Source of the DNA: Chloroflexota bacterium
GTDB taxonomy: Bacteria; Chloroflexota; Anaerolineae; J036; Brachytrichaceae
Direction: 5' to 3'
NCBI GenBank assembly: GCA_021788625.1
Contig: JAJYKL010000006.1
Span: 1-64,000, forward strand
DNA: 64,000 nt
A program made the translations under genes and the position numbers. The notes under the pieces are model-generated. The model ran no database searches, was not told the origin of the DNA, and saw nothing but the letters and a program-made list of their open reading frames with translations. This document shows positions 1-64,000 of this stretch, in pieces. Numbering within the stretch: the stretch's first letter is position 1; each line of letters opens with the position of its first letter.

Positions 1-9
1 TGACGCAAT

Positions 10-245
10 TTATCCACAATTGCTCCGGCTTATCCCCAGAAAGCATTCGACTTGTCCACAGGCCGTGATGGTTATGTATGATAGTCATTTTACTTAACCT
101 TATTTTAAGCTTATCCTAATCTTCACTTTCTCCAATATATAGCCGCAGCTCACGATACGCCCCTATATCTTGGATCAAAAAAGACGAGCAGAACTAGCAT
201 GGATCGAGAGCTACATGTGAATAAGTTGTGGACAACTGTGGATAG
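10..245. other. oriC: DnaA-box cluster, candidate chromosomal origin (oriC)
   Basis: At least six DnaA-box-like 9-mers lie in about 235 bp. On the plus strand are TTATCCACA (10-18, perfect), TTATCCCCA (30-38) and TTGTCCACA (52-60). On the minus strand are TTATTCACA (216-224), TTGTCCACA (227-235) and CTATCCACA (237-245). The two groups flank an AT-rich stretch at about 80-140 that could serve as an unwinding element. Two opposed box groups around an AT-rich core is the usual bacterial oriC design. No dnaA or dnaN gene is in the window, so a flanking dnaA would have to lie upstream of base 1. A DnaA-regulated promoter is the main alternative. Confidence 0.6.
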
Positions 246-1533
246 TTTGTGGCAGATTGTGAGCTACAGCTTTCACGAGGTGTTGCCCAAGTTTCTGCTT
301 ATGGCCGTGGTGCTCTGCCTGGTAACGTCTGACGTAGCACAAACATACGGCCGCGAGGCGGTGCTGGACCGCATGTTGGCTGGCAAAGAATACGACTTCA
401 TCAGTTGGGAAACACGGACAGCACTGGCCAAGATCGGCATCGAGCTGACTGCACCACAGAATGGCATGAGTCTTGCTGACCAGGTGTCTTTCGTGCGCAG
501 ATTTATGCAACGGGTGGCCGACGAACAAAATCTGGAAGGCCAGATCAGCCAGTTGTACACGGACCCAACGGTGAAAGATCCCCTCTCTGCGAGCGCTCAA
601 CTACGCAGACAACGCGATGCGCTGCGTGCTCAGATCGCCGTGCGACAAAATCTGGCAGAGGCAATCCTGCAGGAGCAGGTCGAAAGCGTCCTCGCCGAAG
701 AAGGTTTTGCCGTGGGCGGACAGGTCATACCACCCCTGCGTTTCCGCTTCACTCCACTACCCTATGTGCTGATCATCTCGCGGCGCGACAAGATCGAGCG
801 CATCGATCAGCGCGAACTGATCCCTGGACTCACGGTGGATCAGTTCGGCCCGATTGAGGATGCGGTGGATAAACGGTTCAACGTATCCTCTCTGATAACT
901 CCAATCGGTGGGCTGAGCGCGTACCCTACCATGCTGCCTGAGTCCTCATCGCTTGACTTTACCATCGAGACGGAAGCACACGAGTGGACGCACAACTTCC
1001 TCTACTTCAGCTACGTCGGTTTGCATTATGACGACGACCCGGTGGCGCGCGAAATAAACGAGACGACGGCGGTCATCGTGCAGCACGAGATCGGCCAGCG
1101 GGTCCTGCAGCGCTATTACCCCGATTTGGTGCCACCACCCGCACCGCCGCAACCTGCAACGCCGCCAGCGGAGACCACACCGCCCATCAACCGGCCGCCC
1201 GAGTTCGATTTCAATGCGGAGATGCGCCTGACGCGTGTCCACGTGGATCAATTGCTGGCATCCGGCCAGATCACCCAGGCCGAGTCATACATGGACGCAC
1301 GCCGCATTGTCTTTGTGCAGCACGGCTATGAGATCCGAAAACTCAACCAGGCCTATTTCGCCTTCTATGGAGCGTACAACGCCCAACCAGGCGGATCGCC
1401 CGAAGCCGGCAACGATCCCGTTGGCCCGGCTGTGCAGGCACTGCGCAAGCACTCCGCCTCGCTGGGCGATTTCGTGCGCGCTATTGCCACCGTCCACTCC
1501 CTGGCCGACGTGCGGCGCCTGACACGACAATAG
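199..1533 (+). CDS. Membrane-anchored zinc metallopeptidase-like protein
   Basis: Unrecognised family with metallopeptidase hallmarks. A hydrophobic segment near residues 30-47 looks like an N-terminal anchor or signal. About residue 262 there is an HEWTH motif (HExxH zinc-binding type), followed some 27 residues later by an INETTA stretch that could supply a third ligand, as in gluzincins. A proline-rich linker follows, then a helical C-terminal domain. The first 15 codons overlap three DnaA boxes, so the true start may be further in, for example the ATG at 301, which would leave a short signal-like N-terminus. Function and substrate are unknown. The protease reading rests on the HExxH motif alone. 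Confidence 0.65.
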   Translation: MDRELHVNKLWTTVDSLWQIVSYSFHEVLPKFLLMAVVLCLVTSDVAQTYGREAVLDRMLAGKEYDFISWETRTALAKIGIELTAPQNGMSLADQVSFVRRFMQRVADEQNLEGQISQLYTDPTVKDPLSASAQLRRQRDALRAQIAVRQNLAEAILQEQVESVLAEEGFAVGGQVIPPLRFRFTPLPYVLIISRRDKIERIDQRELIPGLTVDQFGPIEDAVDKRFNVSSLITPIGGLSAYPTMLPESSSLDFTIETEAHEWTHNFLYFSYVGLHYDDDPVAREINETTAVIVQHEIGQRVLQRYYPDLVPPPAPPQPATPPAETTPPINRPPEFDFNAEMRLTRVHVDQLLASGQITQAESYMDARRIVFVQHGYEIRKLNQAYFAFYGAYNAQPGGSPEAGNDPVGPAVQALRKHSASLGDFVRAIATVHSLADVRRLTRQ

Positions 1534-1581
1534 GGTGGATCGGGTCAGTTTGTCTTTTAGCGCACACTCATCTGGCTCGCC

Positions 1582-1587
1582 TATAAT
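1582..1587 (+). promoter_or_regulatory. -10 element (TATAAT) before the TPR gene
   Basis: A perfect TATAAT lies 7 bp before the GTG that the ORF track uses as start. Transcription would begin near 1594, so translation probably starts later, at the TTG at 1615, which has a good ribosome site (AGAGGTGAT) in front of it. No convincing -35 is visible. Confidence 0.45.
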
Positions 1588-1614
1588 CGCCCGGTGATTA
1601 CCAGAGGTGATGGC

Positions 1615-2220
1615 TTGAGCAACAATCGCAGCGAACACAACCCACACAATCATGACTCGCATGACCTGGAGGAAGAGCGCCTAAAGAAGTGGCTGAAGCG
1701 GGGGCACGATCGGCAATTTCGTGAGCAAATGAGAGCGGGCACGCGGCTGCTGCAAGAGCGCAAGCCTAAGGAAGCACTGCCGCTACTAAAGCGGGCGCAC
1801 GAAATTCAACCCGGCGACATGGATGCTGCGCTGAACCTGAGCAGCGCCTACATCATGGCAGGTTGGCACAAAATGGCTGTGCCCGTCCTGGAAGAGGCCG
1901 TGCAGCGGCATCCTGATAATCCTCGGCTGTGGATTAACCTGGGCGCAGCCTATCTGGGCAATCCGCTACTGGCCAGCGATGACGAGCAGGTCCGCGCGAT
2001 CACTGCCTTCCGTAAGGCATTGCAGGTGGACCCGTTCGCTCCCAGCGCGGCTTATAACATCGGGCTCATCTACGTCGACCGCGATGAGCGCGCAGAAGCA
2101 ATAGCCGCGTTCCAATTGGCGGCCCGCTCCGACCCTGGCGATATGGATGCACGGCGCATGCTTAAAAAGCTGAGTGGAGACGGCGACACGGGTGGGTTGA
2201 GCCTGCATCCAACAAACTAA
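1615..2220 (+). CDS. Tetratricopeptide repeat (TPR) protein
   Basis: About 201 residues. After a charged, His/Asn/Glu-rich N-terminus there are at least three TPR units (for example 'ALPLLKRAHEIQPGDMDA' and 'AITAFRKALQVDPFAPSA'), each with the small/Ala and Pro spacing of TPR helices. There is no signal peptide or membrane segment, so it is probably a cytoplasmic scaffold whose partner is unknown. The TTG start at 1615 is chosen because an AGAGGTGAT ribosome site lies 6 bp upstream and the -10 box sits just before the longer GTG start. A decayed copy of part of this gene lies at about 9878-10050. Confidence 0.8.
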   Translation: MSNNRSEHNPHNHDSHDLEEERLKKWLKRGHDRQFREQMRAGTRLLQERKPKEALPLLKRAHEIQPGDMDAALNLSSAYIMAGWHKMAVPVLEEAVQRHPDNPRLWINLGAAYLGNPLLASDDEQVRAITAFRKALQVDPFAPSAAYNIGLIYVDRDERAEAIAAFQLAARSDPGDMDARRMLKKLSGDGDTGGLSLHPTN

Positions 2221-2312
2221 GCAAGCCATGGCACCTGTCTGGTATGGCAGGCGGGTTTGCAGGCCAAGTGGTTGCCCGCGATAGAAATCATCCAGGTCCG
2301 ACTGGGCTAGCG

Positions 2313-3278
2313 TTAATGTAAAACCGGTTGATTCACCAGCCTGCTCGCCGTATGAGCGTCGGTGATTAATACATTAATGTACTTCCCGCGCAATGCAGCC
2401 AGGATGGCTCGATATTTTCGGGCTCCGCCGGCCACTCCCACACTACGCTCCACCTGTCGTAACTGCTCCAGCGGCATGGAGACGACCCTGTTGTTGAAGG
2501 CACTCTCAATCGGCTTCCCGTTTTCATCGAAAAAACGCAATAGGATGTCGCCAACCGCACCGTGCTGGCGTAGAAAGCCTTGTTCTGCTCTGGAAAAAAC
2601 GTTCCCACTTAAGTGAAGCAGCTTTGACGGCTGAACAGAGCCAATTCCAACCAGGGCCAGGTTGACACGATCAAACAGGCGCATGGCCTCCTGAACGTAA
2701 GGGTCCTTGAGCATGACACTTAAAGCGGCTGCAGTGCCCACCACACCCGGTGCCGGAAGAAAAACAGCTGTGCCATGGACCAGACTTGCCAGGCGCCCGG
2801 TTAATCGCGCGGCATGTACCTCCGCAGAGGGATTGCCAACTCCTCCCAGTATCTGCACCACCCGTATGCCAGTTTTACCGACCACTTGATGCAGCGAGTC
2901 GATCAAAGCCAGAAGCGATGAGCTCCATGAAGAGATGCCCACGATGTCGTTATTGTGAATGGTTGTCTCGATATAATAAGCCGCGGCCGCGCCCAGATCA
3001 CGCACGATCTGATTTTCATCATCGCTGATGCAGTCGACGACGATGGCATCGCGCAGCCCAAATCTCCTCACCAATGCTTCTTCGAGATCGGAGTTGACCC
3101 CCACGGGGACGTTGACGCTGATACGAATGATGCCTTCTGCCTTGGCGCGTTTGAATAATCGCGAAATGGTGGCTTGCGATAGATTGAGTTGCTGGCCTAT
3201 CTCAGACTGATTCAAGCTCCATTCGTAATGCATTTTGGCCACTTTCGTCATCAGTCTGAGTTCATCCACGGTTGCCAT
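2313..3278 (-). CDS. SorC/DeoR-family sugar-sensing transcriptional regulator
   Basis: The N-terminus is a helix-turn-helix ('LNQSEIGQQLNLSQATISRL'). The rest is the SorC sugar-binding domain with typical blocks such as 'VGISSWSSSLLALI' and 'VQILGGVGNP'. SorC proteins bind phosphorylated sugars and control nearby catabolic operons. The ATG at 3278 is preferred over the upstream GTG because CAGGAG lies 8 bp before it. It is the last gene of a minus-strand run: transketolase N, transketolase C, isomerase, kinase, regulator. It most likely acts at the palindrome in the 8170-8294 gap, with the phosphosugar of this pathway as effector (inference). Confidence 0.88.
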   Translation of the reverse strand: MATVDELRLMTKVAKMHYEWSLNQSEIGQQLNLSQATISRLFKRAKAEGIIRISVNVPVGVNSDLEEALVRRFGLRDAIVVDCISDDENQIVRDLGAAAAYYIETTIHNNDIVGISSWSSSLLALIDSLHQVVGKTGIRVVQILGGVGNPSAEVHAARLTGRLASLVHGTAVFLPAPGVVGTAAALSVMLKDPYVQEAMRLFDRVNLALVGIGSVQPSKLLHLSGNVFSRAEQGFLRQHGAVGDILLRFFDENGKPIESAFNNRVVSMPLEQLRQVERSVGVAGGARKYRAILAALRGKYINVLITDAHTASRLVNQPVLH

Positions 3279-3380
3279 ATGGGACACTCCTGATCATTAC
3301 ATCAACGTTCCGCTAACAGATAACGAAATGGCGCACTTAAAAGAAGGCTCAATCTGGGTAGCCCGGGCGATGCGTCCACA

Positions 3381-4859
3381 CTACAAGGCAGACAGAGAGC
3401 GGCGAACCGCATCTCTCCAACCCTCCAACAGGGCCGCACGCTGGCTGGCAGGCATGTGCGGCTCAAATCGATCGTGTGGGCGAAACAGGTTCTGAACCTG
3501 GTCCAGCGAAGACCAGACGCCCGTCGCCAGGCCGGCTAGATAAGCCGCCCCCAGGGCAGACAGGTCGCTGATCTGGCTGCGCACCACTGGCAGATCCAGG
3601 ATATCGGCCTGGAACTGCATGAGGAAATCGTTGCGGCTCGCGCCACCATCTGCCAGGAGCACGGAGAGTGATTGACCCGAGTCCGACTGCATGGCTGTGA
3701 ACACATCGTGTATCTGGTAGGCGATTGCCTCCACGGCAGCGCGGGCCGCGTGAGCGGCTGTGGTACCGAGCGTGATACCCACCAGCAAACCGCGGGCGTG
3801 CATGTCCCAATAGGGTGCGCCCAAACCCACCAGGGCTGGAACAAAGTAGAGCCCCTCATGGTGGGTCACCTGCCCGGCCAGATCTTCGATCTCGCCGGGA
3901 GCCTGCAGGCCAAGGAACCGGTACAACCATTCGACGGCTGCTCCGGTGGCGTAAATATTGCCTTCCAGGGCATACGTGGCACCCTGGTAGTTCCAGGCGA
4001 TGCTGGTTGACAGCCCATGCCGTGACAGGATGGGACGCGGCATCGGCATCATCAGCGAGGAGCCAGTCCCATAGGTGGCTTTGATTGTCCCAGGGAGGAA
4101 ACCAGCATGACCGAACAAAGCCCCATGCGAGTCGCCAATCATGGCAGCAATGGGAACCCCTTCAGGGAGCGCGCCGGGTTGTCGGGTATGGCCATAGACG
4201 AACCCGGAAGGATACACGGCGGGCAAGATGGCGCGCGGGATGCCAAAGATCTCGATCAATTCATCGTCCCAATCCAGTGTGTGTAGATTGAACAACTGGG
4301 TGCGTGAGGCATTCGTCATGTCGCAAGCATGCACCGCTCCGCCGCTCAGGTTCCACAACATCCAGGCATCGACGGTGCCGAAGCACAGTTCACCGGACTC
4401 GGCGCGCACCTTGCCATCGGCGATGTGGTCCAGCAGCCAGCGGGCTTTGCCGGCGGCGAACATGGGGTCGAGGGTCAGTCCCGTTTTGCTGCGCACGCGC
4501 TCTTCCAGTCCGTCTTCGCGCAACCTGGCGATAAAGGGGGCAGAGCGATGGCACTGCCAGGTGATACAGGGCCCGAGCGGTCGACCTGTTTTGCGTTCCC
4601 ACACCAGGGTCGATTCGCGCTGATTGGTCACTGCCACGGCCGCCAACCTGGCGTCCTGGTAACCATGCAGGGCGTCCTGCATGGCGGCGCAGGCGGTCTC
4701 CCATAGCTCGGCGGGATCCTGTTCCACCCAACCAGGTTGGGGGTAACGGACATGCACCGGATGGGCAGATTCCCGGACCACAACACCAGCAGCATTGACC
4801 AGCGAGACTTTGCTGCTGGAAGTGCCCTGGTCAATAGCGAGAATAAATGGATCGTCCAC
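3381..4859 (-). CDS. FGGY-family carbohydrate kinase, glycerol-kinase-like
   Basis: It phosphorylates a sugar or polyol with ATP. The FGGY N-terminal phosphate loop 'ILAIDQGTSSSK' is followed by 'YGTGSSLM' and the C-terminal ATP-site block 'LLADGGASRNDFLMQFQAD', all close to glycerol kinase. The ORF track begins at a TTG 25 codons earlier. The GTG at 4859 gives 492 residues, the normal family length, and places the phosphate loop a few residues from the start, so I use it. It sits between isomerase and regulator in the operon, so the likely substrate is the ketose made by the isomerase, for example D-apulose. Plain glycerol kinase is the alternative but fits the neighbours less well. Confidence 0.87.
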   Translation of the reverse strand: MDDPFILAIDQGTSSSKVSLVNAAGVVVRESAHPVHVRYPQPGWVEQDPAELWETACAAMQDALHGYQDARLAAVAVTNQRESTLVWERKTGRPLGPCITWQCHRSAPFIARLREDGLEERVRSKTGLTLDPMFAAGKARWLLDHIADGKVRAESGELCFGTVDAWMLWNLSGGAVHACDMTNASRTQLFNLHTLDWDDELIEIFGIPRAILPAVYPSGFVYGHTRQPGALPEGVPIAAMIGDSHGALFGHAGFLPGTIKATYGTGSSLMMPMPRPILSRHGLSTSIAWNYQGATYALEGNIYATGAAVEWLYRFLGLQAPGEIEDLAGQVTHHEGLYFVPALVGLGAPYWDMHARGLLVGITLGTTAAHAARAAVEAIAYQIHDVFTAMQSDSGQSLSVLLADGGASRNDFLMQFQADILDLPVVRSQISDLSALGAAYLAGLATGVWSSLDQVQNLFRPHDRFEPHMPASQRAALLEGWRDAVRRSLSAL

Positions 4860-4952
4860 CTTAAACTCTTGTCCAACGACGTGTCGTGTGCCAGGCCGGC
4901 CATGCAGTGGGACGTGGCGCCCTAACCCGGTCAATCAGGTCCCATCATGAGA

Positions 4953-6368
4953 TCACTGCTTATACCCGTGACGATAAACGCCCCAGCCAAGATAGGTTTC
5001 AAAGGCCTCGACCAGTACCTCTGCGACGTGGCCTGCCGTCATGGCCACGTGGTGCTCGAAGCCATTTTTGCAAATGTACTTCAGCAGGCGTTGTAGATCG
5101 GGCACCTCCACCACGGCGCGGCTGCCAAAAGTATCCAGCGGATCATCTGTAAAGTTGCCCTCGCCGACGTACGTTCGGATCATGCCGTTGATGTCATCCG
5201 TCGTAATACGAGCGAATGTGACCGGTCCAGCAGGTGTGCGGCCAACCACCGTTCCGTAGGTGTTTTCCACGCCCAGGGTCGTACCCAGGATTGGCGCATT
5301 GCTGATCTCCACGTGAGGCAGGAACGACCTGGCCCAATTGCCACAGTGGAAAAAGACACATTTATTGGGATCATCTCCATAGTTGTTATTCCAATCGTCC
5401 AGCGCCGCAGGGGTGTTCGAAGCCAGTTGGAGCGCGTACATGGACACCGCGCCGGTGATATCGACTTCGCATGCAGAAGGGAGCAGTTGCTGGCTCATCA
5501 TGGACATGAGCGTACACGCGTTGATGCCGTAATTCCGCTGCAGCGAATTCCAGCACTGCAGCGCACTGGCCTGCAGTTCGTTTTCCTGCATCCAGTCGTC
5601 CAGCACGATGCCAAGTTTGGCCATCCGCACGAGGCTTTGCGGGGGCACGCTGTTGGCGCGTGCGTAGCCGGTGATTTCGCGCAGCCTGGCTTGAACCCGC
5701 ATGTCATTGTCGGCCAGACAGCCAGCTAATCCAAGAATTTCAGAAAAATCGACGGTTGTAACACTCATGCCACTATGCTGCAGCAGCTTTTCGCTGTAGC
5801 GGACCGTATTGAAGGCGGAAGGACGAGCCCCCACCGCACCCAGGCGGGCGTTGCGTAATCCATTGACCACCTTGCACACGCCGATGAATTTTTCCAGATC
5901 AGTCTTGAAACTGTCTGAGGAGGGGTGGATGGTGTGGTGCTCCGTCAATGTGAAAGTAAAACCGTATTGGCGCAGGTTATTGCAGACCGAAATCTTGCCA
6001 CAGAAAGAATCGCGCCGCCGCTCAACCGACAGCCGGTCGAGATCATCGGGGTACGCCTGCACCAGGATTGGGACATTTAACCCCGACAGTTTAACCGTAT
6101 CAGCCACGCCTTTCTCATCACCGAAGTTGGGCAGGGTCACCAGGAGGCCTTCGATCCGGTTAGCGTTCCGGCGGAATAGATCGGCGCAGGCTTTGGCATG
6201 GGCATAGGTTTCGACAGATCCCAGCTTGGTCTCCGCCGCCTCCAGCATAACCGGCTCAATGTCCATGGAACGGAACAAAGCGAGAATATCTTCGCGTCCC
6301 TCAGAAATGAGCCGATCCGGAAAGAAATCCCGGTTGCCCACAATCACGCCCAAGGTTGCTCGTGCCAT
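4953..6368 (-). CDS. L-fucose/L-arabinose isomerase-family sugar isomerase
   Basis: The layout is that of the FucI/AraA fold: an N-terminal Rossmann-like region ('LGVIVGNRDFFPDRLI'), a central region with 'VPILVQAYPDD', and a C-terminal region with 'HHVAMTAGHVAEVLVEA'. These enzymes interconvert aldoses and ketoses with a Mn-type metal. The ORF track extends 48 codons upstream into the transketolase gene. The ATG at 6368 lies 2 bp after that gene's stop and gives 471 residues, the usual length. The substrate cannot be read from sequence. Context (split transketolase, FGGY kinase, DUF4038 glycosidase) points to an unusual pentose such as apiose, though a 6-deoxyhexose or arabinose is possible. 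Confidence 0.82.
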   Translation of the reverse strand: MARATLGVIVGNRDFFPDRLISEGREDILALFRSMDIEPVMLEAAETKLGSVETYAHAKACADLFRRNANRIEGLLVTLPNFGDEKGVADTVKLSGLNVPILVQAYPDDLDRLSVERRRDSFCGKISVCNNLRQYGFTFTLTEHHTIHPSSDSFKTDLEKFIGVCKVVNGLRNARLGAVGARPSAFNTVRYSEKLLQHSGMSVTTVDFSEILGLAGCLADNDMRVQARLREITGYARANSVPPQSLVRMAKLGIVLDDWMQENELQASALQCWNSLQRNYGINACTLMSMMSQQLLPSACEVDITGAVSMYALQLASNTPAALDDWNNNYGDDPNKCVFFHCGNWARSFLPHVEISNAPILGTTLGVENTYGTVVGRTPAGPVTFARITTDDINGMIRTYVGEGNFTDDPLDTFGSRAVVEVPDLQRLLKYICKNGFEHHVAMTAGHVAEVLVEAFETYLGWGVYRHGYKQ

Positions 6369-6370
6369 GT

Positions 6371-7333
6371 TTATTTCATCCTGATCAAGTCTTGTGCTGC
6401 GGAACAAACCCCCTGCGGGGTCAAGTGATAGTGCTCCAATAGAAATTCGGCCGAACCCGTGGGAGCGAACTCGGGGAATCCCATGATGCGCATGGGGACA
6501 GGGTGATGGCAAACAACCACCTCGGCCACAGCGCCACCCAGGCCACCGTAGATGCTGTGCTCCTCCAACGTGAGCAGAGCACCGGTCTCACGGGCTGCGG
6601 ATGCCACGGCCTCCTGATCTAGAGGGCGGACCGTGGGCATATTCATCACGCGTGCCTGGATGCCATCCACAGCAAGGCGGTCAGCCGCAGCCAGGGCCAC
6701 ATGCAGCAATGTGCCGTTGCTGATGATGGTGAGGTTGCGGCCCTCGCGCAGGATGCTGGCTTTGCCAATTTGAAAGTGATATGTTGCAGGATGGACGGCG
6801 GGAACAGGCATGCGGCTGATGCGCAGGAAAACCGGCCCCCAATACTCGTATGCAGCCTGCACGGCCTGTGCCGTTTCAAGGGGATCGGCCGGGACGATCA
6901 CGGTCATCCTGTCCAGGGTGCGTAACCAGGCTACATCTTCAAGAGAGTGATGGGTAGGGCCGAGGGCGCCATAAGCCACACCGCTGCTCATCCCACAGAG
7001 CTTGACGTTTGCGAAGGAATAGGCCAGATCGACCTTGATCTGTTCCAGAGCTCGCCCTGTCAGGAAGCAGGAAGCGCTGCAAACAAATGGAATCTTGCCT
7101 CCATTGGACAGGCCGGCAGAAATCCCGATCATATCCTGTTCCGCGATCCCGACGTTGATGAAACGATCAGGATATTTATTCTGGTATCCCTCAACATGAC
7201 TGGACCCCGCCGAATCATTTACCACCACGACCACGCGGGGGTCCTGTGCAGCGATGGCTTCCAGCTGGCATGCGAACGCGTCGCGGCAGTCAAATCGAAC
7301 AGGTGGGTCCTGAACGGATTGCGAGCCGGTCAT
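6371..7333 (-). CDS. Transketolase, C-terminal (pyrimidine-binding) subunit
   Basis: About 320 residues with the transketolase pyrimidine-binding and C-terminal domains. 'NVGIAEQDMIGISAGL' carries the conserved glutamate that activates thiamine diphosphate, and 'YGALGPTHHSLEDVAWLR' is a typical block. Its ATG overlaps the stop of the N-terminal subunit gene as ATGA, so the two halves are translationally coupled and form one split enzyme. The track's 525-codon ORF is an artefact of reading upstream in this frame. Split transketolases occur in pentose and apulose-4-phosphate pathways (AptA/AptB type) and elsewhere. The operon context favours a dedicated catabolic role over the housekeeping pentose-phosphate enzyme. 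Confidence 0.92.
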   Translation of the reverse strand: MTGSQSVQDPPVRFDCRDAFACQLEAIAAQDPRVVVVVNDSAGSSHVEGYQNKYPDRFINVGIAEQDMIGISAGLSNGGKIPFVCSASCFLTGRALEQIKVDLAYSFANVKLCGMSSGVAYGALGPTHHSLEDVAWLRTLDRMTVIVPADPLETAQAVQAAYEYWGPVFLRISRMPVPAVHPATYHFQIGKASILREGRNLTIISNGTLLHVALAAADRLAVDGIQARVMNMPTVRPLDQEAVASAARETGALLTLEEHSIYGGLGGAVAEVVVCHHPVPMRIMGFPEFAPTGSAEFLLEHYHLTPQGVCSAAQDLIRMK

Positions 7334-8169
7334 GAATTCGCCTCGCCAAGTTCGGCCAGGGCCCGGGCCAGTTCTGCTTCGGTCGGCACGCGGTGGTGCC
7401 AGCCGACCTGGTCGCAAATGAATGAGACACCCTGTCCCTTGTGAGTGTGAGCGATGATGCAGCTGGGTTTGCCGGCCTGCAAGGGCAGGCGCCGGAAGGT
7501 GTCCAGCAGGTCGGCGATAGCATGCCCATCGACCTCGCAGACCGACCAGCCAAAGGCTTCCCACTTTTGGGCCAGGGGTTCCAGATGCATGGTGTGCTCG
7601 GTGGTGTCGCCCAGCTGGAGGCCGTTTCGATCGACGATGACGGTCAGGTGATCCAGGTGATAGTGGGCGGCAGCCATCGCGGCTTCCCAGTTGCTGCCTT
7701 CCTGTAACTCGCCATCGCCTGTAATGACAAAGGTGCGCCAGCTCGCTGCGTCCATTTGAGCGGCCAGAGCTGTTCCCACGGCAAAGGGCAACCCATGCCC
7801 CAAGGGTCCGGTACTGGTTTCCACGCCAGGCACCTTGACCCGGTTGGGGTGGCCGTTCAGGCGCGACAGCGGCTGGGCAAAGGTATCCAGCTCCGTGATG
7901 GGGAAGAAGCCCCTCACCGCCAGAGTGGTATAGAGGGCACCTGCGCAATGGCCCTTGCTGAGAATCAGGCGATCCCGTTGGGGAGCGTCCGGGGCTTGCG
8001 GGTCCACGTCGAGAACGCCGAAATAGAGGGTGGTCAGGATGTCGATAACAGAGAGATCACCGCCGGTGTGTCCCAGTTGTGCATGGGTCAACATGCGTAG
8101 CGTGAGCCGGCGAATGGCGCTGGCCCGGGCCTGTATCTCGTGGTCGTTAAGCCGTTCAGAATGTTGCAT
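7330..8169 (-). CDS. Transketolase, N-terminal (thiamine diphosphate-binding) subunit
   Basis: It has 279 residues matching the first third of transketolase. 'SKGHCAGALYTTLA' and the thiamine-diphosphate/metal motif 'ITGDGELQEGSNWEAAMAA' (GDG...N) are clear. It pairs with the next gene through an ATGA overlap. It is the first gene of the five-gene operon. There is no good ribosome site before the ATG at 8169 (CATATCCCTC), and the candidate TATAAT on this strand gives a leader of only about 20 nt, so translation may be nearly leaderless. Confidence 0.92.
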   Translation of the reverse strand: MQHSERLNDHEIQARASAIRRLTLRMLTHAQLGHTGGDLSVIDILTTLYFGVLDVDPQAPDAPQRDRLILSKGHCAGALYTTLAVRGFFPITELDTFAQPLSRLNGHPNRVKVPGVETSTGPLGHGLPFAVGTALAAQMDAASWRTFVITGDGELQEGSNWEAAMAAAHYHLDHLTVIVDRNGLQLGDTTEHTMHLEPLAQKWEAFGWSVCEVDGHAIADLLDTFRRLPLQAGKPSCIIAHTHKGQGVSFICDQVGWHHRVPTEAELARALAELGEANS

Positions 8170-8175
8170 GAGGGA

Positions 8176-8211
8176 TATGAATAATTATTCCGTTATTATA
8201 ATCTATTCATA
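8176..8211. promoter_or_regulatory. Palindromic operator with bidirectional -10 box between transketolase operon and glycosidase
   Basis: TATGAATA (8176-8183) and TATTCATA (8204-8211) are perfect 8-bp inverted arms 20 bp apart. Between them the AT-rich spacer holds a TATAAT on the minus strand (8195-8200) and one on the plus strand (8197-8202). The site lies between the divergent operon and glycosidase and overlaps both putative -10 elements, so a regulator bound here would control both units. The SorC-type protein encoded in the operon is the obvious candidate (inference). Confidence 0.5.
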
Positions 8212-8293
8212 GGCCCGGCCGGATGGATCCTCCTCTTCGGCCCGGCAACGGCGAATCGCCATACGGGTGCCAGACCTAAAGGAGATGTTTGAC

Positions 8294-9859
8294 ATGCCTG
8301 CACAAATTGAAAAATGGGACACTTTCGAACTGGCCTTGCGGGGTCCGGACTCGGGCAACCCCTTTCTGGAGGTTACGCTCGAAGCCGAATTCACCCATGG
8401 CACGCACCGCGTGCGGGGGCATGGCTTTTATGATGGCGATGGAATTTATAAAGTGCGGCTGATGCCCGACCAGGAAGGAGAGTGGGAGTTCGTCACGCGC
8501 AGTAACACCCCCGCGCTGGATGGACAACGCGGCACGCTGATGTGTACCGCGACATCCGCCATGAACCATGGCCCGGTGCGTGTGGCCGATACGATCCATT
8601 TTGCCTATGCGGATGGCACCCCCTATTCACCAGTCGGCACCACCTGCTATGTCTGGAATCTCCAGGGCGATGAATTGGAAGCGCAAACGTTAATGACCCT
8701 GAGCCAGGCACCGTTCAACAAGCTGCGCATGTGCGTTTTTCCCAAACGGTATACGTTTAACAACAACGAACCACCCCTGTACCCATTCCCCGGCCAGGTA
8801 ACCGGTACGTGGAGTTGGGCGCAGCGGAACACCTACCGCACCCACGAACCGCCTGACTTTTGGGACTTCACTCATTTCAACCCACCCTATTTCCGCCATC
8901 TGGAACAACGCATTCTCGACCTGCGTGCGTGGGGGATCGAGGCAGACCTGATTCTTTTTCATCCCTATGATTTTGGCGCGTGGGGCTTTGATCGCATGCC
9001 CGCGGAGGTGAATGACCGTTATCTGCGTTACGTTGTAGCGCGGCTTTCAGCCTATCGCAACCTGTGGTGGTCCTTTGCCAACGAATATGACCTGATGCGC
9101 GACCGAACGATGGCCGATTGGGATCACTATTTCCAACTGGTGCAGGAGCTCGACCCCTATCAGCACCTGCGCTCCATCCACAACTGCCACGAGTTTTACG
9201 ATCACGGCAAGTCCTGGGTAACGCACTGTAGTGTGCAGAGCCATGCGCTGGCCACCGTACCTGCCTGGATCAAAAAGTACGGCAAGCCGGTGGTCGTGGA
9301 CGAATGTGGCTACGAGGGCGACATTTTCATGGCCTGGGGTGACCTTTCGGCGGAGGAGCTGGTACTGCGCTTTTGGCTCGGATTCACCAGTGGTGGCTAT
9401 GTGGGACATGGTGAGACGTATATGAACGACCTGGATCAGCTATGGTGGTCCAAAGGCGGCCGGCTCACCGGCCAGAGTGTGGCGCGCATCGCTTTCCTGC
9501 GACAAGTCATGGAACACGCCCCTGCTTTGACGCCGATTGTGAGAAACGATTCCTCCGCTGCCGCGGCTTCGTCCGCAGGCACACCCCACGAGCCAGGCGA
9601 AGAGATCCGCATCATCTCCGAAGGGTCCTGGAACGCAGAGGCCGCCGGGTTCCATAGCCAGGACTACTACCTCCTCTATTTCGGCATGCACCAACCCCGC
9701 TGGCGTAACCTCAATTTGCCAGCAGGCAGCTACAGAGTCGACGTCATTGACACGTGGAACATGACCCTGGAGACGGCAACAGCCCATGCCACGGGGAGGA
9801 TGCGCGTGGAGTTGCCAGGCAGGAAGTACATGGCCGTCCGTATTCAAAAAAACCAATGA
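8294..9859 (+). CDS. Glycoside hydrolase with DUF5060 and DUF4038 (apiosidase-like) domains
   Basis: About 521 residues. Residues 1-85 resemble the DUF5060 beta domain. The following TIM-barrel-like region starts with 'DGTPYSPVGTTCYVWNL', typical of DUF4038, the fold of GH140 apiosidases. 'SFANEYDLM' and 'VVVDECGYEGD' hold the likely acid/base and nucleophile carboxylates. The C-terminus ('GMHQPRWRNLNLPAGSYRV') fits the DUF5605-like beta domain. The ATG at 8294 is chosen because AAGGAGAT lies 9 bp upstream, inside the longer track ORF. There is no signal peptide, so it should act in the cytoplasm on imported oligosaccharide. It is divergent from the isomerase/kinase/transketolase operon and may release the sugar they use. 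Confidence 0.83.
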   Translation: MPAQIEKWDTFELALRGPDSGNPFLEVTLEAEFTHGTHRVRGHGFYDGDGIYKVRLMPDQEGEWEFVTRSNTPALDGQRGTLMCTATSAMNHGPVRVADTIHFAYADGTPYSPVGTTCYVWNLQGDELEAQTLMTLSQAPFNKLRMCVFPKRYTFNNNEPPLYPFPGQVTGTWSWAQRNTYRTHEPPDFWDFTHFNPPYFRHLEQRILDLRAWGIEADLILFHPYDFGAWGFDRMPAEVNDRYLRYVVARLSAYRNLWWSFANEYDLMRDRTMADWDHYFQLVQELDPYQHLRSIHNCHEFYDHGKSWVTHCSVQSHALATVPAWIKKYGKPVVVDECGYEGDIFMAWGDLSAEELVLRFWLGFTSGGYVGHGETYMNDLDQLWWSKGGRLTGQSVARIAFLRQVMEHAPALTPIVRNDSSAAAASSAGTPHEPGEEIRIISEGSWNAEAAGFHSQDYYLLYFGMHQPRWRNLNLPAGSYRVDVIDTWNMTLETATAHATGRMRVELPGRKYMAVRIQKNQ

Positions 9860-9877
9860 GCCGCAGCGTACTCGTCA

Positions 9878-10050
9878 TCCGGCAATACGGCGCTGTTTGG
9901 TGATGACGGGCAGGGTTGTGCGATCATGGCCTTCCGCAGGGTGTTGGACGTGGACCCATTCGCTCTCAGCGCGGCGTTGACCATCGGTCTCATCGTCTCC
10001 AGCATGGCGAGCACGAACGGGCCACTAACGCACTCTGGTCGGCGGGACAT
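9878..10050 (+). pseudogene. Decayed fragment of the TPR gene at 1615-2220
   Basis: This stretch aligns with bases from about 1955 to 2130 of the TPR gene. 'GATGACGGGCAG' matches 'GATGACGAGCAG', and the codons for VDPFA.SAA..IGLI are preserved while the reading frame is not. It has no start and is cut off at both ends. Similarity fades after about 10000. It looks like a relic of a duplicated segment stranded between the glycosidase and the acetyltransferase. Confidence 0.6.
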
Positions 10051-10051
10051 T

Positions 10052-10558
10052 TCAGCAGCCAGGCGGGGCTGCAAAGTCCGACGATAATGCCCCGACAAAG
10101 GACTGGTGCGCAGCCAGGTCGCGGTATTGGCGCAGACGGTAGGAGGCGATGCGGAAACCCAGCACCTCCCAGAAGGCGAGCGCCTCGGGCGTGTCACGGC
10201 GCACGCTCAGGTCAATCTGGATTATCTCCAGCGCATCGAGCTGGGTGTAGAGCGTCTGCACGGCCGCCCTGCCGTAACCCCTGCGGCGCACAGTGGGAAG
10301 GATATAAAAGTCTTCGATGAACGCCGTTTGAGCAGCGTGGTCAATGGATATCGAGACAAAGCCAACACGCTCCTGATTTTCGACCACCCACTGCGGGCGC
10401 CGGGAGTCACCCTCAAACGCGAACTGTGACGCGAAGTAGGCATCACGCCGAATCACGTCCGCTACGACGTCCGCACGCGGCATGAGCTCCTGCCAATAGG
10501 TTTCGACAACGGCACGGAATGCGTCCTTCTCCATGACCTGCACTGGATGTAGCTCCAT
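10052..10558 (-). CDS. GNAT-family N-acetyltransferase
   Basis: A single GNAT domain of 168 residues. 'FYILPTVRRRGYGRAAVQTL' is beta4 plus the acetyl-CoA pyrophosphate loop (R-R-x-G-x-G/A), and 'ALAFWEVLGFR' is the usual C-terminal motif. It transfers an acetyl group from acetyl-CoA to an unknown amine. It stands alone: the region after its stop is the TPR-gene relic, and the gene upstream (DUF6391-like) is over 100 bp away. The last 15 or so residues read into the relic and may not belong to the ancestral protein. Confidence 0.85.
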   Translation of the reverse strand: MELHPVQVMEKDAFRAVVETYWQELMPRADVVADVIRRDAYFASQFAFEGDSRRPQWVVENQERVGFVSISIDHAAQTAFIEDFYILPTVRRRGYGRAAVQTLYTQLDALEIIQIDLSVRRDTPEALAFWEVLGFRIASYRLRQYRDLAAHQSFVGALSSDFAAPPGC

Positions 10559-10661
10559 TGGTTGGCTCGTGAACGCTGGCCTGCAGCCAGCGCTTCTCGC
10601 AGCACTGCTCCCAACCAGAACAGCAATCCCTATCTGAAATCGGATGGCTGGAGTTGGACAC

Positions 10662-11165
10662 TCATTGTGCTGTCTCGATAAAATGCGCCGGCAGTAGACC
10701 AGCCGGCTTACGCGTAATGCGCCGCACGCTCAGGTGGCCCATTTCGGCCGAGGTGGTGACCCTGGCTTGCAGCCAGGGGCCAACGGGTTTGGAAATCACC
10801 ATGCCCGCCATCCCGCCCATCACGGCGGAAGGCAGGCGCTCGTACCAACGCGCGCGTCGCCCGGAGGCGAGCGTCATCAAGAAAGCCAGCCCACCGGAGA
10901 GCAGCCCCGACGCGACCAGATTCGTGCCGCAACCTGGGTGCACCGCCAGCCGGCTCTCGCCAGCCTTCAGGCGCCGCAGCGCCTCGTCCACCGCCTGCTC
11001 AATATCCTCGGTCTGCAGATCGCCATAGAGGTAAAAACCATTCGGCTGCGAGCGTCCAGCCACACGCAAGGTCGGGAGGTGCTCGCTGAGAACGTGTATG
11101 GTGGCATGCTCCAGGCCGTGGTTGCGGCGTGTTTGTGAAATGAAAGGAAGCTCCAGCAAGCTCAT
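10662..11165 (-). CDS. DUF6391-like membrane-associated protein
   Basis: About 167 residues. It begins with 'RRNHGLEHATIHVL', a motif I associate with DUF6391 proteins of Chloroflexota and cyanobacteria, and has 'AVHPGCGTNLVASG' in the middle. Two hydrophobic stretches (about residues 95-115 and 125-145) suggest two membrane segments. The ATG at 11165 has AAGGA just upstream and removes the 9 extra residues of the track ORF. The conserved His, Glu and Cys residues could bind metal, but no function is known. The family assignment is from memory of the motif. Confidence 0.65.
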   Translation of the reverse strand: MSLLELPFISQTRRNHGLEHATIHVLSEHLPTLRVAGRSQPNGFYLYGDLQTEDIEQAVDEALRRLKAGESRLAVHPGCGTNLVASGLLSGGLAFLMTLASGRRARWYERLPSAVMGGMAGMVISKPVGPWLQARVTTSAEMGHLSVRRITRKPAGLLPAHFIETAQ

Positions 11166-11278
11166 TATCCTTACTCCAGTTCGTGTCCACACCGTTCACG
11201 CCGGCAAGGCTCACATATTCCTCGAGACCCGGCTGAGTATACTTCACGCGACACTCATGGTGGTCTTGGATTATCAAT

Positions 11279-12022
11279 ATGAAACTAAGCAACCGCGTGG
11301 CATTAGTAACGGGTTCATCCAACCGGGTGGGCAAAGTGATTGCTTTGGCACTCGCACGCGAGGGCGCCGACGTGGTGGTGCATTATGGCGGGAGCGCTTT
11401 GGCAGCTCAACAGACAGCCAGCGAGATCGAGGCACTGGGCGTGCGAGTGGCCGTGGAACAGGCCGATCTGGGTCGCTGGGACGAGGCTGTGCACCTGGGT
11501 GAACGGGCGCTGGGTCACTTCGGTCACGTGGACATCCTGGTGAATAGCGCCTCCAGCTTTGTGCATGCCGATTACCTTCACACCACCGAAGCGCAGTTCG
11601 ACGAGGCCATGGACGTGAACGTGAAGGGCCCCTACGCGCTGAGCCAGGTGATCGGCCGGGCGATGGTGGACGGCGCGGGCGGCCACATCATCAACATCGT
11701 GGACGAGGGGGCGTTCTACCCCAGCACGCGCGCCACGGCGCACGGCGTGTCCAAGGCCGCGCTGCTGGCCCTGACGCACTCGCAGGTTGTTGCGCTGGGG
11801 CCCAAGGTACGCGTGAACGCCATCTGTCCCGGGCCCATCCTGAAGCCGCCGTCCTACAGCGACGAGCGCTGGGAAAGTCTGCGTGAGCGGAGCCCGTTGA
11901 ATGAGATCGGAACAGCCGAACAGCTGGCCGAGGTCGTGCTCTTTCTCCTCACCGGCCCCTCGTTCATCGACGGCGACTGCATCATGCTCGAAGGCGGCCA
12001 TAAGTGGCAGCGCGAGTTCTGA
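11279..12022 (+). CDS. Short-chain dehydrogenase/reductase, pteridine-reductase-like, catalytic Tyr replaced
   Basis: A Rossmann-fold SDR of 247 residues. 'VALVTGSSNRVGKVIA' is the nucleotide site, and 'VVHYGGSA' with Arg/Ser-type residues suggests NADP. The layout resembles pteridine reductase/FolM, in which an Asp replaces the usual catalytic Ser. Asp142 sits at that place and Lys159 is present, but the position of the catalytic Tyr is His155 (codon CAC, in 'TAHGVSKAAL'). The protein may be inactive as a reductase, use His, or serve another role. The open frame is intact and the C-terminal 'DGDCIMLEGGHKW' block is normal. It stands alone on its strand. Confidence 0.85.
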   Translation: MKLSNRVALVTGSSNRVGKVIALALAREGADVVVHYGGSALAAQQTASEIEALGVRVAVEQADLGRWDEAVHLGERALGHFGHVDILVNSASSFVHADYLHTTEAQFDEAMDVNVKGPYALSQVIGRAMVDGAGGHIINIVDEGAFYPSTRATAHGVSKAALLALTHSQVVALGPKVRVNAICPGPILKPPSYSDERWESLRERSPLNEIGTAEQLAEVVLFLLTGPSFIDGDCIMLEGGHKWQREF

Positions 12023-12027
12023 CCTGT

Positions 12028-12060
12028 CATCCACGAATCTTCACGAATGCACACGAATGA
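12028..12060 (+). repeat. CACGAAT-type repeat, left copy flanking the GxxExxY gene
   Basis: The motif ATCCACGAATCTTCACGAAT is followed by a third CACGAAT. It begins 5 bp after the SDR stop codon. An inverted copy lies on the other side of the GxxExxY gene at 12599-12629, and direct copies occur at 37046 and, more diverged, near 55454 and 57892. Confidence 0.75.
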
Positions 12061-12109
12061 AGGGAAAGATACCTCTATCCAATCCTTCGAATACGTCCAT
12101 AATGAGCAC

Positions 12110-12532
12110 ATGGCAGACCTCATCTACAAGGACGAAGTCTTCAAGATCGTCGGCACAGCAATGGCGGTCTATAACGAGCTTGGGCCCGGTTTCCTGGAAG
12201 CCGTATACCAGGAGGCGCTAGAGATCGAACTGACCACCAGGGGCATTCCCTTCCAACCCCAGCAGGAGCTGCATATTACGTACCGCGACTAACCGTTGCG
12301 TAAATACTACGTGGCTGACATCATCGCTCACGGCGTTGTCGTCGTGGAACTCAAGGCGCTCCCACAGCTCACGACCAATGAGCAGGCGCAACTCATCCAC
12401 TACCTGAAAGCAAGCGGCTTTACCGTGGGGCTTTTATTGAACTTCGGTGCAGCGGACAAGCTCGAGTACAAGCGCATGATCCTCACGCCGGATCGACAAC
12501 CGCATTCGGAGCGGCAGCCACGTCAGGCGTAA
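12110..12532 (+). pseudogene. GxxExxY-family protein, interrupted by an in-frame stop
   Basis: The GxxExxY signature is intact as 'GPGFLEAVYQEAL'. The later block 'KYYVADIIAHGVVVVELKAL' carries the conserved D and E-x-K residues of this PD-(D/E)XK nuclease-like family. A TAA at 12290-12292 splits the gene after '...ITYRD', and the downstream half continues in the same frame with no shift. Normal family members read straight through here. The start at 12110 (MADLIYKDE) fits the family better than the track start inside the repeat. It is a nonsense-mutated copy or two expressed halves, and the first is more likely. The biological role of the family is poorly known. Confidence 0.75.
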
Positions 12533-12565
12533 CCCTACTCTTTACCGTCTGTGCCGCACTAGAAA

Positions 12566-12601
12566 CTCCGCACCCTTCCCCAGCCCGTGCGGAGCTTTAT
12601 T
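12566..12601 (+). terminator. Intrinsic terminator after the GxxExxY gene
   Basis: A perfect 8-bp stem, CTCCGCAC/GTGCGGAG, with a C-rich 13-nt loop is followed by CTTTATT. It sits 34 bp after the gene's end and just before the right inverted repeat, so the element appears to carry its own terminator. Confidence 0.55.
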
Positions 12602-12629
12602 CGTGTTATTCGTGAAGATTCGTGGATTA
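12599..12629 (-). repeat. CACGAAT-type repeat, right (inverted) copy
   Basis: This is the reverse complement of the 12028-12060 repeat (ATTCGTGAAGATTCGTGGAT on the plus strand). The pair brackets the GxxExxY gene and its terminator as about 30-bp imperfect inverted repeats. It abuts the stop of the LeuC-like gene at 12627. Confidence 0.75.
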
Positions 12630-13940
12630 CAGGTCGCGAGGGGATGCAATGGAGCCGGCGACAGCGCTGGCGGCGACGACGGCTGGCGAGGCGAGGTACA
12701 CCTCGGCCTCGCGGGTGCCCATGCGGCCGCGGAAGTTGCGGTTGGCTGTGCTGATGGTTACCTCGTTGATCGCCGGCACGCCCATGTGGTTGCCCATGCA
12801 GGGGCCACAGCCGGGCACGCCAATCATCGCACCAGCGTCCAGCAGAATGCTGATGTAGCCGCACCGTGTGGCCTCCTTGAGCACCTCCGACGAGGCAGGG
12901 ATGACGATAAAACGCGTGCCTCGCGCGACATGCCTGCCCCGCACCACCTCACACGCAGCGGCAATATCTTCCAGACGGCCATTGGTGCAGGTGCCCAGAA
13001 AAGCCTGCTGGATTCGCGTACCCTTCAGGGAGCTCAAAGGCGCAACATTATCGACGCGGTGCGGCCTGGCGATCATCGGCTCCAGCTCGCCAGCGTTATA
13101 GTGCACCTCGGCGCGATAGCTCGCGTCGGAGTCCGGATACAGAGCAAGAGAGTGGAGATTGGAGATGAGAGACTGGCTGGGGTCGGGCAATCTCCAGTCT
13201 CCACTCTCCAATCTCCTAGTCAGGGGTTTACTCAGGAACTCAAATACCTTCTCATCTGGAGGGAGGTAGGCATTCTTTGCGCCAAACTCAGCCATCATGT
13301 TAGGGATCACCATGCGGCTCGCCACACTGAGGGCGCGGATGCCACTGCCATGGAACTCCACCGAAGCGTAAAGCCCTCCATCTGCACCCAGGTCGCCGAT
13401 CAACCGCAGACAGAAGTCTTTACTGGTGACGCCAGCCGGCAGCTCGCCGTCCAGGGTCACTTTAATGCTCTCCGGCACACGCAGCCACAGCTCGCCAGTA
13501 GCCCACAGCGCGGCCACTTCGCTACGGCCGACGCCGGCACCGAAAGCACCCATCCAACCGTAGTGTGTGGTGTGGCTGTCTGCGCCCAGGATGAGCTGCC
13601 CCGGCAGGATCATGGCCTCCTCGCTGAGCACCTGATGACAGATGCCGCGTCCCACGTCGAAGAAGTGACGCACGCCCTGCTGCTCCACGAAAGCGCGTGC
13701 ATCCGCATGGTTCTGCGCGTGCTGGGTGGTGGGCGCGGGCACGGCGTGGTCCAGCGCGATGCACAAGCGATCCGGGTCCTTCACTCGCTCAATGCCCAGT
13801 TGCTTGAACAGACGAAAGATGGCGCCGGTATTGTCGTGGCTGAGGATCGTGTCCGGTCGCGCATCAACGATCTGCCCAGTCGTTACGTTTACCTGACCCG
13901 ATGCGCGAGCCAGCGCCTTCTCAGCAAATGTCTTTCCCAT
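12627..13940 (-). CDS. 3-isopropylmalate dehydratase/homoaconitase-type large subunit (LeuC family)
   Basis: An aconitase-superfamily hydro-lyase that isomerises 2- to 3-hydroxy tricarboxylates in leucine or lysine biosynthesis, or a related diacid. '[10 protein letters not shown]', '[17 protein letters not shown]' and the three [4Fe-4S] cysteines ('[12 protein letters not shown]' and 'GCGPCMG') are present. The ATG at 13940 starts the normal '[10 protein letters not shown]'. The 437 residues exceed the usual 420 or so because an intragenic repeat adds about 25 codons in frame (see 13147-13217). No small subunit (LeuD) lies nearby, so the partner is encoded elsewhere. LeuC versus HacA cannot be separated from sequence alone. 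Confidence 0.86.
13147..13217. repeat. GGAGATTGGAGA-type palindromic repeat inserted in frame in the LeuC-like gene
   Basis: GAGTGGAGATTGGAGATGAG on one side and the opposed AATCTCCAGTCTCCACTCTC about 28 bp later form imperfect inverted arms rich in (T/C)CTCCA units. The segment lies within the reading frame without breaking it and encodes a low-complexity stretch between 'EFLSKPL' and 'LYPDSDASY', where LeuC proteins normally run on directly. It looks like a mobile palindromic repeat tolerated inside a surface loop. Confidence 0.65.
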
Positions 13941-14075
13941 ATTTCCTGATGGACCTCTACACTTCAGTGGGGATATTATCCACACACCTCAGCCATCGCT
14001 GTGGCGGCACCCACCCAACCGGTCGCCAAGCTATGGATGCGGTCACCTCGCATCGCTTCACTGGCCGTGTCGCGG

Positions 14076-15338
14076 TTACTCTTTATAGCCGATCTCCTTC
14101 CATACCTTGCGCGCGTGACGCACGGCTGCGGCGCTGGGCTTGACATCGCCGCGGATGCTGGGGAAGGGCTGGCCTGGCCCGGCATCATCCGGGAAAGGCG
14201 ACCACTGGTCGTTCTCGCAAGCCAGGCGCTGCCGCTCATCGCGCATGTCCGGCACTGCGAAAGGTGCGCCTTCCTGCAGCGCGCTCTTCCAGGCCAGGAT
14301 GCCCACGACAGACATTGCCACACCGCGATACACATCCAGGTACGGCGGCCGGCCTGTGCGGATGGCCTCAGCGAAATAGTGCGTGGTGAAGTAGTCGCCT
14401 CCGCCATGGCCGGCCTGCCTGGCCTCGTGCGCCCAGTCCGGGAAGTCCGGCAGGTAGGTGCGCTCCGCCACCTCACCGGGCTGCAGGTCCCACGGCTCGT
14501 GCACCACGCGCAACTGGCCCGGCCCCCAGTAGCCCGGGCCGCGCGTATGCTCCACCAGCCCGCGCGTGCCATGGATGCGATACCAGATGCTGTGCCCTGG
14601 CACGCCGGTCTGGAACAGCCGGAACACCGCGCCATTGTCCATGCGGCACAGAATGACCGAGCCGAGGTCGCCGCGCCGTGGGCTCAAAGGCCGCAAGCCC
14701 TCCGGCACTGCGATGGACAAGGCATTGACGGAGACAGGTCGCAGGTCGGTGGCCGCCATCAGCGGGGCGAGCGCGTGGGTGCAATAGTAAGTGGACGGCA
14801 GGTTGTTGCGCCAGTGCCGCATGCCTGGCGAGATGCGCAGGGTGTCGTCCAGTGACATCGGGTGGTTGTACTCGCCCTCGGCGTAAAGCGCCTGGCCCAC
14901 TTCGCCAGCCTGAACCAGCCGGCGCATCTCGATGTTGGCCGCGGTGTAGGGGTAGTTCTCGGCGAACATATAGATCAGGCCGCTGCGTTCCACCTCGCGG
15001 CACAGCGCCGCACCTTCTGCCAGTGTTTTACAGGCTGATGTCTCGCTCATCACGTGCTTGCCCGCGCGCAATGCCTTAATCGCGAACGGCGCGTGCTCGT
15101 GAAAGTAGTTGGCCGTCACGACGGCATCCATGTCGTGCGCCAGGAATTTGTCGTAATCTGTATAGGTCGCGACGCTGAGTTCCGCACCAACCTTGCGCAA
15201 ACGCTCCTCCCACGTGTCGCAAATGGCGACCAGTTGCATGCCCACCAGAGGAGCCTGATGCATAAACGTCTGCCCTCGCCCGACGCCGACCACCCCAACG
15301 CGGAGGGGCTTATTGGATCGTGCTCTTTGCTTTGCCAT
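14076..15338 (-). CDS. Gfo/Idh/MocA-family NAD(P)-dependent oxidoreductase
   Basis: About 420 residues. The N-terminal Rossmann domain has 'VGVVGVGRGQTFM', followed by 'AICDTWEERLRKVG', and 'HVMSETSACKTLAEG' at the place of the family's E-K-P motif. The C-terminal alpha/beta domain is the substrate part. Such enzymes oxidise or reduce sugars, inositols and related compounds. The substrate is unknown. The start is taken at the third codon (MAKQRARSN) of the track ORF. It is divergent from the MFS transporter at 15431 across a 21-bp-arm palindrome. The two could form a sugar uptake/oxidation pair, but that is only inference. Confidence 0.87.
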   Translation of the reverse strand: MAKQRARSNKPLRVGVVGVGRGQTFMHQAPLVGMQLVAICDTWEERLRKVGAELSVATYTDYDKFLAHDMDAVVTANYFHEHAPFAIKALRAGKHVMSETSACKTLAEGAALCREVERSGLIYMFAENYPYTAANIEMRRLVQAGEVGQALYAEGEYNHPMSLDDTLRISPGMRHWRNNLPSTYYCTHALAPLMAATDLRPVSVNALSIAVPEGLRPLSPRRGDLGSVILCRMDNGAVFRLFQTGVPGHSIWYRIHGTRGLVEHTRGPGYWGPGQLRVVHEPWDLQPGEVAERTYLPDFPDWAHEARQAGHGGGDYFTTHYFAEAIRTGRPPYLDVYRGVAMSVVGILAWKSALQEGAPFAVPDMRDERQRLACENDQWSPFPDDAGPGQPFPSIRGDVKPSAAAVRHARKVWKEIGYKE

Positions 15339-15361
15339 GAGCACAATGTATCACCGCTCGG

Positions 15362-15404
15362 CGCCAAGATGTCAGACTTCTTAAAGAAGTCTGTCATCTT
15401 GGCG
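15362..15404. repeat. GATGTCAGACTTCTT palindrome, copy 1
   Basis: Two 21-bp arms (CGCCAAGATGTCAGACTTCTT and its complement with one mismatch) are separated by one base. It lies between the divergent oxidoreductase and MFS genes. Shorter members of the same family are at 44738-44766 and 49396-49428, so it is a dispersed REP-like element, not a gene-specific operator. Confidence 0.8.
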
Positions 15405-15430
15405 TCACATCATGTACCATTGCACCCAGC

Positions 15431-16792
15431 ATGGCCGTACAACCGAGCATCGAGATCGCCGCATCCACGACACCGTCCACCTCGTCCCCACCCGCCGTCT
15501 CCATGGACGCGCGGCGCAACGTGCTCGTCTTCATGGGCGATGCGATCACGTTCTCCACCGGTATGTCCTTCATCCCGGCGACTACTGTGCTGGTGGGCCT
15601 GGCCAGCGCGCTCACCGCCGATAAAGTGCTTATCGGCGTGGTCGCCATGTCATGGAGTGTGGCGTGGCTGATCCCCCAACTGGTAGCGGCGCGCCTGGTG
15701 CATGGCAAACGCCGACAGAAACCCTATCTGATCATCCCCAGCATCATCGGCCGGCAGACCATGCTGCTATTCGCCCTCTGGCTGGCGCTCACGGGCGCTC
15801 AGCCACCGCTGCTCACCGTGTGGCTGCTGATCGGCGCGGTGGTGGCGTTCAACATCAACGACGCCATCGCCGGCCTGTCGTACTGGGACATGATGAGCCG
15901 GCTGCTCACGCCGCGCCAGCGCGGCCGCACCATCGCCACCGGCCAGTTCATCGGCTCCCTGGCAGGCGTGGGCGCTGCACTCATTGTGGAGCGCGTACTG
16001 GCTCCAGGCGGATTGCCGTTCCCCATGAACTACGCCCTGATCTTCGTCTTCGCGTGGCTGGGCTTCATCGCCTCACTCGTCATCATCGGCTTCCTGCAGG
16101 AGAACCCCATGACAGACGAGACGCTGGCTCAATCGCATGCGGGTTCGTTCATCACTCATATCCGCGAGGCACTGCACTCCGATGAAGTCTACCGTCGCCT
16201 GCTGGCCGTGCGCCTGCTGACGGGTGTGGAGAACATGACCGCTGCGTTCTACGTGGTGTACATCATGGATCGACTTGCCCTGCCTGACTCGGTGATCGGC
16301 GTCTACAGTGTCGCCTATATCATAGGCGGCATCGTGGGCGTGGCTCTCTTTGGTGCCCTTTCCGACCGGCGTGGGCCACTTGGCGTCATCCGCGCATCGT
16401 CCTGCCTCCAGTTCCTCGCCCCGCTGGCAGCGTTAGGCGTTGCCATCTGGCCAGGTCTTCTGGGCTCAGCACCGACTGTCGCAGTGATCATCTTCGCCGT
16501 CATCCTGGCCATCGACGGCGCCATCGGGCGATCCACCATGCTGGGCTTCAGCAGTTACACCCTGGATCGCGCTCCCGACAGGCGGCGGGCCATCTACGTG
16601 GGCGTGTTCAATACGCTGGGCGGGTTGGCAGCGATGACGCCGGTGCTGGGTGGGATCTTCCTGGACCGCACAGTGTCGGCGTTGGGCTCCACAGCCGCCT
16701 ACGCGCTGATGTTCGGTGCGGCCGCGCTCTGCGTGGGCGTCGGACTGCTGATCAGCCTCACCCTGCCCAGGCCGGAAATGGCGCGCGGGTAA
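15431..16792 (+). CDS. Major facilitator superfamily transporter
   Basis: It has 453 residues with about 12 hydrophobic segments. The loop 'ARLVHGKRRQKPYLI' after the second segment and 'ALFGALSDRRGPLGVI' near the middle are MFS-like cytoplasmic loops. The substrate cannot be read. It is clearly paralogous to the transporter at 26184-27551, sharing for example 'TGMSFIPAT..LVGLAS' and 'ARxVHGKRRQK'. The N-terminal 25 residues before 'MDARRNVLVFMGD' are Ser/Thr/Pro-rich and may be untranslated if that internal Met is the start. Confidence 0.85.
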   Translation: MAVQPSIEIAASTTPSTSSPPAVSMDARRNVLVFMGDAITFSTGMSFIPATTVLVGLASALTADKVLIGVVAMSWSVAWLIPQLVAARLVHGKRRQKPYLIIPSIIGRQTMLLFALWLALTGAQPPLLTVWLLIGAVVAFNINDAIAGLSYWDMMSRLLTPRQRGRTIATGQFIGSLAGVGAALIVERVLAPGGLPFPMNYALIFVFAWLGFIASLVIIGFLQENPMTDETLAQSHAGSFITHIREALHSDEVYRRLLAVRLLTGVENMTAAFYVVYIMDRLALPDSVIGVYSVAYIIGGIVGVALFGALSDRRGPLGVIRASSCLQFLAPLAALGVAIWPGLLGSAPTVAVIIFAVILAIDGAIGRSTMLGFSSYTLDRAPDRRRAIYVGVFNTLGGLAAMTPVLGGIFLDRTVSALGSTAAYALMFGAAALCVGVGLLISLTLPRPEMARG

Positions 16793-16878
16793 CCCTGCTT
16801 CCCGGCAGGTCCATGAACGGAATCGACCCCTCACCGGCGAGGAGGTTTCGTCCAGGTTGGCAGAGTGCTGAGGGGACC

Positions 16879-16928
16879 TTGACACGCGGCGTCGCCCAAT
16901 TTATTATCTGAACAACTGCTCAGATAGT
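16879..16928 (+). promoter_or_regulatory. Promoter with SmtB/ArsR-type operator before the ArsR/CDF pair
   Basis: TTGACA (16879-16884) and TATTAT (16902-16907) are spaced 17 bp, a near-consensus sigma-70 promoter. Overlapping the -10 and start site, 16903-16928 reads as a 12-2-12 inverted repeat whose core is TGAACA-AC-TGCTCA; ten of twelve bases match between arms. This is the known arrangement of SmtB/CzrA-type operators. Only about 16 nt separate the likely start site from the ATG at 16930. The site implies autorepression relieved by metal. Confidence 0.75.
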
Positions 16929-16929
16929 C

Positions 16930-17424
16930 ATGAACCGGAAATCGAATGTGCAGCAGGCACTCGCGCCGATTGACGCGCCTGCGCTGGGGAAGGCCCGCAA
17001 GGCCGTCCCAGCGGATGAGGTGCTGGCCGTGATCGTGGCGACGTTCGAGGCACTGGCGGACCCGACGCGAGCCCGCTTGCTCTATGCGCTTGTCGCGCAG
17101 CCGCTATGCGTGCGCGATTTGGCAATCCTGGTTGGCGTGTCCGAGTCAGCTGTCTCACATCAATTACGCCTGCTGCGAGACCGCCACGTGGTGGTGGCGC
17201 GGCGAGAGGGCAACGCCATCTACTACTCTGTGGCTTACCAGCACCTCCTCTCCCTCTTCCGCGAAGCAGAACACTACGCGGACCACGTGCTGCACCACCT
17301 GCCGGACCATCCTGACCCGCGCATCGGGCGGGAACTCACCATTGCACAGCCCTATGCGAAGGGGAAGGCACGCTACTCCATGAGCTCTCGTCGATCCCCG
17401 TCATCGCGAACTCGGCACCGTTGA
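16930..17424 (+). CDS. ArsR/SmtB-family metal-responsive repressor
   Basis: A winged helix of 164 residues. 'FEALADPTRARLLYALVAQ' and 'LAILVGVSESAVSHQLRLLRD' are the ArsR helix-turn-helix core, and 'VVVARREGNAIYYSV' is the wing. The C-terminal helix 'REAEHYADHVLHHLPDH' is rich in His/Asp/Glu, matching the alpha5 metal site of zinc/cadmium sensors (DxH...HxxH pattern). A basic Ser/Arg tail follows. It lies directly before a CDF exporter and has an SmtB-type operator over its own promoter, so it very probably represses both genes until zinc or a similar metal rises. Confidence 0.9.
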   Translation: MNRKSNVQQALAPIDAPALGKARKAVPADEVLAVIVATFEALADPTRARLLYALVAQPLCVRDLAILVGVSESAVSHQLRLLRDRHVVVARREGNAIYYSVAYQHLLSLFREAEHYADHVLHHLPDHPDPRIGRELTIAQPYAKGKARYSMSSRRSPSSRTRHR

Positions 17425-17468
17425 TCGGCGTGAAGCAAAATACCCGGTCTAAACACAAAGAGAAACTG

Positions 17469-18524
17469 ATGCCAGAGCATCTTCATTCACTAGAGGCACA
17501 CCACCCAGAACAGCATTCGCACAGTGAGCATTCGCACGGCGATCATTCGCACGGCGATCATTCGCACGGCCACGACCACGTGCACGGCGTGGTGGACCCG
17601 GCGCTCCTCAGCAACGAGCGCGGCATTTGGGCGGTCAAGTGGTCACTGGCCGGATTGTTCCTCACAGCCTGCCTGCAGGTGGTAGTGGTTGCGTTGACCG
17701 GCAGCGTAGGGCTCCTGGCCGACACGATCCACAATTTTGGAGACGCGCTGACGGCCATCCCGCTATGGGTCGCCTTCCGGTTGAGCCGCCGCCAGCCCAA
17801 CCAACGCTTTACTTATGGTTATGGACGGGCTGAAGACCTGGCCGGCATCGCGGTGGTGCTGCTCATCCTCTTCAGCGCCGCCGTGGCCGGCTACGAGTCC
17901 ATTGACCGGTTCCTTCACCCCCACCCCCTGGAGCACGTGTGGGTGGTGGCTGCAGCCGCGTTGATCGGGTTCCTGGGTAATGAGGCCGTCTCGGTCTTCC
18001 GCATCAAGGTGGGTAAAGAGATCCACAGCGCCGCGCTCGTCGCCGACGGCCAACACGCACGCATCGATGCGCTGACCAGCCTGGCCGTGTTGGTCGGAGC
18101 AGTGGGGAGTGCAGTGGGCATCCCCTGGGCCGACCCGCTGGTGGGACTGGCCATCAGCTTCGCCATCCTGAAGGTGGTGTGGGACTCGGCCCGGCCTGTG
18201 CTTACCCGCGCCCTCGACGGCATCGAGCCGGACATAGCCGGCGAGATTGTACATGCCGCCACCCATGTCGGAGGCGTGCAGGATGTGCAAGACGTGCGGG
18301 CGCGCTGGATCGGCCATAGGCTGTACGCCGAGTTGGACATCGCTGTAGACCCGGCACTCTCTGTCGCACAGGCCCACGAGATCGGGGTGGACGTACGGCA
18401 CGCCTTGTTGCACCAGGTGGTCACCCTGTCGGATGTGAGTGTACGCATTGACCCACGCGGCGTGCCACCCCACTCATCCATTGAGCATGCTCATGATGGC
18501 CTGCCGGTACACGTCCATTACTGA
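17469..18524 (+). CDS. Cation diffusion facilitator (zinc/cadmium efflux)
   Basis: About 351 residues. The N-terminus is a His-rich metal-catching tail built from three tandem 'HSHGD'-type units (a repeated CATTCGCACGGCGAT in the DNA). Six membrane segments follow with 'LLADTIHNFGDALTAIP' (HxxxD of segment II) and the matching site in segment V ('ADGQHARIDALTS'). The C-terminal cytoplasmic domain runs from about residue 275. It exports divalent metal in exchange for protons. The ATG at 17469 is preferred; the track's TTG at 17421 overlaps the repressor's stop codon. It is co-transcribed with the ArsR gene. Confidence 0.92.
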   Translation: MPEHLHSLEAHHPEQHSHSEHSHGDHSHGDHSHGHDHVHGVVDPALLSNERGIWAVKWSLAGLFLTACLQVVVVALTGSVGLLADTIHNFGDALTAIPLWVAFRLSRRQPNQRFTYGYGRAEDLAGIAVVLLILFSAAVAGYESIDRFLHPHPLEHVWVVAAAALIGFLGNEAVSVFRIKVGKEIHSAALVADGQHARIDALTSLAVLVGAVGSAVGIPWADPLVGLAISFAILKVVWDSARPVLTRALDGIEPDIAGEIVHAATHVGGVQDVQDVRARWIGHRLYAELDIAVDPALSVAQAHEIGVDVRHALLHQVVTLSDVSVRIDPRGVPPHSSIEHAHDGLPVHVHY

Positions 18525-18689
18525 CATCGCAGCCCCTATGGCCCAGGTCCATGCCAGGCGCCGCTACAAATAAAATGACCGGGAATGCTCACAAGCGATG
18601 AGGCCCGCTTGTTGAATCAACCGCCGGAATGCCGGTTGATAGCCTCCAGGCGCGACCGAATCGCGTTTAGTGGCTTTCTATTTTGGGTC

Positions 18690-18921
18690 GCCACTGTAGC
18701 TCACCCTCCGCTTGCCACCACCCTGCCAGATGGCGTGCACGCCGCCGTGCAGGATGTTGAACATCGGCACCGGAAATGCTTGGCCGCCCCGCATCTCCAG
18801 CGCCTCATGCACGCCGGTGGACGCACCTAACGGCACCACTGCCCAGCCTCACGTGCCCCCATTGCAACCGCACCTCCACCTCGACGGTGGAGTTACTGCG
18901 CGAACCTAATATCTCATGCAT
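18690..18921 (-). pseudogene. Enolase (eno) remnant with frameshift and internal deletion
   Basis: Read on the minus strand from the ATG at 18921: 'MHEILGSRSNSTVEVEVRL' matches the enolase N-terminus (EILDSRGNPTVEV). After a frameshift, 'VPLGASTGVHEALEMR' matches the substrate loop (PSGASTGEHEA.ELR). This runs directly into 'AFPVPMFNILHGGVHA', which in intact enolase (LPVPMMNI.NGGAHA) lies about 100 residues later. The gene has thus lost a central block and everything downstream. The ATG overlaps the stop of the phosphoglycerate-mutase-like gene. No intact eno is in the window. Confidence 0.75.
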
Positions 18922-19621
18922 CCGAGCTTGACTGCGGGTCGTTGACGCTGGTGACATGCACTGCTCCTCCGTAATCTCGCTCAAACCCGGCCCACGCGTG
19001 CAGGTGCGCCGTGTCGTTCATGCTCACGAGGGTGAACGACGATGAAGCCAGCGTCGGCGCCGCCTCGATGACGTTGATGGCGCAGTTGTCTTGACGGAGC
19101 GTCCACAGGCTGTCACTTCCCAGCCCCAACACGCCCAGCAAAATGGAACGGTTCACATCGGTGTGAGATACAAGGATAATGGTGCGGTCGTCATGACGCC
19201 TGATCAACTCGTGCAGCCCGGACATGGCGCGGGACTGCATCTGGGCCAGCGATTCACCATCCGGGAAAAGTACTTCACTGGGCGAAGTGTGCCATATTCT
19301 GTACAGTTCAGGCCACTTCACCTGCACTTGTTCTGGGGTCAGACCCTGCCAGAGTCCCATGTCCAGGTCGATCAGGCCTTGAAAGGGGCTCACCGGCAGC
19401 TTCAGATGCCTGCCGATGGCCTCGGCAGTCTGCACCGTGCGCGTGAGGGGGCTGCTGTAGAGAGCCACCACCTCACGTCCCCACTCCACCGCTATGCGCC
19501 GGCCGGTGGCTTCAGCCTGCGCAAGGCCAGTGTCGTTCAACGGGATGTCGGCGCGCCCACGGTAGTGCTCGACACGGTTCCACTCGGTCTGCCCGTGCCG
19601 TACCAGGATCAGTCGTGTCAT
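18914..19621 (-). CDS. Histidine phosphatase (phosphoglycerate-mutase family)
   Basis: About 235 residues. 'LILVRHGQTEWN' is the RHG phosphohistidine loop. 'YSSPLTRTVQTAEAI' supplies the second Arg, 'DLDMGLWQGL' the acid, and 'IILVSHTDVNRSIL' the second catalytic His. It may be a cofactor-dependent mutase or a broader phosphatase. The family includes alpha-ribazole and sugar phosphatases. The ATG at 19621 has AAGGAA 9 bp upstream, and the long N-terminal extension of the track ORF is out-of-frame coding of the previous gene. It follows the DUF4129 gene by a few bases in the same direction, with the enolase remnant right after it. Confidence 0.88.
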   Translation of the reverse strand: MTRLILVRHGQTEWNRVEHYRGRADIPLNDTGLAQAEATGRRIAVEWGREVVALYSSPLTRTVQTAEAIGRHLKLPVSPFQGLIDLDMGLWQGLTPEQVQVKWPELYRIWHTSPSEVLFPDGESLAQMQSRAMSGLHELIRRHDDRTIILVSHTDVNRSILLGVLGLGSDSLWTLRQDNCAINVIEAAPTLASSSFTLVSMNDTAHLHAWAGFERDYGGAVHVTSVNDPQSSSDA

Positions 19622-19625
19622 GCTG

Positions 19626-20969
19626 TCATGTTCCTTCATGCTTGTCATCGTTTGCTGGCGGGTTGTTGTGCGCACGGGGCACCACACGTGTGCGCTCCCA
19701 GGCAGCCCGAATTGATTCCAGTTCTTCCTCTGTATCCGGTACCTGCCCGTAGTGGGCTGCCACATACGCGTCGGTGACCAGGCGGATGTCCGCATCCGCT
19801 CCAGGGAATGCAACAACCAGTTGGGGGATGTAATCGTAGGGCGTCTGGGATGGCTGGCGCGTGAATCCGCGCTTGGAAGCCTCGTGCACCATGCGCGCAT
19901 ACAGCCGCCGCACGGTAATCCCGGCCAGCCATCGGCGCAGGTCCGGCCTGTGGGGCAGAAAAACAGATTGTTCCTCCGGTTCTGCATCGACAGGCTCTTC
20001 GCCGCCGTCCACCCGTACCTTGATGGGCTCTCGCCGCGCGCGCGCCGTCGTCAACACCATCAGCAGCATGACGGCGATGAGCAACACCACCACGATGATG
20101 AACAGCGCCTCGTTGCTAATGACGATCGGGTTGCCTGCCTGCTGGGGTCGCTGTGGAAACGGACGGGGAATGACTGGTGAATTGAGTGGCCGGACGGAAT
20201 TCGCTGGTTGGAATTTTATGAGCGACATGAGCAGTTGGAGCAACCACCCTACCAGAAACCCAATCGCCAATAGAGGCAACGACACCAGCGAGATCAGCAG
20301 GGTCAGCGCCTGATTCAATACGTTGGGCGTAAACACCGCCAGCATCACAATGGCCATCAACAGTGCCAGCGCTGTGCTGGTCAGGACCCACCTCCACCAG
20401 CGCCAGGTCATCACCACATGCTGACCGCCATCAGACTGTTCCACTCGCTCCAGATAGCTTAACGGTAGCGCCAACAGCCCGGCCAGGAGGAACGGCAACA
20501 GGAAGGGCAGCAGGTCATAGGATGAGTTGAGCAGACTGGCGATAGCATAGATGCCGAATAACACCAGCCCGTTGCGGAAGCGCTGCTGGGCTTCGTCGGG
20601 AAACAACTCAGCCTGGCCCAACTTGATGCCGCGCCACCATAGCAGCGCCGCGCAGGCGAACTGCACCATCAACCCAAATGGCGTGATGGCCTGCATGCCT
20701 TTTTGCGCAGCAGTGAGTGCGATCAGGGCCGCCACCAGACCGAGCAGCCACAGGCCAATGGCCGCTCGCTCCACGCCCGGTCCGGCATCGCGTCCAGCTA
20801 AAGCCCGGCGCGTGCCCGCCATGGCGCACAGCGTGAGCCAGATGACACCCAGACCTACCGGCCCACCAAGTGGTCTCAGCGGCGTCGGCAACGCTACCAG
20901 CACAGGCGTGATGAGGCAGGCTTCCGTAAACCCGAACAGCAGCACCAGTGCCACCCGCCGCAGGCTCAT
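19626..20969 (-). CDS. DUF4129-domain membrane protein
   Basis: It has 447 residues. The first two thirds contain about nine hydrophobic segments. A Pro/Arg-rich loop precedes another segment near residue 285. The C-terminal soluble part ('LYARMVHEASKRGFTRQPSQTPYDY...') is the DUF4129 domain found next to transglutaminase and DUF58 genes. Its start overlaps the DUF58 stop as ATGA. DUF58/DUF4129 units often accompany a MoxR-type ATPase and are thought to act in protein-complex assembly or cell-envelope processes. No MoxR gene lies upstream here. Confidence 0.8.
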   Translation of the reverse strand: MSLRRVALVLLFGFTEACLITPVLVALPTPLRPLGGPVGLGVIWLTLCAMAGTRRALAGRDAGPGVERAAIGLWLLGLVAALIALTAAQKGMQAITPFGLMVQFACAALLWWRGIKLGQAELFPDEAQQRFRNGLVLFGIYAIASLLNSSYDLLPFLLPFLLAGLLALPLSYLERVEQSDGGQHVVMTWRWWRWVLTSTALALLMAIVMLAVFTPNVLNQALTLLISLVSLPLLAIGFLVGWLLQLLMSLIKFQPANSVRPLNSPVIPRPFPQRPQQAGNPIVISNEALFIIVVVLLIAVMLLMVLTTARARREPIKVRVDGGEEPVDAEPEEQSVFLPHRPDLRRWLAGITVRRLYARMVHEASKRGFTRQPSQTPYDYIPQLVVAFPGADADIRLVTDAYVAAHYGQVPDTEEELESIRAAWERTRVVPRAHNNPPANDDKHEGT

Positions 20970-22192
20970 GGTTCTGCCTCATCAATCACACGCATCGTCG
21001 GGGAAGGCGGGATGTGGTAGGCAGGAAAGGGCAAATCGGTCAGGTCGGGCGCCTGGCGGTCCACGCACACCAGCACGACGCGCCGGCCCCGCTCGTGCAG
21101 TTCGCGCAGGGCAACCTCAATACCTGGAGAGTACAGCGGCGTGACGATGATCTGCGTTGCGCCGATGGGCAAATCATACTGTTCATCCAGCAGGAAGTGC
21201 TCGAATGGGAAGAGGGTGTACGGGCCGATCACGGCCAGGCTTTCCAGGATGTGCATCAACTGGTCAGGCGAACGGACAGCCCGCACGCGTGCAGCCATGG
21301 GCGCGTCCGCCGTGTTGCCATTAGCCAGCAGCCCCACCACGGCGCCGCTTTCGTGTACCCACGTGGCGAGGCTGGCAGCCACAGACACAGCCCACTCAAA
21401 ACGCAGTGGATCGGTGCCCCGCCAGGCCTGCTCGAAGGTCGCGACGTTCAGGAAGATCAGAGCAGTCGGATCACTGGTGTATTCCAGAACGCGTGTCTGC
21501 AGCGTGCCGCGGTGCGCGGTGGCTTTCCAGTGGATCTGGCGGAAGGGATCACCGACCTGATAATCGCGAGCGCCGATGACGCGCACAGGATCGTCGATTA
21601 ACCCACGCATCGCCGCCAGTGCGCCATAGGGTTCGCGCGTGGGCAGACCCAATTCCTCCAGCGAGAAGACACGCGGGTACACAATCAAACCATCGTGCAA
21701 CACGGCGACGCCGTCCACCTCGAACATGCCCAGCATATCAGCCGCGCGTAACTCCGCATCGCGAAAGACGTAATAGCCGCGTCGCGTTGGACGCAGCATC
21801 ACATCCCGGCGGGTCTGTCCCTTGGGTAGCAGTGCCATCTGATGCGAGAAGATCAGCTTCCCGCCCGCCGCGTACTTGACCAGGCTGTCGTTCTGCGCGG
21901 ACCGGAACCCCGTTGGCGCACTGTCATAGACGGTAAGTGAGACGAGTGGCAGGCGGCCGTGATTTTCAGCCGTGCACGACAGGATGACGGTTTCGCCCAG
22001 GAAGAAGCGTGTCTCGTTGAAGGTCCGCTTATAACTGATTCCCTTCAAGGCGATACGACGCAGTTGGTGACTGATCAGGATGAGGGTGCCGCTCAACAAC
22101 ACCAACCCGATCAGTGCAGGGGAGCGAGTCAGCGCACCGATCACCCCGCCCAATACCAGCAAATCGATCCAACGCTCGTCAAACATATTCAC
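20966..22192 (-). CDS. DUF58-domain protein
   Basis: It has 408 residues: two N-terminal membrane segments, a beta-rich middle ('LGETVILSCTAENHGRLPL'), then the DUF58 signature 'DPVRVIGARDYQVGDPFRQIHWKATAHRGTLQTR' region with the conserved R-Y/D-x-x-G-D-x-x-R-x-I-x-W. The C-terminal part resembles a von Willebrand A-like fold. It overlaps the DUF4129 gene by four bases and so is translated with it. The usual MoxR partner is missing upstream; instead there is a 360-bp stretch with no gene and further remnants beyond. Confidence 0.87.
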   Translation of the reverse strand: MNMFDERWIDLLVLGGVIGALTRSPALIGLVLLSGTLILISHQLRRIALKGISYKRTFNETRFFLGETVILSCTAENHGRLPLVSLTVYDSAPTGFRSAQNDSLVKYAAGGKLIFSHQMALLPKGQTRRDVMLRPTRRGYYVFRDAELRAADMLGMFEVDGVAVLHDGLIVYPRVFSLEELGLPTREPYGALAAMRGLIDDPVRVIGARDYQVGDPFRQIHWKATAHRGTLQTRVLEYTSDPTALIFLNVATFEQAWRGTDPLRFEWAVSVAASLATWVHESGAVVGLLANGNTADAPMAARVRAVRSPDQLMHILESLAVIGPYTLFPFEHFLLDEQYDLPIGATQIIVTPLYSPGIEVALRELHERGRRVVLVCVDRQAPDLTDLPFPAYHIPPSPTMRVIDEAEP

Positions 22193-22552
22193 CCTTACAG
22201 GTCATACGGTATCCGCGGTCACAGATCGAGCAGGTCATGTACTAAGGCTTCCATGGCACCCCATGCCACGGGCGGAGCACCCATGACTGTGAGAAACAGG
22301 GGCAGAATGGCGGTGCCTGCCTTGTGTCCGAAGTCAGCAACAACAGTTTAGTACCCAGACCCACAACATACTGGCTGAACCGTTTTTTAAATGAATCGTT
22401 CGTGCTATGTCGCTCATGCATGTATCTCTGCCTTCGATTTTATGTGATCACTGTCCCGGCGACCAATCGCGCACCTCCCGTCACACCTTTGGCAGTTCGT
22501 GCGCGGCGAGCGGTTCCAGCCGCTTCTGGCCCGGCGCATTCGCAATCCGCAC
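22193..22552. other. Non-coding gap upstream of the DUF58 gene
   Basis: I see no convincing gene, repeat or RNA here. Small ORFs in the track have no recognisable motifs. It should contain the promoter of the DUF58/DUF4129 unit on the minus strand, but no clear -35/-10 pair stands out. Confidence 0.4.
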
Positions 22553-22765
22553 TCAAGCATAGGCGATCTTCCGGATTACGAAGGAACTCTCTTCGGAGGC
22601 CAGTATCTCAGCGAACACCCGCTCGGCTGATGCACTCTTCATCCAGCCTGGCGACTGCATCGCAACCAGGCGGTCAAGTTGCACCGGATATCTCACGGCA
22701 AGCAGCAGCTTCTGTTCGAACGACAGCGGCTCATAGGCCAGCCGGTCATACCCGCAGCCGGGGCA
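22553..22765 (-). pseudogene. C-terminal remnant of a zinc-ribbon-like protein
   Basis: On the minus strand an open frame of about 70 codons reads 'CPGCGYDRLAYEPLSFEQ...' and ends '...VIRKIAYA' plus TGA. The composition is protein-like, with a CPxCG knuckle, but the frame has no start codon and is closed by TGA just upstream. It probably is the tail of a gene whose front has been lost. The family is not recognised. Confidence 0.4.
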
Positions 22766-22766
22766 T

Positions 22767-22986
22767 GCTCACTTTCGCGGGTCAACCACGCGCCAACACG
22801 CCGGGCGGAAACAAGACGACTCCGCTTGACTTGTATGGGCGCCGTTCGAATTATCCTCATTTACAACAACCATAGCGCGTCTAGAAATCCACTGGCACTG
22901 CGCAGCAGCAGTGTGCAGAGGGCGCAACCCGGCTGGCCGCAAGCCTCGACCAGGGCGTGGTAATCGATAGGTTGTTGCGGTTCCAA
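22767..22986 (-). pseudogene. N-terminal remnant resembling DUF6062
   Basis: From a TTG one base after the ClC stop, the minus strand reads 'DYHALVEACGQPGCALCTLLLRSASGFLDALWLL', with the Gly-Cys-x-x-C...FLD pattern of DUF6062 proteins. A frameshift follows. The next frame reads 'VVNEDNSNGAHTSQ' and '...CFRPACWRVVD', matching the VNDP...GFC..HAW region of that family. It then stops. This looks like a gene once coupled to the ClC gene and now broken. Confidence 0.45.
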
Positions 22987-22987
22987 T

Positions 22988-25240
22988 TTATGTACCGGCA
23001 GTGATGAAGCGCAGCATGTCTTGCCGCTCCACCATACCCAGCAGGCGGTGCGCGCGGTCCACCACCACCAGCCGTTTTACCCGTTGGTCGACCATGTGCT
23101 GGATCAAATCCATGGGGCGCGCATCTTCGTAAACCATGTACACCTCCGGCGACATCAGATTGGCAGCTGTGACTTCGTCGCGCAACGACACCTCCACACT
23201 CGTGTCGCCCGCCAGCCAGCTCCGGACGGCTGCCCTGGCCTCATCATCCACGAGGCTGCTGATGCGGTCCATCAGGTCTGCGTCGATGATGATGCCAACC
23301 ACACAGCGCTCGTTGTCCACCACCACCGCCCGCCGCGCGGGATCGTGCACCAGGCGTTCGAGCACCACCGCGAACGGGTCATCAGGCTGAACGGTTGCGA
23401 CGTCCGTGCGCATCCAGCCTCGCACGCGCGAGGTGTCGGCATGCGGGTCAAACGCCGTGAGCAGAGGCGTCTCAATGCGCAGGTGCGCTTCGTTCGCCAC
23501 ACAGCGGAGGACGTCCGAACGACTGATCACCCCCACCAGATCACGGTCTTTGTTCAGTACCGGTAACCGCTTCAACTGCCGTTCTGTCATCAGGCGCGCG
23601 GCCTCGTCCAGTGACGCCGTATCGTGCACGCATAGTGGGTCTGGCGTCATCACATCGCCTGCTGTTTTGCCTGGTGCCAGGATAAGGTACCGAGCCAGGG
23701 CGAAGGGATCAACCTCGCCGGACTGCAGCACCAACCCGCCCCGGCGGAACAGATCGCCGTAGGAGATGATGCCTGCAACAAGCGAGCCCTGCTCATTTGG
23801 CTCGCTTAGCACGACAACGGATTTCAATTGCCGCTGGTTCAGAAGCGCCAATACCCCATTCAATGGCATACTCGGCGATACCGTGGCAGGCTCGCGCGTC
23901 ATGATATCTCGCACGGCAAAGCGCCTGGGCACTTCGAACATGAACTTGGGTGTGTCCACGCGTTGGGCCGAGTAAATGCTGCGGTGTCCCGAGAAGATGT
24001 AGCTGACAACCGTCCCAACCAGCATATACAGGAAGCCTCCACCGCCGAACAGCTCCGCGCTCATGATGGCCGATGCGAGCGGCGTGTTGGAGGCGCCGGC
24101 GAACACAGCAACGAAACCGACTGTTGCCAGAAGGACCGGCGGCACACCCAGGGGCGGCGCCAGCACGTACCCGAGCGTGGCGCCCATGATGAAGAGCGGG
24201 GTGATCTCGCCACCCTTGAACCCCGCGCCGACCGTCAATCCGGTGAAGACGAGTTTGGCCAGCCAGGCGAATGCGGCGACTGCAGCACCACCCCACACCG
24301 CAGTGAGCAGCGGCTGGCTCAGGCCAAGGTAGGTCTGCGTGCCCAGTACCCCTGCCAGGATGATGATGGCGCCTCCGCCCAGCATGGGCCGCAGCCAGCC
24401 TCGACCGTGAGTGACGCGGCCTAGAACCCTGCCCGTGGCATGGGTGAACTCGATGAACAGCAAACTGCACAGGCCGAACGCAATCCCCGCCAGTGCCACC
24501 TTCATCACCAGCCATGCATCAAAAGGAATGGATGCGAGTTGTGGGTATTGGCTGCCATAAGCACCCAGCGCCTTCACGATGCCATACCCCACCGTCGACG
24601 ACACCAGACAGGGCACGAGCCCTTCGTAGCGGATGCGCCCGACGCTCTGCACCTCCATGCCAAAAACCGTGCCGGCCAGCGGTGTGCCAACCACCGACCC
24701 AAACCCACCACTTAGACCGGCCATGAGTAGCACACGCCGCTCTTCTTTGGTCAGGTGCAGTGTTCGCGCCAGCCAGTCTGCCAGCGCCCCGCCCATCTGT
24801 ACAGCGGTACCGACGCTGGCAATGGAGCCGCCAAAGATCAGTGTGACGACCGGGGCCAGGAAACTCAACGGTACCATGCGTAGCGGCACATCTGCGCGAT
24901 TCAGATGCACCTCTTCGATCAGCAGGTTGTTGCCGCGCTCGGTGGCGCCGCCTGCATGGGAGTAGATCAGATGGATGCCGATTCCAGCGCAGGGCAGTAT
25001 CACCAGCAACCAGGGAGCGCCATCATGCACGCGCGACGCCCAACGTAACGTCACCAGGAAGAGAGCCGAAGCCAGGCCGGCCAGTACCCCACTGATAGCG
25101 CCCAACAGGACCCAACGCACAAAGGTAGCCGCGATGGCCGCATACTGACGTGCAGGATCGTGCCGCTTGCCCCGACCCAGACCTGCCGCAAACTGTGCCA
25201 GTGGTTCATACATTGCCCGCATCACGTTTCTTGTCCTCAT
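22988..25240 (-). CDS. ClC-family anion (probably fluoride) transporter with four CBS motifs
   Basis: It has 750 residues. Residues 40-430 form the ClC membrane domain. In place of the chloride motif GSGIP it has 'GNNLLIEEVH' (from residue 103), as I recall for fluoride-exporting CLC-F proteins. The pore block GxEG is 'SVGTAVQMGG': the gating glutamate is Val143. Residues from about 440 on hold four CBS motifs ('DIMTREPATV', 'DVMTPDPLCV', 'WMRTDVATV', 'NLMSPEVYMV'), that is two nucleotide-binding Bateman modules. The leader carries a fluoride-type riboswitch with terminator, so the natural job is fluoride removal. Loss of the glutamate suggests a channel-like or uncoupled mechanism. An ordinary chloride channel is the alternative. 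Confidence 0.88.
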   Translation of the reverse strand: MRTRNVMRAMYEPLAQFAAGLGRGKRHDPARQYAAIAATFVRWVLLGAISGVLAGLASALFLVTLRWASRVHDGAPWLLVILPCAGIGIHLIYSHAGGATERGNNLLIEEVHLNRADVPLRMVPLSFLAPVVTLIFGGSIASVGTAVQMGGALADWLARTLHLTKEERRVLLMAGLSGGFGSVVGTPLAGTVFGMEVQSVGRIRYEGLVPCLVSSTVGYGIVKALGAYGSQYPQLASIPFDAWLVMKVALAGIAFGLCSLLFIEFTHATGRVLGRVTHGRGWLRPMLGGGAIIILAGVLGTQTYLGLSQPLLTAVWGGAAVAAFAWLAKLVFTGLTVGAGFKGGEITPLFIMGATLGYVLAPPLGVPPVLLATVGFVAVFAGASNTPLASAIMSAELFGGGGFLYMLVGTVVSYIFSGHRSIYSAQRVDTPKFMFEVPRRFAVRDIMTREPATVSPSMPLNGVLALLNQRQLKSVVVLSEPNEQGSLVAGIISYGDLFRRGGLVLQSGEVDPFALARYLILAPGKTAGDVMTPDPLCVHDTASLDEAARLMTERQLKRLPVLNKDRDLVGVISRSDVLRCVANEAHLRIETPLLTAFDPHADTSRVRGWMRTDVATVQPDDPFAVVLERLVHDPARRAVVVDNERCVVGIIIDADLMDRISSLVDDEARAAVRSWLAGDTSVEVSLRDEVTAANLMSPEVYMVYEDARPMDLIQHMVDQRVKRLVVVDRAHRLLGMVERQDMLRFITAGT

Positions 25241-25256
25241 CCCTGGCGGTAGGCAT

Positions 25257-25293
25257 AAAAAAAGCTCCTACCACTCCTGAACCGGTAGAAGCT
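25257..25293 (-). terminator. Riboswitch-controlled intrinsic terminator before the ClC gene
   Basis: On the minus strand AGCTTCTACC and GGTAGGAGCT pair (one G-U) around an 11-nt loop and are followed by seven Us, 17 nt before the ClC start. The 5' half of the stem includes AGCTTC, which is also the 3' half of the riboswitch P1 helix (with GAAGCT). Ligand binding would hold AGCTTC in P1 and prevent the terminator. Confidence 0.8.
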
Positions 25294-25353
25294 ATCAGTC
25301 ACTCCGACAGTTCTCGCGGATCGCACCCTCCGCGAAAGCGAGCTTCATCGCTC
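25284..25353 (-). ncRNA. Fluoride riboswitch (crcB-motif RNA)
   Basis: The minus-strand leader matches the crcB aptamer pattern. It starts GAGCGATGAAGCTCGC (family form GGGCGATGAGGCCCGCC), continues to GAACTGTC, and ends CTGATAGCTTCTACCGG (family form CTGATGGCCTCTACTG). P1 is GAAGCT/AGCTTC, and the invariant GATG, AACTG, CTGAT and CTAC blocks are in order. An extra hairpin (CGCGGA...TCCGCG) sits in the variable region, longer than in compact aptamers. It begins at the predicted transcription start and overlaps a terminator ahead of the ClC gene, so fluoride should switch the gene on. Confidence 0.8.
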
Positions 25354-25359
25354 GAACGT

Positions 25360-25387
25360 AGTGTATGCCAGGTGTCCCTCCTGTCAA
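25360..25387 (-). promoter_or_regulatory. Promoter of the fluoride riboswitch/ClC transcript
   Basis: On the minus strand a perfect TTGACA (25382-25387) and TACACT (25360-25365) are 16 bp apart. The expected start site, about 7 bp on, is near 25353, exactly where the aptamer begins. Confidence 0.7.
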
Positions 25388-25472
25388 GCTCTGGCAAAAG
25401 CAAACACTCGACACACGAGCAGGCTTGCTACAATGCTCACCGCGTGCGATAGAGGGTGACAGAGATTCGGCA

Positions 25473-26111
25473 ATGAATGTAAAGGTCAATCACGCAGCAC
25501 CGGTGCATGCTGCAATTTGGGTGGAAGTCTTTTCGACGCTATGGATGGTCGTGGAAGGAGCCGTCGCCATCGGGGCGGGTGTGGCCGCCTCGAGCGCTCT
25601 GCTGATGGCCTTTGGCATCGACAGCGTGATCGAGCTGATCAGTGGCGTGTTCCTGCTATGGCGTCTGTCTGTTGAAATGCGCGGAGAGTCTGCCTCACTG
25701 GTTAAACGCGCGGAGCGGCGAGCGGCCTGGCTGGTGACGATCTGCCTGGCCTTGTTGTGCCTGTACGTGCTCGTGACCGCTGTCTACGGATTGGTGATGG
25801 GCGTCACCGGTACGACCGGCACTCACCTGGAGAGTGCTCCGACTGGCATTCTTATCTCCGCGGCCGCCTTCCTGATCATGCCCGTGCTCGGCATTGCCAA
25901 GCGACGCCTCGCTACGCGAATAGGCAGCGGGGCTCTCCGCGGGGATGCGGCCAGTTCCTTCACCTGTTTTTATATGGCTGGGACGGTCCTGCTCGGCGTC
26001 GGCCTCAACGCACTCTTCCATTGGTGGTGGGCCGAAGACGTAGCCGCATTGCTCTTCCTGTTCTGGCTGGTGCGCGAAACACGCGAGGCGCTGGATGAGG
26101 CTCGTGAATGA
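25473..26111 (+). CDS. CDF-like membrane protein lacking the cytoplasmic domain
   Basis: About 212 residues, almost all membrane. 'EVFSTLWMVVEGAVAIGAG' and 'LMAFGIDSVIELISGVFLLW' follow the first CDF membrane helices, with Asp of the metal site present. 'LRGDAASSFTCFYMAGTVLL' mirrors helix V with its Asp. There is no C-terminal cytoplasmic domain, unlike the CDF at 17469, so it is a minimal or diverged member whose substrate may not be zinc. The ATG at 25473 is used; the track start lies inside the divergent riboswitch leader. A TACAAT about 45 bp upstream may be its -10. It is followed by the second MFS paralogue. Confidence 0.75.
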   Translation: MNVKVNHAAPVHAAIWVEVFSTLWMVVEGAVAIGAGVAASSALLMAFGIDSVIELISGVFLLWRLSVEMRGESASLVKRAERRAAWLVTICLALLCLYVLVTAVYGLVMGVTGTTGTHLESAPTGILISAAAFLIMPVLGIAKRRLATRIGSGALRGDAASSFTCFYMAGTVLLGVGLNALFHWWWAEDVAALLFLFWLVRETREALDEARE

Positions 26112-26183
26112 CACAGGAATAAAGTTTGTGTATAGTAGGCCTGCCTGCGCCAGCCGGGTCATTCGCACTCATATAGAAGAATC

Positions 26184-27551
26184 ATGATAGAGACCCAACC
26201 AGCACCGTTGCAGACCGCCGAAGCAGACGACCGTGGGCAGCCAGGGCGCCCTCCTGCAGTCGCTATGAACTCGCGACGTAACCTCATCGCGTTTAGTACC
26301 GACATCCTCAGCTTTATGACCGGCATGTCATTCATCCCGGCTACCATCGTGCTGGTGGGGTTGGCCAGCCACATGACCCAGGACAAGGCGCTGCTGGGTG
26401 TCGTCGCCATGATGGTCAGCGTGGCGTGGTTTCTGCCGCAGATCGTGGCCGCGCGCATCGTGCATGGCAAGCGACGTCAAAAAATATATCTGGTCGGCGC
26501 CGCCCTGTTTGGCCGCCAGGCGTACCTGGTGATGGCTATCTGGCTCCTGGCTACACAGGCGCGCGCCCCCCTGCTGACGGTGTGGATCCTGATCGCCTGC
26601 ATCGCCGTTTTTCACTCCTGTGACTCGCTGGCTGGGGTGGCCTGGTTCGACATGCTCAGCCGGGCACTCAGCCCGCGCATGCGCGCACGGAGCGTCGCCG
26701 CAGGCACGCTGATCGGGTTGGTGGCCGGCATTGGTTCCGGATTGATTGTGGAGCGCGTGCTCTCCCCGGCCGGTCTGCCGTATCCCACCAACTACGCGGT
26801 CATTTTGATCTGCGCATGGGTGTGCTTCATGATCTCCTTTATCGCTATCCTGTTCATCCGGGAAACACCCATGTCTGAAGTCGAACATAGCCGGCTGGCC
26901 GAGTCACACTTCTTCAAAGACCTGCTGTACGCCGTGCGCGCTGACGCCACCTTCAGGCGACTGATGCTGGCACGCGTGCTGACCGGGATGGAAGTCATCG
27001 CGACGGTTTTTTACGTCACCTTCGTGCGCGAGCAATTGCATCTCGGTGATGCAGCACTGGGGGTGTTCACCATTGCTTCCGTGATCGGCGGTATTGTGGG
27101 CATCACCTTCTTCGGCTGGCTGGGCGACCGCCACAGCACCCGTTCGGTGATCTGGCTATCCGTGGCGCTGCAGGTGCTGTCGCCCCTGCTGGCCCTGACC
27201 ATCGCGGCGCTGCCGGCCATTGTCCGAACCCTACCCGATCTGGCACTGGACGGCTTCATTGCGGCTTTCGCCATCGATAATGCCGTAGGACAGGCGGGCA
27301 TGCTGGGCTTCCAGGGCTATCCGCTCGATGTCGCACCGGAACGCCATCGTGCCATGTACATTGGCGTGCTGAACTCAGTGGGCGGCGTAGTGGCACTCAC
27401 GCCCGTGTTGGGCGGCTTCCTGCTCGACTCGCTGACCGCCACGGCTTCCAGCACGACGGCGTATAGTGTGGTCTTTGGGATCGCCCTGCTGTGCGTGGCG
27501 GCAGGCCTGCTGGTGAGTTTTGGACTTCCCAGACCGGTACGGTCAGGGTGA
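26184..27551 (+). CDS. Major facilitator superfamily transporter, paralogue of 15431-16792
   Basis: It has 455 residues and about 12 membrane segments. Long identical blocks are shared with the first MFS gene, including 'TGMSFIPATIVLVGLAS' and 'ARIVHGKRRQK' after helix 2, 'GTLIGLVAGIGSGLIVERVL', and 'GVLNSVGGVVALTPVLGGFL'. The N-terminal cytoplasmic stretch is again Pro/Ala-rich and unconserved. The substrate is unknown. It follows the CDF-like gene by 72 bp on the same strand and may be co-transcribed. As with the first copy, a metal-efflux-type gene is a neighbour. Confidence 0.85.
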   Translation: MIETQPAPLQTAEADDRGQPGRPPAVAMNSRRNLIAFSTDILSFMTGMSFIPATIVLVGLASHMTQDKALLGVVAMMVSVAWFLPQIVAARIVHGKRRQKIYLVGAALFGRQAYLVMAIWLLATQARAPLLTVWILIACIAVFHSCDSLAGVAWFDMLSRALSPRMRARSVAAGTLIGLVAGIGSGLIVERVLSPAGLPYPTNYAVILICAWVCFMISFIAILFIRETPMSEVEHSRLAESHFFKDLLYAVRADATFRRLMLARVLTGMEVIATVFYVTFVREQLHLGDAALGVFTIASVIGGIVGITFFGWLGDRHSTRSVIWLSVALQVLSPLLALTIAALPAIVRTLPDLALDGFIAAFAIDNAVGQAGMLGFQGYPLDVAPERHRAMYIGVLNSVGGVVALTPVLGGFLLDSLTATASSTTAYSVVFGIALLCVAAGLLVSFGLPRPVRSG

Positions 27552-27609
27552 GGATAACCGGCTCATGCATCCAAACGTAGACATCGGTGTTATGAAGTTA
27601 CGCGGCGGC

Positions 27610-27615
27610 TATAAT
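27610..27615 (+). promoter_or_regulatory. -10 element (TATAAT) upstream of the GT2 gene
   Basis: A perfect TATAAT in the 136-bp gap after the MFS gene, about 75 bp before the GT2 start. The -35 region is weak (GTGTTA-like). Confidence 0.35.
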
Positions 27616-27687
27616 CCGCAGGGAGATCTCATTGGCATACAAACCTCATGACTCATCGACGACGGAACGATGCCCGGAGGTACACTA

Positions 27688-28419
27688 ATGACCCTTTCAC
27701 CGGCTGGTAACCGCGTCGATGTTGTCATCCCTGTATATAACGAAGAGCGTGATCTGGGTCCCAGCGTTACGCGCCTGCGTGAATTTCTCCTGGCGAACTG
27801 CCCCTATCACTGGCGCATCGTGGTGGCCGACAACGCCTCCAAGGACCGTACGCTGGAGATCGCAGGAGAGCTGGCCGCTCGCTACCCGGGCGAGGTGACC
27901 TACCTTCACCTCGACCAGAAGGGCCGCGGGCGCGCACTGAAGGCCGCCTGGCAGGCTTCGGATGCTGATGTCGTATCGTACATGGATGTGGACCTGTCTA
28001 CCAGCCTGCGGCACTTCATGCCGCTGATCGAGCCGCTGATGCGCGGCGAATACCACGTCGCCACCGGCTCGCGGCTGCTGCACGGCGCACGGGTGGAGCG
28101 CCAGCTCAAGCGTGAGGTCATCTCACGCATCTACAACCTGATTGTTAAAATAATGTTTCCGGCACGCCGGTTCGCCGACGCGCAGTGTGGGTTCAAGGCG
28201 CTCGACCGCCAGGCTGTGCAGCACCTGATCCCGTACATCGTGGACAATGGCTGGTTCTTCGATTCAGAGCTGCTGCTGCGTGCCGAGCAAAACGGCTACC
28301 GCGTGTGGGAAGTACCCGTGGAGTGGATCGAGGACCCGGACACACGCGTTAAGATCGTCTCGACAGCCACCGAGGACCTGAAGGGCCTCTGGCGCGTCCG
28401 GACAACTAAAATGAAGTGA
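27688..28419 (+). CDS. Family 2 glycosyltransferase (dolichyl-phosphate-sugar-synthase-like)
   Basis: About 243 residues. The GT-A fold starts 'VDVVIPVYNEERDLGPSV'. 'VVADNASKDRTLEIAGEL' and 'DADVVSYMDVDLSTSL' provide the nucleotide and metal-binding (DxD-type) carboxylates. 'GSRLLHGARVERQLKRE' and 'FADAQCGFKALDRQA' are typical of enzymes that transfer glucose or mannose to polyprenyl phosphate. There are no C-terminal membrane helices. The ATG at 27688 has GGAGG at the right distance, six codons inside the track ORF. It ends 6 bp before fabF and is likely co-transcribed with it. Confidence 0.88.
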   Translation: MTLSPAGNRVDVVIPVYNEERDLGPSVTRLREFLLANCPYHWRIVVADNASKDRTLEIAGELAARYPGEVTYLHLDQKGRGRALKAAWQASDADVVSYMDVDLSTSLRHFMPLIEPLMRGEYHVATGSRLLHGARVERQLKREVISRIYNLIVKIMFPARRFADAQCGFKALDRQAVQHLIPYIVDNGWFFDSELLLRAEQNGYRVWEVPVEWIEDPDTRVKIVSTATEDLKGLWRVRTTKMK

Positions 28420-28425
28420 GGTTCT

Positions 28426-29670
28426 ATGCCCTACAGACGAGTTGTCATCACCGGTATCGGCGCTGTGACGCCAGTCGGATTGGACATGCCCACAACGTGG
28501 GACAGGATCATAAACGGGTGCTCAGGCGTGGCACCGATTACCAATTTCGACTCGAGCATCCTACCCATACACGTCGCCTGCGAGGTGAAGAGCTTCAGTC
28601 CCAACGGCGCCATCGACGTCAAGGAAATGCGACGCACAGATCTCTTCGAGCAATATGCCATGGTTGCCGCCCGCGAAGCCTTGCAGAACTCCAACCTGAT
28701 CCTCACGCCTGAACTGGCCGAGGACACCGGTGTAGTGATTGGCTCGTCCATTGGCGGGCTGCATTCACTGGTGCAACAATACGAGCTGCTCAAAGAGCAG
28801 GGCCCACGCAAGCTGAACCCCTTCTGCATCCCGATGGTGATGGGCAATGGCGCCTCGGGCATGGTGGCGATCCAACTTGGTGCGAAAGGCCCGTCGTATT
28901 CACCTGCGTCGGCCTGCGCGACCAGTAACGATGCACTCGGACAGTCCTTCGAATTGATCCGACGCGGTGCGGCGCGGGCGATCTTTGCTGGTGGCGCGGA
29001 CGCCACCGTCACGATGATCGGCATTGCCGGGTTCGACCGGCTGGGGGCCGTGAGCCATGATAACGCGCTGCCCTCTCACTCACCCAAGCCCTTCGACAAG
29101 AATCGCACTGGCGTGGTGGTCGGTGAAGGTGCATGCGTGCTGGTACTGGAAGACCTGGAACTGGCCCTCTCGCGCGGCGCTCACATCCTGGCCGAAGTCG
29201 CCGGTTACGGCCAGACAACCGACGCCTTCCATGTCATTGCCCCTGCCGAAGGGGGAGCCGGTGCGGCGCGCGCCATAAAGCGCGCGCTGGACCAGGCAGC
29301 CATCCGCCCTGAGCAGGTGGATTACATCAACGCGCACGGCACGGCCACCCCACTGAATGACATCGCCGAGACACAGGCGATCAAAACCGTGTTCGGTGAT
29401 CACGCTTACAAGGTGCCCATCAGCAGCACCAAGAGCATCACCGGCCATCTGATGGGCGCCACGGGTGCACTGGAGGCCGCCGTGTGCGTGCATGCCATCC
29501 AGCATGGCATTGTCCCGCCCACCATCAACCTGACTGAGCCAGACCCGTTGTGCGATCTGGACTACATTCCTGGCGAGGCGCGCCGTAAACGTGTAAACGT
29601 TGCCATGAACAACTCGTTTGGCTTTGGCGGGCACAACGCCGTAGTCGTCTTCAAGCGCTATGAAGACTAG
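28426..29670 (+). CDS. fabF: Beta-ketoacyl-ACP synthase II (FabF)
   Basis: It condenses malonyl-ACP with acyl-ACP in fatty acid elongation. The active-site Cys is in 'PASACATSNDALGQ', and the two His are in 'INAHGTATPLNDIAE' and 'TKSITGHLMGATGALEA'. The C-terminal 'NVAMNNSFGFGGHNAVVVF' is diagnostic. At 414 residues it is full length. It follows the GT2 gene closely and precedes rnc by 88 bp, an association (fabF/rnc) seen in many bacteria, here without acpP between them. Confidence 0.95.
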   Translation: MPYRRVVITGIGAVTPVGLDMPTTWDRIINGCSGVAPITNFDSSILPIHVACEVKSFSPNGAIDVKEMRRTDLFEQYAMVAAREALQNSNLILTPELAEDTGVVIGSSIGGLHSLVQQYELLKEQGPRKLNPFCIPMVMGNGASGMVAIQLGAKGPSYSPASACATSNDALGQSFELIRRGAARAIFAGGADATVTMIGIAGFDRLGAVSHDNALPSHSPKPFDKNRTGVVVGEGACVLVLEDLELALSRGAHILAEVAGYGQTTDAFHVIAPAEGGAGAARAIKRALDQAAIRPEQVDYINAHGTATPLNDIAETQAIKTVFGDHAYKVPISSTKSITGHLMGATGALEAAVCVHAIQHGIVPPTINLTEPDPLCDLDYIPGEARRKRVNVAMNNSFGFGGHNAVVVFKRYED

Positions 29671-29671
29671 G

Positions 29672-29756
29672 GAGCGAGGGAACAGGGGAGCAGGGCCGTG
29701 CGGGCGTACCGGAACACTCAGTGCCCTGCCAACACCCTCTGCTCCCCCCTGCTAAA
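29672..29756. repeat. GGGAGCAGGG-type intergenic hairpin repeat between fabF and rnc
   Basis: The gap starts with GAGGGAACAGGGGAGCAGGG and ends with the opposed CCCTCTGCTCCCCCCTGCT, giving imperfect inverted arms around a mid-section. The low-complexity GGGAGCAG unit suggests another mobile intergenic repeat. No other copy was noticed in this window. Confidence 0.4.
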
Positions 29757-29758
29757 AG

Positions 29759-30511
29759 ATGCTGCCGGAGTTTAAAGACCAGGAACTGCTGAACCGCGCC
29801 CTGACGCACACGTCGTACGCGAATGAACACGTAGCGGAAGGCGGTGTACCGATGGAGGATAACGAGCGGCTGGAGTTCCTGGGTGATGCTGTCTTGGATT
29901 TCGTCGCGGCCAAGTGGCTATTCCACCGCTTTCCCGACCTTAACGAAGGCCGCCTGACCAGCCTGCGCGCCGCCCTGGTGCGTGCCAGCACCCTGGCGCA
30001 GTTCGCCGAAAGCATCCACCTCTCAGATCACCTGCTGCTCGGGAAAGGTGAAACCGATAGCGGAGGGCGCCATCGCTCCAACATTCTTAGCGATACATTC
30101 GAGGCATTGATGGGCGCCCTGTACCTGGACCAGGGCGTCGATGCTGTGTGCGTGTATTTCGAGCAGATGCTTGAGCGCGTCGTATCGGTCGTGCTGAACG
30201 AGAACCTGGACCGCGATCCCAAGAGCCAGTTGCAGGAGTGGAGCCAGGCGCACCTGGCAGTCACGCCGCGCTATAAGACGGTCAATGCGGAAGGACCGGA
30301 CCATGCCAAGACATTCACGGTGGAGGTGTGGTTGGGTGACCGCGTCGCCGCTCTCGGCACCGGGAGCAGCAAACAGGCCGCCGAGCAGGCAGCCGCCCGT
30401 ACCGCTCTCAGCAGCCTGGCCGCCAGCGAGGGACCAGATTCCACACCAACAAGCGAAAACGATTCAGGAGACGCACACGCTCTGGATCACAAAGAGTCGC
30501 CCATAGCATGA
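29759..30511 (+). CDS. rnc: Ribonuclease III
   Basis: A double-strand-specific endonuclease for rRNA and mRNA maturation. 'NERLEFLGDAVLDFVAA' is the RNase III signature with its catalytic Glu and Asp, and 'LSDTFEALMGALYLD' holds the second acidic pair. From about residue 160 a double-stranded RNA-binding domain follows ('DPKSQLQEWSQAH' to 'SSKQAAEQAAARTAL'). The C-terminal 20 residues are an acidic Ser/Asp/Glu tail. It is convergent with rpoB; a 16-bp perfect hairpin lies between the two stops. Confidence 0.95.
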   Translation: MLPEFKDQELLNRALTHTSYANEHVAEGGVPMEDNERLEFLGDAVLDFVAAKWLFHRFPDLNEGRLTSLRAALVRASTLAQFAESIHLSDHLLLGKGETDSGGRHRSNILSDTFEALMGALYLDQGVDAVCVYFEQMLERVVSVVLNENLDRDPKSQLQEWSQAHLAVTPRYKTVNAEGPDHAKTFTVEVWLGDRVAALGTGSSKQAAEQAAARTALSSLAASEGPDSTPTSENDSGDAHALDHKESPIA

Positions 30512-30513
30512 CA

Positions 30514-30548
30514 AACGGGCGGATGGGTCATGGACCCATCCGCCCGTT
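30514..30548. terminator. Perfect 16-bp hairpin between convergent rnc and rpoB
   Basis: AACGGGCGGATGGGTC and its exact complement are separated by ATG. No U-run follows on either strand, so it may be a bidirectional transcript-end or stability structure instead of a classical intrinsic terminator. It begins within three bases of the rnc stop and lies 40 bp from the rpoB stop. Confidence 0.6.
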
Positions 30549-30587
30549 GAGCGTAAGATCACTGAGCGGCGACTGCCTACCAGCCGC

Positions 30588-33500
30588 TCATTCGTTGACG
30601 CTTTCTTCCAGCCCCAGCAGACCCATCCCCAACCGCGGGGTCTGGCGGCGATCCTCGTCTTTACCGAAGTGCATCACCTCGCCGCTCTCGTTGATGGCCT
30701 CCACAGCCAGTCCCAATGACTGCAGCTCCTTTACCAGTACCTTGAAGGACGCTGGGATGCCTGGTTCCTCGATCGGCTCGCCCTTCACGATCGACTCGTA
30801 GGTCTTCACGCGCCCCTGAACATCGTCGGACTTGACGGTGAGCATTTCCTGCAGCGTATGCGCGGCACCATATGCCTCCAATGCCCACACTTCCATCTCG
30901 CCAAACCGCTGGCCGCCGAATTGGGCCTTCCCGCCTAGCGGTTGCTGGGTAACCAGGCTGTATGGACCTGTGCTGCGGGCGTGCACCTTGTCTTCGACCA
31001 GGTGCGCCAGCTTCATGATATGCAGATAGCCTACCGTGACCGGATGGTCGTACGGCTCGCCACTCTTGCCATCCATGAGCTTCATCTTGCCCAGGGTAGG
31101 CAGTGGGTCCGTTAAATCCAGGCTCAGGTGCGTAGCCTGTTCGCGTACCTGCTCGTCGCTCAAGCCCTCGGGGCTTACCCCATGTGCTTCCAGCCACAGA
31201 CGCAGCGTCGCATTCACCAGCGCATGGTCCGAGGCAGCACGGTTCGAGTACGACCGGTGGTCATCTTCGAAGCTAAGCAGCTCTTCAGGTATGTAGCCCT
31301 TCTCACGCATCCACTCAATCAATACAGTGCGGCGGGCGTAGGCTTCATCGCGCGCCGCGAGCTCCAGATCGTAGCTCCGGTCGGCCAGCCAATCGGACAT
31401 GAACGCGATGCGTGCATCGTGGTCGTCGCGCAGCGTCTCGGTATCGACCTGATTGTCGCGCAAGGCCTGCCAGGCGCGCTGGGTTATTTCATGATAGGAG
31501 TGATCGATCAGCCAGGCGCGGCACAACTCAGCTTCGATCTCCGCTTCATCAGCACCATCGAACACTGGTGTTACAGCGCGGAAGCCCAGCCGGTCCGCCG
31601 CCCAGCCCAGATGCGTCTCCAGGATCTGGCCGATATTCATGCGGCCAGGCACACCCAGTGGATTCAGGATAATGTCAATCGGTGTCCCATCTGCCAGGAA
31701 GGGCATGTCTTCAATGGGCACTACTTTGGACACGACGCCCTTATTGCCATGCCGGCCGGCCATCTTGTCACCCTGCGTCAGTTTGCGGCGCTGCGCGATG
31801 CTTACGCGCACCATGCGGTTGACGCCAGCGGGCAGGTCCCGGTGTTCGTCGCGGTCGAAGATTTTCACCTCCACTACCTTGCCATGCTCGCCGTTGGGCA
31901 GGCGCAGGCTTGTGTCCTTCACCTCGCGGCTCTTCTCGCCAAAGATGGCCCGCAGCAGCTTTTCCTCCGGTGAGAGCTCCTTCTCACCTTTGGGGGTAAT
32001 CTTGCCGACTAAAATGTCGTTCTGGTTTACCTCCGCACCGATGCGGATGATGCCGCCCTCGTCCAGATCTTTTAGCGCTTCCTCACCCACGTTGGGGATG
32101 TCGCGCGTGATTTCCTCAGGGCCCAGTTTGGTCTCGCGGGCTTCGATTTCGTGTTTTTCAATGTGCACACTGGTGAAGTAGTCTTCACGCACCAGCCGCT
32201 CGCTGACCAGGATGGCATCTTCGTAGTTGCCGCCCTCCCACGACAGGAAGGCCACCAGCACGTTCTCGCCAAGCGCCAGCTCACCATGGTCGGTGGACGA
32301 TGAGTCCGCGATCACATCGCCCTTTCGCACGCGCTGGCCCTTGGTCACGATAGGCCGCTGGTCGATGCACGTGCTCTGGTTGGAACGGTTGTACTTACGC
32401 AGCGTGTAGGTGCGGCGACTGGGTTCAGCCAGCTTGCCCCGGCTGCCCTGGATCATGATCTGCTTACCCGTAACGCTGACCACCTCGCCGTCTTCAGCAG
32501 CGATGATCACCTGCCCCGAGTCCATGGCGGCTTGCCGCTCCACGCCCGTGGCGACTACGGGTACGTGCGGCTGCAGCAGCGGCACGGCCTGGCGTTGCAT
32601 GTTGCTGCCCATCAAGGCACGGTTCGCATCGTCGTGCTCCAGGAACGGGATCAGCGCCGCGCTGATGCCCACAATCTGCTTCGGTGCAATGTCGATGTAG
32701 TCAATCTGTTCGGGCGGCGCGAAGATGAATTTCTGGTTGCGGCGCACTGAGATGCGGTTACCCACGAACTCGCCGTTGTCGTTCAACTTGGCATTGGCCT
32801 GCGCGATGGTGAACTTGTCCTCCGTGTCAGCCGACATGTAAGTCGTTTCAGTGGTCACATAGGGCTGCACCGGCAACGTCTCGATGCTGCGATGGCGTGC
32901 CAGCACCCCGGCCAGTTCCTCTGTGATGTGTGTGCCGGCGACGGCAAGCATCTGGCCTTGCGCATCCATTACATCCTGGCTGAGCGTGTGGCCTGCCGCG
33001 GCTTCGACTGTGTTCGGCACCGACCTGGCGATCTTGCGATACGGTGTCTCCAGGAAACCGTAGGCGTTCACCTTCGCGTAGGTGGCCAGGCGGCCGATCA
33101 GGCCAATGTTCGGCCCTTCGGGTGTCTCAATGGGGCAGATTCGACCGTAGTGGCTGTGGTGTACGTCGCGCACATCGAACCCGGCGCGCTCACGGCGCAG
33201 ACCACCAGGGCCCAGGGCCGAGAGGGTGCGTTTGCTGGTCAGCTCGGCCAGCGGGTTTGTCTGGTCCATAAACTGCGAAAGTTGCGACGAGCCAAAGAAC
33301 TCACGTACCGCTGCAACCACCGGGCGGATGTTGATCAAGTTCACCGGAGAGGGCGAGTCGTTGTCGGGCATGGACATGCGCTCCTTCACCATGCGCTCCA
33401 TGCGCCGCAGACCCACGCGCAGTTTATTCTGGATCAACTCGCCGTTCGTCTTAACACGACGATTACCCAGGTGATCCACATCGTCGACCGGGGTGACCTG

Positions 33501-34523
33501 GTTGTTCACCTGGATCAGGTGGCGGAGCAGCCGCACCAGATCGATCTTGGTGATCGTACGGTGCGTGCGGGGGATGATGCTGTCCAGGTCCAGACGCTGG
33601 TTCAGCTTATAGCGGCCGACACGCTCCAGGTCGTAGCGACGCTGGTCAAATAACTGTTGGTTGATGAACTCTGTGGCGTTATCCAGCGTGGGGGGATCGC
33701 CCGGGCGTACACGCTTGAAGAACTCGATGAGCGCTTCCTGTGCAATGGTGCGAGAGGGTTTGTTGGGCCAGTCCGGCTCCTGCTTGAAGGTGGCATCCAG
33801 GAACTGGTGGTCGGGATTGTTATCCACATCGGCAAACAGGGCTTTGATCTCGTCCTCGGTGCCGGCGGTGAGCAAGTCCTTGGTCGCGCCATCGTCCACC
33901 GCCGCCAGCGCGCGCAACAGGATCGTGACGGGGATGGTGCGCTTGCGGTTGAACTTCATGATAATGTAGTCGCTCTTGCGCGTCTCGAACTCCATCCACG
34001 CACCACGATCCGGAATCAGTTTGGCCTGCGCGAGGGGCCGGCCACTGGCCACGTCCTCTTCAGCGCTGAAATACACACCGGGGGAGCGGATGAGCTGGGA
34101 TACGACGACGCGCTCCGTGCCGTTTATGATGAACGTGCCATTCTCGGTCATCAGCGGGAATTCACCAAAGTAGATGGTGTCCACTTTGTGCTCGTCGGTC
34201 TTGCGGTTGTGCAGCGCAACCTTGGCATAGAGGGGCGCGCCATAGGTGAGATCGCGCTCCACACATTCCTCAATGCTCACCTTGGGTTCTTCGAACCAAT
34301 AGGTGAGCCCATACTCCTTGGCTTGTTTGTAATTGCCGGGAAAATAGAGCGCCATCTCGCCATTGAAACTCTCGATGGGCGAGATCTCCTCAAACAACTC
34401 ACGCAACAGCTCGTTCTGGAACAGCTTGAACGACTCCAACTGCACCTCAATCAGCTTGGGCAGCAACTGAATTTCGGGAGAACGTGCATAGGACTTGGTG
34501 GCGTGATTGTGGTTTATCACCAT
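30588..34523 (-). CDS. rpoB: DNA-directed RNA polymerase beta subunit
   Basis: It has 1311 residues, full length. '[20 protein letters not shown]' begins the rifampicin region, and '[20 protein letters not shown]' and '[19 protein letters not shown]' are universal blocks. The C-terminal '[20 protein letters not shown]' is intact. Within the rifampicin pocket the usual T-H-K-R-R is T-S-K-R-T, which changes positions equivalent to E. coli His526 and Arg529. Neither rplJL upstream nor rpoC downstream is present: the next gene downstream is convergent rnc, so rpoB is a single-gene unit. The ATG at 34523 has GAGGAGG about 10 bp upstream. Confidence 0.97.
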
Positions 34524-34610
34524 TAAAAAACACCCTCCTCAATCTTGAGACAGGTTGACCAGCTAACCTGAATAACTTCTACGACTGGCATGCCTATCGG
34601 CTAAATAAGT

Positions 34611-34648
34611 ACAAGGCGACAGAAGTTAGCCTTCGGTCGCCTGTACTA
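34611..34648 (-). other. Stem-loop in the rpoB leader RNA
   Basis: Near the 5' end of the predicted rpoB transcript, GTACAGGCGAC pairs with GTCGCCTTGTAC (one bulge), and an inner GAAG/CTTC extends the stem. There is no U-run. The remaining leader to the ATG is about 90 nt. It could act as a regulatory or stabilising 5' structure. Confidence 0.5.
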
Positions 34649-34663
34649 AAAACGCAAAGGTCA

Positions 34664-34692
34664 AGTATAAGAGGAAATCTGAAGTTAGTCAA
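34664..34692 (-). promoter_or_regulatory. rpoB promoter
   Basis: On the minus strand TTGACT (34687-34692) and TATACT (34664-34669) are 17 bp apart, a strong sigma-70-type promoter. It predicts a start near 34657 and a 5' leader of about 130 nt. A further TTGACA lies just upstream on the same strand. Confidence 0.75.
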
Positions 34693-34875
34693 ACCCTACT
34701 TATGTCAATCAGCTTTACCTGATCAACGCATCGGATTGTACCACATCAGCTTGAAAAACCTCGCGTGTATACCGTCCGTTAACCCAGATGCTGCTTGTCT
34801 GGTAGAACGTTCGCGAGTGTTGCATTGCCAGCGTCCTGGGCCGTCTCGTGGACCAGCCATCTTGTCCGCCGTCCT

Positions 34876-35595
34876 TCACTCCTTCAACTCTCGCGGCCGC
34901 GCCTGTGGCTCCCAGTTCAACAGCCGGCGTGCCTTTCTCATGTTCATGATCTTGTTCTCATAATCGCCACTGATCATGAAGGTCTGGAATCCGTTGCGAT
35001 ACTCCAGCGCGGCCAGCATCGCACGCGCCACGTCCTCCGCATCGGTGGCGCCGGTGGGCTTGCCTGGCACGGCTCGCGCCAGCCACTGCTCGCGCCCCAG
35101 CGGATAGAAGAGACGCAGCACGTTAATGCTCATGCTGTACCGTTGATAGGCGTTGCGGCATATCTCCTCTCCCATGCGCTTGGTGAGTCCGTACAGGTCG
35201 TGCGCATCGGGAGGCATGTCCTCATCGTAAAAGTAACGCAAATCCAGGGGCTCGGTATAGACCGACATGGTGCTGGTGTACACCGCGTGCGGGATGCCTT
35301 TTTCGTTCGCCGCGCGCAGAGCCAGGTACACCCCCTTCACGTTCACATCGAAGGAGGTCTGGATGAGATCGATCTGCAGCCCTTTCTGCAGGTTCATCGC
35401 CATATACAGCAGGGCGTCCATCCCCTCGGCGGCCTGCCGCAGCGCATCGTAGTCGGTGACGCTGCCAGTGTGATACTCCACGGATGAATCCGCCGGTGGG
35501 CGCAGGTCGAGCACGCGCAACGTGTGCTTCTGCTTCAGGAACGGAATGACCAGCGTGCCAACGTGTCCCGACGCACCGGTGAGGAGCAATTTCAT
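34876..35595 (-). CDS. NAD-dependent epimerase/dehydratase (extended SDR)
   Basis: It has 239 residues. 'KLLLTGASGHVGTLVIPFL' is the NAD site and 'DLYGLTKRMGEE' the YxxxK catalytic pair, with Ser in 'VYTSTMSVY' before it. The protein is shorter than typical sugar-nucleotide epimerases (about 310 residues), ending soon after the substrate loop, so its substrate may be small or it may be a reductase. It is a single gene; rpoB lies downstream on the same strand but has its own promoter. Confidence 0.85.
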   Translation of the reverse strand: MKLLLTGASGHVGTLVIPFLKQKHTLRVLDLRPPADSSVEYHTGSVTDYDALRQAAEGMDALLYMAMNLQKGLQIDLIQTSFDVNVKGVYLALRAANEKGIPHAVYTSTMSVYTEPLDLRYFYDEDMPPDAHDLYGLTKRMGEEICRNAYQRYSMSINVLRLFYPLGREQWLARAVPGKPTGATDAEDVARAMLAALEYRNGFQTFMISGDYENKIMNMRKARRLLNWEPQARPRELKE

Positions 35596-35808
35596 ATCAC
35601 ATCTCCTGTAAACTCATCATGGCTGCCAGCGCAACCCTGCATGACGAACGTCTTTCAACCAGCATGATGCCATCACGTGCGCTCGAGCGATGCTGTGTGA
35701 CCCGCAACGGTACGATTTTAACCGCCCCCAGCACTCACGCGGCTGGATGACGTGCCGCGCACTTTTTCCGAAAATGAATAAAAATTGAGCCCAAGGAGTT
35801 GTGAACAA

Positions 35809-37041
35809 ATGACGTCTGTACAGACCCCGGTCTATGATATTTTGCTGCGGGGCGGACATGTGATCGACCCCCTCAATAACGTCGACGGAGTACGCGACGT
35901 GGCCGTCAAGGAGCACGCCATTGCCGCGGTCGCGCCCAACCTCAACCCGGCGCTGGCTAAAAAGGTCATTGACGTAAGCGGCCGCTACGTCACGCCTGGC
36001 ATCCTGGACATCCACGTGCACGTCTACCATACACGCGCGCCGGAGGGCGCTCCTGAAGGCTTAAGCGTCCTGGCCGACGCCTTTTCCTTTAAGAGCGGCG
36101 TGACGACCATGGTGGACACCGGCACCGCCGGCGGACGGCAGCTGCGCCACTTCAAGCACACCGTCATTGATCGCGCCCGGACGCGCATTTTCGCGTTCGT
36201 CAACATCGTGGACGACGGCATGATCGGCGACTTCGAGCAGGACCCACGCCATTTCGACGCGGAGCTGGCTGCCTCGGTGGTGGAGGCTTACCCTGAAATC
36301 TGTGTGGGCATCAAGACCGCCCACTACTGGACGCACAAGCCCTACGACGACCTGCACACGCCGTGGGCCGCAGTGGACCAGGCCATCAAGGCTGCGGAGA
36401 TGTGCGGCAAACCTGTGATGTACGACTTCTGGCCACGCCCCGAGCGCACCTACCCCGACCTGCTGCTGAAGAAGATGCGCCCCGGCGACATCCACACGCA
36501 CGTCTTCGCCCAGCAGTTCCCTATCGTCGACGAGCACGGCCGCGTGTACCGCCACATGTTCGAGGCGCGCGAGCGCGGCATCATCTTTGACCTGGGCCAC
36601 GGCGGGGGCAGCTTCTGGTTCCGCAATGGCGCGCGCGCCATTACCGATGGCTTCGTGCCCGACTCGATCAGCACCGACCTGCACACGGGCAGCATGAATG
36701 CCACGGTGGGTGACATGCAGACCACGATGAGCAAGGTGCTGAACATGGGCGTGCCCCTGTACGACGTGATCAAACTCTCCACCGTCAATCCGGCGAAGGA
36801 GATCGGCCACCCCGAGCTGGGCCACCTGAGCCCCGGTGCTTGCGCCGATGTGGCTGTGTTTGATCTGCGCCACGGCGAGTTCGGTTTTATCGATTGCGGC
36901 CGCGCCAGGATCGTGGGCGATCGCAAGCTGGAGTGCGTGTTCACCTTGAGAGGCGGCGACATCGTCTACGACCTGGGCGGTTTGAGTGCGCCTCTGTGGA
37001 CCGAGGCTCCCCCCGCTTACTGGCGCCTGCCGGAGGCATAA
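35809..37041 (+). CDS. Amidohydrolase/deacetylase (EF_0837/AHA_3915-like)
   Basis: About 410 residues. 'GRYVTPGILDIHVHVY' gives the HxH metal ligands, 'ICVGIKTAHYW' places the bridging Lys-type region, and later His ('DIHTHVF', 'FDLGHGGGSF') and Asp ('DSISTDLHTGSM') complete a dihydroorotase-like metal site. The ATG at 35809 is fixed by AAGGAG 11 bp upstream, which lies inside the longer track ORF. It is followed by a SelA-like PLP enzyme; this pairing is known from the EF_0837 gene neighbourhood. The likely role is deacylation of an amino-acid or amino-sugar derivative. The exact substrate is unknown. Confidence 0.85.
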   Translation: MTSVQTPVYDILLRGGHVIDPLNNVDGVRDVAVKEHAIAAVAPNLNPALAKKVIDVSGRYVTPGILDIHVHVYHTRAPEGAPEGLSVLADAFSFKSGVTTMVDTGTAGGRQLRHFKHTVIDRARTRIFAFVNIVDDGMIGDFEQDPRHFDAELAASVVEAYPEICVGIKTAHYWTHKPYDDLHTPWAAVDQAIKAAEMCGKPVMYDFWPRPERTYPDLLLKKMRPGDIHTHVFAQQFPIVDEHGRVYRHMFEARERGIIFDLGHGGGSFWFRNGARAITDGFVPDSISTDLHTGSMNATVGDMQTTMSKVLNMGVPLYDVIKLSTVNPAKEIGHPELGHLSPGACADVAVFDLRHGEFGFIDCGRARIVGDRKLECVFTLRGGDIVYDLGGLSAPLWTEAPPAYWRLPEA

Positions 37042-37045
37042 GACC

Positions 37046-37080
37046 TATCCACGAATCTTCGCGAACAAACACGAATAAGA
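37046..37080 (+). repeat. CACGAAT-type repeat, solo copy
   Basis: TATCCACGAATCTTCGCGAA followed by CACGAAT is nearly the same as the 12028-12060 repeat. It sits between the amidohydrolase and PLP-enzyme genes with no GxxExxY gene attached, like a footprint. Confidence 0.7.
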
Positions 37081-37117
37081 ACCCATGCGCCTGTGCGCCA
37101 TTGCGAGAGATAACGAT

Positions 37118-38227
37118 ATGAGCATTTATGAAGAACTGGGCATCCGGCCCGTGATCAACGCGTGCGCGACGCTGACGAAGCTGGGCGGCAGCATCATGCC
37201 GCCCGAGGTGGTCGCGGCGATGGAGGACGCCTCGCACTGCTTCGTCGATCTGGAGGAGCTGCAGTCGAAGGTCGGCGATCAGATCGCCAGATTGACGCGC
37301 AATGAGGCAGCCTACGTATCGTCGGGTGCGGCAGCGGGCATCGTGCTGGCTGTCGCCGCCTGCATCACCGGCCAGGACCGCACCCGCATGGACCTCATCC
37401 CCAACGACGCCGGCCCCAAGGACGAGGCGATCGTCTTTAAGTCGCACCGCAACGGCTATGACCACGCCGTGCGCATGGTGGGCGTAAAGATGGTGGAGAT
37501 TGGCACCGCCCAACACACCGACCCGGCGGAACTGGCGGCAGCCATCACGGACCGCACATCTGCCTTCGTGTGGTTCCAGGGTGGCATGACCGGCCGCGCC
37601 GACTTCCCCATCGAGCAGGTGATCGAGATCTGCTCGGCGCGCGGCGTGCCGGTGATCGTGGACGCGGCGGCGCAACTGCCGCCCGTGGAGAACCTGTGGA
37701 CCTTCACGCAGAAGGGCGCGGTGTGCGCCATCTTCAGCGGCGGCAAGGACCTGCGCGGCCCGCAGTCCAGCGGGCTGGTGGTGGGCCGCCGCTGGTTGAT
37801 CGAAGCGATGCGCCCCAATGGCAACCCCAACGCGGGCATCGGCCGGCCGATGAAGGTGGGCAAGGAGGAGATGGCGGGCCTGCTCGCCGCCGTGCAGCGC
37901 TATGTGTCGCTGGACCATGTGGCGCGGCGCGAGCGCGACGAGCGGGTGGTGCGCGAGTGGTGCACGGCGCTGGGTGACCTGCACGGGGTGCGCGCGCAGC
38001 GCAGTTTCCCCAACGAGGCCGGTCAGCCGCTGCCGCGCTGTGAGGTGCTGCTCGAAGAGGGTGCCCTCCTCAAGCTTGATGCATTGATGCAGGCCCTGCG
38101 CGACGGCACACCAGCCATCGCCGTTGCCGCAGCAGGCGAACGTGGCCTCTACCTGAATCCCATGACGTTGACTGACGAAGAGGCAGTGGTGGTTGGCCAC
38201 AGGTTGCGGGAGCTTCTGGCAGGGTGA
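37118..38227 (+). CDS. SelA-like (DgaE-type) PLP-dependent enzyme
   Basis: About 369 residues. 'ELGIRPVINACATLTKLGGS' is the typical opening of selenocysteine-synthase-like lyases. 'PVIVDAAAQLPP' holds the Asp that binds the PLP ring nitrogen, and 'CAIFSGGKDLRGPQSSGLV' the PLP Lys. The ATG at 37118 has GAGAG in front; the track start at 37085 lies next to the CACGAAT repeat. Relatives include D-glucosaminate-6-phosphate ammonia-lyase. With the amidohydrolase upstream it may form a two-step deacylation/ammonia-lyase route for an amino acid or amino sugar derivative (inference). Confidence 0.87.
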   Translation: MSIYEELGIRPVINACATLTKLGGSIMPPEVVAAMEDASHCFVDLEELQSKVGDQIARLTRNEAAYVSSGAAAGIVLAVAACITGQDRTRMDLIPNDAGPKDEAIVFKSHRNGYDHAVRMVGVKMVEIGTAQHTDPAELAAAITDRTSAFVWFQGGMTGRADFPIEQVIEICSARGVPVIVDAAAQLPPVENLWTFTQKGAVCAIFSGGKDLRGPQSSGLVVGRRWLIEAMRPNGNPNAGIGRPMKVGKEEMAGLLAAVQRYVSLDHVARRERDERVVREWCTALGDLHGVRAQRSFPNEAGQPLPRCEVLLEEGALLKLDALMQALRDGTPAIAVAAAGERGLYLNPMTLTDEEAVVVGHRLRELLAG

Positions 38228-38315
38228 TAGCCACTCTCCTCACCTGAAGCTCATTACGATCCGCTCGGCCGTCGATGCAAACCATCGCGGGTGGTAAATC
38301 GGGGCAAGCGCAGGT

Positions 38316-38846
38316 TCAACCAGACGAGGTCCTGTCAGCGTGTAAAGGGTAGCAATACGATATCTCACGGGGCATGTCCACGCCCCACGTGCGCAACTCA
38401 CTCACGACAGCATCGACCAGCGCCGACATGTTGGCCGTGACTTCTGGTGACAGGTCGGTGCCCCAACCGAGTGTAGACGGCTGCATGCCCCAGATGACCA
38501 GACGTCTGGGAGCACCGCCCTTCATTTGGTTGGCGGCCAGCACCTTCTGCAAACCTGCCTGGTGGATCGACGTCTTTGTCGACAGGGCCGAACTGATCTC
38601 TTCGCCTTCCAGGCGAGTCAGCGAGCCTGCTGACCTGCCCATATCCACCGCATCGATGATCAGCGCGTCGGTCGCATCTTGCAGGTAGGGCAGCAGGTCC
38701 ATGCCCAGTGTCCCGCCGTCGATAGCCTGAACCTCGTCCGGCAGCCGGTAGTCGGCCAGGAGGCGCTTCAATGCGCGAACGCCAAGTCCCTCATCTTTCA
38801 GCAGAATGTTGCCCACGCCCATCAGGAGGACGCGCATCTGTGCCAT
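38316..38846 (-). CDS. Hydrogenase maturation protease family (HyaD/HybD/HupD-like)
   Basis: About 176 residues. 'VLLMGVGNILLKDEGLGVRALKRL' is the family opening with its metal-sensing Glu/Asp, 'AIDGGTLGMDLLPYL' and 'ALIIDAVDMGRSAGSL' supply the second Asp, and 'SIHQAGLQKVL' the His. Such proteases trim the C-terminus of NiFe-hydrogenase large subunits after nickel insertion. No hydrogenase gene is in the window, so it is an orphan here. The ATG at 38846 has GAGAG 5 bp upstream. The longer track start is less likely. Confidence 0.87.
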   Translation of the reverse strand: MAQMRVLLMGVGNILLKDEGLGVRALKRLLADYRLPDEVQAIDGGTLGMDLLPYLQDATDALIIDAVDMGRSAGSLTRLEGEEISSALSTKTSIHQAGLQKVLAANQMKGGAPRRLVIWGMQPSTLGWGTDLSPEVTANMSALVDAVVSELRTWGVDMPREISYCYPLHADRTSSG

Positions 38847-39216
38847 GTAGCTCTCGCGTTGTCTTGTCATCCCTTCGCCCCCGCGCACTACTGCGGACCA
38901 CGAGCCACCTGCGTCAGGCAAAAGGTCAGCTAACAGCCGTATACCGGTTGCTGGCGACGGTATTACCACGCTCAATTAATTTTCGGTACTGTACTGCGGG
39001 TCTACCGTTAAAGAACCGTGAGAATCTATTCATGATTCCTTGTTACAGCTTGATCAGTTAGGACGCGATGGCGGATACCTGTCCCCAACAGGGTCAAAGC
39101 CAGGTCGCGCTATATACTAGCAACGGAGGATCAGTCTGAGCACCAGGCCAGACTCTCTGGTCCGGTGCAGGGCACTCCGAGTGTAAACCGAATTCATTCA
39201 ACCCTTGGAGGAAACG
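38847..39216. other. Divergent control region between the hydrogenase protease and the winged-helix gene
   Basis: It contains a TATACT (39113-39118) that could be a plus-strand -10, with no clear -35, and an imperfect hairpin near 39140-39168 (CACCAGGCCAG opposite CTGGTCCGGTG) in the expected leader. No gene was seen. Confidence 0.4.
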
Positions 39217-40137
39217 ATGGACAACAAGAACCTCCGAAATATCTGGCCTGCCATGATTGAAACGGCGCACGCGCTGGGCGCACACTACAGGCCAGCGATG
39301 GAGCGGACCGCTCAACAGCATGGCCTCGCGCCGGCCGAGTATGGCGTGTTACTCGTAGCGCTCATGTTTGCCCCCCATCCCGTTGCAGTGTGGAACCTGC
39401 GCCTGCGTGGTCCTTACACGTCTGCTGGCCGCTACGATGAGCGCCTGCGTCAGGCTGCGCGCCTGGGTTACTTCAAGGTGCCTCATGAGGGTGAGTACCG
39501 GCTGACCGATCTGGGCCAGCGGACGGCGCAGCGCCTGCTGGATGCAGCATCCAGAGCCATGTCGCGGTTGGCGCCTGTGCCAGGTGCCGAGTCGCATCGC
39601 CTGGCTGAACTCCTGCACCGCCTGGTTGTCGCGAGCGCGGCGGCCCCCGAGCCACCCGGTACACGGAATCTGAGCCTGAGTCGGCGGCTCGACCCTGACG
39701 AGAAAGCCAATGTTATCGTCAGGCTTGACCAGTCGTTCAGTGACCTGAATGCCTTCCGGGATGATTCACACCTGGCGGCATGGCAGCCCTGCGGTCTCAA
39801 CGCGATAGCCTGGGAAGCGTTGACCTTCGCCTGGCGTGGCGAGGCTCACACGCCCGATGAGCTATTTGCCAAGCTGCCCAACCGCGGTCACTCGCGCGAC
39901 GATTACGCCCAGGCCCTGGCCGACCTGGCAGCGCGTGGCTTGGCTAAAGCAGACTCGGGCACATATGCGCTGACCCGGAAGGGCCAGGCACTGCGCCAGA
40001 AAGCTGAGGAGCAGACCGACCAATACTTCTATGCACCGTGGAAAGTACTGTCGGAGGGTGAGGTTGACGAATTGAGCTCCCTGCTGGAGCAGCTGCGTGG
40101 TGGGCTTGCATCACCTGTGAAGACCTCTCGCACTTGA
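39217..40137 (+). CDS. Winged-helix DNA-binding-type protein
   Basis: About 306 residues. Two winged-helix-like halves are visible: residues 45-105 ('APAEYGVLLVALMFAP...YRLTDLGQRTAQRLL') and the C-terminal part ('DYAQALADLAARGLAKADSGTYALTRKGQALRQ'). 'FYAPW..L' near the end recalls the SCO6745-like helix-turn-helix family of actinobacteria and Chloroflexota. The ATG at 39217 is set by GGAGGAAACG directly upstream. No operon partners. It is a probable regulator of unknown target. Confidence 0.7.
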   Translation: MDNKNLRNIWPAMIETAHALGAHYRPAMERTAQQHGLAPAEYGVLLVALMFAPHPVAVWNLRLRGPYTSAGRYDERLRQAARLGYFKVPHEGEYRLTDLGQRTAQRLLDAASRAMSRLAPVPGAESHRLAELLHRLVVASAAAPEPPGTRNLSLSRRLDPDEKANVIVRLDQSFSDLNAFRDDSHLAAWQPCGLNAIAWEALTFAWRGEAHTPDELFAKLPNRGHSRDDYAQALADLAARGLAKADSGTYALTRKGQALRQKAEEQTDQYFYAPWKVLSEGEVDELSSLLEQLRGGLASPVKTSRT

Positions 40138-40295
40138 ACCGCAGGGGTTGGCCCGGCAGAGGCTCGCCCATGCAGTGCTCTCCTGCTGGCAGCGTAATCG
40201 TTTGCACGCCGCCGCTTGCGTACTACAATGGCGCATGCGCTATTGAGGGTGCGGAGTTGTTTAAAGCTATACAGAGCTAAGGCAGGGGGAGCACT

Positions 40296-41033
40296 ATGAA
40301 AGCACGCATCAGTAGAGAACAAGCCCGAACCCTTATCGCGCTTGGGGTGTGGGTCGCCATCACACTTTCCGTGCTGGCCGCTGATGCCACAGGGCTCAAC
40401 GTTGTCATCCTTCCCGCGGGCCTAAGCCTGTTTTGACTGATCGCGCTGGTCGCTGGTGTCCTGGCTCTGACGGACTTGGGGATCCTGGCCAGCCAGTTCA
40501 TATTCGTGCACCAGCACAAGCCACCCATCGAGGCGTCCATGCTGGGCCGCATCTACCAGTTGGTAGCGGGGCTGGTCATTGTGTTAGGCCTGGCTTACGC
40601 CTTCAGCCAGTTGTCCGCCTTCGGCTCCTTCCTCTCGCTCTTTGGCGGCATGCTGCTGGGCTGGTCACTCCAGGCGCCCGTTAGTGGCTTCGCTGCCTGG
40701 GTGCTGGTCTCGATCAAGCGCCCGTTCCGGCCTGGCGACCGTATCCAGTTCCCAAACCTGAGCCTGGTCGGCGACGTCAAGGACGTGGGCATCATGTACA
40801 CCCGGCTCGATCAGGTAGGCGGCACGATCGGCAGCGAGGAGGCTGTGGGCTGCTCCATCCTGGTGCCCAATGCCATACTCTTCAGCCAGGTGGTCATCAA
40901 CTATACCGTGATGCAGGAGGCGCCGTACATGCTGGATGAGGTCGTCGTGCGCATCACCTACGACTCGGACTGGAACCGCGCCGAGCTGATTCTGGTGGAC
41001 CTGGCCATTCGCTATGTCTACTCGTATCGCGCT
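40296..41033 (+). pseudogene. Mechanosensitive channel (MscS) with in-frame TGA and lost C-terminus
   Basis: Translation from the ATG at 40296 gives a first membrane helix, then TGA at 40434-40436 after 46 codons. The same frame then continues with 'LIALVAGVLAL' and the MscS core: 'GGMLLGWSLQAPVSGF' and 'IKRPFRPGDRIQF' are the pore helix and beta domain. Homology ends near 41017, where the sequence passes in another frame into an unrelated glycosidase fragment. The nonsense codon and truncation make it a pseudogene. The downstream part could still start at the GTG/ATG codons near 40476, but it lacks the normal C-terminal domain. Confidence 0.8.
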
Positions 41034-41419
41034 GGTGCAGCTTCGGCGAAATCTTCGGTTCGACGTACGCCTTGCTCTCGTACATTGCTCCCAGCAAGCC
41101 CATCATGATTGCCGAGGTTGCCAGCACCGAGATGGGTGGATCCAAGGCAGCCTGGATCACCGACGCGCTGACGACTCAGCTCCCCAGGCATTTCCCTCGG
41201 GTGAAGGCGCCGGTCTGGTTCGATTGGAATGCGGAAAGGATGGATTGGGTTGTCAAATCATCCTCCGCCGCACAGCAGGCTTTCGCCGCCGCCATCGCAT
41301 TGCCGTATTACTGGGGCGATGGCTTGCTCGATGTAAATATCTCGCCCATTTTCATAGAAGTGAATCGGTCCGGGCATTTTGCCATTTACGATGATTCGTG
41401 TACATTCAGGGATAACGTA
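41033..41419 (+). pseudogene. C-terminal fragment of a GH26-like glycosidase (mannanase type)
   Basis: In a different frame from the MscS remnant, the sequence reads 'SFGEIFGSTYALLSYIAP', 'KPIMIAEVASTEMGGSKAAW' and 'FPRVKAPVWFDWNAERMDW', the C-terminal barrel strands of GH26 enzymes including the nucleophile Glu in 'IAEV'. There is no start codon, and about two thirds of the enzyme is missing. The junction with MscS is abrupt at about 41017-41033, so a deletion or recombination joined two unrelated genes. Confidence 0.65.
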
Positions 41420-42132
41420 TGGCGTCATGGTATCCGATCCCGTTGTTGCTTATCACGGTCACGGCGACTATTCTGGTAGACGAGCGCAGACCGCCTGGCG
41501 CTCCGCGCAATATACGCTGGTTAATCGTGTGGAAGCCGCTTTCCACGCTGCTGGTGATCCTGGTCGCAGCGCTCTCGCTGATCCACTCCGGCAAATACGA
41601 CGCTCTTTACAGCGCATTGATCATGGCTGGGTTGATTTTGTCGCTGGCCGGTGACGTACTTCTGATCATTCCGTCGCCCAGTGCTTTCCGTGCAGGGCTG
41701 GTGGCGTTCCTGTGCACACACCTGATCTATATCGCCGCCTTCGTGCATGTGCGCATCACGGGTGTGTTGGGTCTGCCACAGCCGCATCTCCCTGCCGAGG
41801 TGATCACCGCCGTGGTACTGGTACTCGTCGCCGGGGCGATGTATCTATATCTGAAACCGAAGCTTGGCCAGATGAAAACACCGGTCGTGCTCTACATCCT
41901 GGTGATCTCGGTCATGCTGCATCGCGCACTGGACGTCGCGTTCACGTTTCCCGGCCAGCCCGCAGGAGGTCTCATCGCGGTCGGGGCGCTGCTGTTCTAT
42001 GCCTCCGACGCCGTGCTCGCAGTGGATCGCTTCCGCATGGGCGGGCACATGCGGCACGGGCACCTGTGGGACCTGTCCACCTATTACACCGGGCAGTTAC
42101 TCATCGCGCTGTCTGCCTCATTGATGATCTAG
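41419..42132 (+). CDS. YhhN/TMEM86-family membrane protein (lysoplasmalogenase-like)
   Basis: It has 237 residues with about eight membrane helices. 'LILSLAGDVLLIIPSPSAFRAGLVAFLCTHLIYI' contains the family's GD...F..G..AF...H motif, and 'GALLFYASDAVLAVDRF' the second conserved Ser-Asp. The C-terminal 'TYYTGQLLIALS' is also typical. Members hydrolyse the vinyl-ether bond of lysoplasmalogens. The bacterial role is not well known. Its start lies where the GH26 fragment fades out. Confidence 0.85.
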   Translation: MASWYPIPLLLITVTATILVDERRPPGAPRNIRWLIVWKPLSTLLVILVAALSLIHSGKYDALYSALIMAGLILSLAGDVLLIIPSPSAFRAGLVAFLCTHLIYIAAFVHVRITGVLGLPQPHLPAEVITAVVLVLVAGAMYLYLKPKLGQMKTPVVLYILVISVMLHRALDVAFTFPGQPAGGLIAVGALLFYASDAVLAVDRFRMGGHMRHGHLWDLSTYYTGQLLIALSASLMI

Positions 42133-42225
42133 ACTTGCACGACGAACCACATTACACAATGGATGGTGCCCCGTCTGGTCGCGGGTGCCAGTTGTCCATC
42201 TGTTCCGCGGCCTTGCAGTAAAGAC

Positions 42226-42254
42226 TTGGAGATCGAACCTGTTTCCGATACAAT
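42226..42254 (+). promoter_or_regulatory. Promoter upstream of the methyltransferase-like gene
   Basis: TTGGAG (42226-42231) and TACAAT (42249-42254) are 17 bp apart, about 50 bp before the ATG at 42305. Confidence 0.5.
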
Positions 42255-42304
42255 GTTGTGCGGTCATCGCTGATACAACAGGCTCAGCACGATAGGAGTC
42301 ACGC

Positions 42305-43048
42305 ATGACAATGGAATTCGTCGCTGCCGATTGGCAGAAGCACGCATTCAAATGGGACGAGCCATACCCCTGCTACGAGACACCGGAACGCGAGATCGCG
42401 ATCGTGGACCAGGCGCTGGAGGCGCTGGTGCAGGCAGGCATCCTCCCACATACGAAGTACGACGGCGAGCGCTTTGCAGCGCACCGCGGCGCGGTGCGCG
42501 AGCGATTCGAAATCCCCTGGACGGCCATTACCCCGCGGATGCAGCGCCTGCTTTACGCCATCAACGCCATTGTGCAGCCGCGTGTGATGGTGGCAGTGGG
42601 TATCTTTTGTGGCAACACGTTCATCTCGAACGCTGGCGCGGCTATTGGCCCGGGCGCCGTTTACCAGGCCGAGCGGCTGGTGGGGCTGGAGATCAAACCC
42701 ACCGAAGCCGCGCGAGCCCGTCGCAACGTGGCGTCCGTTGACGCCTCCCGCAGCGCGGAGGTGTTGGCCGAAGACGGCATCCCCTGGCTGCAGGCGTTCG
42801 CCGGCACCATCGACCTGCTCTACCTGGATGCGGACGGCACCCAGGGGCGTGGCAAGTCCATCTACCTGGACTTGCTGGAGACAGGCCTTCATTCGTTGCG
42901 AACCGGCAGCCTGGTGCTGGCACACAACTCGGTGAATTGCGCGGGCGAGCTGGCCGATTACCTGGCTGCTGTACGCGACCCCAGCCGCTTCCACGTCAGT
43001 ATGAATATCGTGGTCGACGATCAGGGCCTGGAGGTGACACGGCGTTAA
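42305..43048 (+). CDS. O-methyltransferase-like protein
   Basis: It has 247 residues of Rossmann-like fold. 'RVMVAVGIFCGNTFISNAGA' stands where class I S-adenosylmethionine methyltransferases have their glycine-rich loop, 'VGLEIKPTEAARARRNV' gives the acidic residue after beta2, and 'IDLLYLDADGTQGRGKSIYLDLLE' resembles the metal-binding DxD of O-methyltransferases. 'GSLVLAHNSVNCAGEL' and the following block match that group too. The substrate is unknown. It precedes the glycosidase at 43083 by 34 bp and is likely co-transcribed. Confidence 0.72.
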   Translation: MTMEFVAADWQKHAFKWDEPYPCYETPEREIAIVDQALEALVQAGILPHTKYDGERFAAHRGAVRERFEIPWTAITPRMQRLLYAINAIVQPRVMVAVGIFCGNTFISNAGAAIGPGAVYQAERLVGLEIKPTEAARARRNVASVDASRSAEVLAEDGIPWLQAFAGTIDLLYLDADGTQGRGKSIYLDLLETGLHSLRTGSLVLAHNSVNCAGELADYLAAVRDPSRFHVSMNIVVDDQGLEVTRR

Positions 43049-43082
43049 CGGTGGCTCTCAGCCTGATTGGGGAGGTGACGCA

Positions 43083-44117
43083 ATGAACGACTTTGTGATC
43101 GGTACGAGCGCCTTTTCAGACGCGCATGTCGAACTCATGAAAGAAGCCGGCATCGGCTGGGTGCGCCAGGACTTCCCGTTTCCCTTTGTGGACCGCGTGG
43201 GCGGCGAATTGAGCACCCCGTACCGCAAGGCACGCGAGGTCGCGCAGAGCTGGGGCGCCAGGGGGCTGAACGTGATGGGCGTCACGCCCCTGCCGGGCAG
43301 CGGCGGTTATAAACCCGACGACGCCGGCAGGATGGTGCTGCATTGGCACAGCGCCTTCCCAGACTGGGCAGGCGCCCTGGGCAGCGATGCGTACCTGCGC
43401 ACCTACCGCGAGGTGTGTGCCTTCCTGGCAGGCGATCTGCACGGCGTGGTGCAGATGTGGCAGATCGCCAACGAGCTGGATATCGAGCTGTTTGCCGGGC
43501 CGTTAAATCCGCGCCAGGGGGCAGGGTTGATCCTGCACGGCGCGCAAGGCTTGAAGAATGCCGACCCATCACTCATGGTGGGGCCGAACACCGCTGGTGG
43601 CGGCGCGGCGTATTACCTGTACGGCCACCTGTATGCCTCGCCGAATAACCACCTGGATTACTGCGGCGTAGACGGTTACTACGGTTCGTGGGCTGCGGGT
43701 GGCCCGGAGAATTGGGCGCCGCGCATCGCCGAGCTCTTCACTCTGACGCAGAAGCCCGTGCTGGTCAACGAGTGGGGCTTTGCCTCAAAGGGTGAGGTGA
43801 TGAATGAAGACGAGCTGCGCCAGAACCGGGCAGGCCTCTCGGCATGCCAGTTCCGCAAATGGCCGGCTACCTGGGACGGCGGGCACACGCCGGAGGTGCA
43901 GGCTGAGTTCGTCCGTCGTGTCATTGAGGGCTTTGCCTCGCAACGCGAGCATCTGATGGGCATGTTCTTCTATCGCTGGGAGGACCAGGAACGCTGCTGG
44001 CAATGTGGTTCGCCCGATTGTCCCCTGGAGATCGCCTGGGGTCTGGTCAGCGTGGACAACACCCCCAAACCAGCCTACCACGCCTTTCGAGATGGCGTGC
44101 GTCGGCTTATGGGATGA
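43083..44117 (+). CDS. Clan GH-A glycoside hydrolase-like protein
   Basis: It has 344 residues predicted as a TIM barrel. 'VVQMWQIANELDIELF' carries the Asn-Glu acid/base pair of clan A and 'QKPVLVNEWGFASKG' the nucleophile Glu. The opening 'IGTSAFSDAHVELMKEAGIGWVRQDFPF' is the barrel start seen in GH5/GH39/GH42-like enzymes. There is no signal peptide, so it is cytoplasmic. An unusual 'CWQCGSPDCPLEIAWGLV' near the end has three Cys that might bind a metal. The specific family and substrate cannot be fixed by reading. Confidence 0.78.
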   Translation: MNDFVIGTSAFSDAHVELMKEAGIGWVRQDFPFPFVDRVGGELSTPYRKAREVAQSWGARGLNVMGVTPLPGSGGYKPDDAGRMVLHWHSAFPDWAGALGSDAYLRTYREVCAFLAGDLHGVVQMWQIANELDIELFAGPLNPRQGAGLILHGAQGLKNADPSLMVGPNTAGGGAAYYLYGHLYASPNNHLDYCGVDGYYGSWAAGGPENWAPRIAELFTLTQKPVLVNEWGFASKGEVMNEDELRQNRAGLSACQFRKWPATWDGGHTPEVQAEFVRRVIEGFASQREHLMGMFFYRWEDQERCWQCGSPDCPLEIAWGLVSVDNTPKPAYHAFRDGVRRLMG

Positions 44118-44228
44118 AGCCGGATTGCATCTGCATGCGCTGATGCTTTAGTGGGCACCGGTCGTGATGCGCAGTGCAGTGGCTCACACCCCAGTTAAAA
44201 TGATGCATGGGTATGAGGAGGTGCAGTG

Positions 44229-44591
44229 ATGGATGAGCAAGTCATGCGCGCCCTGGCGCAAGACCAAACAATCGATATCACCACTCACGGGCGCAAGACG
44301 GGGCAGCCGCACCGGATCGAAATACGGTTTCACAATGTGGGCGGGCACGTCTACATCGCCGGCACGCCGGGCAGGCGCGACTGGTACGCCAACCTGCTGG
44401 CGCACCCGGACTTCATCTTCCACCTGAAGGGTACCACCAAGGCGGACCTGAACGCCCGCGCCACACCCATCATCGATCCGTTGCGGCGCCGTGAGGTCAT
44501 GGGCCAGATCGTGCGCAACACCGACTGGGCGAATGACCTGGACAAGTGGGTGCTAGGCAGCCCGCTGGTGGAAGTCACATTTACGGATTAA
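44229..44591 (+). CDS. Deazaflavin (F420)-dependent nitroreductase-family protein
   Basis: It has 120 residues with the split beta-barrel of Ddn-type proteins. 'ITTHGRKTGQPHRIEIRF' is the conserved T-x-G-R-x-S/T-G block, and 'GTPGRRDWYANLLAHPDF' matches G...+..W..NL.A.P. Relatives bind coenzyme F420 and reduce quinones or nitro compounds. The ATG at 44229 follows GAGGAGG. It suggests that the host makes F420. Confidence 0.85.
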   Translation: MDEQVMRALAQDQTIDITTHGRKTGQPHRIEIRFHNVGGHVYIAGTPGRRDWYANLLAHPDFIFHLKGTTKADLNARATPIIDPLRRREVMGQIVRNTDWANDLDKWVLGSPLVEVTFTD

Positions 44592-44737
44592 GGCGGGTTC
44601 CCGGCTCGTACCGCGGCCATAACCAGGTTCATCGGCGCCGGCTGCCTGACGATGACCAGCCGTATCACCTGGCACGGGTCCACCTGGGACCATGTACCAG
44701 GAGAGCACCTGGTGCGTGAGTGACCTCACTGACACAG

Positions 44738-44766
44738 ATGTCAGACTTCTTGGGAGAAGTCTGACA
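44738..44766. repeat. GATGTCAGACTTCTT palindrome, copy 2
   Basis: AGATGTCAGACTTCTT and AGAAGTCTGACATTT are inverted arms around a short GGG loop. It is the same element as at 15362 and 49396, here just downstream of the phosphoesterase gene's stop. Confidence 0.75.
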
Positions 44767-44777
44767 TTTCTACCAGT

Positions 44778-45908
44778 CTACTTGCTGCACCCGCCGCTGA
44801 AGTTGCACGCGGCAAAAGGCGTGGCGTGTTCATCGTTGCGGTGGAGTGTGCCCAGCTTAAAGGTGTTCTCCACGAAGCGCAGCAGGCTGTAGTGTGTGTA
44901 GGCGGTCGCGTCGACGGTACCCGCCTTTACTACCGGTCCCAGAAGCACGGTGTAGAGCGGGCTGCTGGCAGGATTGTTCAACATGCCGCCTGTCTCATCG
45001 TACGTGATCACGACCAGCATGCCCGTGCTGAAGTTGGGGTTGGCCAGCAAAGGCTCCAGGAATCCCTTCATCCATTTGGAGCTATAGGCCACCCCCGTGT
45101 CGTGACCGTCATTGTCCTGGTTCGGCACATAGTAACTGAATTGTGGCAGTTTCCCGGCGGCCACGTCGGCATTCAGTTGATCCGCATTGACCAGCTTGGC
45201 GCAGCGCTGCGGATTCGTGCGGACGTCGTTGAACGAGATGAACGGATTGTGCTTGCGCGCGTAGACATCGCTCTTGCTATTACCAGCCATGGCCCCCGCG
45301 AAGCACGAACCGGGGTAGTTCTCCAGGTAGGCTTTCCACGACACGTTCGCAGCTTCCAGCAGGTCCACCAGGTTGGTCTGCGGCAGGTTGTAGGAACCGT
45401 CGTCCGGGACGAGCGGATCGCCGGCGAGCATCGCGATGTAGTTTGGCTGGGAAGGGTGGACGATGCCGTAGTAGCGGGTCAGTTGTACCCCGCGCCTGGC
45501 CAGCGCCTTGAAGTATGGATCAGCCATCACGCTCGCCTGCGACGCGTTCTCCAGGACGATGATAAAGATGTGCTGGATGGGAGAGGTGTTTGTTTTCGTT
45601 ACCACCAGGGTGGCCGTCGGTACTGGGGTCAGTCGTCCCGTCCCGGTCGGGGACGATGTAGGCGCCGTATCGGCAGCCTGCGCCCGTGTCGGGGCGGGGA
45701 TGGCTGATGGTGCGGTGGCTGGCGTGATCGTCGGGGTTGTTGAGGCAAGCGCTGCCGCAGGTGCGGTTGCAGAAGGCTGAGCTTCGGGCGATGTGCCCGG
45801 CAAATTCGCCGAGCAGCCCGAGATGAAGATGAGTACAGCTGCCACCACAGGGCACAGCGCGTTCCACCTGCCTGCCCAATGCTTACGCCCCCAATTCACA
45901 TACTGCAT
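44778..45908 (-). CDS. Secreted lipoprotein, phosphoesterase/acid phosphatase family
   Basis: About 376 residues. A signal peptide ends in the lipobox 'FISGCSA'. Then comes a Thr/Pro/Ala-rich linker of about 75 residues, and the catalytic domain of the AcpA/phospholipase C-like phosphoesterase family: 'IQHIFIIVLENASQ' (N-terminal metal motif with E-N), 'HPSQPNYIAMLAGD', 'YYVPNQDNDGHD' and 'LVVITYDETGG'. It hydrolyses phosphate esters outside the membrane. The ATG at 45908 follows GGGGGA, ten codons into the track ORF. It stands alone and is convergent with the F420-type gene. Confidence 0.88.
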   Translation of the reverse strand: MQYVNWGRKHWAGRWNALCPVVAAVLIFISGCSANLPGTSPEAQPSATAPAAALASTTPTITPATAPSAIPAPTRAQAADTAPTSSPTGTGRLTPVPTATLVVTKTNTSPIQHIFIIVLENASQASVMADPYFKALARRGVQLTRYYGIVHPSQPNYIAMLAGDPLVPDDGSYNLPQTNLVDLLEAANVSWKAYLENYPGSCFAGAMAGNSKSDVYARKHNPFISFNDVRTNPQRCAKLVNADQLNADVAAGKLPQFSYYVPNQDNDGHDTGVAYSSKWMKGFLEPLLANPNFSTGMLVVITYDETGGMLNNPASSPLYTVLLGPVVKAGTVDATAYTHYSLLRFVENTFKLGTLHRNDEHATPFAACNFSGGCSK

Positions 45909-46217
45909 TCCAAATCCCCCATTCCATGTTTTATACAACTATAGATCACTGCTTTGGCTATTTTCGCAAAAGAGGGGCTCAGGTCGCGGACAGCGCTATG
46001 ACCTGGTCCGTTATATAACAGCATCTCAGGAAGTCAGCACGGTATTTATTTGTCGCCAGAGAACACTGCGCGGCAGGCGCCCCCCCCAGCAGGATGCTGG
46101 CTTGTTCACGTTACACAGCATGGCATGCTGCGGGGGTGTGAATGGTGAATGGGAATAGAGTTTAGGGTTAAAAGCCAAGAATTTTAGGTTTAGAGCTGGA
46201 GGAAGGCAGGTGGAGAA
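45909..46217. other. Divergent intergenic region without a gene
   Basis: It holds a TATAAA near the phosphoesterase start (minus strand), a CGCCCCCCCCAGCAGG tract, and a low-complexity stretch (about 46150-46200) made of TTTAGGGTT/TTTTAGGTTTAGAG units. No ORF with recognisable motifs was seen. Confidence 0.4.
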
Positions 46218-47246
46218 ATGACGCGGATCAAGGTGGCGCTGGTTGGTGGCTGGGGCAAAGCACCCATACCGGAGTGGATCACGCAGGGTTTTGCCGAACG
46301 GGACATCGAATTTACGGTACGCGAGTGCCTCACCCGTGCGGACCTGGCAGAGTGTGCTGGCGACGCCGATGTCGTGTGGGTATTTGGCGGCTGCCGGGCG
46401 CTCACACCGGCACAGGCTGATAACCTGCACGTGCTGCCGCGCTGTGGTGCGCTCATCCGTACTGGCAGCGGCACCGACAACGTGCCGGTAGCCCGCGCGA
46501 CCGAGTTGGGCATCGTCGTGGCGAATACGCCCGACGCCGTGACGGACCCGGTGGCGGACCACGTGGTGGGACTGTTATTCGCCGCAGCCCGGCGCATCCC
46601 CTGGCATGATCGCGCCATGCGCCAGGGGCGCTGGGAGCGCGATGCCGGTTATGCCAACCCACACATCCACGGCCGCGTACTGGGGCTGGTGGGCTTCGGG
46701 CGCATCCCCCGGCGCGTGGTGCAACGGCTGAGCGGCTTCGAGCTGGTCGTGCTGGCTTACGACCCCTACGTTCCTGCGGAGACGATGGCGCAGCACGGCG
46801 CCCGAGCTGCCAGCCTGGATGACCTCCTCACGCAGGCCGACTTCGTCTCGGTCCACACTCCCTTGACTGAACAGACCCACCACCTGATCAACGAGCGCAC
46901 GCTGCGTCTCATGAAGCGCACCGCCGTGTTGATCAATACGTCACGCGGGCCGGTGGTCGATGAGCCTGCGCTGGTGAAGGCACTGTCGGAAGGGTGGATC
47001 CGCGGTGCGGGGCTGGACGTGTTCGAGCGCGAGCCGATTGACCCGGCTAACCCGGTCCTGAAGCTGGACAATGTGGTCCTCTCGCCACACCTGGCATCCC
47101 TAACGGACGAGTATATGGACTCGTGCTGGCGCTACTCGTACGAGACCGTACTCGACCTGGCAGATGGGTACTGGCCGCGCTCATACGTAAACCACGAAGT
47201 GAGTCCACGAATGGCGCTGCGTGCGCGCGCCTCTGGCCCTACCTAG
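46218..47246 (+). CDS. D-isomer-specific 2-hydroxyacid dehydrogenase family protein
   Basis: It has 342 residues. The NAD domain has 'VLGLVGFGRIPRRVVQRL', where the last Gly of GxGxxG is Pro. Catalytic Arg ('LINTSRGPVVDE'), Glu ('GLDVFEREPID') and His ('LSPHLASLTDEY') are all present. Members reduce 2-keto acids to D-2-hydroxy acids; some are phosphoglycerate- or glyoxylate-type enzymes. The specificity is not readable. A GGTGGAG ribosome site precedes the ATG. No operon partners. Confidence 0.88.
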   Translation: MTRIKVALVGGWGKAPIPEWITQGFAERDIEFTVRECLTRADLAECAGDADVVWVFGGCRALTPAQADNLHVLPRCGALIRTGSGTDNVPVARATELGIVVANTPDAVTDPVADHVVGLLFAAARRIPWHDRAMRQGRWERDAGYANPHIHGRVLGLVGFGRIPRRVVQRLSGFELVVLAYDPYVPAETMAQHGARAASLDDLLTQADFVSVHTPLTEQTHHLINERTLRLMKRTAVLINTSRGPVVDEPALVKALSEGWIRGAGLDVFEREPIDPANPVLKLDNVVLSPHLASLTDEYMDSCWRYSYETVLDLADGYWPRSYVNHEVSPRMALRARASGPT

Positions 47247-47663
47247 AGCTGCTTAAGACATAGATCCAATCTGGCTTCTGCTATGACATGCTGAGGACGA
47301 CCATCCATAGCCGTCGCTCCGTCAGAATATTTTGACAGTCGCCTCGATCTGCCAGCCGGCCGTCACCGTGTTCCTCGATGCGGGTGGCCAACGGCAGCAG
47401 TCCCGCGATGCGGAAGAGCGCCTGCCTGCCGAAATCCAGCAGGCTGGTGGTATATGTTTGCATAGCCGCCAACAGCAGGCACGGCTTATCTGCCGCCAAA
47501 CAGAAATGACAGATCTGGTGCAGACGGACGGTGGTGATTTACAGGTTGCTGACGACATGGAATCATGACCTCGTGTGCATAGCAGTCGGCACGCACTCAT
47601 GCCACGCTCCGGAGTGTGCAGCCAGCTTAAGGAGTGTGCTGGCGCCATATGAGATGAAATGAT
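47247..47663. other. Intergenic region with a possible small minus-strand ORF
   Basis: On the minus strand a frame of about 70 codons (ending near 47281, with 'QICHFCLAADKPCLLLAAMQ') looks protein-like but has no proper start or known motif. It could be a remnant. No repeat or promoter was identified. Confidence 0.3.
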
Positions 47664-48773
47664 ATGGATGGGCGAGCATTTATGCGCAATAACGAACCAG
47701 TCATTACGGACCTTGCCGAGGTCACTCCCGCATGGCTCACAGGGGTGCTGCGGCACAGCGGGGTGCTCCCTGCCGGGGAGGTTACCGGCGTGGGGGTGGA
47801 TGCCAAACCGACCTACACCTCGACCGTCGCGCGGCTGGCCCTGACTTACTCGGCCGGTGCCCCGCCCACAGCGCCGACCCGCCTGTTCCTGAAGCTGGCG
47901 CGGCCGGCATCGACCCAGCGCGTGGTGGGCAATGCGCAGCGACGCCACGAGGTGGAATTTCACAACCGTGTCGCTGCGATGATGCCACACCCACTCGTCG
48001 TGCGCTGCCACCACGCCGCCTACGCCGAGGAGACCGGCGCCTGCCACCTGCTCTTCGACGACGTCTCGCAGACGCACTTTACGGCACCGAGCACGTCCCC
48101 GCCCAACCTGCCGCGCTGCGAGAGCGCGATGGATGCCTTCGCCGCCTTCCACGCCTTCTGGTGGGACAACGCGTTCCTATCCGAAGTCGCCAGCGTCCCC
48201 ACTCCCGAGTCGGTGGCGCGCGAGGTGGCGGCTATCCGCGACTGCTACCCCGGCTTCGCCGACTTCGCCGGCGCGCGCCTGTCTGCACCGCAGCGCCGGT
48301 GGTACGACGGGGCGCTCGATGCCCTGCCACGCCTGTACCAGCGGGTGGCGGACGGGCGCAACCGGCGAGCCCTCACGCTGATCCACGGCGACGCCAACCT
48401 CTCGAACGTCATGCTGCCTCGCGACGTTGGGCACGAGCAGACACTACTCATCGACTGGCAACTGTGGGGCGTCAGCTTCGCGGCTGAAGACCTGGCGCAC
48501 CTGATCGCACTGTACTGGCCCAAACCGGTGCGCGACGCCACGGAACGCGGTCTGCTCAAGCGCTACCACGAGGGACTGCTGCGGCACGGCGTGCAGGGTT
48601 ATACGTGGGTGGACTGCTGGGCCGACTACCGGCTGGCGGGGATCCTGCGCGTGCTGTTCATGCCCATGTGGTTCTGGAATAGCGGGGCGCCCGTGGAGTC
48701 CGTGTGGCGCAGCCTGGGGAGCGCCATGCAGGCCTTCGAAGACCTGGGGTGCGCTCAGCTGCTGGCTGGGTAG
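47664..48773 (+). CDS. Aminoglycoside-phosphotransferase/choline-kinase-like protein
   Basis: It has 369 residues with a protein-kinase-like fold. 'RLFLKLARP' provides the ATP-binding Lys, 'LTLIHGDANLSNVMLP' the catalytic HGDxxxxN loop, and 'TLLIDWQLWGVSFAAEDLAHLI' the metal-binding Asp. Relatives phosphorylate aminoglycosides, choline, homoserine or ecdysteroids. Nothing points to a specific substrate. It stands alone, followed at once by a run of gene fragments. Confidence 0.87.
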   Translation: MDGRAFMRNNEPVITDLAEVTPAWLTGVLRHSGVLPAGEVTGVGVDAKPTYTSTVARLALTYSAGAPPTAPTRLFLKLARPASTQRVVGNAQRRHEVEFHNRVAAMMPHPLVVRCHHAAYAEETGACHLLFDDVSQTHFTAPSTSPPNLPRCESAMDAFAAFHAFWWDNAFLSEVASVPTPESVAREVAAIRDCYPGFADFAGARLSAPQRRWYDGALDALPRLYQRVADGRNRRALTLIHGDANLSNVMLPRDVGHEQTLLIDWQLWGVSFAAEDLAHLIALYWPKPVRDATERGLLKRYHEGLLRHGVQGYTWVDCWADYRLAGILRVLFMPMWFWNSGAPVESVWRSLGSAMQAFEDLGCAQLLAG

Positions 48774-48777
48774 GGAA

Positions 48778-49012
48778 ATGCCCGCGCTCGAGGCGCCACC
48801 CTCGCCTCAGGTCGACGCGTTGGTCGGCGAACTCGTCAACGACCTGTCCGGCCGCCTGGCGGATTTCGTGCTGGTGCTGGACGACTACCATGCCGTCGAC
48901 AGCGCGGCCGTGCACGAGGCGCTGCGCGACCTGGTCGAGAACCAGCCCCAGCCGATGCACCTTGTAATCGCCACGCGCGAGGATCCGCCGTTGCCACTCG
49001 GCCGGCTGCCGC
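48778..49012 (+). pseudogene. Fragment of a MalT-like (LAL) LuxR-family regulator
   Basis: 'FVLVLDDYHAVDSAAVHEAL' followed by 'PMHLVIATREDPPLPLGRL' is the Walker-B region of MalT-type ATPase regulators (VLDDYH...HLVIATR.DPPLPL.RLR). Only about 75 of roughly 900 residues remain, with neither P-loop nor DNA-binding domain. The frame then runs into unrelated sequence. Confidence 0.7.
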
Positions 49013-49395
49013 GCGCGAGACCGCCGTCTTCCTGTTCTTCGTCGGCGGCTTCCTGCAGCTGGCCTGGCTGGACCGCATCGGCTCGGCGCTGCTCACCGGC
49101 GAGCCGCCCTACGGGCTGGCCAGCAACACCACGCTGCCCATTCAGGTGATGGACCTGGGCCTGATCGTGCCACTGGCGCTGCTCACCGGCGTGCTGCTGC
49201 GCCGCCATGCGTTGGGTTACCTGCTGGCCGCGGTGGTGCTGACTAAGTGCGCGGTGATGGGCCTGGCACTCGTGGCAAGATCATCGGCCAACTGGTGGCC
49301 GGGGTGGAGGTGTCCGCCGTCGAGGCGGTGATCTTCGGCGGCATCGCCGCTGCTGGACTCGTCATGGCAACACTGATGCTGCGGTCGGTGCGGGA
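49013..49395 (+). pseudogene. Fragment of a multi-pass membrane protein with a frameshift
   Basis: The plus strand reads 'ETAVFLFFVGGFLQLAWLDR' and 'LPIQVMDLGLIVPLALLTGV', then 'LGYLLAAVVLTKCAVMGLAL', clearly membrane helices. A frameshift occurs at about 49275, and the next frame continues 'IIGQLVAGVEVSAVEAVIFG' and a last helix. There is no start codon, and the end runs into a palindromic repeat. The family is not recognised. Confidence 0.6.
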
Positions 49396-49428
49396 GATGT
49401 CTGACTTCTCCGGAGAAGTCAGACATCT
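49396..49428. repeat. GATGTCTGACTTCTCC palindrome, copy 3
   Basis: AGATGTCTGACTTCTC and its exact complement GAGAAGTCAGACATCT flank a one- or two-base centre. It ends the membrane-protein remnant and lies 18 bp from the transglutaminase stop. Confidence 0.8.
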
Positions 49429-49446
49429 CCCGCCACATCCGGCTAA

Positions 49447-50325
49447 CTAGATCGTAAACTCCTGCGCGCCGCTCTGCGTGTAGCTGTGGATCGTTCCACT
49501 CGCGCGCAGGCGCGGGTCATCCTCATAGAGTGCACGCACAGTGTTGAAGTCGGGTACGTCGCCGTGTGTCAGCTCCGCAAGGCGGTCGAGCAAGGCCAGG
49601 TCATCAGGTGTAAGAGCCTCATCACGCGACTCGATGATGCCCCAGGTGTCCCAGGGCAGCAGTTCCATTTTGTTCAGCGCAGCCACGTCGCGCACGAAGT
49701 CGCCGCGCACGAACCACAGGCCGTGCATGTCGAAGATGCCGAAGGTGTCGGGGTTCGCCTGGCCTGAGCGACACATCTGCCAGGCCGCGCCACCCACGAT
49801 GAATTGATTGCGCGGCACGTCGAGCGGATTGAACGGAATCTTCAACACCTTGCACTGCAGGGCGTCGAGCTGGGCGTCAACCAGCACCCAGCGTGCCTGA
49901 TCCGCATTCCAGTACTCGCACACCCAGTGATCCTCAAAGTGGTCGGGCAAGAAATAGGCGCCGAAGCCGCAGCGAGCGCGCGCCGGAATGCCTTGATGCC
50001 GCAGGATGGAGACCAGCATGAGGGAGAAATCACGGCAATTGCCCACCAGCCGGCGTTCCAGCGGGCGCGCCTTGCTGAGCGGGCTGTCATCCAGCTCCAT
50101 CATGCGCGCCAGCCGGCGCTGCTGGGTACGTAACTGCACCTCGGCCTTTCGATCTTCCGGCAGCTCGATGCCATAACGCTGCGCCCAGAAGACGTGCAGT
50201 GAAGTCCCCTGCACCACCTTGACCAGGCTGGCAATGTCAGTCGGCAGGGAGTCGTATCGTTGTGCGTATTGGCCCGGGTCGCTCATAGGGCCCTGGAGAG
50301 AGAGGAAATCCTGTAGGGTGATCAT
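49447..50325 (-). CDS. Transglutaminase-like (cysteine peptidase fold) protein
   Basis: It has 292 residues. The Cys-His-Asp triad is visible as 'LVGNCRDFSLMLVSIL', 'FEDHWVCEYW' and 'WVLVDAQLD', with 'GIPARARCGFGAYF' between, the usual order of transglutaminase-core proteins. There is no signal peptide or membrane segment. The N-terminal 80 residues and C-terminal 80 residues are unassigned. It could be an amidase or peptidase. No operon partners; the next gene upstream is divergent. Confidence 0.87.
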   Translation of the reverse strand: MITLQDFLSLQGPMSDPGQYAQRYDSLPTDIASLVKVVQGTSLHVFWAQRYGIELPEDRKAEVQLRTQQRRLARMMELDDSPLSKARPLERRLVGNCRDFSLMLVSILRHQGIPARARCGFGAYFLPDHFEDHWVCEYWNADQARWVLVDAQLDALQCKVLKIPFNPLDVPRNQFIVGGAAWQMCRSGQANPDTFGIFDMHGLWFVRGDFVRDVAALNKMELLPWDTWGIIESRDEALTPDDLALLDRLAELTHGDVPDFNTVRALYEDDPRLRASGTIHSYTQSGAQEFTI

Positions 50326-50419
50326 GATGGTCTCCTTGAATGGTTGGCGTACCTGTTATTATGAGGCCAGTGCATTTCCTCCGGCATTAGCGCTGGAGCA
50401 TGCACATAAACAGGGGTGA

Positions 50420-51307
50420 ATGGACATGATCCTCGTCACCGGCGCGGCCGGTTTTCTGGGCGGCTACGTGTGCCGCTCGCTCGCCGCGCGCGGCCACGAC
50501 GTCGTCGCCACGGACCGGTCTTTCGCTGTCCGCCTGCCTTGCCTCACGGAGCAGGGCGATTTGACAGATTTGGGCTTCCTTGCCAGTTTGTTTCGCACCT
50601 GTTCCTTTGACGCCATTGTTCACCTGGCATCTCTGCGTAATGCCGCATCACAACAGCGACCTGACGAAGCGCTACGCGTGAATATCGGCGGCAGCCTCGG
50701 CCTGCTCCAACTGGCCCGTCAATCCGGCGTGCCGAAGTTTATCTTCGGCAGTTCCATCAGCGCCTATGGTCCGAAGCCCTACTCACGTTATGGACAAGTG
50801 TCCGAGTCTGAGCCGGCCTCACCCGACAACGTCTACGGAGTGAGTAAGCGCTATATCGAAGTCGTCGGGAAGCAATATCGCAAGCAGAGTGACTTCCAGT
50901 TCGTCGCCTTGCGCATAGCGATGGCGGTCGGCGCGGGTGTAATGAGCACCGCATCGGCGTGGCGCGGCGAGATCTTTGAGAAGCTGCGGGCACCACAACA
51001 CACCTCCATCCACCTGCCCTACGCTGGTGGCGACTTTCTCCCGCTCGTCCATGCCGTAGACGTGGCGGAGATGATCCGGCGCCTAGTGGAGACCGAACGG
51101 ACAGCCCACACGATCTACAACACGCCCTGCGAGAACTGGCAGTGTAGCATGCTGGCCGAAACAATCGCATCGCTCAACCCCAACGTCGAACTCGTGATGG
51201 AAGCTGCCGCAACCCGTGGCGATCCGGAGGCAATCAACGGCCAGCGCTTCGTGGAGGAGTTTGGTTATCAGCCCACGCTTATTGGCAATCGTCTGCGCTC
51301 GCAATAA
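50420..51307 (+). CDS. NAD(P)-dependent epimerase/dehydratase (extended SDR)
   Basis: It has 295 residues. 'MILVTGAAGFLGGYVCRSL' is the nucleotide site, 'FIFGSSISAYG' gives the Ser, and 'NVYGVSKRYIEVV' the YxxxK pair. 'FLPLVHAVDVAEMI' is the usual late block. The fold is that of UDP-sugar 4-epimerases. The Asp after beta2 ('VVATDRSFAV') fits NAD. The substrate is unknown. It is divergent from the transglutaminase gene. Start at 50420 or the ATG two codons later. Confidence 0.88.
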   Translation: MDMILVTGAAGFLGGYVCRSLAARGHDVVATDRSFAVRLPCLTEQGDLTDLGFLASLFRTCSFDAIVHLASLRNAASQQRPDEALRVNIGGSLGLLQLARQSGVPKFIFGSSISAYGPKPYSRYGQVSESEPASPDNVYGVSKRYIEVVGKQYRKQSDFQFVALRIAMAVGAGVMSTASAWRGEIFEKLRAPQHTSIHLPYAGGDFLPLVHAVDVAEMIRRLVETERTAHTIYNTPCENWQCSMLAETIASLNPNVELVMEAAATRGDPEAINGQRFVEEFGYQPTLIGNRLRSQ

Positions 51308-51333
51308 AGCCGGGAGATCGCTAACGGACTCTG

Positions 51334-51732
51334 TCAGGGCACGGTAATAGTGTACGGGTGGCTGGGGTAGATGCTCCCCGGGTAGTCAGGATTGTTCTTC
51401 TCCTGGGCCGGGCTATAACACTGCGCTGTGCGGACGTGCGTGGTGCAGACGGATCCAAATAAGCCGGCCGCGGTCATGAGGTTCAGCAGAAGCACCAACA
51501 CCATTGCGCCCACTGCCATGAGCACGGTGATGAGGATCACCGCCCGGTCGTGTGTTTCATCGCTGACAGGCTCCTCCGGTTCAGGTGCATATAGGGCGTG
51601 CTCGAACGAGTCGTCGTCATCCGGGCTGTCGAAGCCCTCGTCAAACAGTTCGTCGGGCGTCTCGTCTTCGTCTGTGGGCTGGGAGTTGGCTCCCGCCACG
51701 TCCGCTCGCAGGAGTTGTTGTGCTTTGATCAT
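51334..51732 (-). CDS. Small acidic single-pass membrane protein
   Basis: About 132 residues, not recognised. Residues 10-60 are strikingly acidic (runs such as 'DEGFDSPDDDDSFE'), then one hydrophobic helix ('AVILITVLMAVGAMVLVLLLN') and a short outer tail with two Cys. The likely topology is acidic domain inside, tail outside. The ATG at 51732 starts 'MIKAQQLLRAD' and has AGGAGG about 8 bp upstream. Its role is unknown. Confidence 0.6.
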   Translation of the reverse strand: MIKAQQLLRADVAGANSQPTDEDETPDELFDEGFDSPDDDDSFEHALYAPEPEEPVSDETHDRAVILITVLMAVGAMVLVLLLNLMTAAGLFGSVCTTHVRTAQCYSPAQEKNNPDYPGSIYPSHPYTITVP

Positions 51733-52093
51733 GATGCACCTCCTCGCTGCAGATATCACGTCTTTGGCGGCCAGCAGTTGGCCGCCAGATTTTCGCGCGC
51801 CCCTGCCCTCCCCAGTGTTTGTTTTGATATTTCCCGAGAGCCTACAGGCCGATATTCACTCCAAGGCCGCTGCCATTCCGGCTGCTCCCTGCAGCGTTAC
51901 CAGGCGTGATGGCTTATGCCATGATATTGTACATGCGAAGGATATCTTATGAATATCATCAACCATGCTTAATATGGTGAATAGAGGCATGACGGCTTCA
52001 CATAACTTTTATCAAATGACCGGTTAGGTCGGAATGTAACAACGAATGCGCCTTACAATCACTGAACGAATTACATGACAGGCAGGTCCGGAC
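51733..52093. other. Intergenic region without a recognised gene
   Basis: An AT-richer stretch at about 51920-52020 contains GATAT...ATATC inverted arms (about 51940-51957). It presumably carries promoters for the divergent small membrane protein and methyltransferase. No ORF was supported. Confidence 0.35.
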
Positions 52094-52846
52094 ATGGAAT
52101 CAACACAACAACAGGGTTATTATGAAAGACAGGCCGCGTACTATGATGCCATCTACGCAGGCCATGGCAAAGACTACGCAGCCGAATCAGAGGCATTGCA
52201 CGGCATTATTGAGGCATATAAGAAGACAGCGGGAAAGGACCTGCTCGACGTGGCATGCGGCACCGGCGTCCATCTGACATACCTGAAGAACTGGTATACG
52301 GCGGAAGGTCTGGACCTGGACGCGAGCATGCTCAACGTCGCCCGCCTGCGGCACCCTGATCTCACCTTCCATCGCGCTGACATGACCACCTTCGACCTGG
52401 GAAGGCAGTATGACGCAGTAACCTGCCTGTTCAGCGCGATCGGATATGCCAGGACGCTCGACGGCCTCAATGCGGCCATCGACCACATGGCCCGGCACGT
52501 CCGGCCAGGGGGAGTGCTTGTTGTCGAGCCGTGGTTCTCTCCGGAACAGTGGCAGGTGGGCACAACCCACGCGACCTATATCGATCAATCCGGCCTAAAG
52601 CTGGCCAGAATGAGCATCTCTGAAAGGAAAGGCGATGTATCCGTGCTGCGCTTCCACTTTCTGGTTGCTACCCTGGCGGATGTGCAGTATTTCAACGAAC
52701 TGCACGAATTGGGGCTCTTTACGCAGGAGCAATACCTGGCGGCATTTACTTCGACAGGGCTGGCTGTTGGATACAACGAGCAGGGACTTACGGGACGGGG
52801 ACTGTACGTCGGTATAAAACCGCTGCAGACGAATGATGCAACCTGA
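52094..52846 (+). CDS. Class I SAM-dependent methyltransferase
   Basis: It has 250 residues. Motif I is 'DLLDVACGTGVHLTYL', motif II 'EGLDLDASMLNVARLR', motif III 'YDAVTCLFSAIGYA', and 'HVRPGGVLVVEPWF' follows. The opening 'YYERQAAYYDAIYAGHGKDY' and the late 'HELGLFTQEQYLAAF' resemble sugar N,N-dimethyltransferases (DesVI-like), so an amino-sugar or small amine may be the substrate (inference). A single gene, followed by a hairpin. Confidence 0.88.
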   Translation: MESTQQQGYYERQAAYYDAIYAGHGKDYAAESEALHGIIEAYKKTAGKDLLDVACGTGVHLTYLKNWYTAEGLDLDASMLNVARLRHPDLTFHRADMTTFDLGRQYDAVTCLFSAIGYARTLDGLNAAIDHMARHVRPGGVLVVEPWFSPEQWQVGTTHATYIDQSGLKLARMSISERKGDVSVLRFHFLVATLADVQYFNELHELGLFTQEQYLAAFTSTGLAVGYNEQGLTGRGLYVGIKPLQTNDAT

Positions 52847-52886
52847 TTGACTTCTGAGTTATTCGGCTTACCATGTATGGTGAAAG

Positions 52887-52926
52887 CAGCTGCGATCGGC
52901 TCAACGAGCCGTAATCGATGGCAGCT
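52887..52926. terminator. Hairpin after the methyltransferase gene
   Basis: CGGCTC-AAC-GAGCCG forms the top of a stem that continues outward with AGCTGC/GGCAGCT through small internal loops. There is no U-run, so its function as a terminator is uncertain. Confidence 0.4.
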
Positions 52927-53052
52927 TCTCTACAACTTCAATAACTTGGACTGTAGCCATACATCCTTGACCTCTGAGAACGAAGCTTTCGCTGTGGGCA
53001 GATGAACCCCTTTTGGTATTGCTGCGTAAGTCGCAACTTCAGGAGGACTGAC

Positions 53053-53739
53053 ATGGCAACCATAACTATCTCCCGCGAGTACGGTAGTGGCGGTGATGAG
53101 ATCGCCATCCGCGTGTGCGACATGCTGGGATATCGCTACTTCGACAAGGCTCTCATGGCACGGCTCGTCGCTGAAACGGGTCTGTCTGAGGGCGAGATCG
53201 TGGACTTCTCCGAAGATCACTATAAACTGCGGAGCTTCATGGATCGTTTACTTGCCTGGCGCGGCCCGCGTGAGTTAAGCCGGGTTGCTTCCTGGCGCGA
53301 AGACACAGGCGGAACCCGCAAGAAAGAAGTCTCTATTCTGAACGAGGCTGAAGGCGTTGCGCTGGTGCAGGGTGCCATTCGAGCGGTTTACAAACAGGGC
53401 AACGTCGTGATCGTCGGGCGAGGTGGCCAGGCCATATTGAAGGGCCTGCCGGGTGTGCTCCATGTGCGGATCCACGCTCCCTCTGAGATACGCTATAAGC
53501 GTATTGCCACGACGGAGGACATCCACCTCTTCAACCTGCAAAAGGAACTGGACGAACACGACCGGGCAGCGGCCGACTACCTGCAGCGATTCTACGATGT
53601 CAACTGGGATGATTCATCGCTGTATGACCTGGTGATCAACACCACCCAAATCAACGTCGAGGCGGCAGCCCAGATCATCGTCGAGGCGGTCAAACACCTG
53701 CCAGTTTCTGAAACGCCGGGGGAAAAAGCCCAGGCATAG
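53053..53739 (+). CDS. Cytidylate-kinase-like family protein
   Basis: About 228 residues. The P-loop is 'TISREYGSGGDEIAIRV', as in the AAK_cytidylate-kinase-2 group, with 'YFDKALMARLVAE' after it. 'VVIVGRGGQAILKGLPGVLHVRI' and 'DYLQRFYDVNWDDSSLYDLVINT' complete the family pattern. These proteins are distinct from housekeeping Cmk, and their substrate is mostly unknown. The ATG at 53053 follows AGGAGG, 17 codons into the track ORF. Confidence 0.88.
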   Translation: MATITISREYGSGGDEIAIRVCDMLGYRYFDKALMARLVAETGLSEGEIVDFSEDHYKLRSFMDRLLAWRGPRELSRVASWREDTGGTRKKEVSILNEAEGVALVQGAIRAVYKQGNVVIVGRGGQAILKGLPGVLHVRIHAPSEIRYKRIATTEDIHLFNLQKELDEHDRAAADYLQRFYDVNWDDSSLYDLVINTTQINVEAAAQIIVEAVKHLPVSETPGEKAQA

Positions 53740-53766
53740 TGCAGACCGTTCAAGAAGCCCTCGCCA

Positions 53767-53801
53767 CCCTCCGTTCCTCCTGAGAATGATGGAACGGAGG
53801 G
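53767..53801. terminator. Perfect 11-bp hairpin after the kinase-like gene
   Basis: CCCTCCGTTCC and GGAACGGAGGG are exact complements with a 13-nt loop, 27 bp after the stop. There is no U-run after it (CATTGCG). Confidence 0.5.
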
Positions 53802-53973
53802 CATTGCGCGCCCCGCACTACAGTTGAGCGATCCATCCTGCGAGGTAAAATCCCTTTCGCATATATGCGCTCTGTTTACGCGAGTGGCGCGGACTGCCTG
53901 GATGAGCAGCGAGCAGAATGTCTTGGACACACTCGCTCCTGGCACGTTGCCACCAGGTGGAGGACTACATCCG

Positions 53974-55449
53974 ATGGATAACCATGCCCTGCAGGCTCTG
54001 ATCGACGCGCTGACGTCACTGTATCCCCCGGACCGGCTACTGAGCAAGGCCGGGGAACTGGCTCCGTATGAGTCCGATGCGCTGACAGCCTACCGCGTCC
54101 GGCCAGCCGTGGTGGTGATTCCTGAGACACAGGACGAGGTGATTCAGACCGTAAAGCTGTGCCATGCGCACAAGGTGCCGTTCGTGGCGCGTGGCAGCGG
54201 CACCAGTCTGTCGGGCGGGTCACTACCGGTGAAGGATGGCATCGTCATCGCTTTGAACCGGCTCAATCACATCCTCAAGCTGGACCCGCGCGAGCGTATT
54301 GCTGTCGTCGAGGCCGGTACGATCAATCTGGACATTACCAAGGCTGCCGCCCCCTACGATCTGTACTACGCGCCCGATCCGTCCAGCCAGCAAATTTGCA
54401 CCATCGGCGGCAATGTGGCCTTCAACTCCGGCGGCGCACACTGCCTGAAGTACGGCATGACTTCGAACCACATCCTGGGTCTGAAGGTTGTGTTGCCTGA
54501 TGGCCAGGTGGTGCGCCTGGGCGGCGAGAGCACCGAAGCGGTCGGGCCAGACCTGGTGGGTCTGTTCGTCGGATCGGAAGGGCTGTTTGGCATCGTGCTG
54601 GAGATCACGGTGCGCCTTTTGCCGCGACCGGAGAAATATCACACACTTCTGGCCGCGTATTCCACGCTTGAGGCAGCCGGCGAAGCCGTTTCACGCGTTG
54701 TGGCGTCGGGGTTGTTGCCGGGAGCATTGGAGATCATGGATCGGCTGGCGATCCAGGCGGCCGAGGCGGCTGTGCACCCCAACTATCCCAAGGGCGCACA
54801 GGCCATCCTGATTGTGGAACTGGAAGGCGAGCCGGAAGAGGTGAGCGAGGAGACCCAGCGACTGGAGCAGGTTATCCGTGAGTCGGGTGCGTACGAGGTG
54901 CGCGTGGCACAGGACGCATCTGATCGCCAGCGCATCTGGAAAGGCCGCAAAAGCGCGTTCTCCGCGGTGGGCCGGCTCAGCCCCGACTACATCGTACAGG
55001 ATGGAGTGGTGCCGCGCAGCCGCCTGAGCGAGGCACTGGCTGAGATCAAGCGGCTGGGTGAGCAATACGGCCTCCGCGTGGCGAATGTCTTTCATGCTGG
55101 CGATGGGAATCTGCACCCGCTCATTCTCTACGACGGCCGCGAGGCGGGTGCGTTGGAGCGCGCCGAAAAACTGGCCGGTGAGATCCTGGACCTGTGCATC
55201 CGCTTCGGGGGGTCCATCACGGGCGAGCACGGCGTGGCAGTGGAGAAGCGCGACTACCTGCCGCGCATGTACAGCGAGACCGACCTGGACGTGATGTGGA
55301 GGCTGCGTTGTGCCATCGACCCGGAGCAGATCGCCAATCCCGGCAAGATGTTTCCTCCTGGCACGGGTGGCAACGGTGTTGTTTCGCCCGTGGCGCACTC
55401 CACCAACCTGCATCCCCTGGATCAGGCAGGCATCATCTCTCGTGAGTGA
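53974..55449 (+). CDS. glcD: Glycolate oxidase FAD-binding subunit (GlcD)
   Basis: About 491 residues. An FAD-linked oxidase that turns glycolate or D-lactate-type hydroxy acids to keto acids. '[15 protein letters not shown]' and '[16 protein letters not shown]' are the PCMH FAD-binding blocks. '[16 protein letters not shown]' and '[16 protein letters not shown]' are the C-terminal substrate/metal motifs of GlcD. The ATG at 53974 has GGAGG about 10 bp upstream and removes 50 unmotivated residues from the track ORF. It is the first gene of a glcDEF-like operon with the next two genes. Confidence 0.93.
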
Positions 55450-55453
55450 AGTA

Positions 55454-55511
55454 GCCACGAATGAACCCGGATCTGAAAATGATTCGTATCTGTGTTCATC
55501 TGTGGTTTATT
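55454..55511. repeat. Diverged CACGAAT-type repeat between glcD and glcE
   Basis: GCCACGAATGAACCCGGATC is followed by ATTCGTATCTGTGTTCATCTGTGG, a cluster of CACGAAT and its inverted/degenerate forms. It is related to, but less regular than, the 12028 and 37046 copies. Confidence 0.45.
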
Positions 55512-55519
55512 GGTAAACG

Positions 55520-56608
55520 ATGATTCACATTGAGTCGATCGAAGATGTGCAACGCGCGATGCGCGCATGTGCTCACGTGCTACCGCGCGGGGGCGGCAGT
55601 AAACCTGCGTTATCGGTGCCGCCACCTGACGTCGAGGAGCTGGACCTTTCGAACTTAAAGGGCGTGGTGGAGTACAACCCGGGCGAGTACACTTTCACTG
55701 CACGAGCCGGGACGCGCATCGACGAGGTTCAGGCTCTACTCGCCGGTCATGGCCAGTATCTGCCATTCGACCCGCCCCTCGCGGAACACGGCGCCACGCT
55801 CGGGGGGACGTTGGCCGCAGGGCTCAGCGGTCCTGGGCGTTATCGCTATGGTGGCGTGCGCGACTTCATCCTCGGCGTGCGCCTGGTGGATGGCACGGGA
55901 CAGTTGGTGCGGGGCGGGGGCAAGGTGGTGAAGAATGCAGCAGGCTTTGACATCCCCAAGCTGATGGTGGGCAGCCTTGGCCGGTTCGGCGTGCTGGTGG
56001 AACTCACCTTTAAGGTTTTCCCCCAGGCCGATGCATTCACCACCGTGCGACAGCCGTGTGCTAAATTGGAATCAGCCGTGGCCGCGCTTGAGCGCGTCTA
56101 CCTGGCGCGACTGGACGTGGACTCGCTCGACCTGATGCCAGGCGAGGGCGGTTCGGCAACCGTGTGGGTGCGTCTGGCCGGCATGCCAGGAGTCCTTCAC
56201 GCGCGAGCCGAGCGCGTGCGCGCTCTGCTCGGGGGCGGCGATGTGTTGGACGGTACGGACGACTTTCTCGCCTGGCGCGAAGCGCGCGAGTTCACGTGGG
56301 TGCCGCCCGGCTGGACGCTGGTGAAGGTGCCGCTCACGCCTGGGCGAATCGCGGGGCTGGAGGCGATACTCGACCCACTGCAGGCGCAGCGGCGCTATAG
56401 CGGAGGTGGCAACGTGGCGTGGGTGGCTCTGCCTGATACCGTGCCGGCGCAGAGGTTGGATGGCATCCTTTTGCCAGCCGGTTTGGCCGGTTTGATCTTG
56501 TTCGGTCCTGCGGGTAAAGTGCGTATCGGCGCGCGTGAGAATGAGGTATTTGAACGGCGCGTAAAGGCGGTGTTCGATCCGGCTGGGCGGCTGCCGGATT
56601 TGGCGTAG
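55520..56608 (+). CDS. glcE: Glycolate oxidase FAD-binding subunit (GlcE)
   Basis: It has 362 residues. A shorter FAD-binding partner of GlcD. '[15 protein letters not shown]' and '[20 protein letters not shown]' with '[16 protein letters not shown]' and '[17 protein letters not shown]' are the typical GlcE PCMH blocks. There is no C-terminal GlcD-type motif. It follows glcD by 70 bp (with a repeat) and precedes glcF by 16 bp. Confidence 0.92.
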
Positions 56609-56624
56609 ATCGAGTGGACTCTCA

Positions 56625-57911
56625 ATGCAACATACGATATCCATAGACCAGATCGGCCCGAATGGTGTAGAGATGGCGCGCGCGGTGGAGCAATGCGTGC
56701 ACTGTGGGTTCTGCCTGTCCACCTGCCCGACATACCTTACACTGGGCGAGGAGATGGACTCGCCGCGCGGGCGCATCGTCCTGATGAAGTCGGCTCTGGA
56801 GGGCACCCTCCCCCTGTTGGACAGCCTGCCCTTTGTGGATCGCTGCCTCGGGTGCATGGCGTGCGTCACCGCGTGTCCTTCAGGTGTGCAGTATGGCAAT
56901 CTTCTGATACCCTTTCGCGTGCGAGCTGAACCGCTGCGCCCCCGTACCCTCACGGAGCGGGTTGGCCGCACGCTCGTCCACGAGACGCTGCCCTATCCCG
57001 CACGCTTCCGCGTGGCAGCGACGGCAGGCCGATTGGCGGAGCTGCTGCGGCCACATCTACCGGAGCCGTTCTCCGCAATGCTCGGCCTCCTGCCAGATCA
57101 TCTGCCGCGCGATGCGGAGCCGCTGCCTTACCTCTACCCAGCCGCAGGCAAACCCAAAGCGCGCGTCGCACTGCTGGCAGGTTGCGTGCAGCAGGTGCTG
57201 GCGCCGGATATAAACTGGGCCACGTTACGCGTGCTGGCACGCCAGGGCATCGAAGTGGTCGTCCCACATGGCCAGGGCTGCTGTGGCTCGCTCATGATGC
57301 ACGATGGCGATGACGAGGGAGCGCGCCGGCTTGCGCGCGTCAACTTACGCGCCTTCCCGACCGACGTGGACGCAATCGTGACCAATGCGGCCGGGTGCGG
57401 CTCGGGTATGAAGGAATATGGCCTGCTCTTTCAGGACGAACCGGATGAAGAGCAGGCGCGCGCTTTCGCCGGGAAGGTGCGCGACGTAACCGAATTCCTG
57501 GTGGGTTTCGAGATGGCGCCTGCATCGCTGCCGGATCCGGTCCGGCTGGCCTACCACGACGCCTGTCACCTGGCACACGCGCAGGGTATTGTCGGCGCGC
57601 CACGCAAGCTGCTGGGCGCCGTCTCCAATCTCACCGTGCTGGAAATCCCCGAAGGCGAGTTGTGCTGCGGCTCGGCCGGCACCTACAACGTGGAGCAACC
57701 AGAACTGGCCGCGAAGATTGGCGAGCGCAAGGCGAAGAATATCCTGCGCACCGGAGCAGACGCAGTGGCGGCTGGCAATATCGGCTGCATCGTCCAGATC
57801 CGCACCCACCTGGCCCGACTCGGCAGCTCTCTGCCCGTGTTGCACACGATCGAAGTGCTGGACCGCGCCTACCGGAACGCACCCCTATTCACCACAAATG
57901 AACATAGATAA
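56625..57911 (+). CDS. glcF: Glycolate oxidase iron-sulfur subunit (GlcF)
   Basis: It has 428 residues. Two [4Fe-4S] ferredoxin motifs, '[14 protein letters not shown]' and '[14 protein letters not shown]', are followed by two CCG domains ('[18 protein letters not shown]' and '[12 protein letters not shown]'). It takes electrons from the GlcD/GlcE flavins to the quinone pool. It ends the operon. A second diverged CACGAAT-like patch overlaps its 3' end. Confidence 0.94.
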
Positions 57912-57945
57912 GTACGGATCGGGTATCCATTTGTATTCGTGATCA
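57892..57945. repeat. Diverged CACGAAT-type patch after glcF
   Basis: ACCACAAATGAACATAGATA and GTATTCGTGATC resemble degenerate copies of the CACGAAT repeat family. The last codons of glcF are encoded in it. Confidence 0.35.
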
Positions 57946-57982
57946 TCTTTGGTATATTCCAAGCCGCTATATAGTTGAGCTC

Positions 57983-59119
57983 ATGAATGCACTCCAGCGC
58001 TTTTATGCATGCCTGAACTACGAACCGGTGGACCGGGCGCCCTTCTGGATCTGGGGCCCGTGGCCCGAGACAGCCGAGCTATGGCGCCCGCACGGTTATA
58101 ACCCCGATCGCCCACCGGACCTTGGCGACGACCCGCGCACCAACGAGGGCGGCTGGTTCTTCCCCCACCCGCCGTTCGAGCACCGGGTGCTGGAGGAGGA
58201 CGCCGCGCACGTGTTGTACGTGAACCACGAGGGCATCTTAATGCGCGAGCGCCGGGATCAGCCGATGAGCTCGATGCCGCAGTTCGTCAAGTTCCCGGTG
58301 GAAACACGCGAGGAGTTCCGGCGCTTCTGGCGCGAGCGCATGCAGCCGGACCTGGCAAAGCGCATCGGGCCAGACTGGCGCGAGCAACTGCTCGCCCGGC
58401 GCGCGCTACCGCAGCCCTTCATCATCATCTCCGACCGCTGGGGTGGCTTCTTTGGTCCCCTGCGCAATCTGACGGGCGTGCAGCGGCTATGCACGCTCTT
58501 CTATGATGATGCGGATTTTGTGGACGAGATGATGGACGCCGACGCCGACTTCATCATCGCCATGATGTCGCAGATCCTGGACGTGGTCTCCATCGACGCG
58601 TTCGGCTTCTGGGAGGACATGGCCTACAAGACGGCGCCGCTGTTATCGCCGCGCCTGGCCCGGAGCCACATGCTGCCGCGCTACCGGCGCGTGGTGGACT
58701 TTCTGCGTGGGCGCGGCGTGCCCTTCGTCGGGCTCGACAGCGACGGCCGGGTCGACCAACTGATTCCCGTCTGGATGGACGCGGGGCTGAACTTCCTCTA
58801 CCCGTTCGAGGTGCAGGCCGGCATGGACGTGCTGGCGGTGCGCCGCAAGTACGGGCGAGGCTTGCGGCTGTGGGGCGGGGTGGACAAGCGAGCGCTGGCG
58901 CACGGGCGAGGAGCGATCGACGCCGAGTTGGAGCGCGTACGGCCGCTCATCGCGGAGGGCGGCTTCATTCCCCACACCGATCACTCCATCCCACCCGACG
59001 TAGCCTACGAGGACTTTCTCTACTACGGGCGACGGATGCGCGAGGTGTGTGAGGAGGCGGCTTCATCGCCGTCGCCCACGCAGGCTGCATGGTCGGGCCG
59101 GGGCGAAGCGGGAAGGTAG
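57983..59119 (+). CDS. Uroporphyrinogen-decarboxylase-family (URO-D/MtbA-like) protein
   Basis: It has 378 residues of TIM-barrel fold. 'YEPVDRAPFWIWGPWPETAE' is the common opening of URO-D-like proteins that are not heme enzymes. 'DAFGFWEDMAYKTAPLLSP' and 'GLRLWGGVDKRALAHG' are the usual late blocks, and 'VPFVGLDSDGRVDQLIPV' lies between. True HemE residues are not evident. Relatives are corrinoid methyltransferases or enzymes of unknown role near sugar-transport genes. Its last 32 codons overlap the end of the convergent DeoR-type gene. Confidence 0.8.
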   Translation: MNALQRFYACLNYEPVDRAPFWIWGPWPETAELWRPHGYNPDRPPDLGDDPRTNEGGWFFPHPPFEHRVLEEDAAHVLYVNHEGILMRERRDQPMSSMPQFVKFPVETREEFRRFWRERMQPDLAKRIGPDWREQLLARRALPQPFIIISDRWGGFFGPLRNLTGVQRLCTLFYDDADFVDEMMDADADFIIAMMSQILDVVSIDAFGFWEDMAYKTAPLLSPRLARSHMLPRYRRVVDFLRGRGVPFVGLDSDGRVDQLIPVWMDAGLNFLYPFEVQAGMDVLAVRRKYGRGLRLWGGVDKRALAHGRGAIDAELERVRPLIAEGGFIPHTDHSIPPDVAYEDFLYYGRRMREVCEEAASSPSPTQAAWSGRGEAGR

Positions 59120-59934
59120 GTTTGTAGGGCTGGCGTCGAATCCGGCGGGTTCGGCGGTTCGGGTACGCCGGCCACGATCACCTGCAAGCCAGAGGCGCGC
59201 AACTGCTCCAAAATGCCAGGCGCAGCGCCGTTATCGGTGATGATTGTGGACACTCTATCCAGCGGCACAATTTGCACCAGCGACGCCTTGCCCAGCTTGC
59301 CGGAATCGACCAGGGCGATGGTCTGGCGGGCAGCTCGCATCATGCTCTGCTTCAGGCGAATGCGCCGCATATTCGTGTCCATGAAGCCGTGTTGCAAGTC
59401 CACACTGCGCAGGCCCATGAAGTAGCGATCGGCATGCAGCCGGCCGAAGGCTTCCTCGACTTCCGGCCCCTCCAGGGACATGGTGACCGGGTCCAGCATG
59501 CCGGTGCCGGGCACGATCACCGTTACGAAGGGCAGCGCCCCAGCCTCCAATGCCACGTTGAGCGCCGCCGTGATCACGTGGAGCGAGTTGATGCCGCGCA
59601 GGTGGCACACCATCTCGAGCGTGGTGCTCCCGGCGTCGATGATGATGTTTTCTCCCGGTTGGACCAATTGAGCCGCGGCCGCGCCGATCAGGCGCTTCTC
59701 ACGCTCGTGCAGGCGCGCGCGCTCCTGGACGGTCTGGTCCAGTTCGGCGCCGCGAACCAAGACAGCACCCCCGAAGGTGCGTAGGACTTCGCCGCGCTTC
59801 TCCAACGCCTCTAGGTCTTTGCGTACAGTGATCGCGGAGACTCCCAGGCGCTCCACCATTTCCTGGATTGACACGCGTTCCTGAGACTTGATGATCTCGT
59901 AAAGTGCGCTAAGCCTGAGCTCTTTTCTGTTCAC
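59023..59934 (-). CDS. DeoR/GlpR-family transcriptional regulator
   Basis: About 303 residues. 'RLSALYEIIKSQERVSIQEM' and 'LGVSAITVRKDLEALEKRG' form the DeoR helix-turn-helix. 'GENIIIDAGSTTLEMVCHL' and 'FMGLRSVDLQHGFMD' are the sugar-phosphate-sensing domain. The GTG at 59934 (VNRKELRLS) matches the usual family start; the track ORF adds 27 AT-rich codons. The C-terminal 40 residues or so are extra, Pro/Ser-rich, and lie antisense to the URO-D gene. It is divergent from the ABC transporter, which it probably regulates. Confidence 0.88.
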   Translation of the reverse strand: MNRKELRLSALYEIIKSQERVSIQEMVERLGVSAITVRKDLEALEKRGEVLRTFGGAVLVRGAELDQTVQERARLHEREKRLIGAAAAQLVQPGENIIIDAGSTTLEMVCHLRGINSLHVITAALNVALEAGALPFVTVIVPGTGMLDPVTMSLEGPEVEEAFGRLHADRYFMGLRSVDLQHGFMDTNMRRIRLKQSMMRAARQTIALVDSGKLGKASLVQIVPLDRVSTIITDNGAAPGILEQLRASGLQVIVAGVPEPPNPPDSTPALQTYLPASPRPDHAACVGDGDEAASSHTSRIRRP

Positions 59935-60016
59935 GAGTATTGTTCTACCATGTGGCGGTATAAGAATCAAGCAATTGTGTTGAAAAGAAATAAAAATATA
60001 TACAAATGAAACCAAA

Positions 60017-60037
60017 ATACTTCGATTTGTGAAGTAT
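60017..60037. promoter_or_regulatory. Candidate DeoR-type operator
   Basis: ATACTTC and GAAGTAT are exact 7-bp inverted arms with a 7-bp spacer, four bases before a TTGACA promoter box. A longer ACAAAT...ATTTGT pair overlaps it. It is a likely site for the divergent DeoR-type regulator. Confidence 0.5.
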
Positions 60038-60040
60038 CAA

Positions 60041-60069
60041 TTGACACTTGGCGTTTCGTATGATATACC
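60041..60069 (+). promoter_or_regulatory. Promoter P1 of the ABC transporter operon
   Basis: TTGACA (60041-60046) and TATACC (60064-60069) are 17 bp apart. The distance to the first gene is about 490 bp, so the leader would be long. Confidence 0.55.
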
Positions 60070-60223
60070 TCTGTCTAGTTACTCGCGCGGGACGTTTCCC
60101 TTTGGACGCCCACAAACGTCATTGATTTGCTAACAAACAGGAGGAATTACCGTATACCCAGCACTTTAGTGCATCGATACATGCGTTTCACAGCATGGTA
60201 AATCAGTGCCCGGAAATGGTATA

Positions 60224-60255
60224 TTGACAATCCCGTTCGGTTTCCAGATTATACA
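60224..60255 (+). promoter_or_regulatory. Possible promoter P2 of the ABC transporter operon
   Basis: A second TTGACA (60224-60229) is followed by GATTAT at 17 bp or TATACA at 20 bp spacing. Confidence 0.4.
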
Positions 60256-60561
60256 AGTGCAATAGCCTGGTAGTCGCTTCATCCCGGAGCAGCTTATCAC
60301 TACCAGTCATTGCCACTAGTTCGTGTATGGCGTGCCAACGTCTCTGTGTACGAGTAGACGTATATCGAGTGAAGCAGTGAGTGCGATGGAAAACCCAATG
60401 AACCTGCCGTCTCTTACCGCCAGGCTATCGCAGTCACTTGGTAAAGGAGGTGATACCGAGAGATACCTGAAACCCTTCTACGTCCATGTCGAACATCACA
60501 TGCATTTTGCCCTGTCAGTTAAGCGTTAACCAGCTCTTATGGTGTGAGGAGAGTGGAAGTT

Positions 60562-62082
60562 ATGGTCAAGAAGCCTATAACGAGACGCGATTTTATTAAG
60601 GGGGCCGGTTTCGCGCTCAGCTCCGCAGTGCTGGCTGCCTGCGCGCCACAAACGGTCACCGTCCCAGTCACGCAAATCGTCCAGCAAACATCTGTTGTTA
60701 CCGTCCCGGTCGTGCAGACGCAGGTCGTCGAGCAGACCGTGCAATCGGTCATCACCGCGACGCCGGCGCCCACCAACACGGCGGCACCCGCCGTCATGGA
60801 TATATGGTGGAACGCCGACATCCCCGACCTCACCACGGCGGAATGGAAGAACGACCCGAACGATCCGGTATTCAAAAAGGAGTGGTACTGGGGCGGCCTG
60901 GCACGCGTGAAGTTCCTGCCCTGGCTGAAGGCTCACCCCGGTGTGACGATGAAGATCACCACGCACAGTTGGGATGCCGACCTGCGCCAGAACCAGCTCA
61001 TGGCCCTCGCCTCCGGGCTCATCCCCGACACGACCTACGGCGAGGCCTACGTGAACGAGTTTGTGCAGTTGGGCGTGTATAACACCGTTTCCAACGACAA
61101 GGCAGCGCTGTTCGCCGAGGGCTCCACCCGCGGCTCCACGCTGGACGGCAAGCACTACGGCCTGCCGAAGTCTTCTGGCGCCGACGCCTTGTTCATCAAC
61201 CTGACGCTATGGCAGAAGGCCGGCCTGGACAAGACCAAGCTGCCCACCACCTGGGATGACCTGGTGAAGGCGTGCCAGGCCATCTCCAAGATCAACCACA
61301 GCGACAAGTGGGGCAACACCTGCTACTACACCTACGGCCCGGGTGGCTCCAGCTACGGCCAGGCCATGCGCATCCTGCAATGGTTCAACCAGAACAACGC
61401 GCCGTTGGGCAGCGACACGGGCGTCCCCTCGGCCAATGTCCCCGGCGCGGCCGACACGTGGGTATTCCACAACCAGCTCATGTGGACCTCAACCGAGAAC
61501 CTGATCAACCAGGCTGAGGGCGAGGGTGGCTCGGGTAAGCTGTTCAACGATGGCGTGATCGCGATCAAGCCAGGCTGGAACAACGACGCCACTTCCGTGG
61601 GCGACGGCAACATCGACGGCACCGCCATCCCGTTCCCGCTCCCGCCGAATGGCAAACCCGCCACCATCGTGATCGGCAACGACGTCGAGTCGCCGCTGCT
61701 ACACGGCCCGAACCCGGACCTGGCCGTCAACCTGATCGAGGAGAACGTGCCGAACCCAGACGCGCAGGCCTTCCTGGCGAACAACTGCGGCATCTGGATA
61801 CCAGCCCTAAAGTCGCAGCTGGAGCAATACCAGACCTTCGACCAGTTGAACGGCTACAAGACCGACACGGCCAAGAACATCGTGCGCACCACGATGAACA
61901 TCCTGCTGAACGGCGGCGCCGGGCCGCTGCCGGGGTGGCCCAAGAACGGTTCCAACATCTGGACTGAGTGGAACGATATGTACGGGCGCATCTGGAAGAA
62001 CAAGGAGTCCAAGGACGCCATCCAGAAGGAACTGGACACTCTGCAGAAGGACATTCAAGGCTTTGTGGCCAAGACTGGTTGA
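60562..62082 (+). CDS. ABC transporter sugar-binding lipoprotein
   Basis: About 506 residues. A twin-arginine-type leader 'KPITRRDFIKGAGFALSSAV' ends in the lipobox 'LAACAP'. A low-complexity Val/Thr/Gln/Pro linker of about 45 residues follows, as is common in Chloroflexota binding proteins, then an extracellular solute-binding domain (family 1 type) with 'LPTTWDDLVKACQAISKI' near its middle. It delivers a carbohydrate to the two permeases downstream. The start at 60562 has GAGGAG upstream, six codons into the track ORF. A strong hairpin separates it from the first permease gene. Confidence 0.9.
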   Translation: MVKKPITRRDFIKGAGFALSSAVLAACAPQTVTVPVTQIVQQTSVVTVPVVQTQVVEQTVQSVITATPAPTNTAAPAVMDIWWNADIPDLTTAEWKNDPNDPVFKKEWYWGGLARVKFLPWLKAHPGVTMKITTHSWDADLRQNQLMALASGLIPDTTYGEAYVNEFVQLGVYNTVSNDKAALFAEGSTRGSTLDGKHYGLPKSSGADALFINLTLWQKAGLDKTKLPTTWDDLVKACQAISKINHSDKWGNTCYYTYGPGGSSYGQAMRILQWFNQNNAPLGSDTGVPSANVPGAADTWVFHNQLMWTSTENLINQAEGEGGSGKLFNDGVIAIKPGWNNDATSVGDGNIDGTAIPFPLPPNGKPATIVIGNDVESPLLHGPNPDLAVNLIEENVPNPDAQAFLANNCGIWIPALKSQLEQYQTFDQLNGYKTDTAKNIVRTTMNILLNGGAGPLPGWPKNGSNIWTEWNDMYGRIWKNKESKDAIQKELDTLQKDIQGFVAKTG

Positions 62083-62154
62083 TCGACGCCAGGCTCAACT
62101 GGACCAGGCCAGATCGGGATCTTTCGTACCCGCCTGCGCGGCGGGCGGCCGGAA

Positions 62155-62189
62155 GGGGGAAGGCGGAGGCAAGCCTTCGGCATTCCCCC
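62155..62189 (+). repeat. Stem-loop between the binding-protein and permease genes
   Basis: GGGGGAAGGCGGAGGC pairs with GCCTTCGGCATTCCCCC around a short loop, with two mismatches. It is in the 213-bp gap of the ABC operon. Such hairpins commonly protect the upstream mRNA so that binding protein is made in excess. Confidence 0.55.
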
Positions 62190-62295
62190 CAGGAAGATAT
62201 TGGCAAGCTGAGCTCCTGTGTTGCGCGTTTGCGGCGATATCGCAGCCAGCGCAGAGGCTCAGCTTTGCAACTGTCATGATTAGGGATCGGCGATT

Positions 62296-63255
62296 ATGAG
62301 CCTGAAAACCGTGACCGGCGTTACTGCCGTGTCGGGAGCGGTCTTGCCCTTGAAAGAGCGGCTTCGGCGGTGGTACTACCACCGCCATGATGCCGTGCTG
62401 GCCTGGTCGTTCCTGATCCCCATGGTCATCTACTTCGCCATCATGACCTTTGTCCCGCTCGCATTCCTCGTGGGGATCAGCTTCACCCGCTGGAACCTCA
62501 TCTCGCCGCCGCGCTGGGTGGGCCTGGCCAATCTGGCCAAGGTCTTCTCGGACTACCGCGAATTCTTCTATCTGAAAGTGATCGGCCGGACATTCCTGTA
62601 CGCGGTCGCGATCCTGGCCCTGAACGTCTGCACCGGTTTCTTCATCGCCCTGCTGCTGAACCAGAACCTGAAGGGTAAAGGCGTCTTCCGCACCATGTGG
62701 TACCTGCCATCGGTCTTCTCCGGGGCCGTCGTGGCCCTACTCATGCGTATCTACCTGGCGGCTTCCTCGGTAGGCGTGCTGAACATGGTCATCGGCAAGT
62801 TCGGCATCCAGCCGGTCGACTGGCTGAATAACACCTTGTGGACACCGATCATCACCGTGCTGTTCCCCGTCTGGCTGGGCATCGGGTTCACGGTCATCTT
62901 CTTCCTGGCCGGCCTGCAGAGCGTTGACGAGAACCTCTACGACGCCGCCCGCATCGACGGCGCGAACGACATCCAGCTTCTGCGCTATGTCACCATCCCG
63001 CAGATGGTGCCCGTGCTGTTCTTCATCTCCATGACGGGAATCATCGGCTCCGCGCAGATGTGGGAGGTGCCGAAGATCATCACCGCAGGCGGCCCAAACT
63101 ACATGACGTACACCCTGGTGTACAGCATCCAGCAGGACGCCTTCGGGGCGCTGGACATGGGGCTGGGGACGGCCCAGTCGCTCGTCCTGTTCGTCATGTT
63201 GCTGGCTTTCATCGGGTGGCAGCTCAACAACTACCGCAAACAGTACGGTGTTTAG
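62296..63255 (+). CDS. ABC transporter permease, MalF/UgpA type
   Basis: It has 319 residues and six membrane helices. The EAA loop is 'YDAARIDGANDIQLLRYVTIPQM', which contacts the ATPase. The N-terminal 35 residues are cytoplasmic and basic. It forms a heterodimer with the next permease. The ATPase is not in the window; many such systems share a MalK-type ATPase encoded elsewhere. Confidence 0.93.
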   Translation: MSLKTVTGVTAVSGAVLPLKERLRRWYYHRHDAVLAWSFLIPMVIYFAIMTFVPLAFLVGISFTRWNLISPPRWVGLANLAKVFSDYREFFYLKVIGRTFLYAVAILALNVCTGFFIALLLNQNLKGKGVFRTMWYLPSVFSGAVVALLMRIYLAASSVGVLNMVIGKFGIQPVDWLNNTLWTPIITVLFPVWLGIGFTVIFFLAGLQSVDENLYDAARIDGANDIQLLRYVTIPQMVPVLFFISMTGIIGSAQMWEVPKIITAGGPNYMTYTLVYSIQQDAFGALDMGLGTAQSLVLFVMLLAFIGWQLNNYRKQYGV

Positions 63256-63270
63256 GCCGGGGATGGAACG

Positions 63271-64000
63271 ATGAGAAAACAAAAGACGATCGTCCGGATT
63301 GCCAGTTACGTCTTCCTCACCGTCTCCAGCTTCGTGATGATCTATCCCGTCTTGTTCATGGCGCTGGGCACGTTCACCACGCGCGACCGCTTCCTGGACG
63401 CCACCATCCTGCCCATCCCGGACACGCCGAACATCAACCGGTTCAAGCTGGCGATCGATGCGGGCCTGGGTGTTGCGTACGTGTTCACGCTGGAGCGCTG
63501 CTTGTGGTACATCTTCATCACGCTCTTCGTTGGCCTGATCGGCGGCTACATCTTCTCCAAGCTGCGCTTCCCGGGCAGGAACAAGGTGTTCCTGCTCTTC
63601 CTGTCTGGCATGGTGATGCCCGGCATCCTGATGCTCGTCCCGAGCTACCTGCTGATGGCCTGGTTCCCGTTCGTAGGCGGCAACAACGCCATCGGGCAGG
63701 GCGGGCACGGCTTCATCGGCAACTGGCTCGTGCTCTTCGTTGGCGGCTGGGTGCCCGTGTTCGCCATCTTCCTGCTCAAGCAGAGCTTCGACATGCTGCC
63801 CACCGAGTATGAGGACGCAGCCAAGATGGACGGCGCCGGCTTCTTCACCATCATCTTCCGTGTCTACGGGCCGCTACTGAAGCCGCCCCTCGTCGCACTG
63901 GTCATCGTGACCTTCCTGGGTACCTGGAACGACTACCTGTGGCCCGTGCTGACGATCTCCGGCCATCCGCAGTGGTACCCCATCGCCATGGCCATCCAGT
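63271..64000 (+). CDS. ABC transporter permease, MalG/UgpE type (partial, runs off the window)
   Basis: Starting at the ATG at 63271, 15 bp after the MalF-type stop, the frame is open to the window end. 'VSSFVMIYPVLFMALGTFTT' is the first helix, and 'YEDAAKMDGAGFFTIIFRVYGPLL' the EAA loop, with 'ALVIVTFLGTWNDYLWPV' after it. About 243 residues are visible of an expected 280-300. It is absent from the ORF track only because no stop is reached. It is the second half of the permease pair. Confidence 0.92.
   Translation, partial: MRKQKTIVRIASYVFLTVSSFVMIYPVLFMALGTFTTRDRFLDATILPIPDTPNINRFKLAIDAGLGVAYVFTLERCLWYIFITLFVGLIGGYIFSKLRFPGRNKVFLLFLSGMVMPGILMLVPSYLLMAWFPFVGGNNAIGQGGHGFIGNWLVLFVGGWVPVFAIFLLKQSFDMLPTEYEDAAKMDGAGFFTIIFRVYGPLLKPPLVALVIVTFLGTWNDYLWPVLTISGHPQWYPIAMAIQ

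Follow-up and report, generated by a model that had tools for sequence, protein, structure and literature searches.

Does the cluster of DnaA boxes at the very start of this contig mark a chromosomal replication origin, and if so, why is no dnaA gene found beside it? We analyzed a stretch of 64,000 nucleotides (the window) that forms the start of contig C148 of the host genome G000 (4.50 Mb, 204 contigs, 92% complete). A first-pass annotation had proposed a replication origin at 10-245. Based on comparisons with relatives and with other families of the class, we consider it very probable (roughly 0.85) that 10-245 is either the whole chromosomal oriC of this uncultured Chloroflexota bacterium or the core of it that binds DnaA and unwinds.

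Positions 10-245 contain six DnaA boxes, three at 10-60 and three facing the other way at 216-245, compared with 0.09 boxes expected in 236 bp according to shuffles of the window itself (P ~7e-10). The left-hand group, on the plus strand, consists of TTATCCACA at 10-18, a perfect E. coli box, TTATCCCCA at 30-38 and TTGTCCACA at 52-60, which together form an ordered triple with start-to-start distances of 20 and 22 bp. The right-hand group, on the minus strand, comprises TTATTCACA at 216-224, an exact match to the degenerate consensus TTATNCACA, a further TTGTCCACA at 227-235, and CTATCCACA at 237-245, where several relatives also keep a box. Between the two groups, positions 72-131 form an AT-rich core of 25% GC, a candidate unwinding element. 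This is the lowest-GC 60-mer of the window, which is 61% GC overall, and 0.06% of the window's 60-mers are equally low. Averaged over the family origins, AT content is highest between +60 and +100, counted from the start of the triple, and has another maximum immediately behind the triple. Two hallmarks of an oriC, a box cluster beyond chance and an AT-rich candidate unwinding region beside the boxes, are thus found here, and the first-pass description of six boxes around an AT-rich core, one of them perfect, was borne out.

The cluster was also correctly placed at the window start, but base 1 is the end of a contig (G000:C148:1), that is, an assembly edge. Contig C89 of the same genome (6,770 bp, L036) carries a copy of window 1-307 in reverse orientation and then runs on upstream. 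The overlap contains two substitutions, at window positions 114 and 228, the second of which breaks the box at 227-235 in C89. Positions 300-750 of C89 hold an apparent decayed 3' end of pdhA (pyruvate dehydrogenase E1-alpha); relatives have an intact copy of this gene next to the origin. The name pdhA is our own reading of the protein, not the outcome of a family search. Because the genome is fragmented and incomplete, a rival box cluster could be missing from it. No second tandem box pair of the searched forms was found in G000.

We searched 298 genomes of the class for the exact pattern TTATCCMCA-N11-TTATCCMCA-N13-TTRTCCACA, with the reversed pattern as a control. The exact triple was present in 25 genomes, once in each except for the contig overlap in G000, and the reversed pattern matched none of the 298. 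Estimated from base composition, the chance expectation is ~6e-10 per genome. A scan of viral contigs gave 8 matches. Every exact triple in the host family (f1), in genera g1, g4, g5, g7 and g8, is located upstream of the same flanking gene. Boxes at the flanking-gene loci of relatives occupy the matching place with equal spacing, and genus g6 has a looser box group at the origin locus. On the other side of the origin, intact pdhA is found in g1, g6, g7 and g8. Outside f1, box groups upstream of the flanking gene are mostly missing, and its neighbor is not pdhA. Within the family, the candidate origin is single-copy and conserved in position among relatives, with the exception of g2 and g3. 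Some g1 and g8 genomes have a further box ~128-130 bp behind the triple; it falls within the coding region of pdhA, and we took it to be a chance occurrence. An apparent g2 box triple (L337, L367) inside a substrate-binding-protein gene was seen and left out of the evidence.

Two g3 genomes (G006 and G013) and G017 of g2 have denser clusters, with about ten or more boxes, at other loci, so the origin may have moved again in these three genomes. The g3 clusters, of about ten boxes each (L345, G013:C51; L346, G006:C44), are situated between translin-like and ornithine-cyclodeaminase-like genes, and g3 also has a copy of the flanking gene without boxes. In g2, locus L336 (G017:C398) contains ~15 boxes over 550 bp and is a candidate origin of that genus.

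The first-pass annotation had expected dnaA and dnaN just upstream of base 1. This expectation failed, with dnaA on a separate contig (C82) in the host and, in the complete genome of a relative (G023), at 4.02 Mb, 673 kb from the triple at 3.35 Mb. The host family does not have the adjacency to dnaA that characterizes dnaA-linked origins, and no box group follows dnaA in any of 25 f1 genomes. By contrast, we could read 22 dnaA loci from other families, and at 10 of them, representing nine Anaerolineae families, a triple with 20 plus 21/22 spacing follows directly, within ~150 bp of the dnaA stop codon; one of the ten has 21/21 spacing, and four of the ten genomes were picked for having the exact pattern and six were not. 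At several loci outside f1, the C-terminal codons of DnaA come after the triple. Because the triple adjoins dnaA elsewhere and no boxes follow dnaA in the 25 f1 genomes, origin and dnaA appear to have become separated in f1. Most simply, an ancestral origin linked to dnaA would have had its DnaA-binding part separated from that gene, with the box module kept; these data cannot tell whether it was dnaA or the origin that moved. The AT-rich side differs between the family origins and the dnaA-linked origins. In family f35, a 20/22 triple (L106, G200:C118:16528-16578) is also found off dnaA, which is on contig C98, possibly through an independent separation. Conservation of the triple at one locus within the host family, and beside dnaA in other families, supports the proposed origin.

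GC skew was examined in three genomes. In G023, 60 of 61 samples were used (20 kb each, one of 16 kb; one masked), and in G019 we used 320 of the 323 kb of contig C5, for both of which GC, TA and gene-corrected fourfold-site skews were calculated. In G263, raw skew was taken from 21 samples. Amplitudes were weak (~0.01-0.02), and there was no usable switch in G023, G019 C5 or G263. Cumulative skew in G023 had two near-equal minima, at ~3.1 and 4.27 Mb, neither of them at the cluster (3.35 Mb); on the cumulative GC range, the cluster was located at the 7% level and dnaA at the 9% level. A clean switch was likewise lacking in G263, whose triple adjoins dnaA. The skew is so weak that it argues neither for nor against an origin here. 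DnaA-trios, in runs 0-16 bp from a box, were not conserved among relatives, and a run of eight trios left of the right-hand boxes was present in the host species only.

Given that skew does not put an origin at 10-245, the boxes might instead constitute a DnaA-regulated promoter that controls the adjacent zinc-peptidase-like gene, with the true origin elsewhere, for example near dnaA. The right-hand boxes overlap the start of this gene in most genera, and boxes are also found at other promoters of the family, in the gap between ftsA and ftsZ and, in G007 and G017, in groups upstream of dnaA. However, other families keep the order and spacing of the triple next to dnaA and not next to this gene, whose orthologues outside the host family are mostly free of boxes. 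Moreover, the triple is at least ~140 bp upstream of the gene, and the AT-rich core intervenes. We therefore consider a promoter function in place of an origin very unlikely. The box pair between ftsA and ftsZ is itself conserved (G023:C1:3583425-3583454, L370; also L339, L353 and L342), and in g5 and g7 the boxes flank a TTGACA-like hexamer before ftsZ, which suggests that DnaA may control ftsZ.

The flanking gene (199-1533, plus strand) is predicted to encode a membrane-anchored protein of 444 aa with a HEWTH zinc-peptidase-like motif, for which there was no sequence match in Pfam, NCBIfam or PDB. This HEWTH protein is widespread in Anaerolineae, with 474 confirmed stretches in genome contigs. 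As the first-pass annotation had stated, three boxes lie within the first codons: the right-hand boxes fall in the first 16 codons of ORF 199-1533, and TTATTCACA overlaps a GTG at 217. The reading frame common to the family has V[NK]xLW beginning at the codon that corresponds to GTG 217. The apparent ATG start of g5 is within a box (ATGTGGATAA), whereas in g8 and g4 the boxes are upstream of the gene without overlap. These different layouts, together with the family reading frame, indicate that overlap is common but not required and make ATG 199 doubtful; the start is likely to be GTG 217, or just after it. The earlier doubt about the start codon is therefore shared by the relatives, which disfavor ATG 199, but boxes still overlap the beginning of the frame. 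Similarly, the earlier view that the origin reaches into the gene agrees with the box overlap in most genera, but not with g8 and g4.

The AT-rich core contains three direct repeats with a period of 11 bp, CTTAACCT-tat-TTTAAGCT-tat-CCTAATCT (93-122, plus strand), the units of which occupy 93-100, 104-111 and 115-122, respectively. An alignment of family origins (from which the G022 slice was left out) contains CTTAAC-like repeats at a fixed distance after the triple. Because of the repeat spacing, we suspected a site of the OmpR/PhoB type. Such a repeat would be expected to mark phosphate genes of the family as well. A search of seven genomes gave six exact copies of the motif: at three origins, in two pstB-phoU operons and at one pstS (pst and phoU gene names are our own reading of the ORFs). 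Upstream of pstS-like genes, TTAAC-N6-TTAAC scored at least 9/10 in 16 of 20 regions; with other spacers, 0-3 of the 20 regions reached this score, except for a spacer of 5 (six regions). When a matrix based on pstS regions only was applied to the 64-kb window, the four best matches were all in the origin core. A spacer of 6 was also the best among 17 family origins (mean score 8.18; next best 7.29), 11 of which scored at least 8/10 at +84 to +86 from the start of the triple. The tandem 8-mers, the 3-bp linkers and the match to the family's pst motif are the features of a Pho box. They suggest that a phosphate-responsive regulator may bind the unwinding region or drive the adjacent gene; the candidate Pho site may act for the origin, for the flanking gene's promoter, or for the two together.

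It is quite possible, if at somewhat less than even odds, that the 11-bp repeats are mere AT-rich unwinding sequence, or a feature for single-strand binding by DnaA, and not a Pho site. Unwinding elements are AT-rich and often repeated, and AT-richness inflates matrix scores: 12 of 1000 locally shuffled cores (1.2%) equaled the score of the core. In addition, the second half of the motif is ATAAC in g7, a weaker match. The spacing, however, is that of the family's own pstS upstream regions, and the other exact copies in the seven genomes searched are only at pst/phoU genes. Alternatively, the Pho-like site might be real and yet be a promoter element of the flanking gene, which would then belong to the Pho regulon, with no role in replication. 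The repeats precede the candidate starts by 77-95 bp, as is usual for Pho boxes, and are followed by a TATATA at 136-141, both of which would agree with this. By contrast, 89 upstream regions of flanking-gene orthologues that have no origin exhibited no preference for the Pho spacing, and the distance from repeats to triple is nearly fixed whereas that from repeats to start varies, and we place this alternative on the unlikely side. With none of these 89 regions reaching 9/10 at a spacer of 6, we rejected the idea that the Pho motif is an old feature of the flanking gene. A direct effect on replication, in which phosphate starvation would block or time initiation through a PhoB/SphR-type site in the unwinding core, is a tentative proposal that we consider unlikely.

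If 10-245 is the origin, DnaA would bind the triple as an ordered array and oligomerize into the AT-rich core, with the opposed boxes helping, and the core would be opened for helicase loading. With less confidence, a PhoB/SphR-type regulator positioned on the 11-bp repeats could link phosphate supply to initiation or to the flanking gene's expression.

In conclusion, we name here a probable origin in a group that lacks cultured genetics and has a weak GC skew, and in which skew-based origin finders and estimates of replication rate are unreliable. The 20/22 box triple provides a signature for finding origins across Anaerolineae, and the host family is an apparent case in which origin and dnaA have parted with the box array retained. 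The Pho box, if real, would tie phosphate sensing directly to the start of replication, a possibility that can be tested and that concerns slow, nutrient-limited bacteria. By comparison with the dnaA-linked oriC of other Anaerolineae families and of most bacteria, the candidate host origin shares the order of the boxes, their equal or nearly equal spacing, nearby AT-rich DNA and presence in a single copy. It differs in its location off dnaA, between pdhA and the peptidase-like gene, and in the opposed boxes on the other side of the array. Like the E. coli-type oriC, it is a single origin away from dnaA, but its flanking genes are different, its box array is that of its class, and it is predicted from sequence. 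Regulators such as CtrA, MtrA and Spo0A act at other origins, and the CtrA site is TTAA-N7-TTAA (PMC4285127). The layout of that site is the same as at 94-108 of the host, and the origins bound by CtrA (Caulobacter Cori) and MtrA (mycobacteria) share with the host direct repeats of helical-turn period inside the origin. The host motif differs from these in being the pstS motif of the family, which points to a possible Pho regulator; a Pho site at the origin, if true, would be analogous to CtrA and MtrA but would involve a Pho regulator. We found no report of a Pho box within an oriC in our literature search. The Pho box bound by cyanobacterial SphR consists of three copies of the 8-mer CTTAACCT with 3-bp linkers (PMC1906773). 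The host repeats include the identical 8-mer and have linkers of the same length and the same copy number, in this case apparently within the core of a presumed replication origin.
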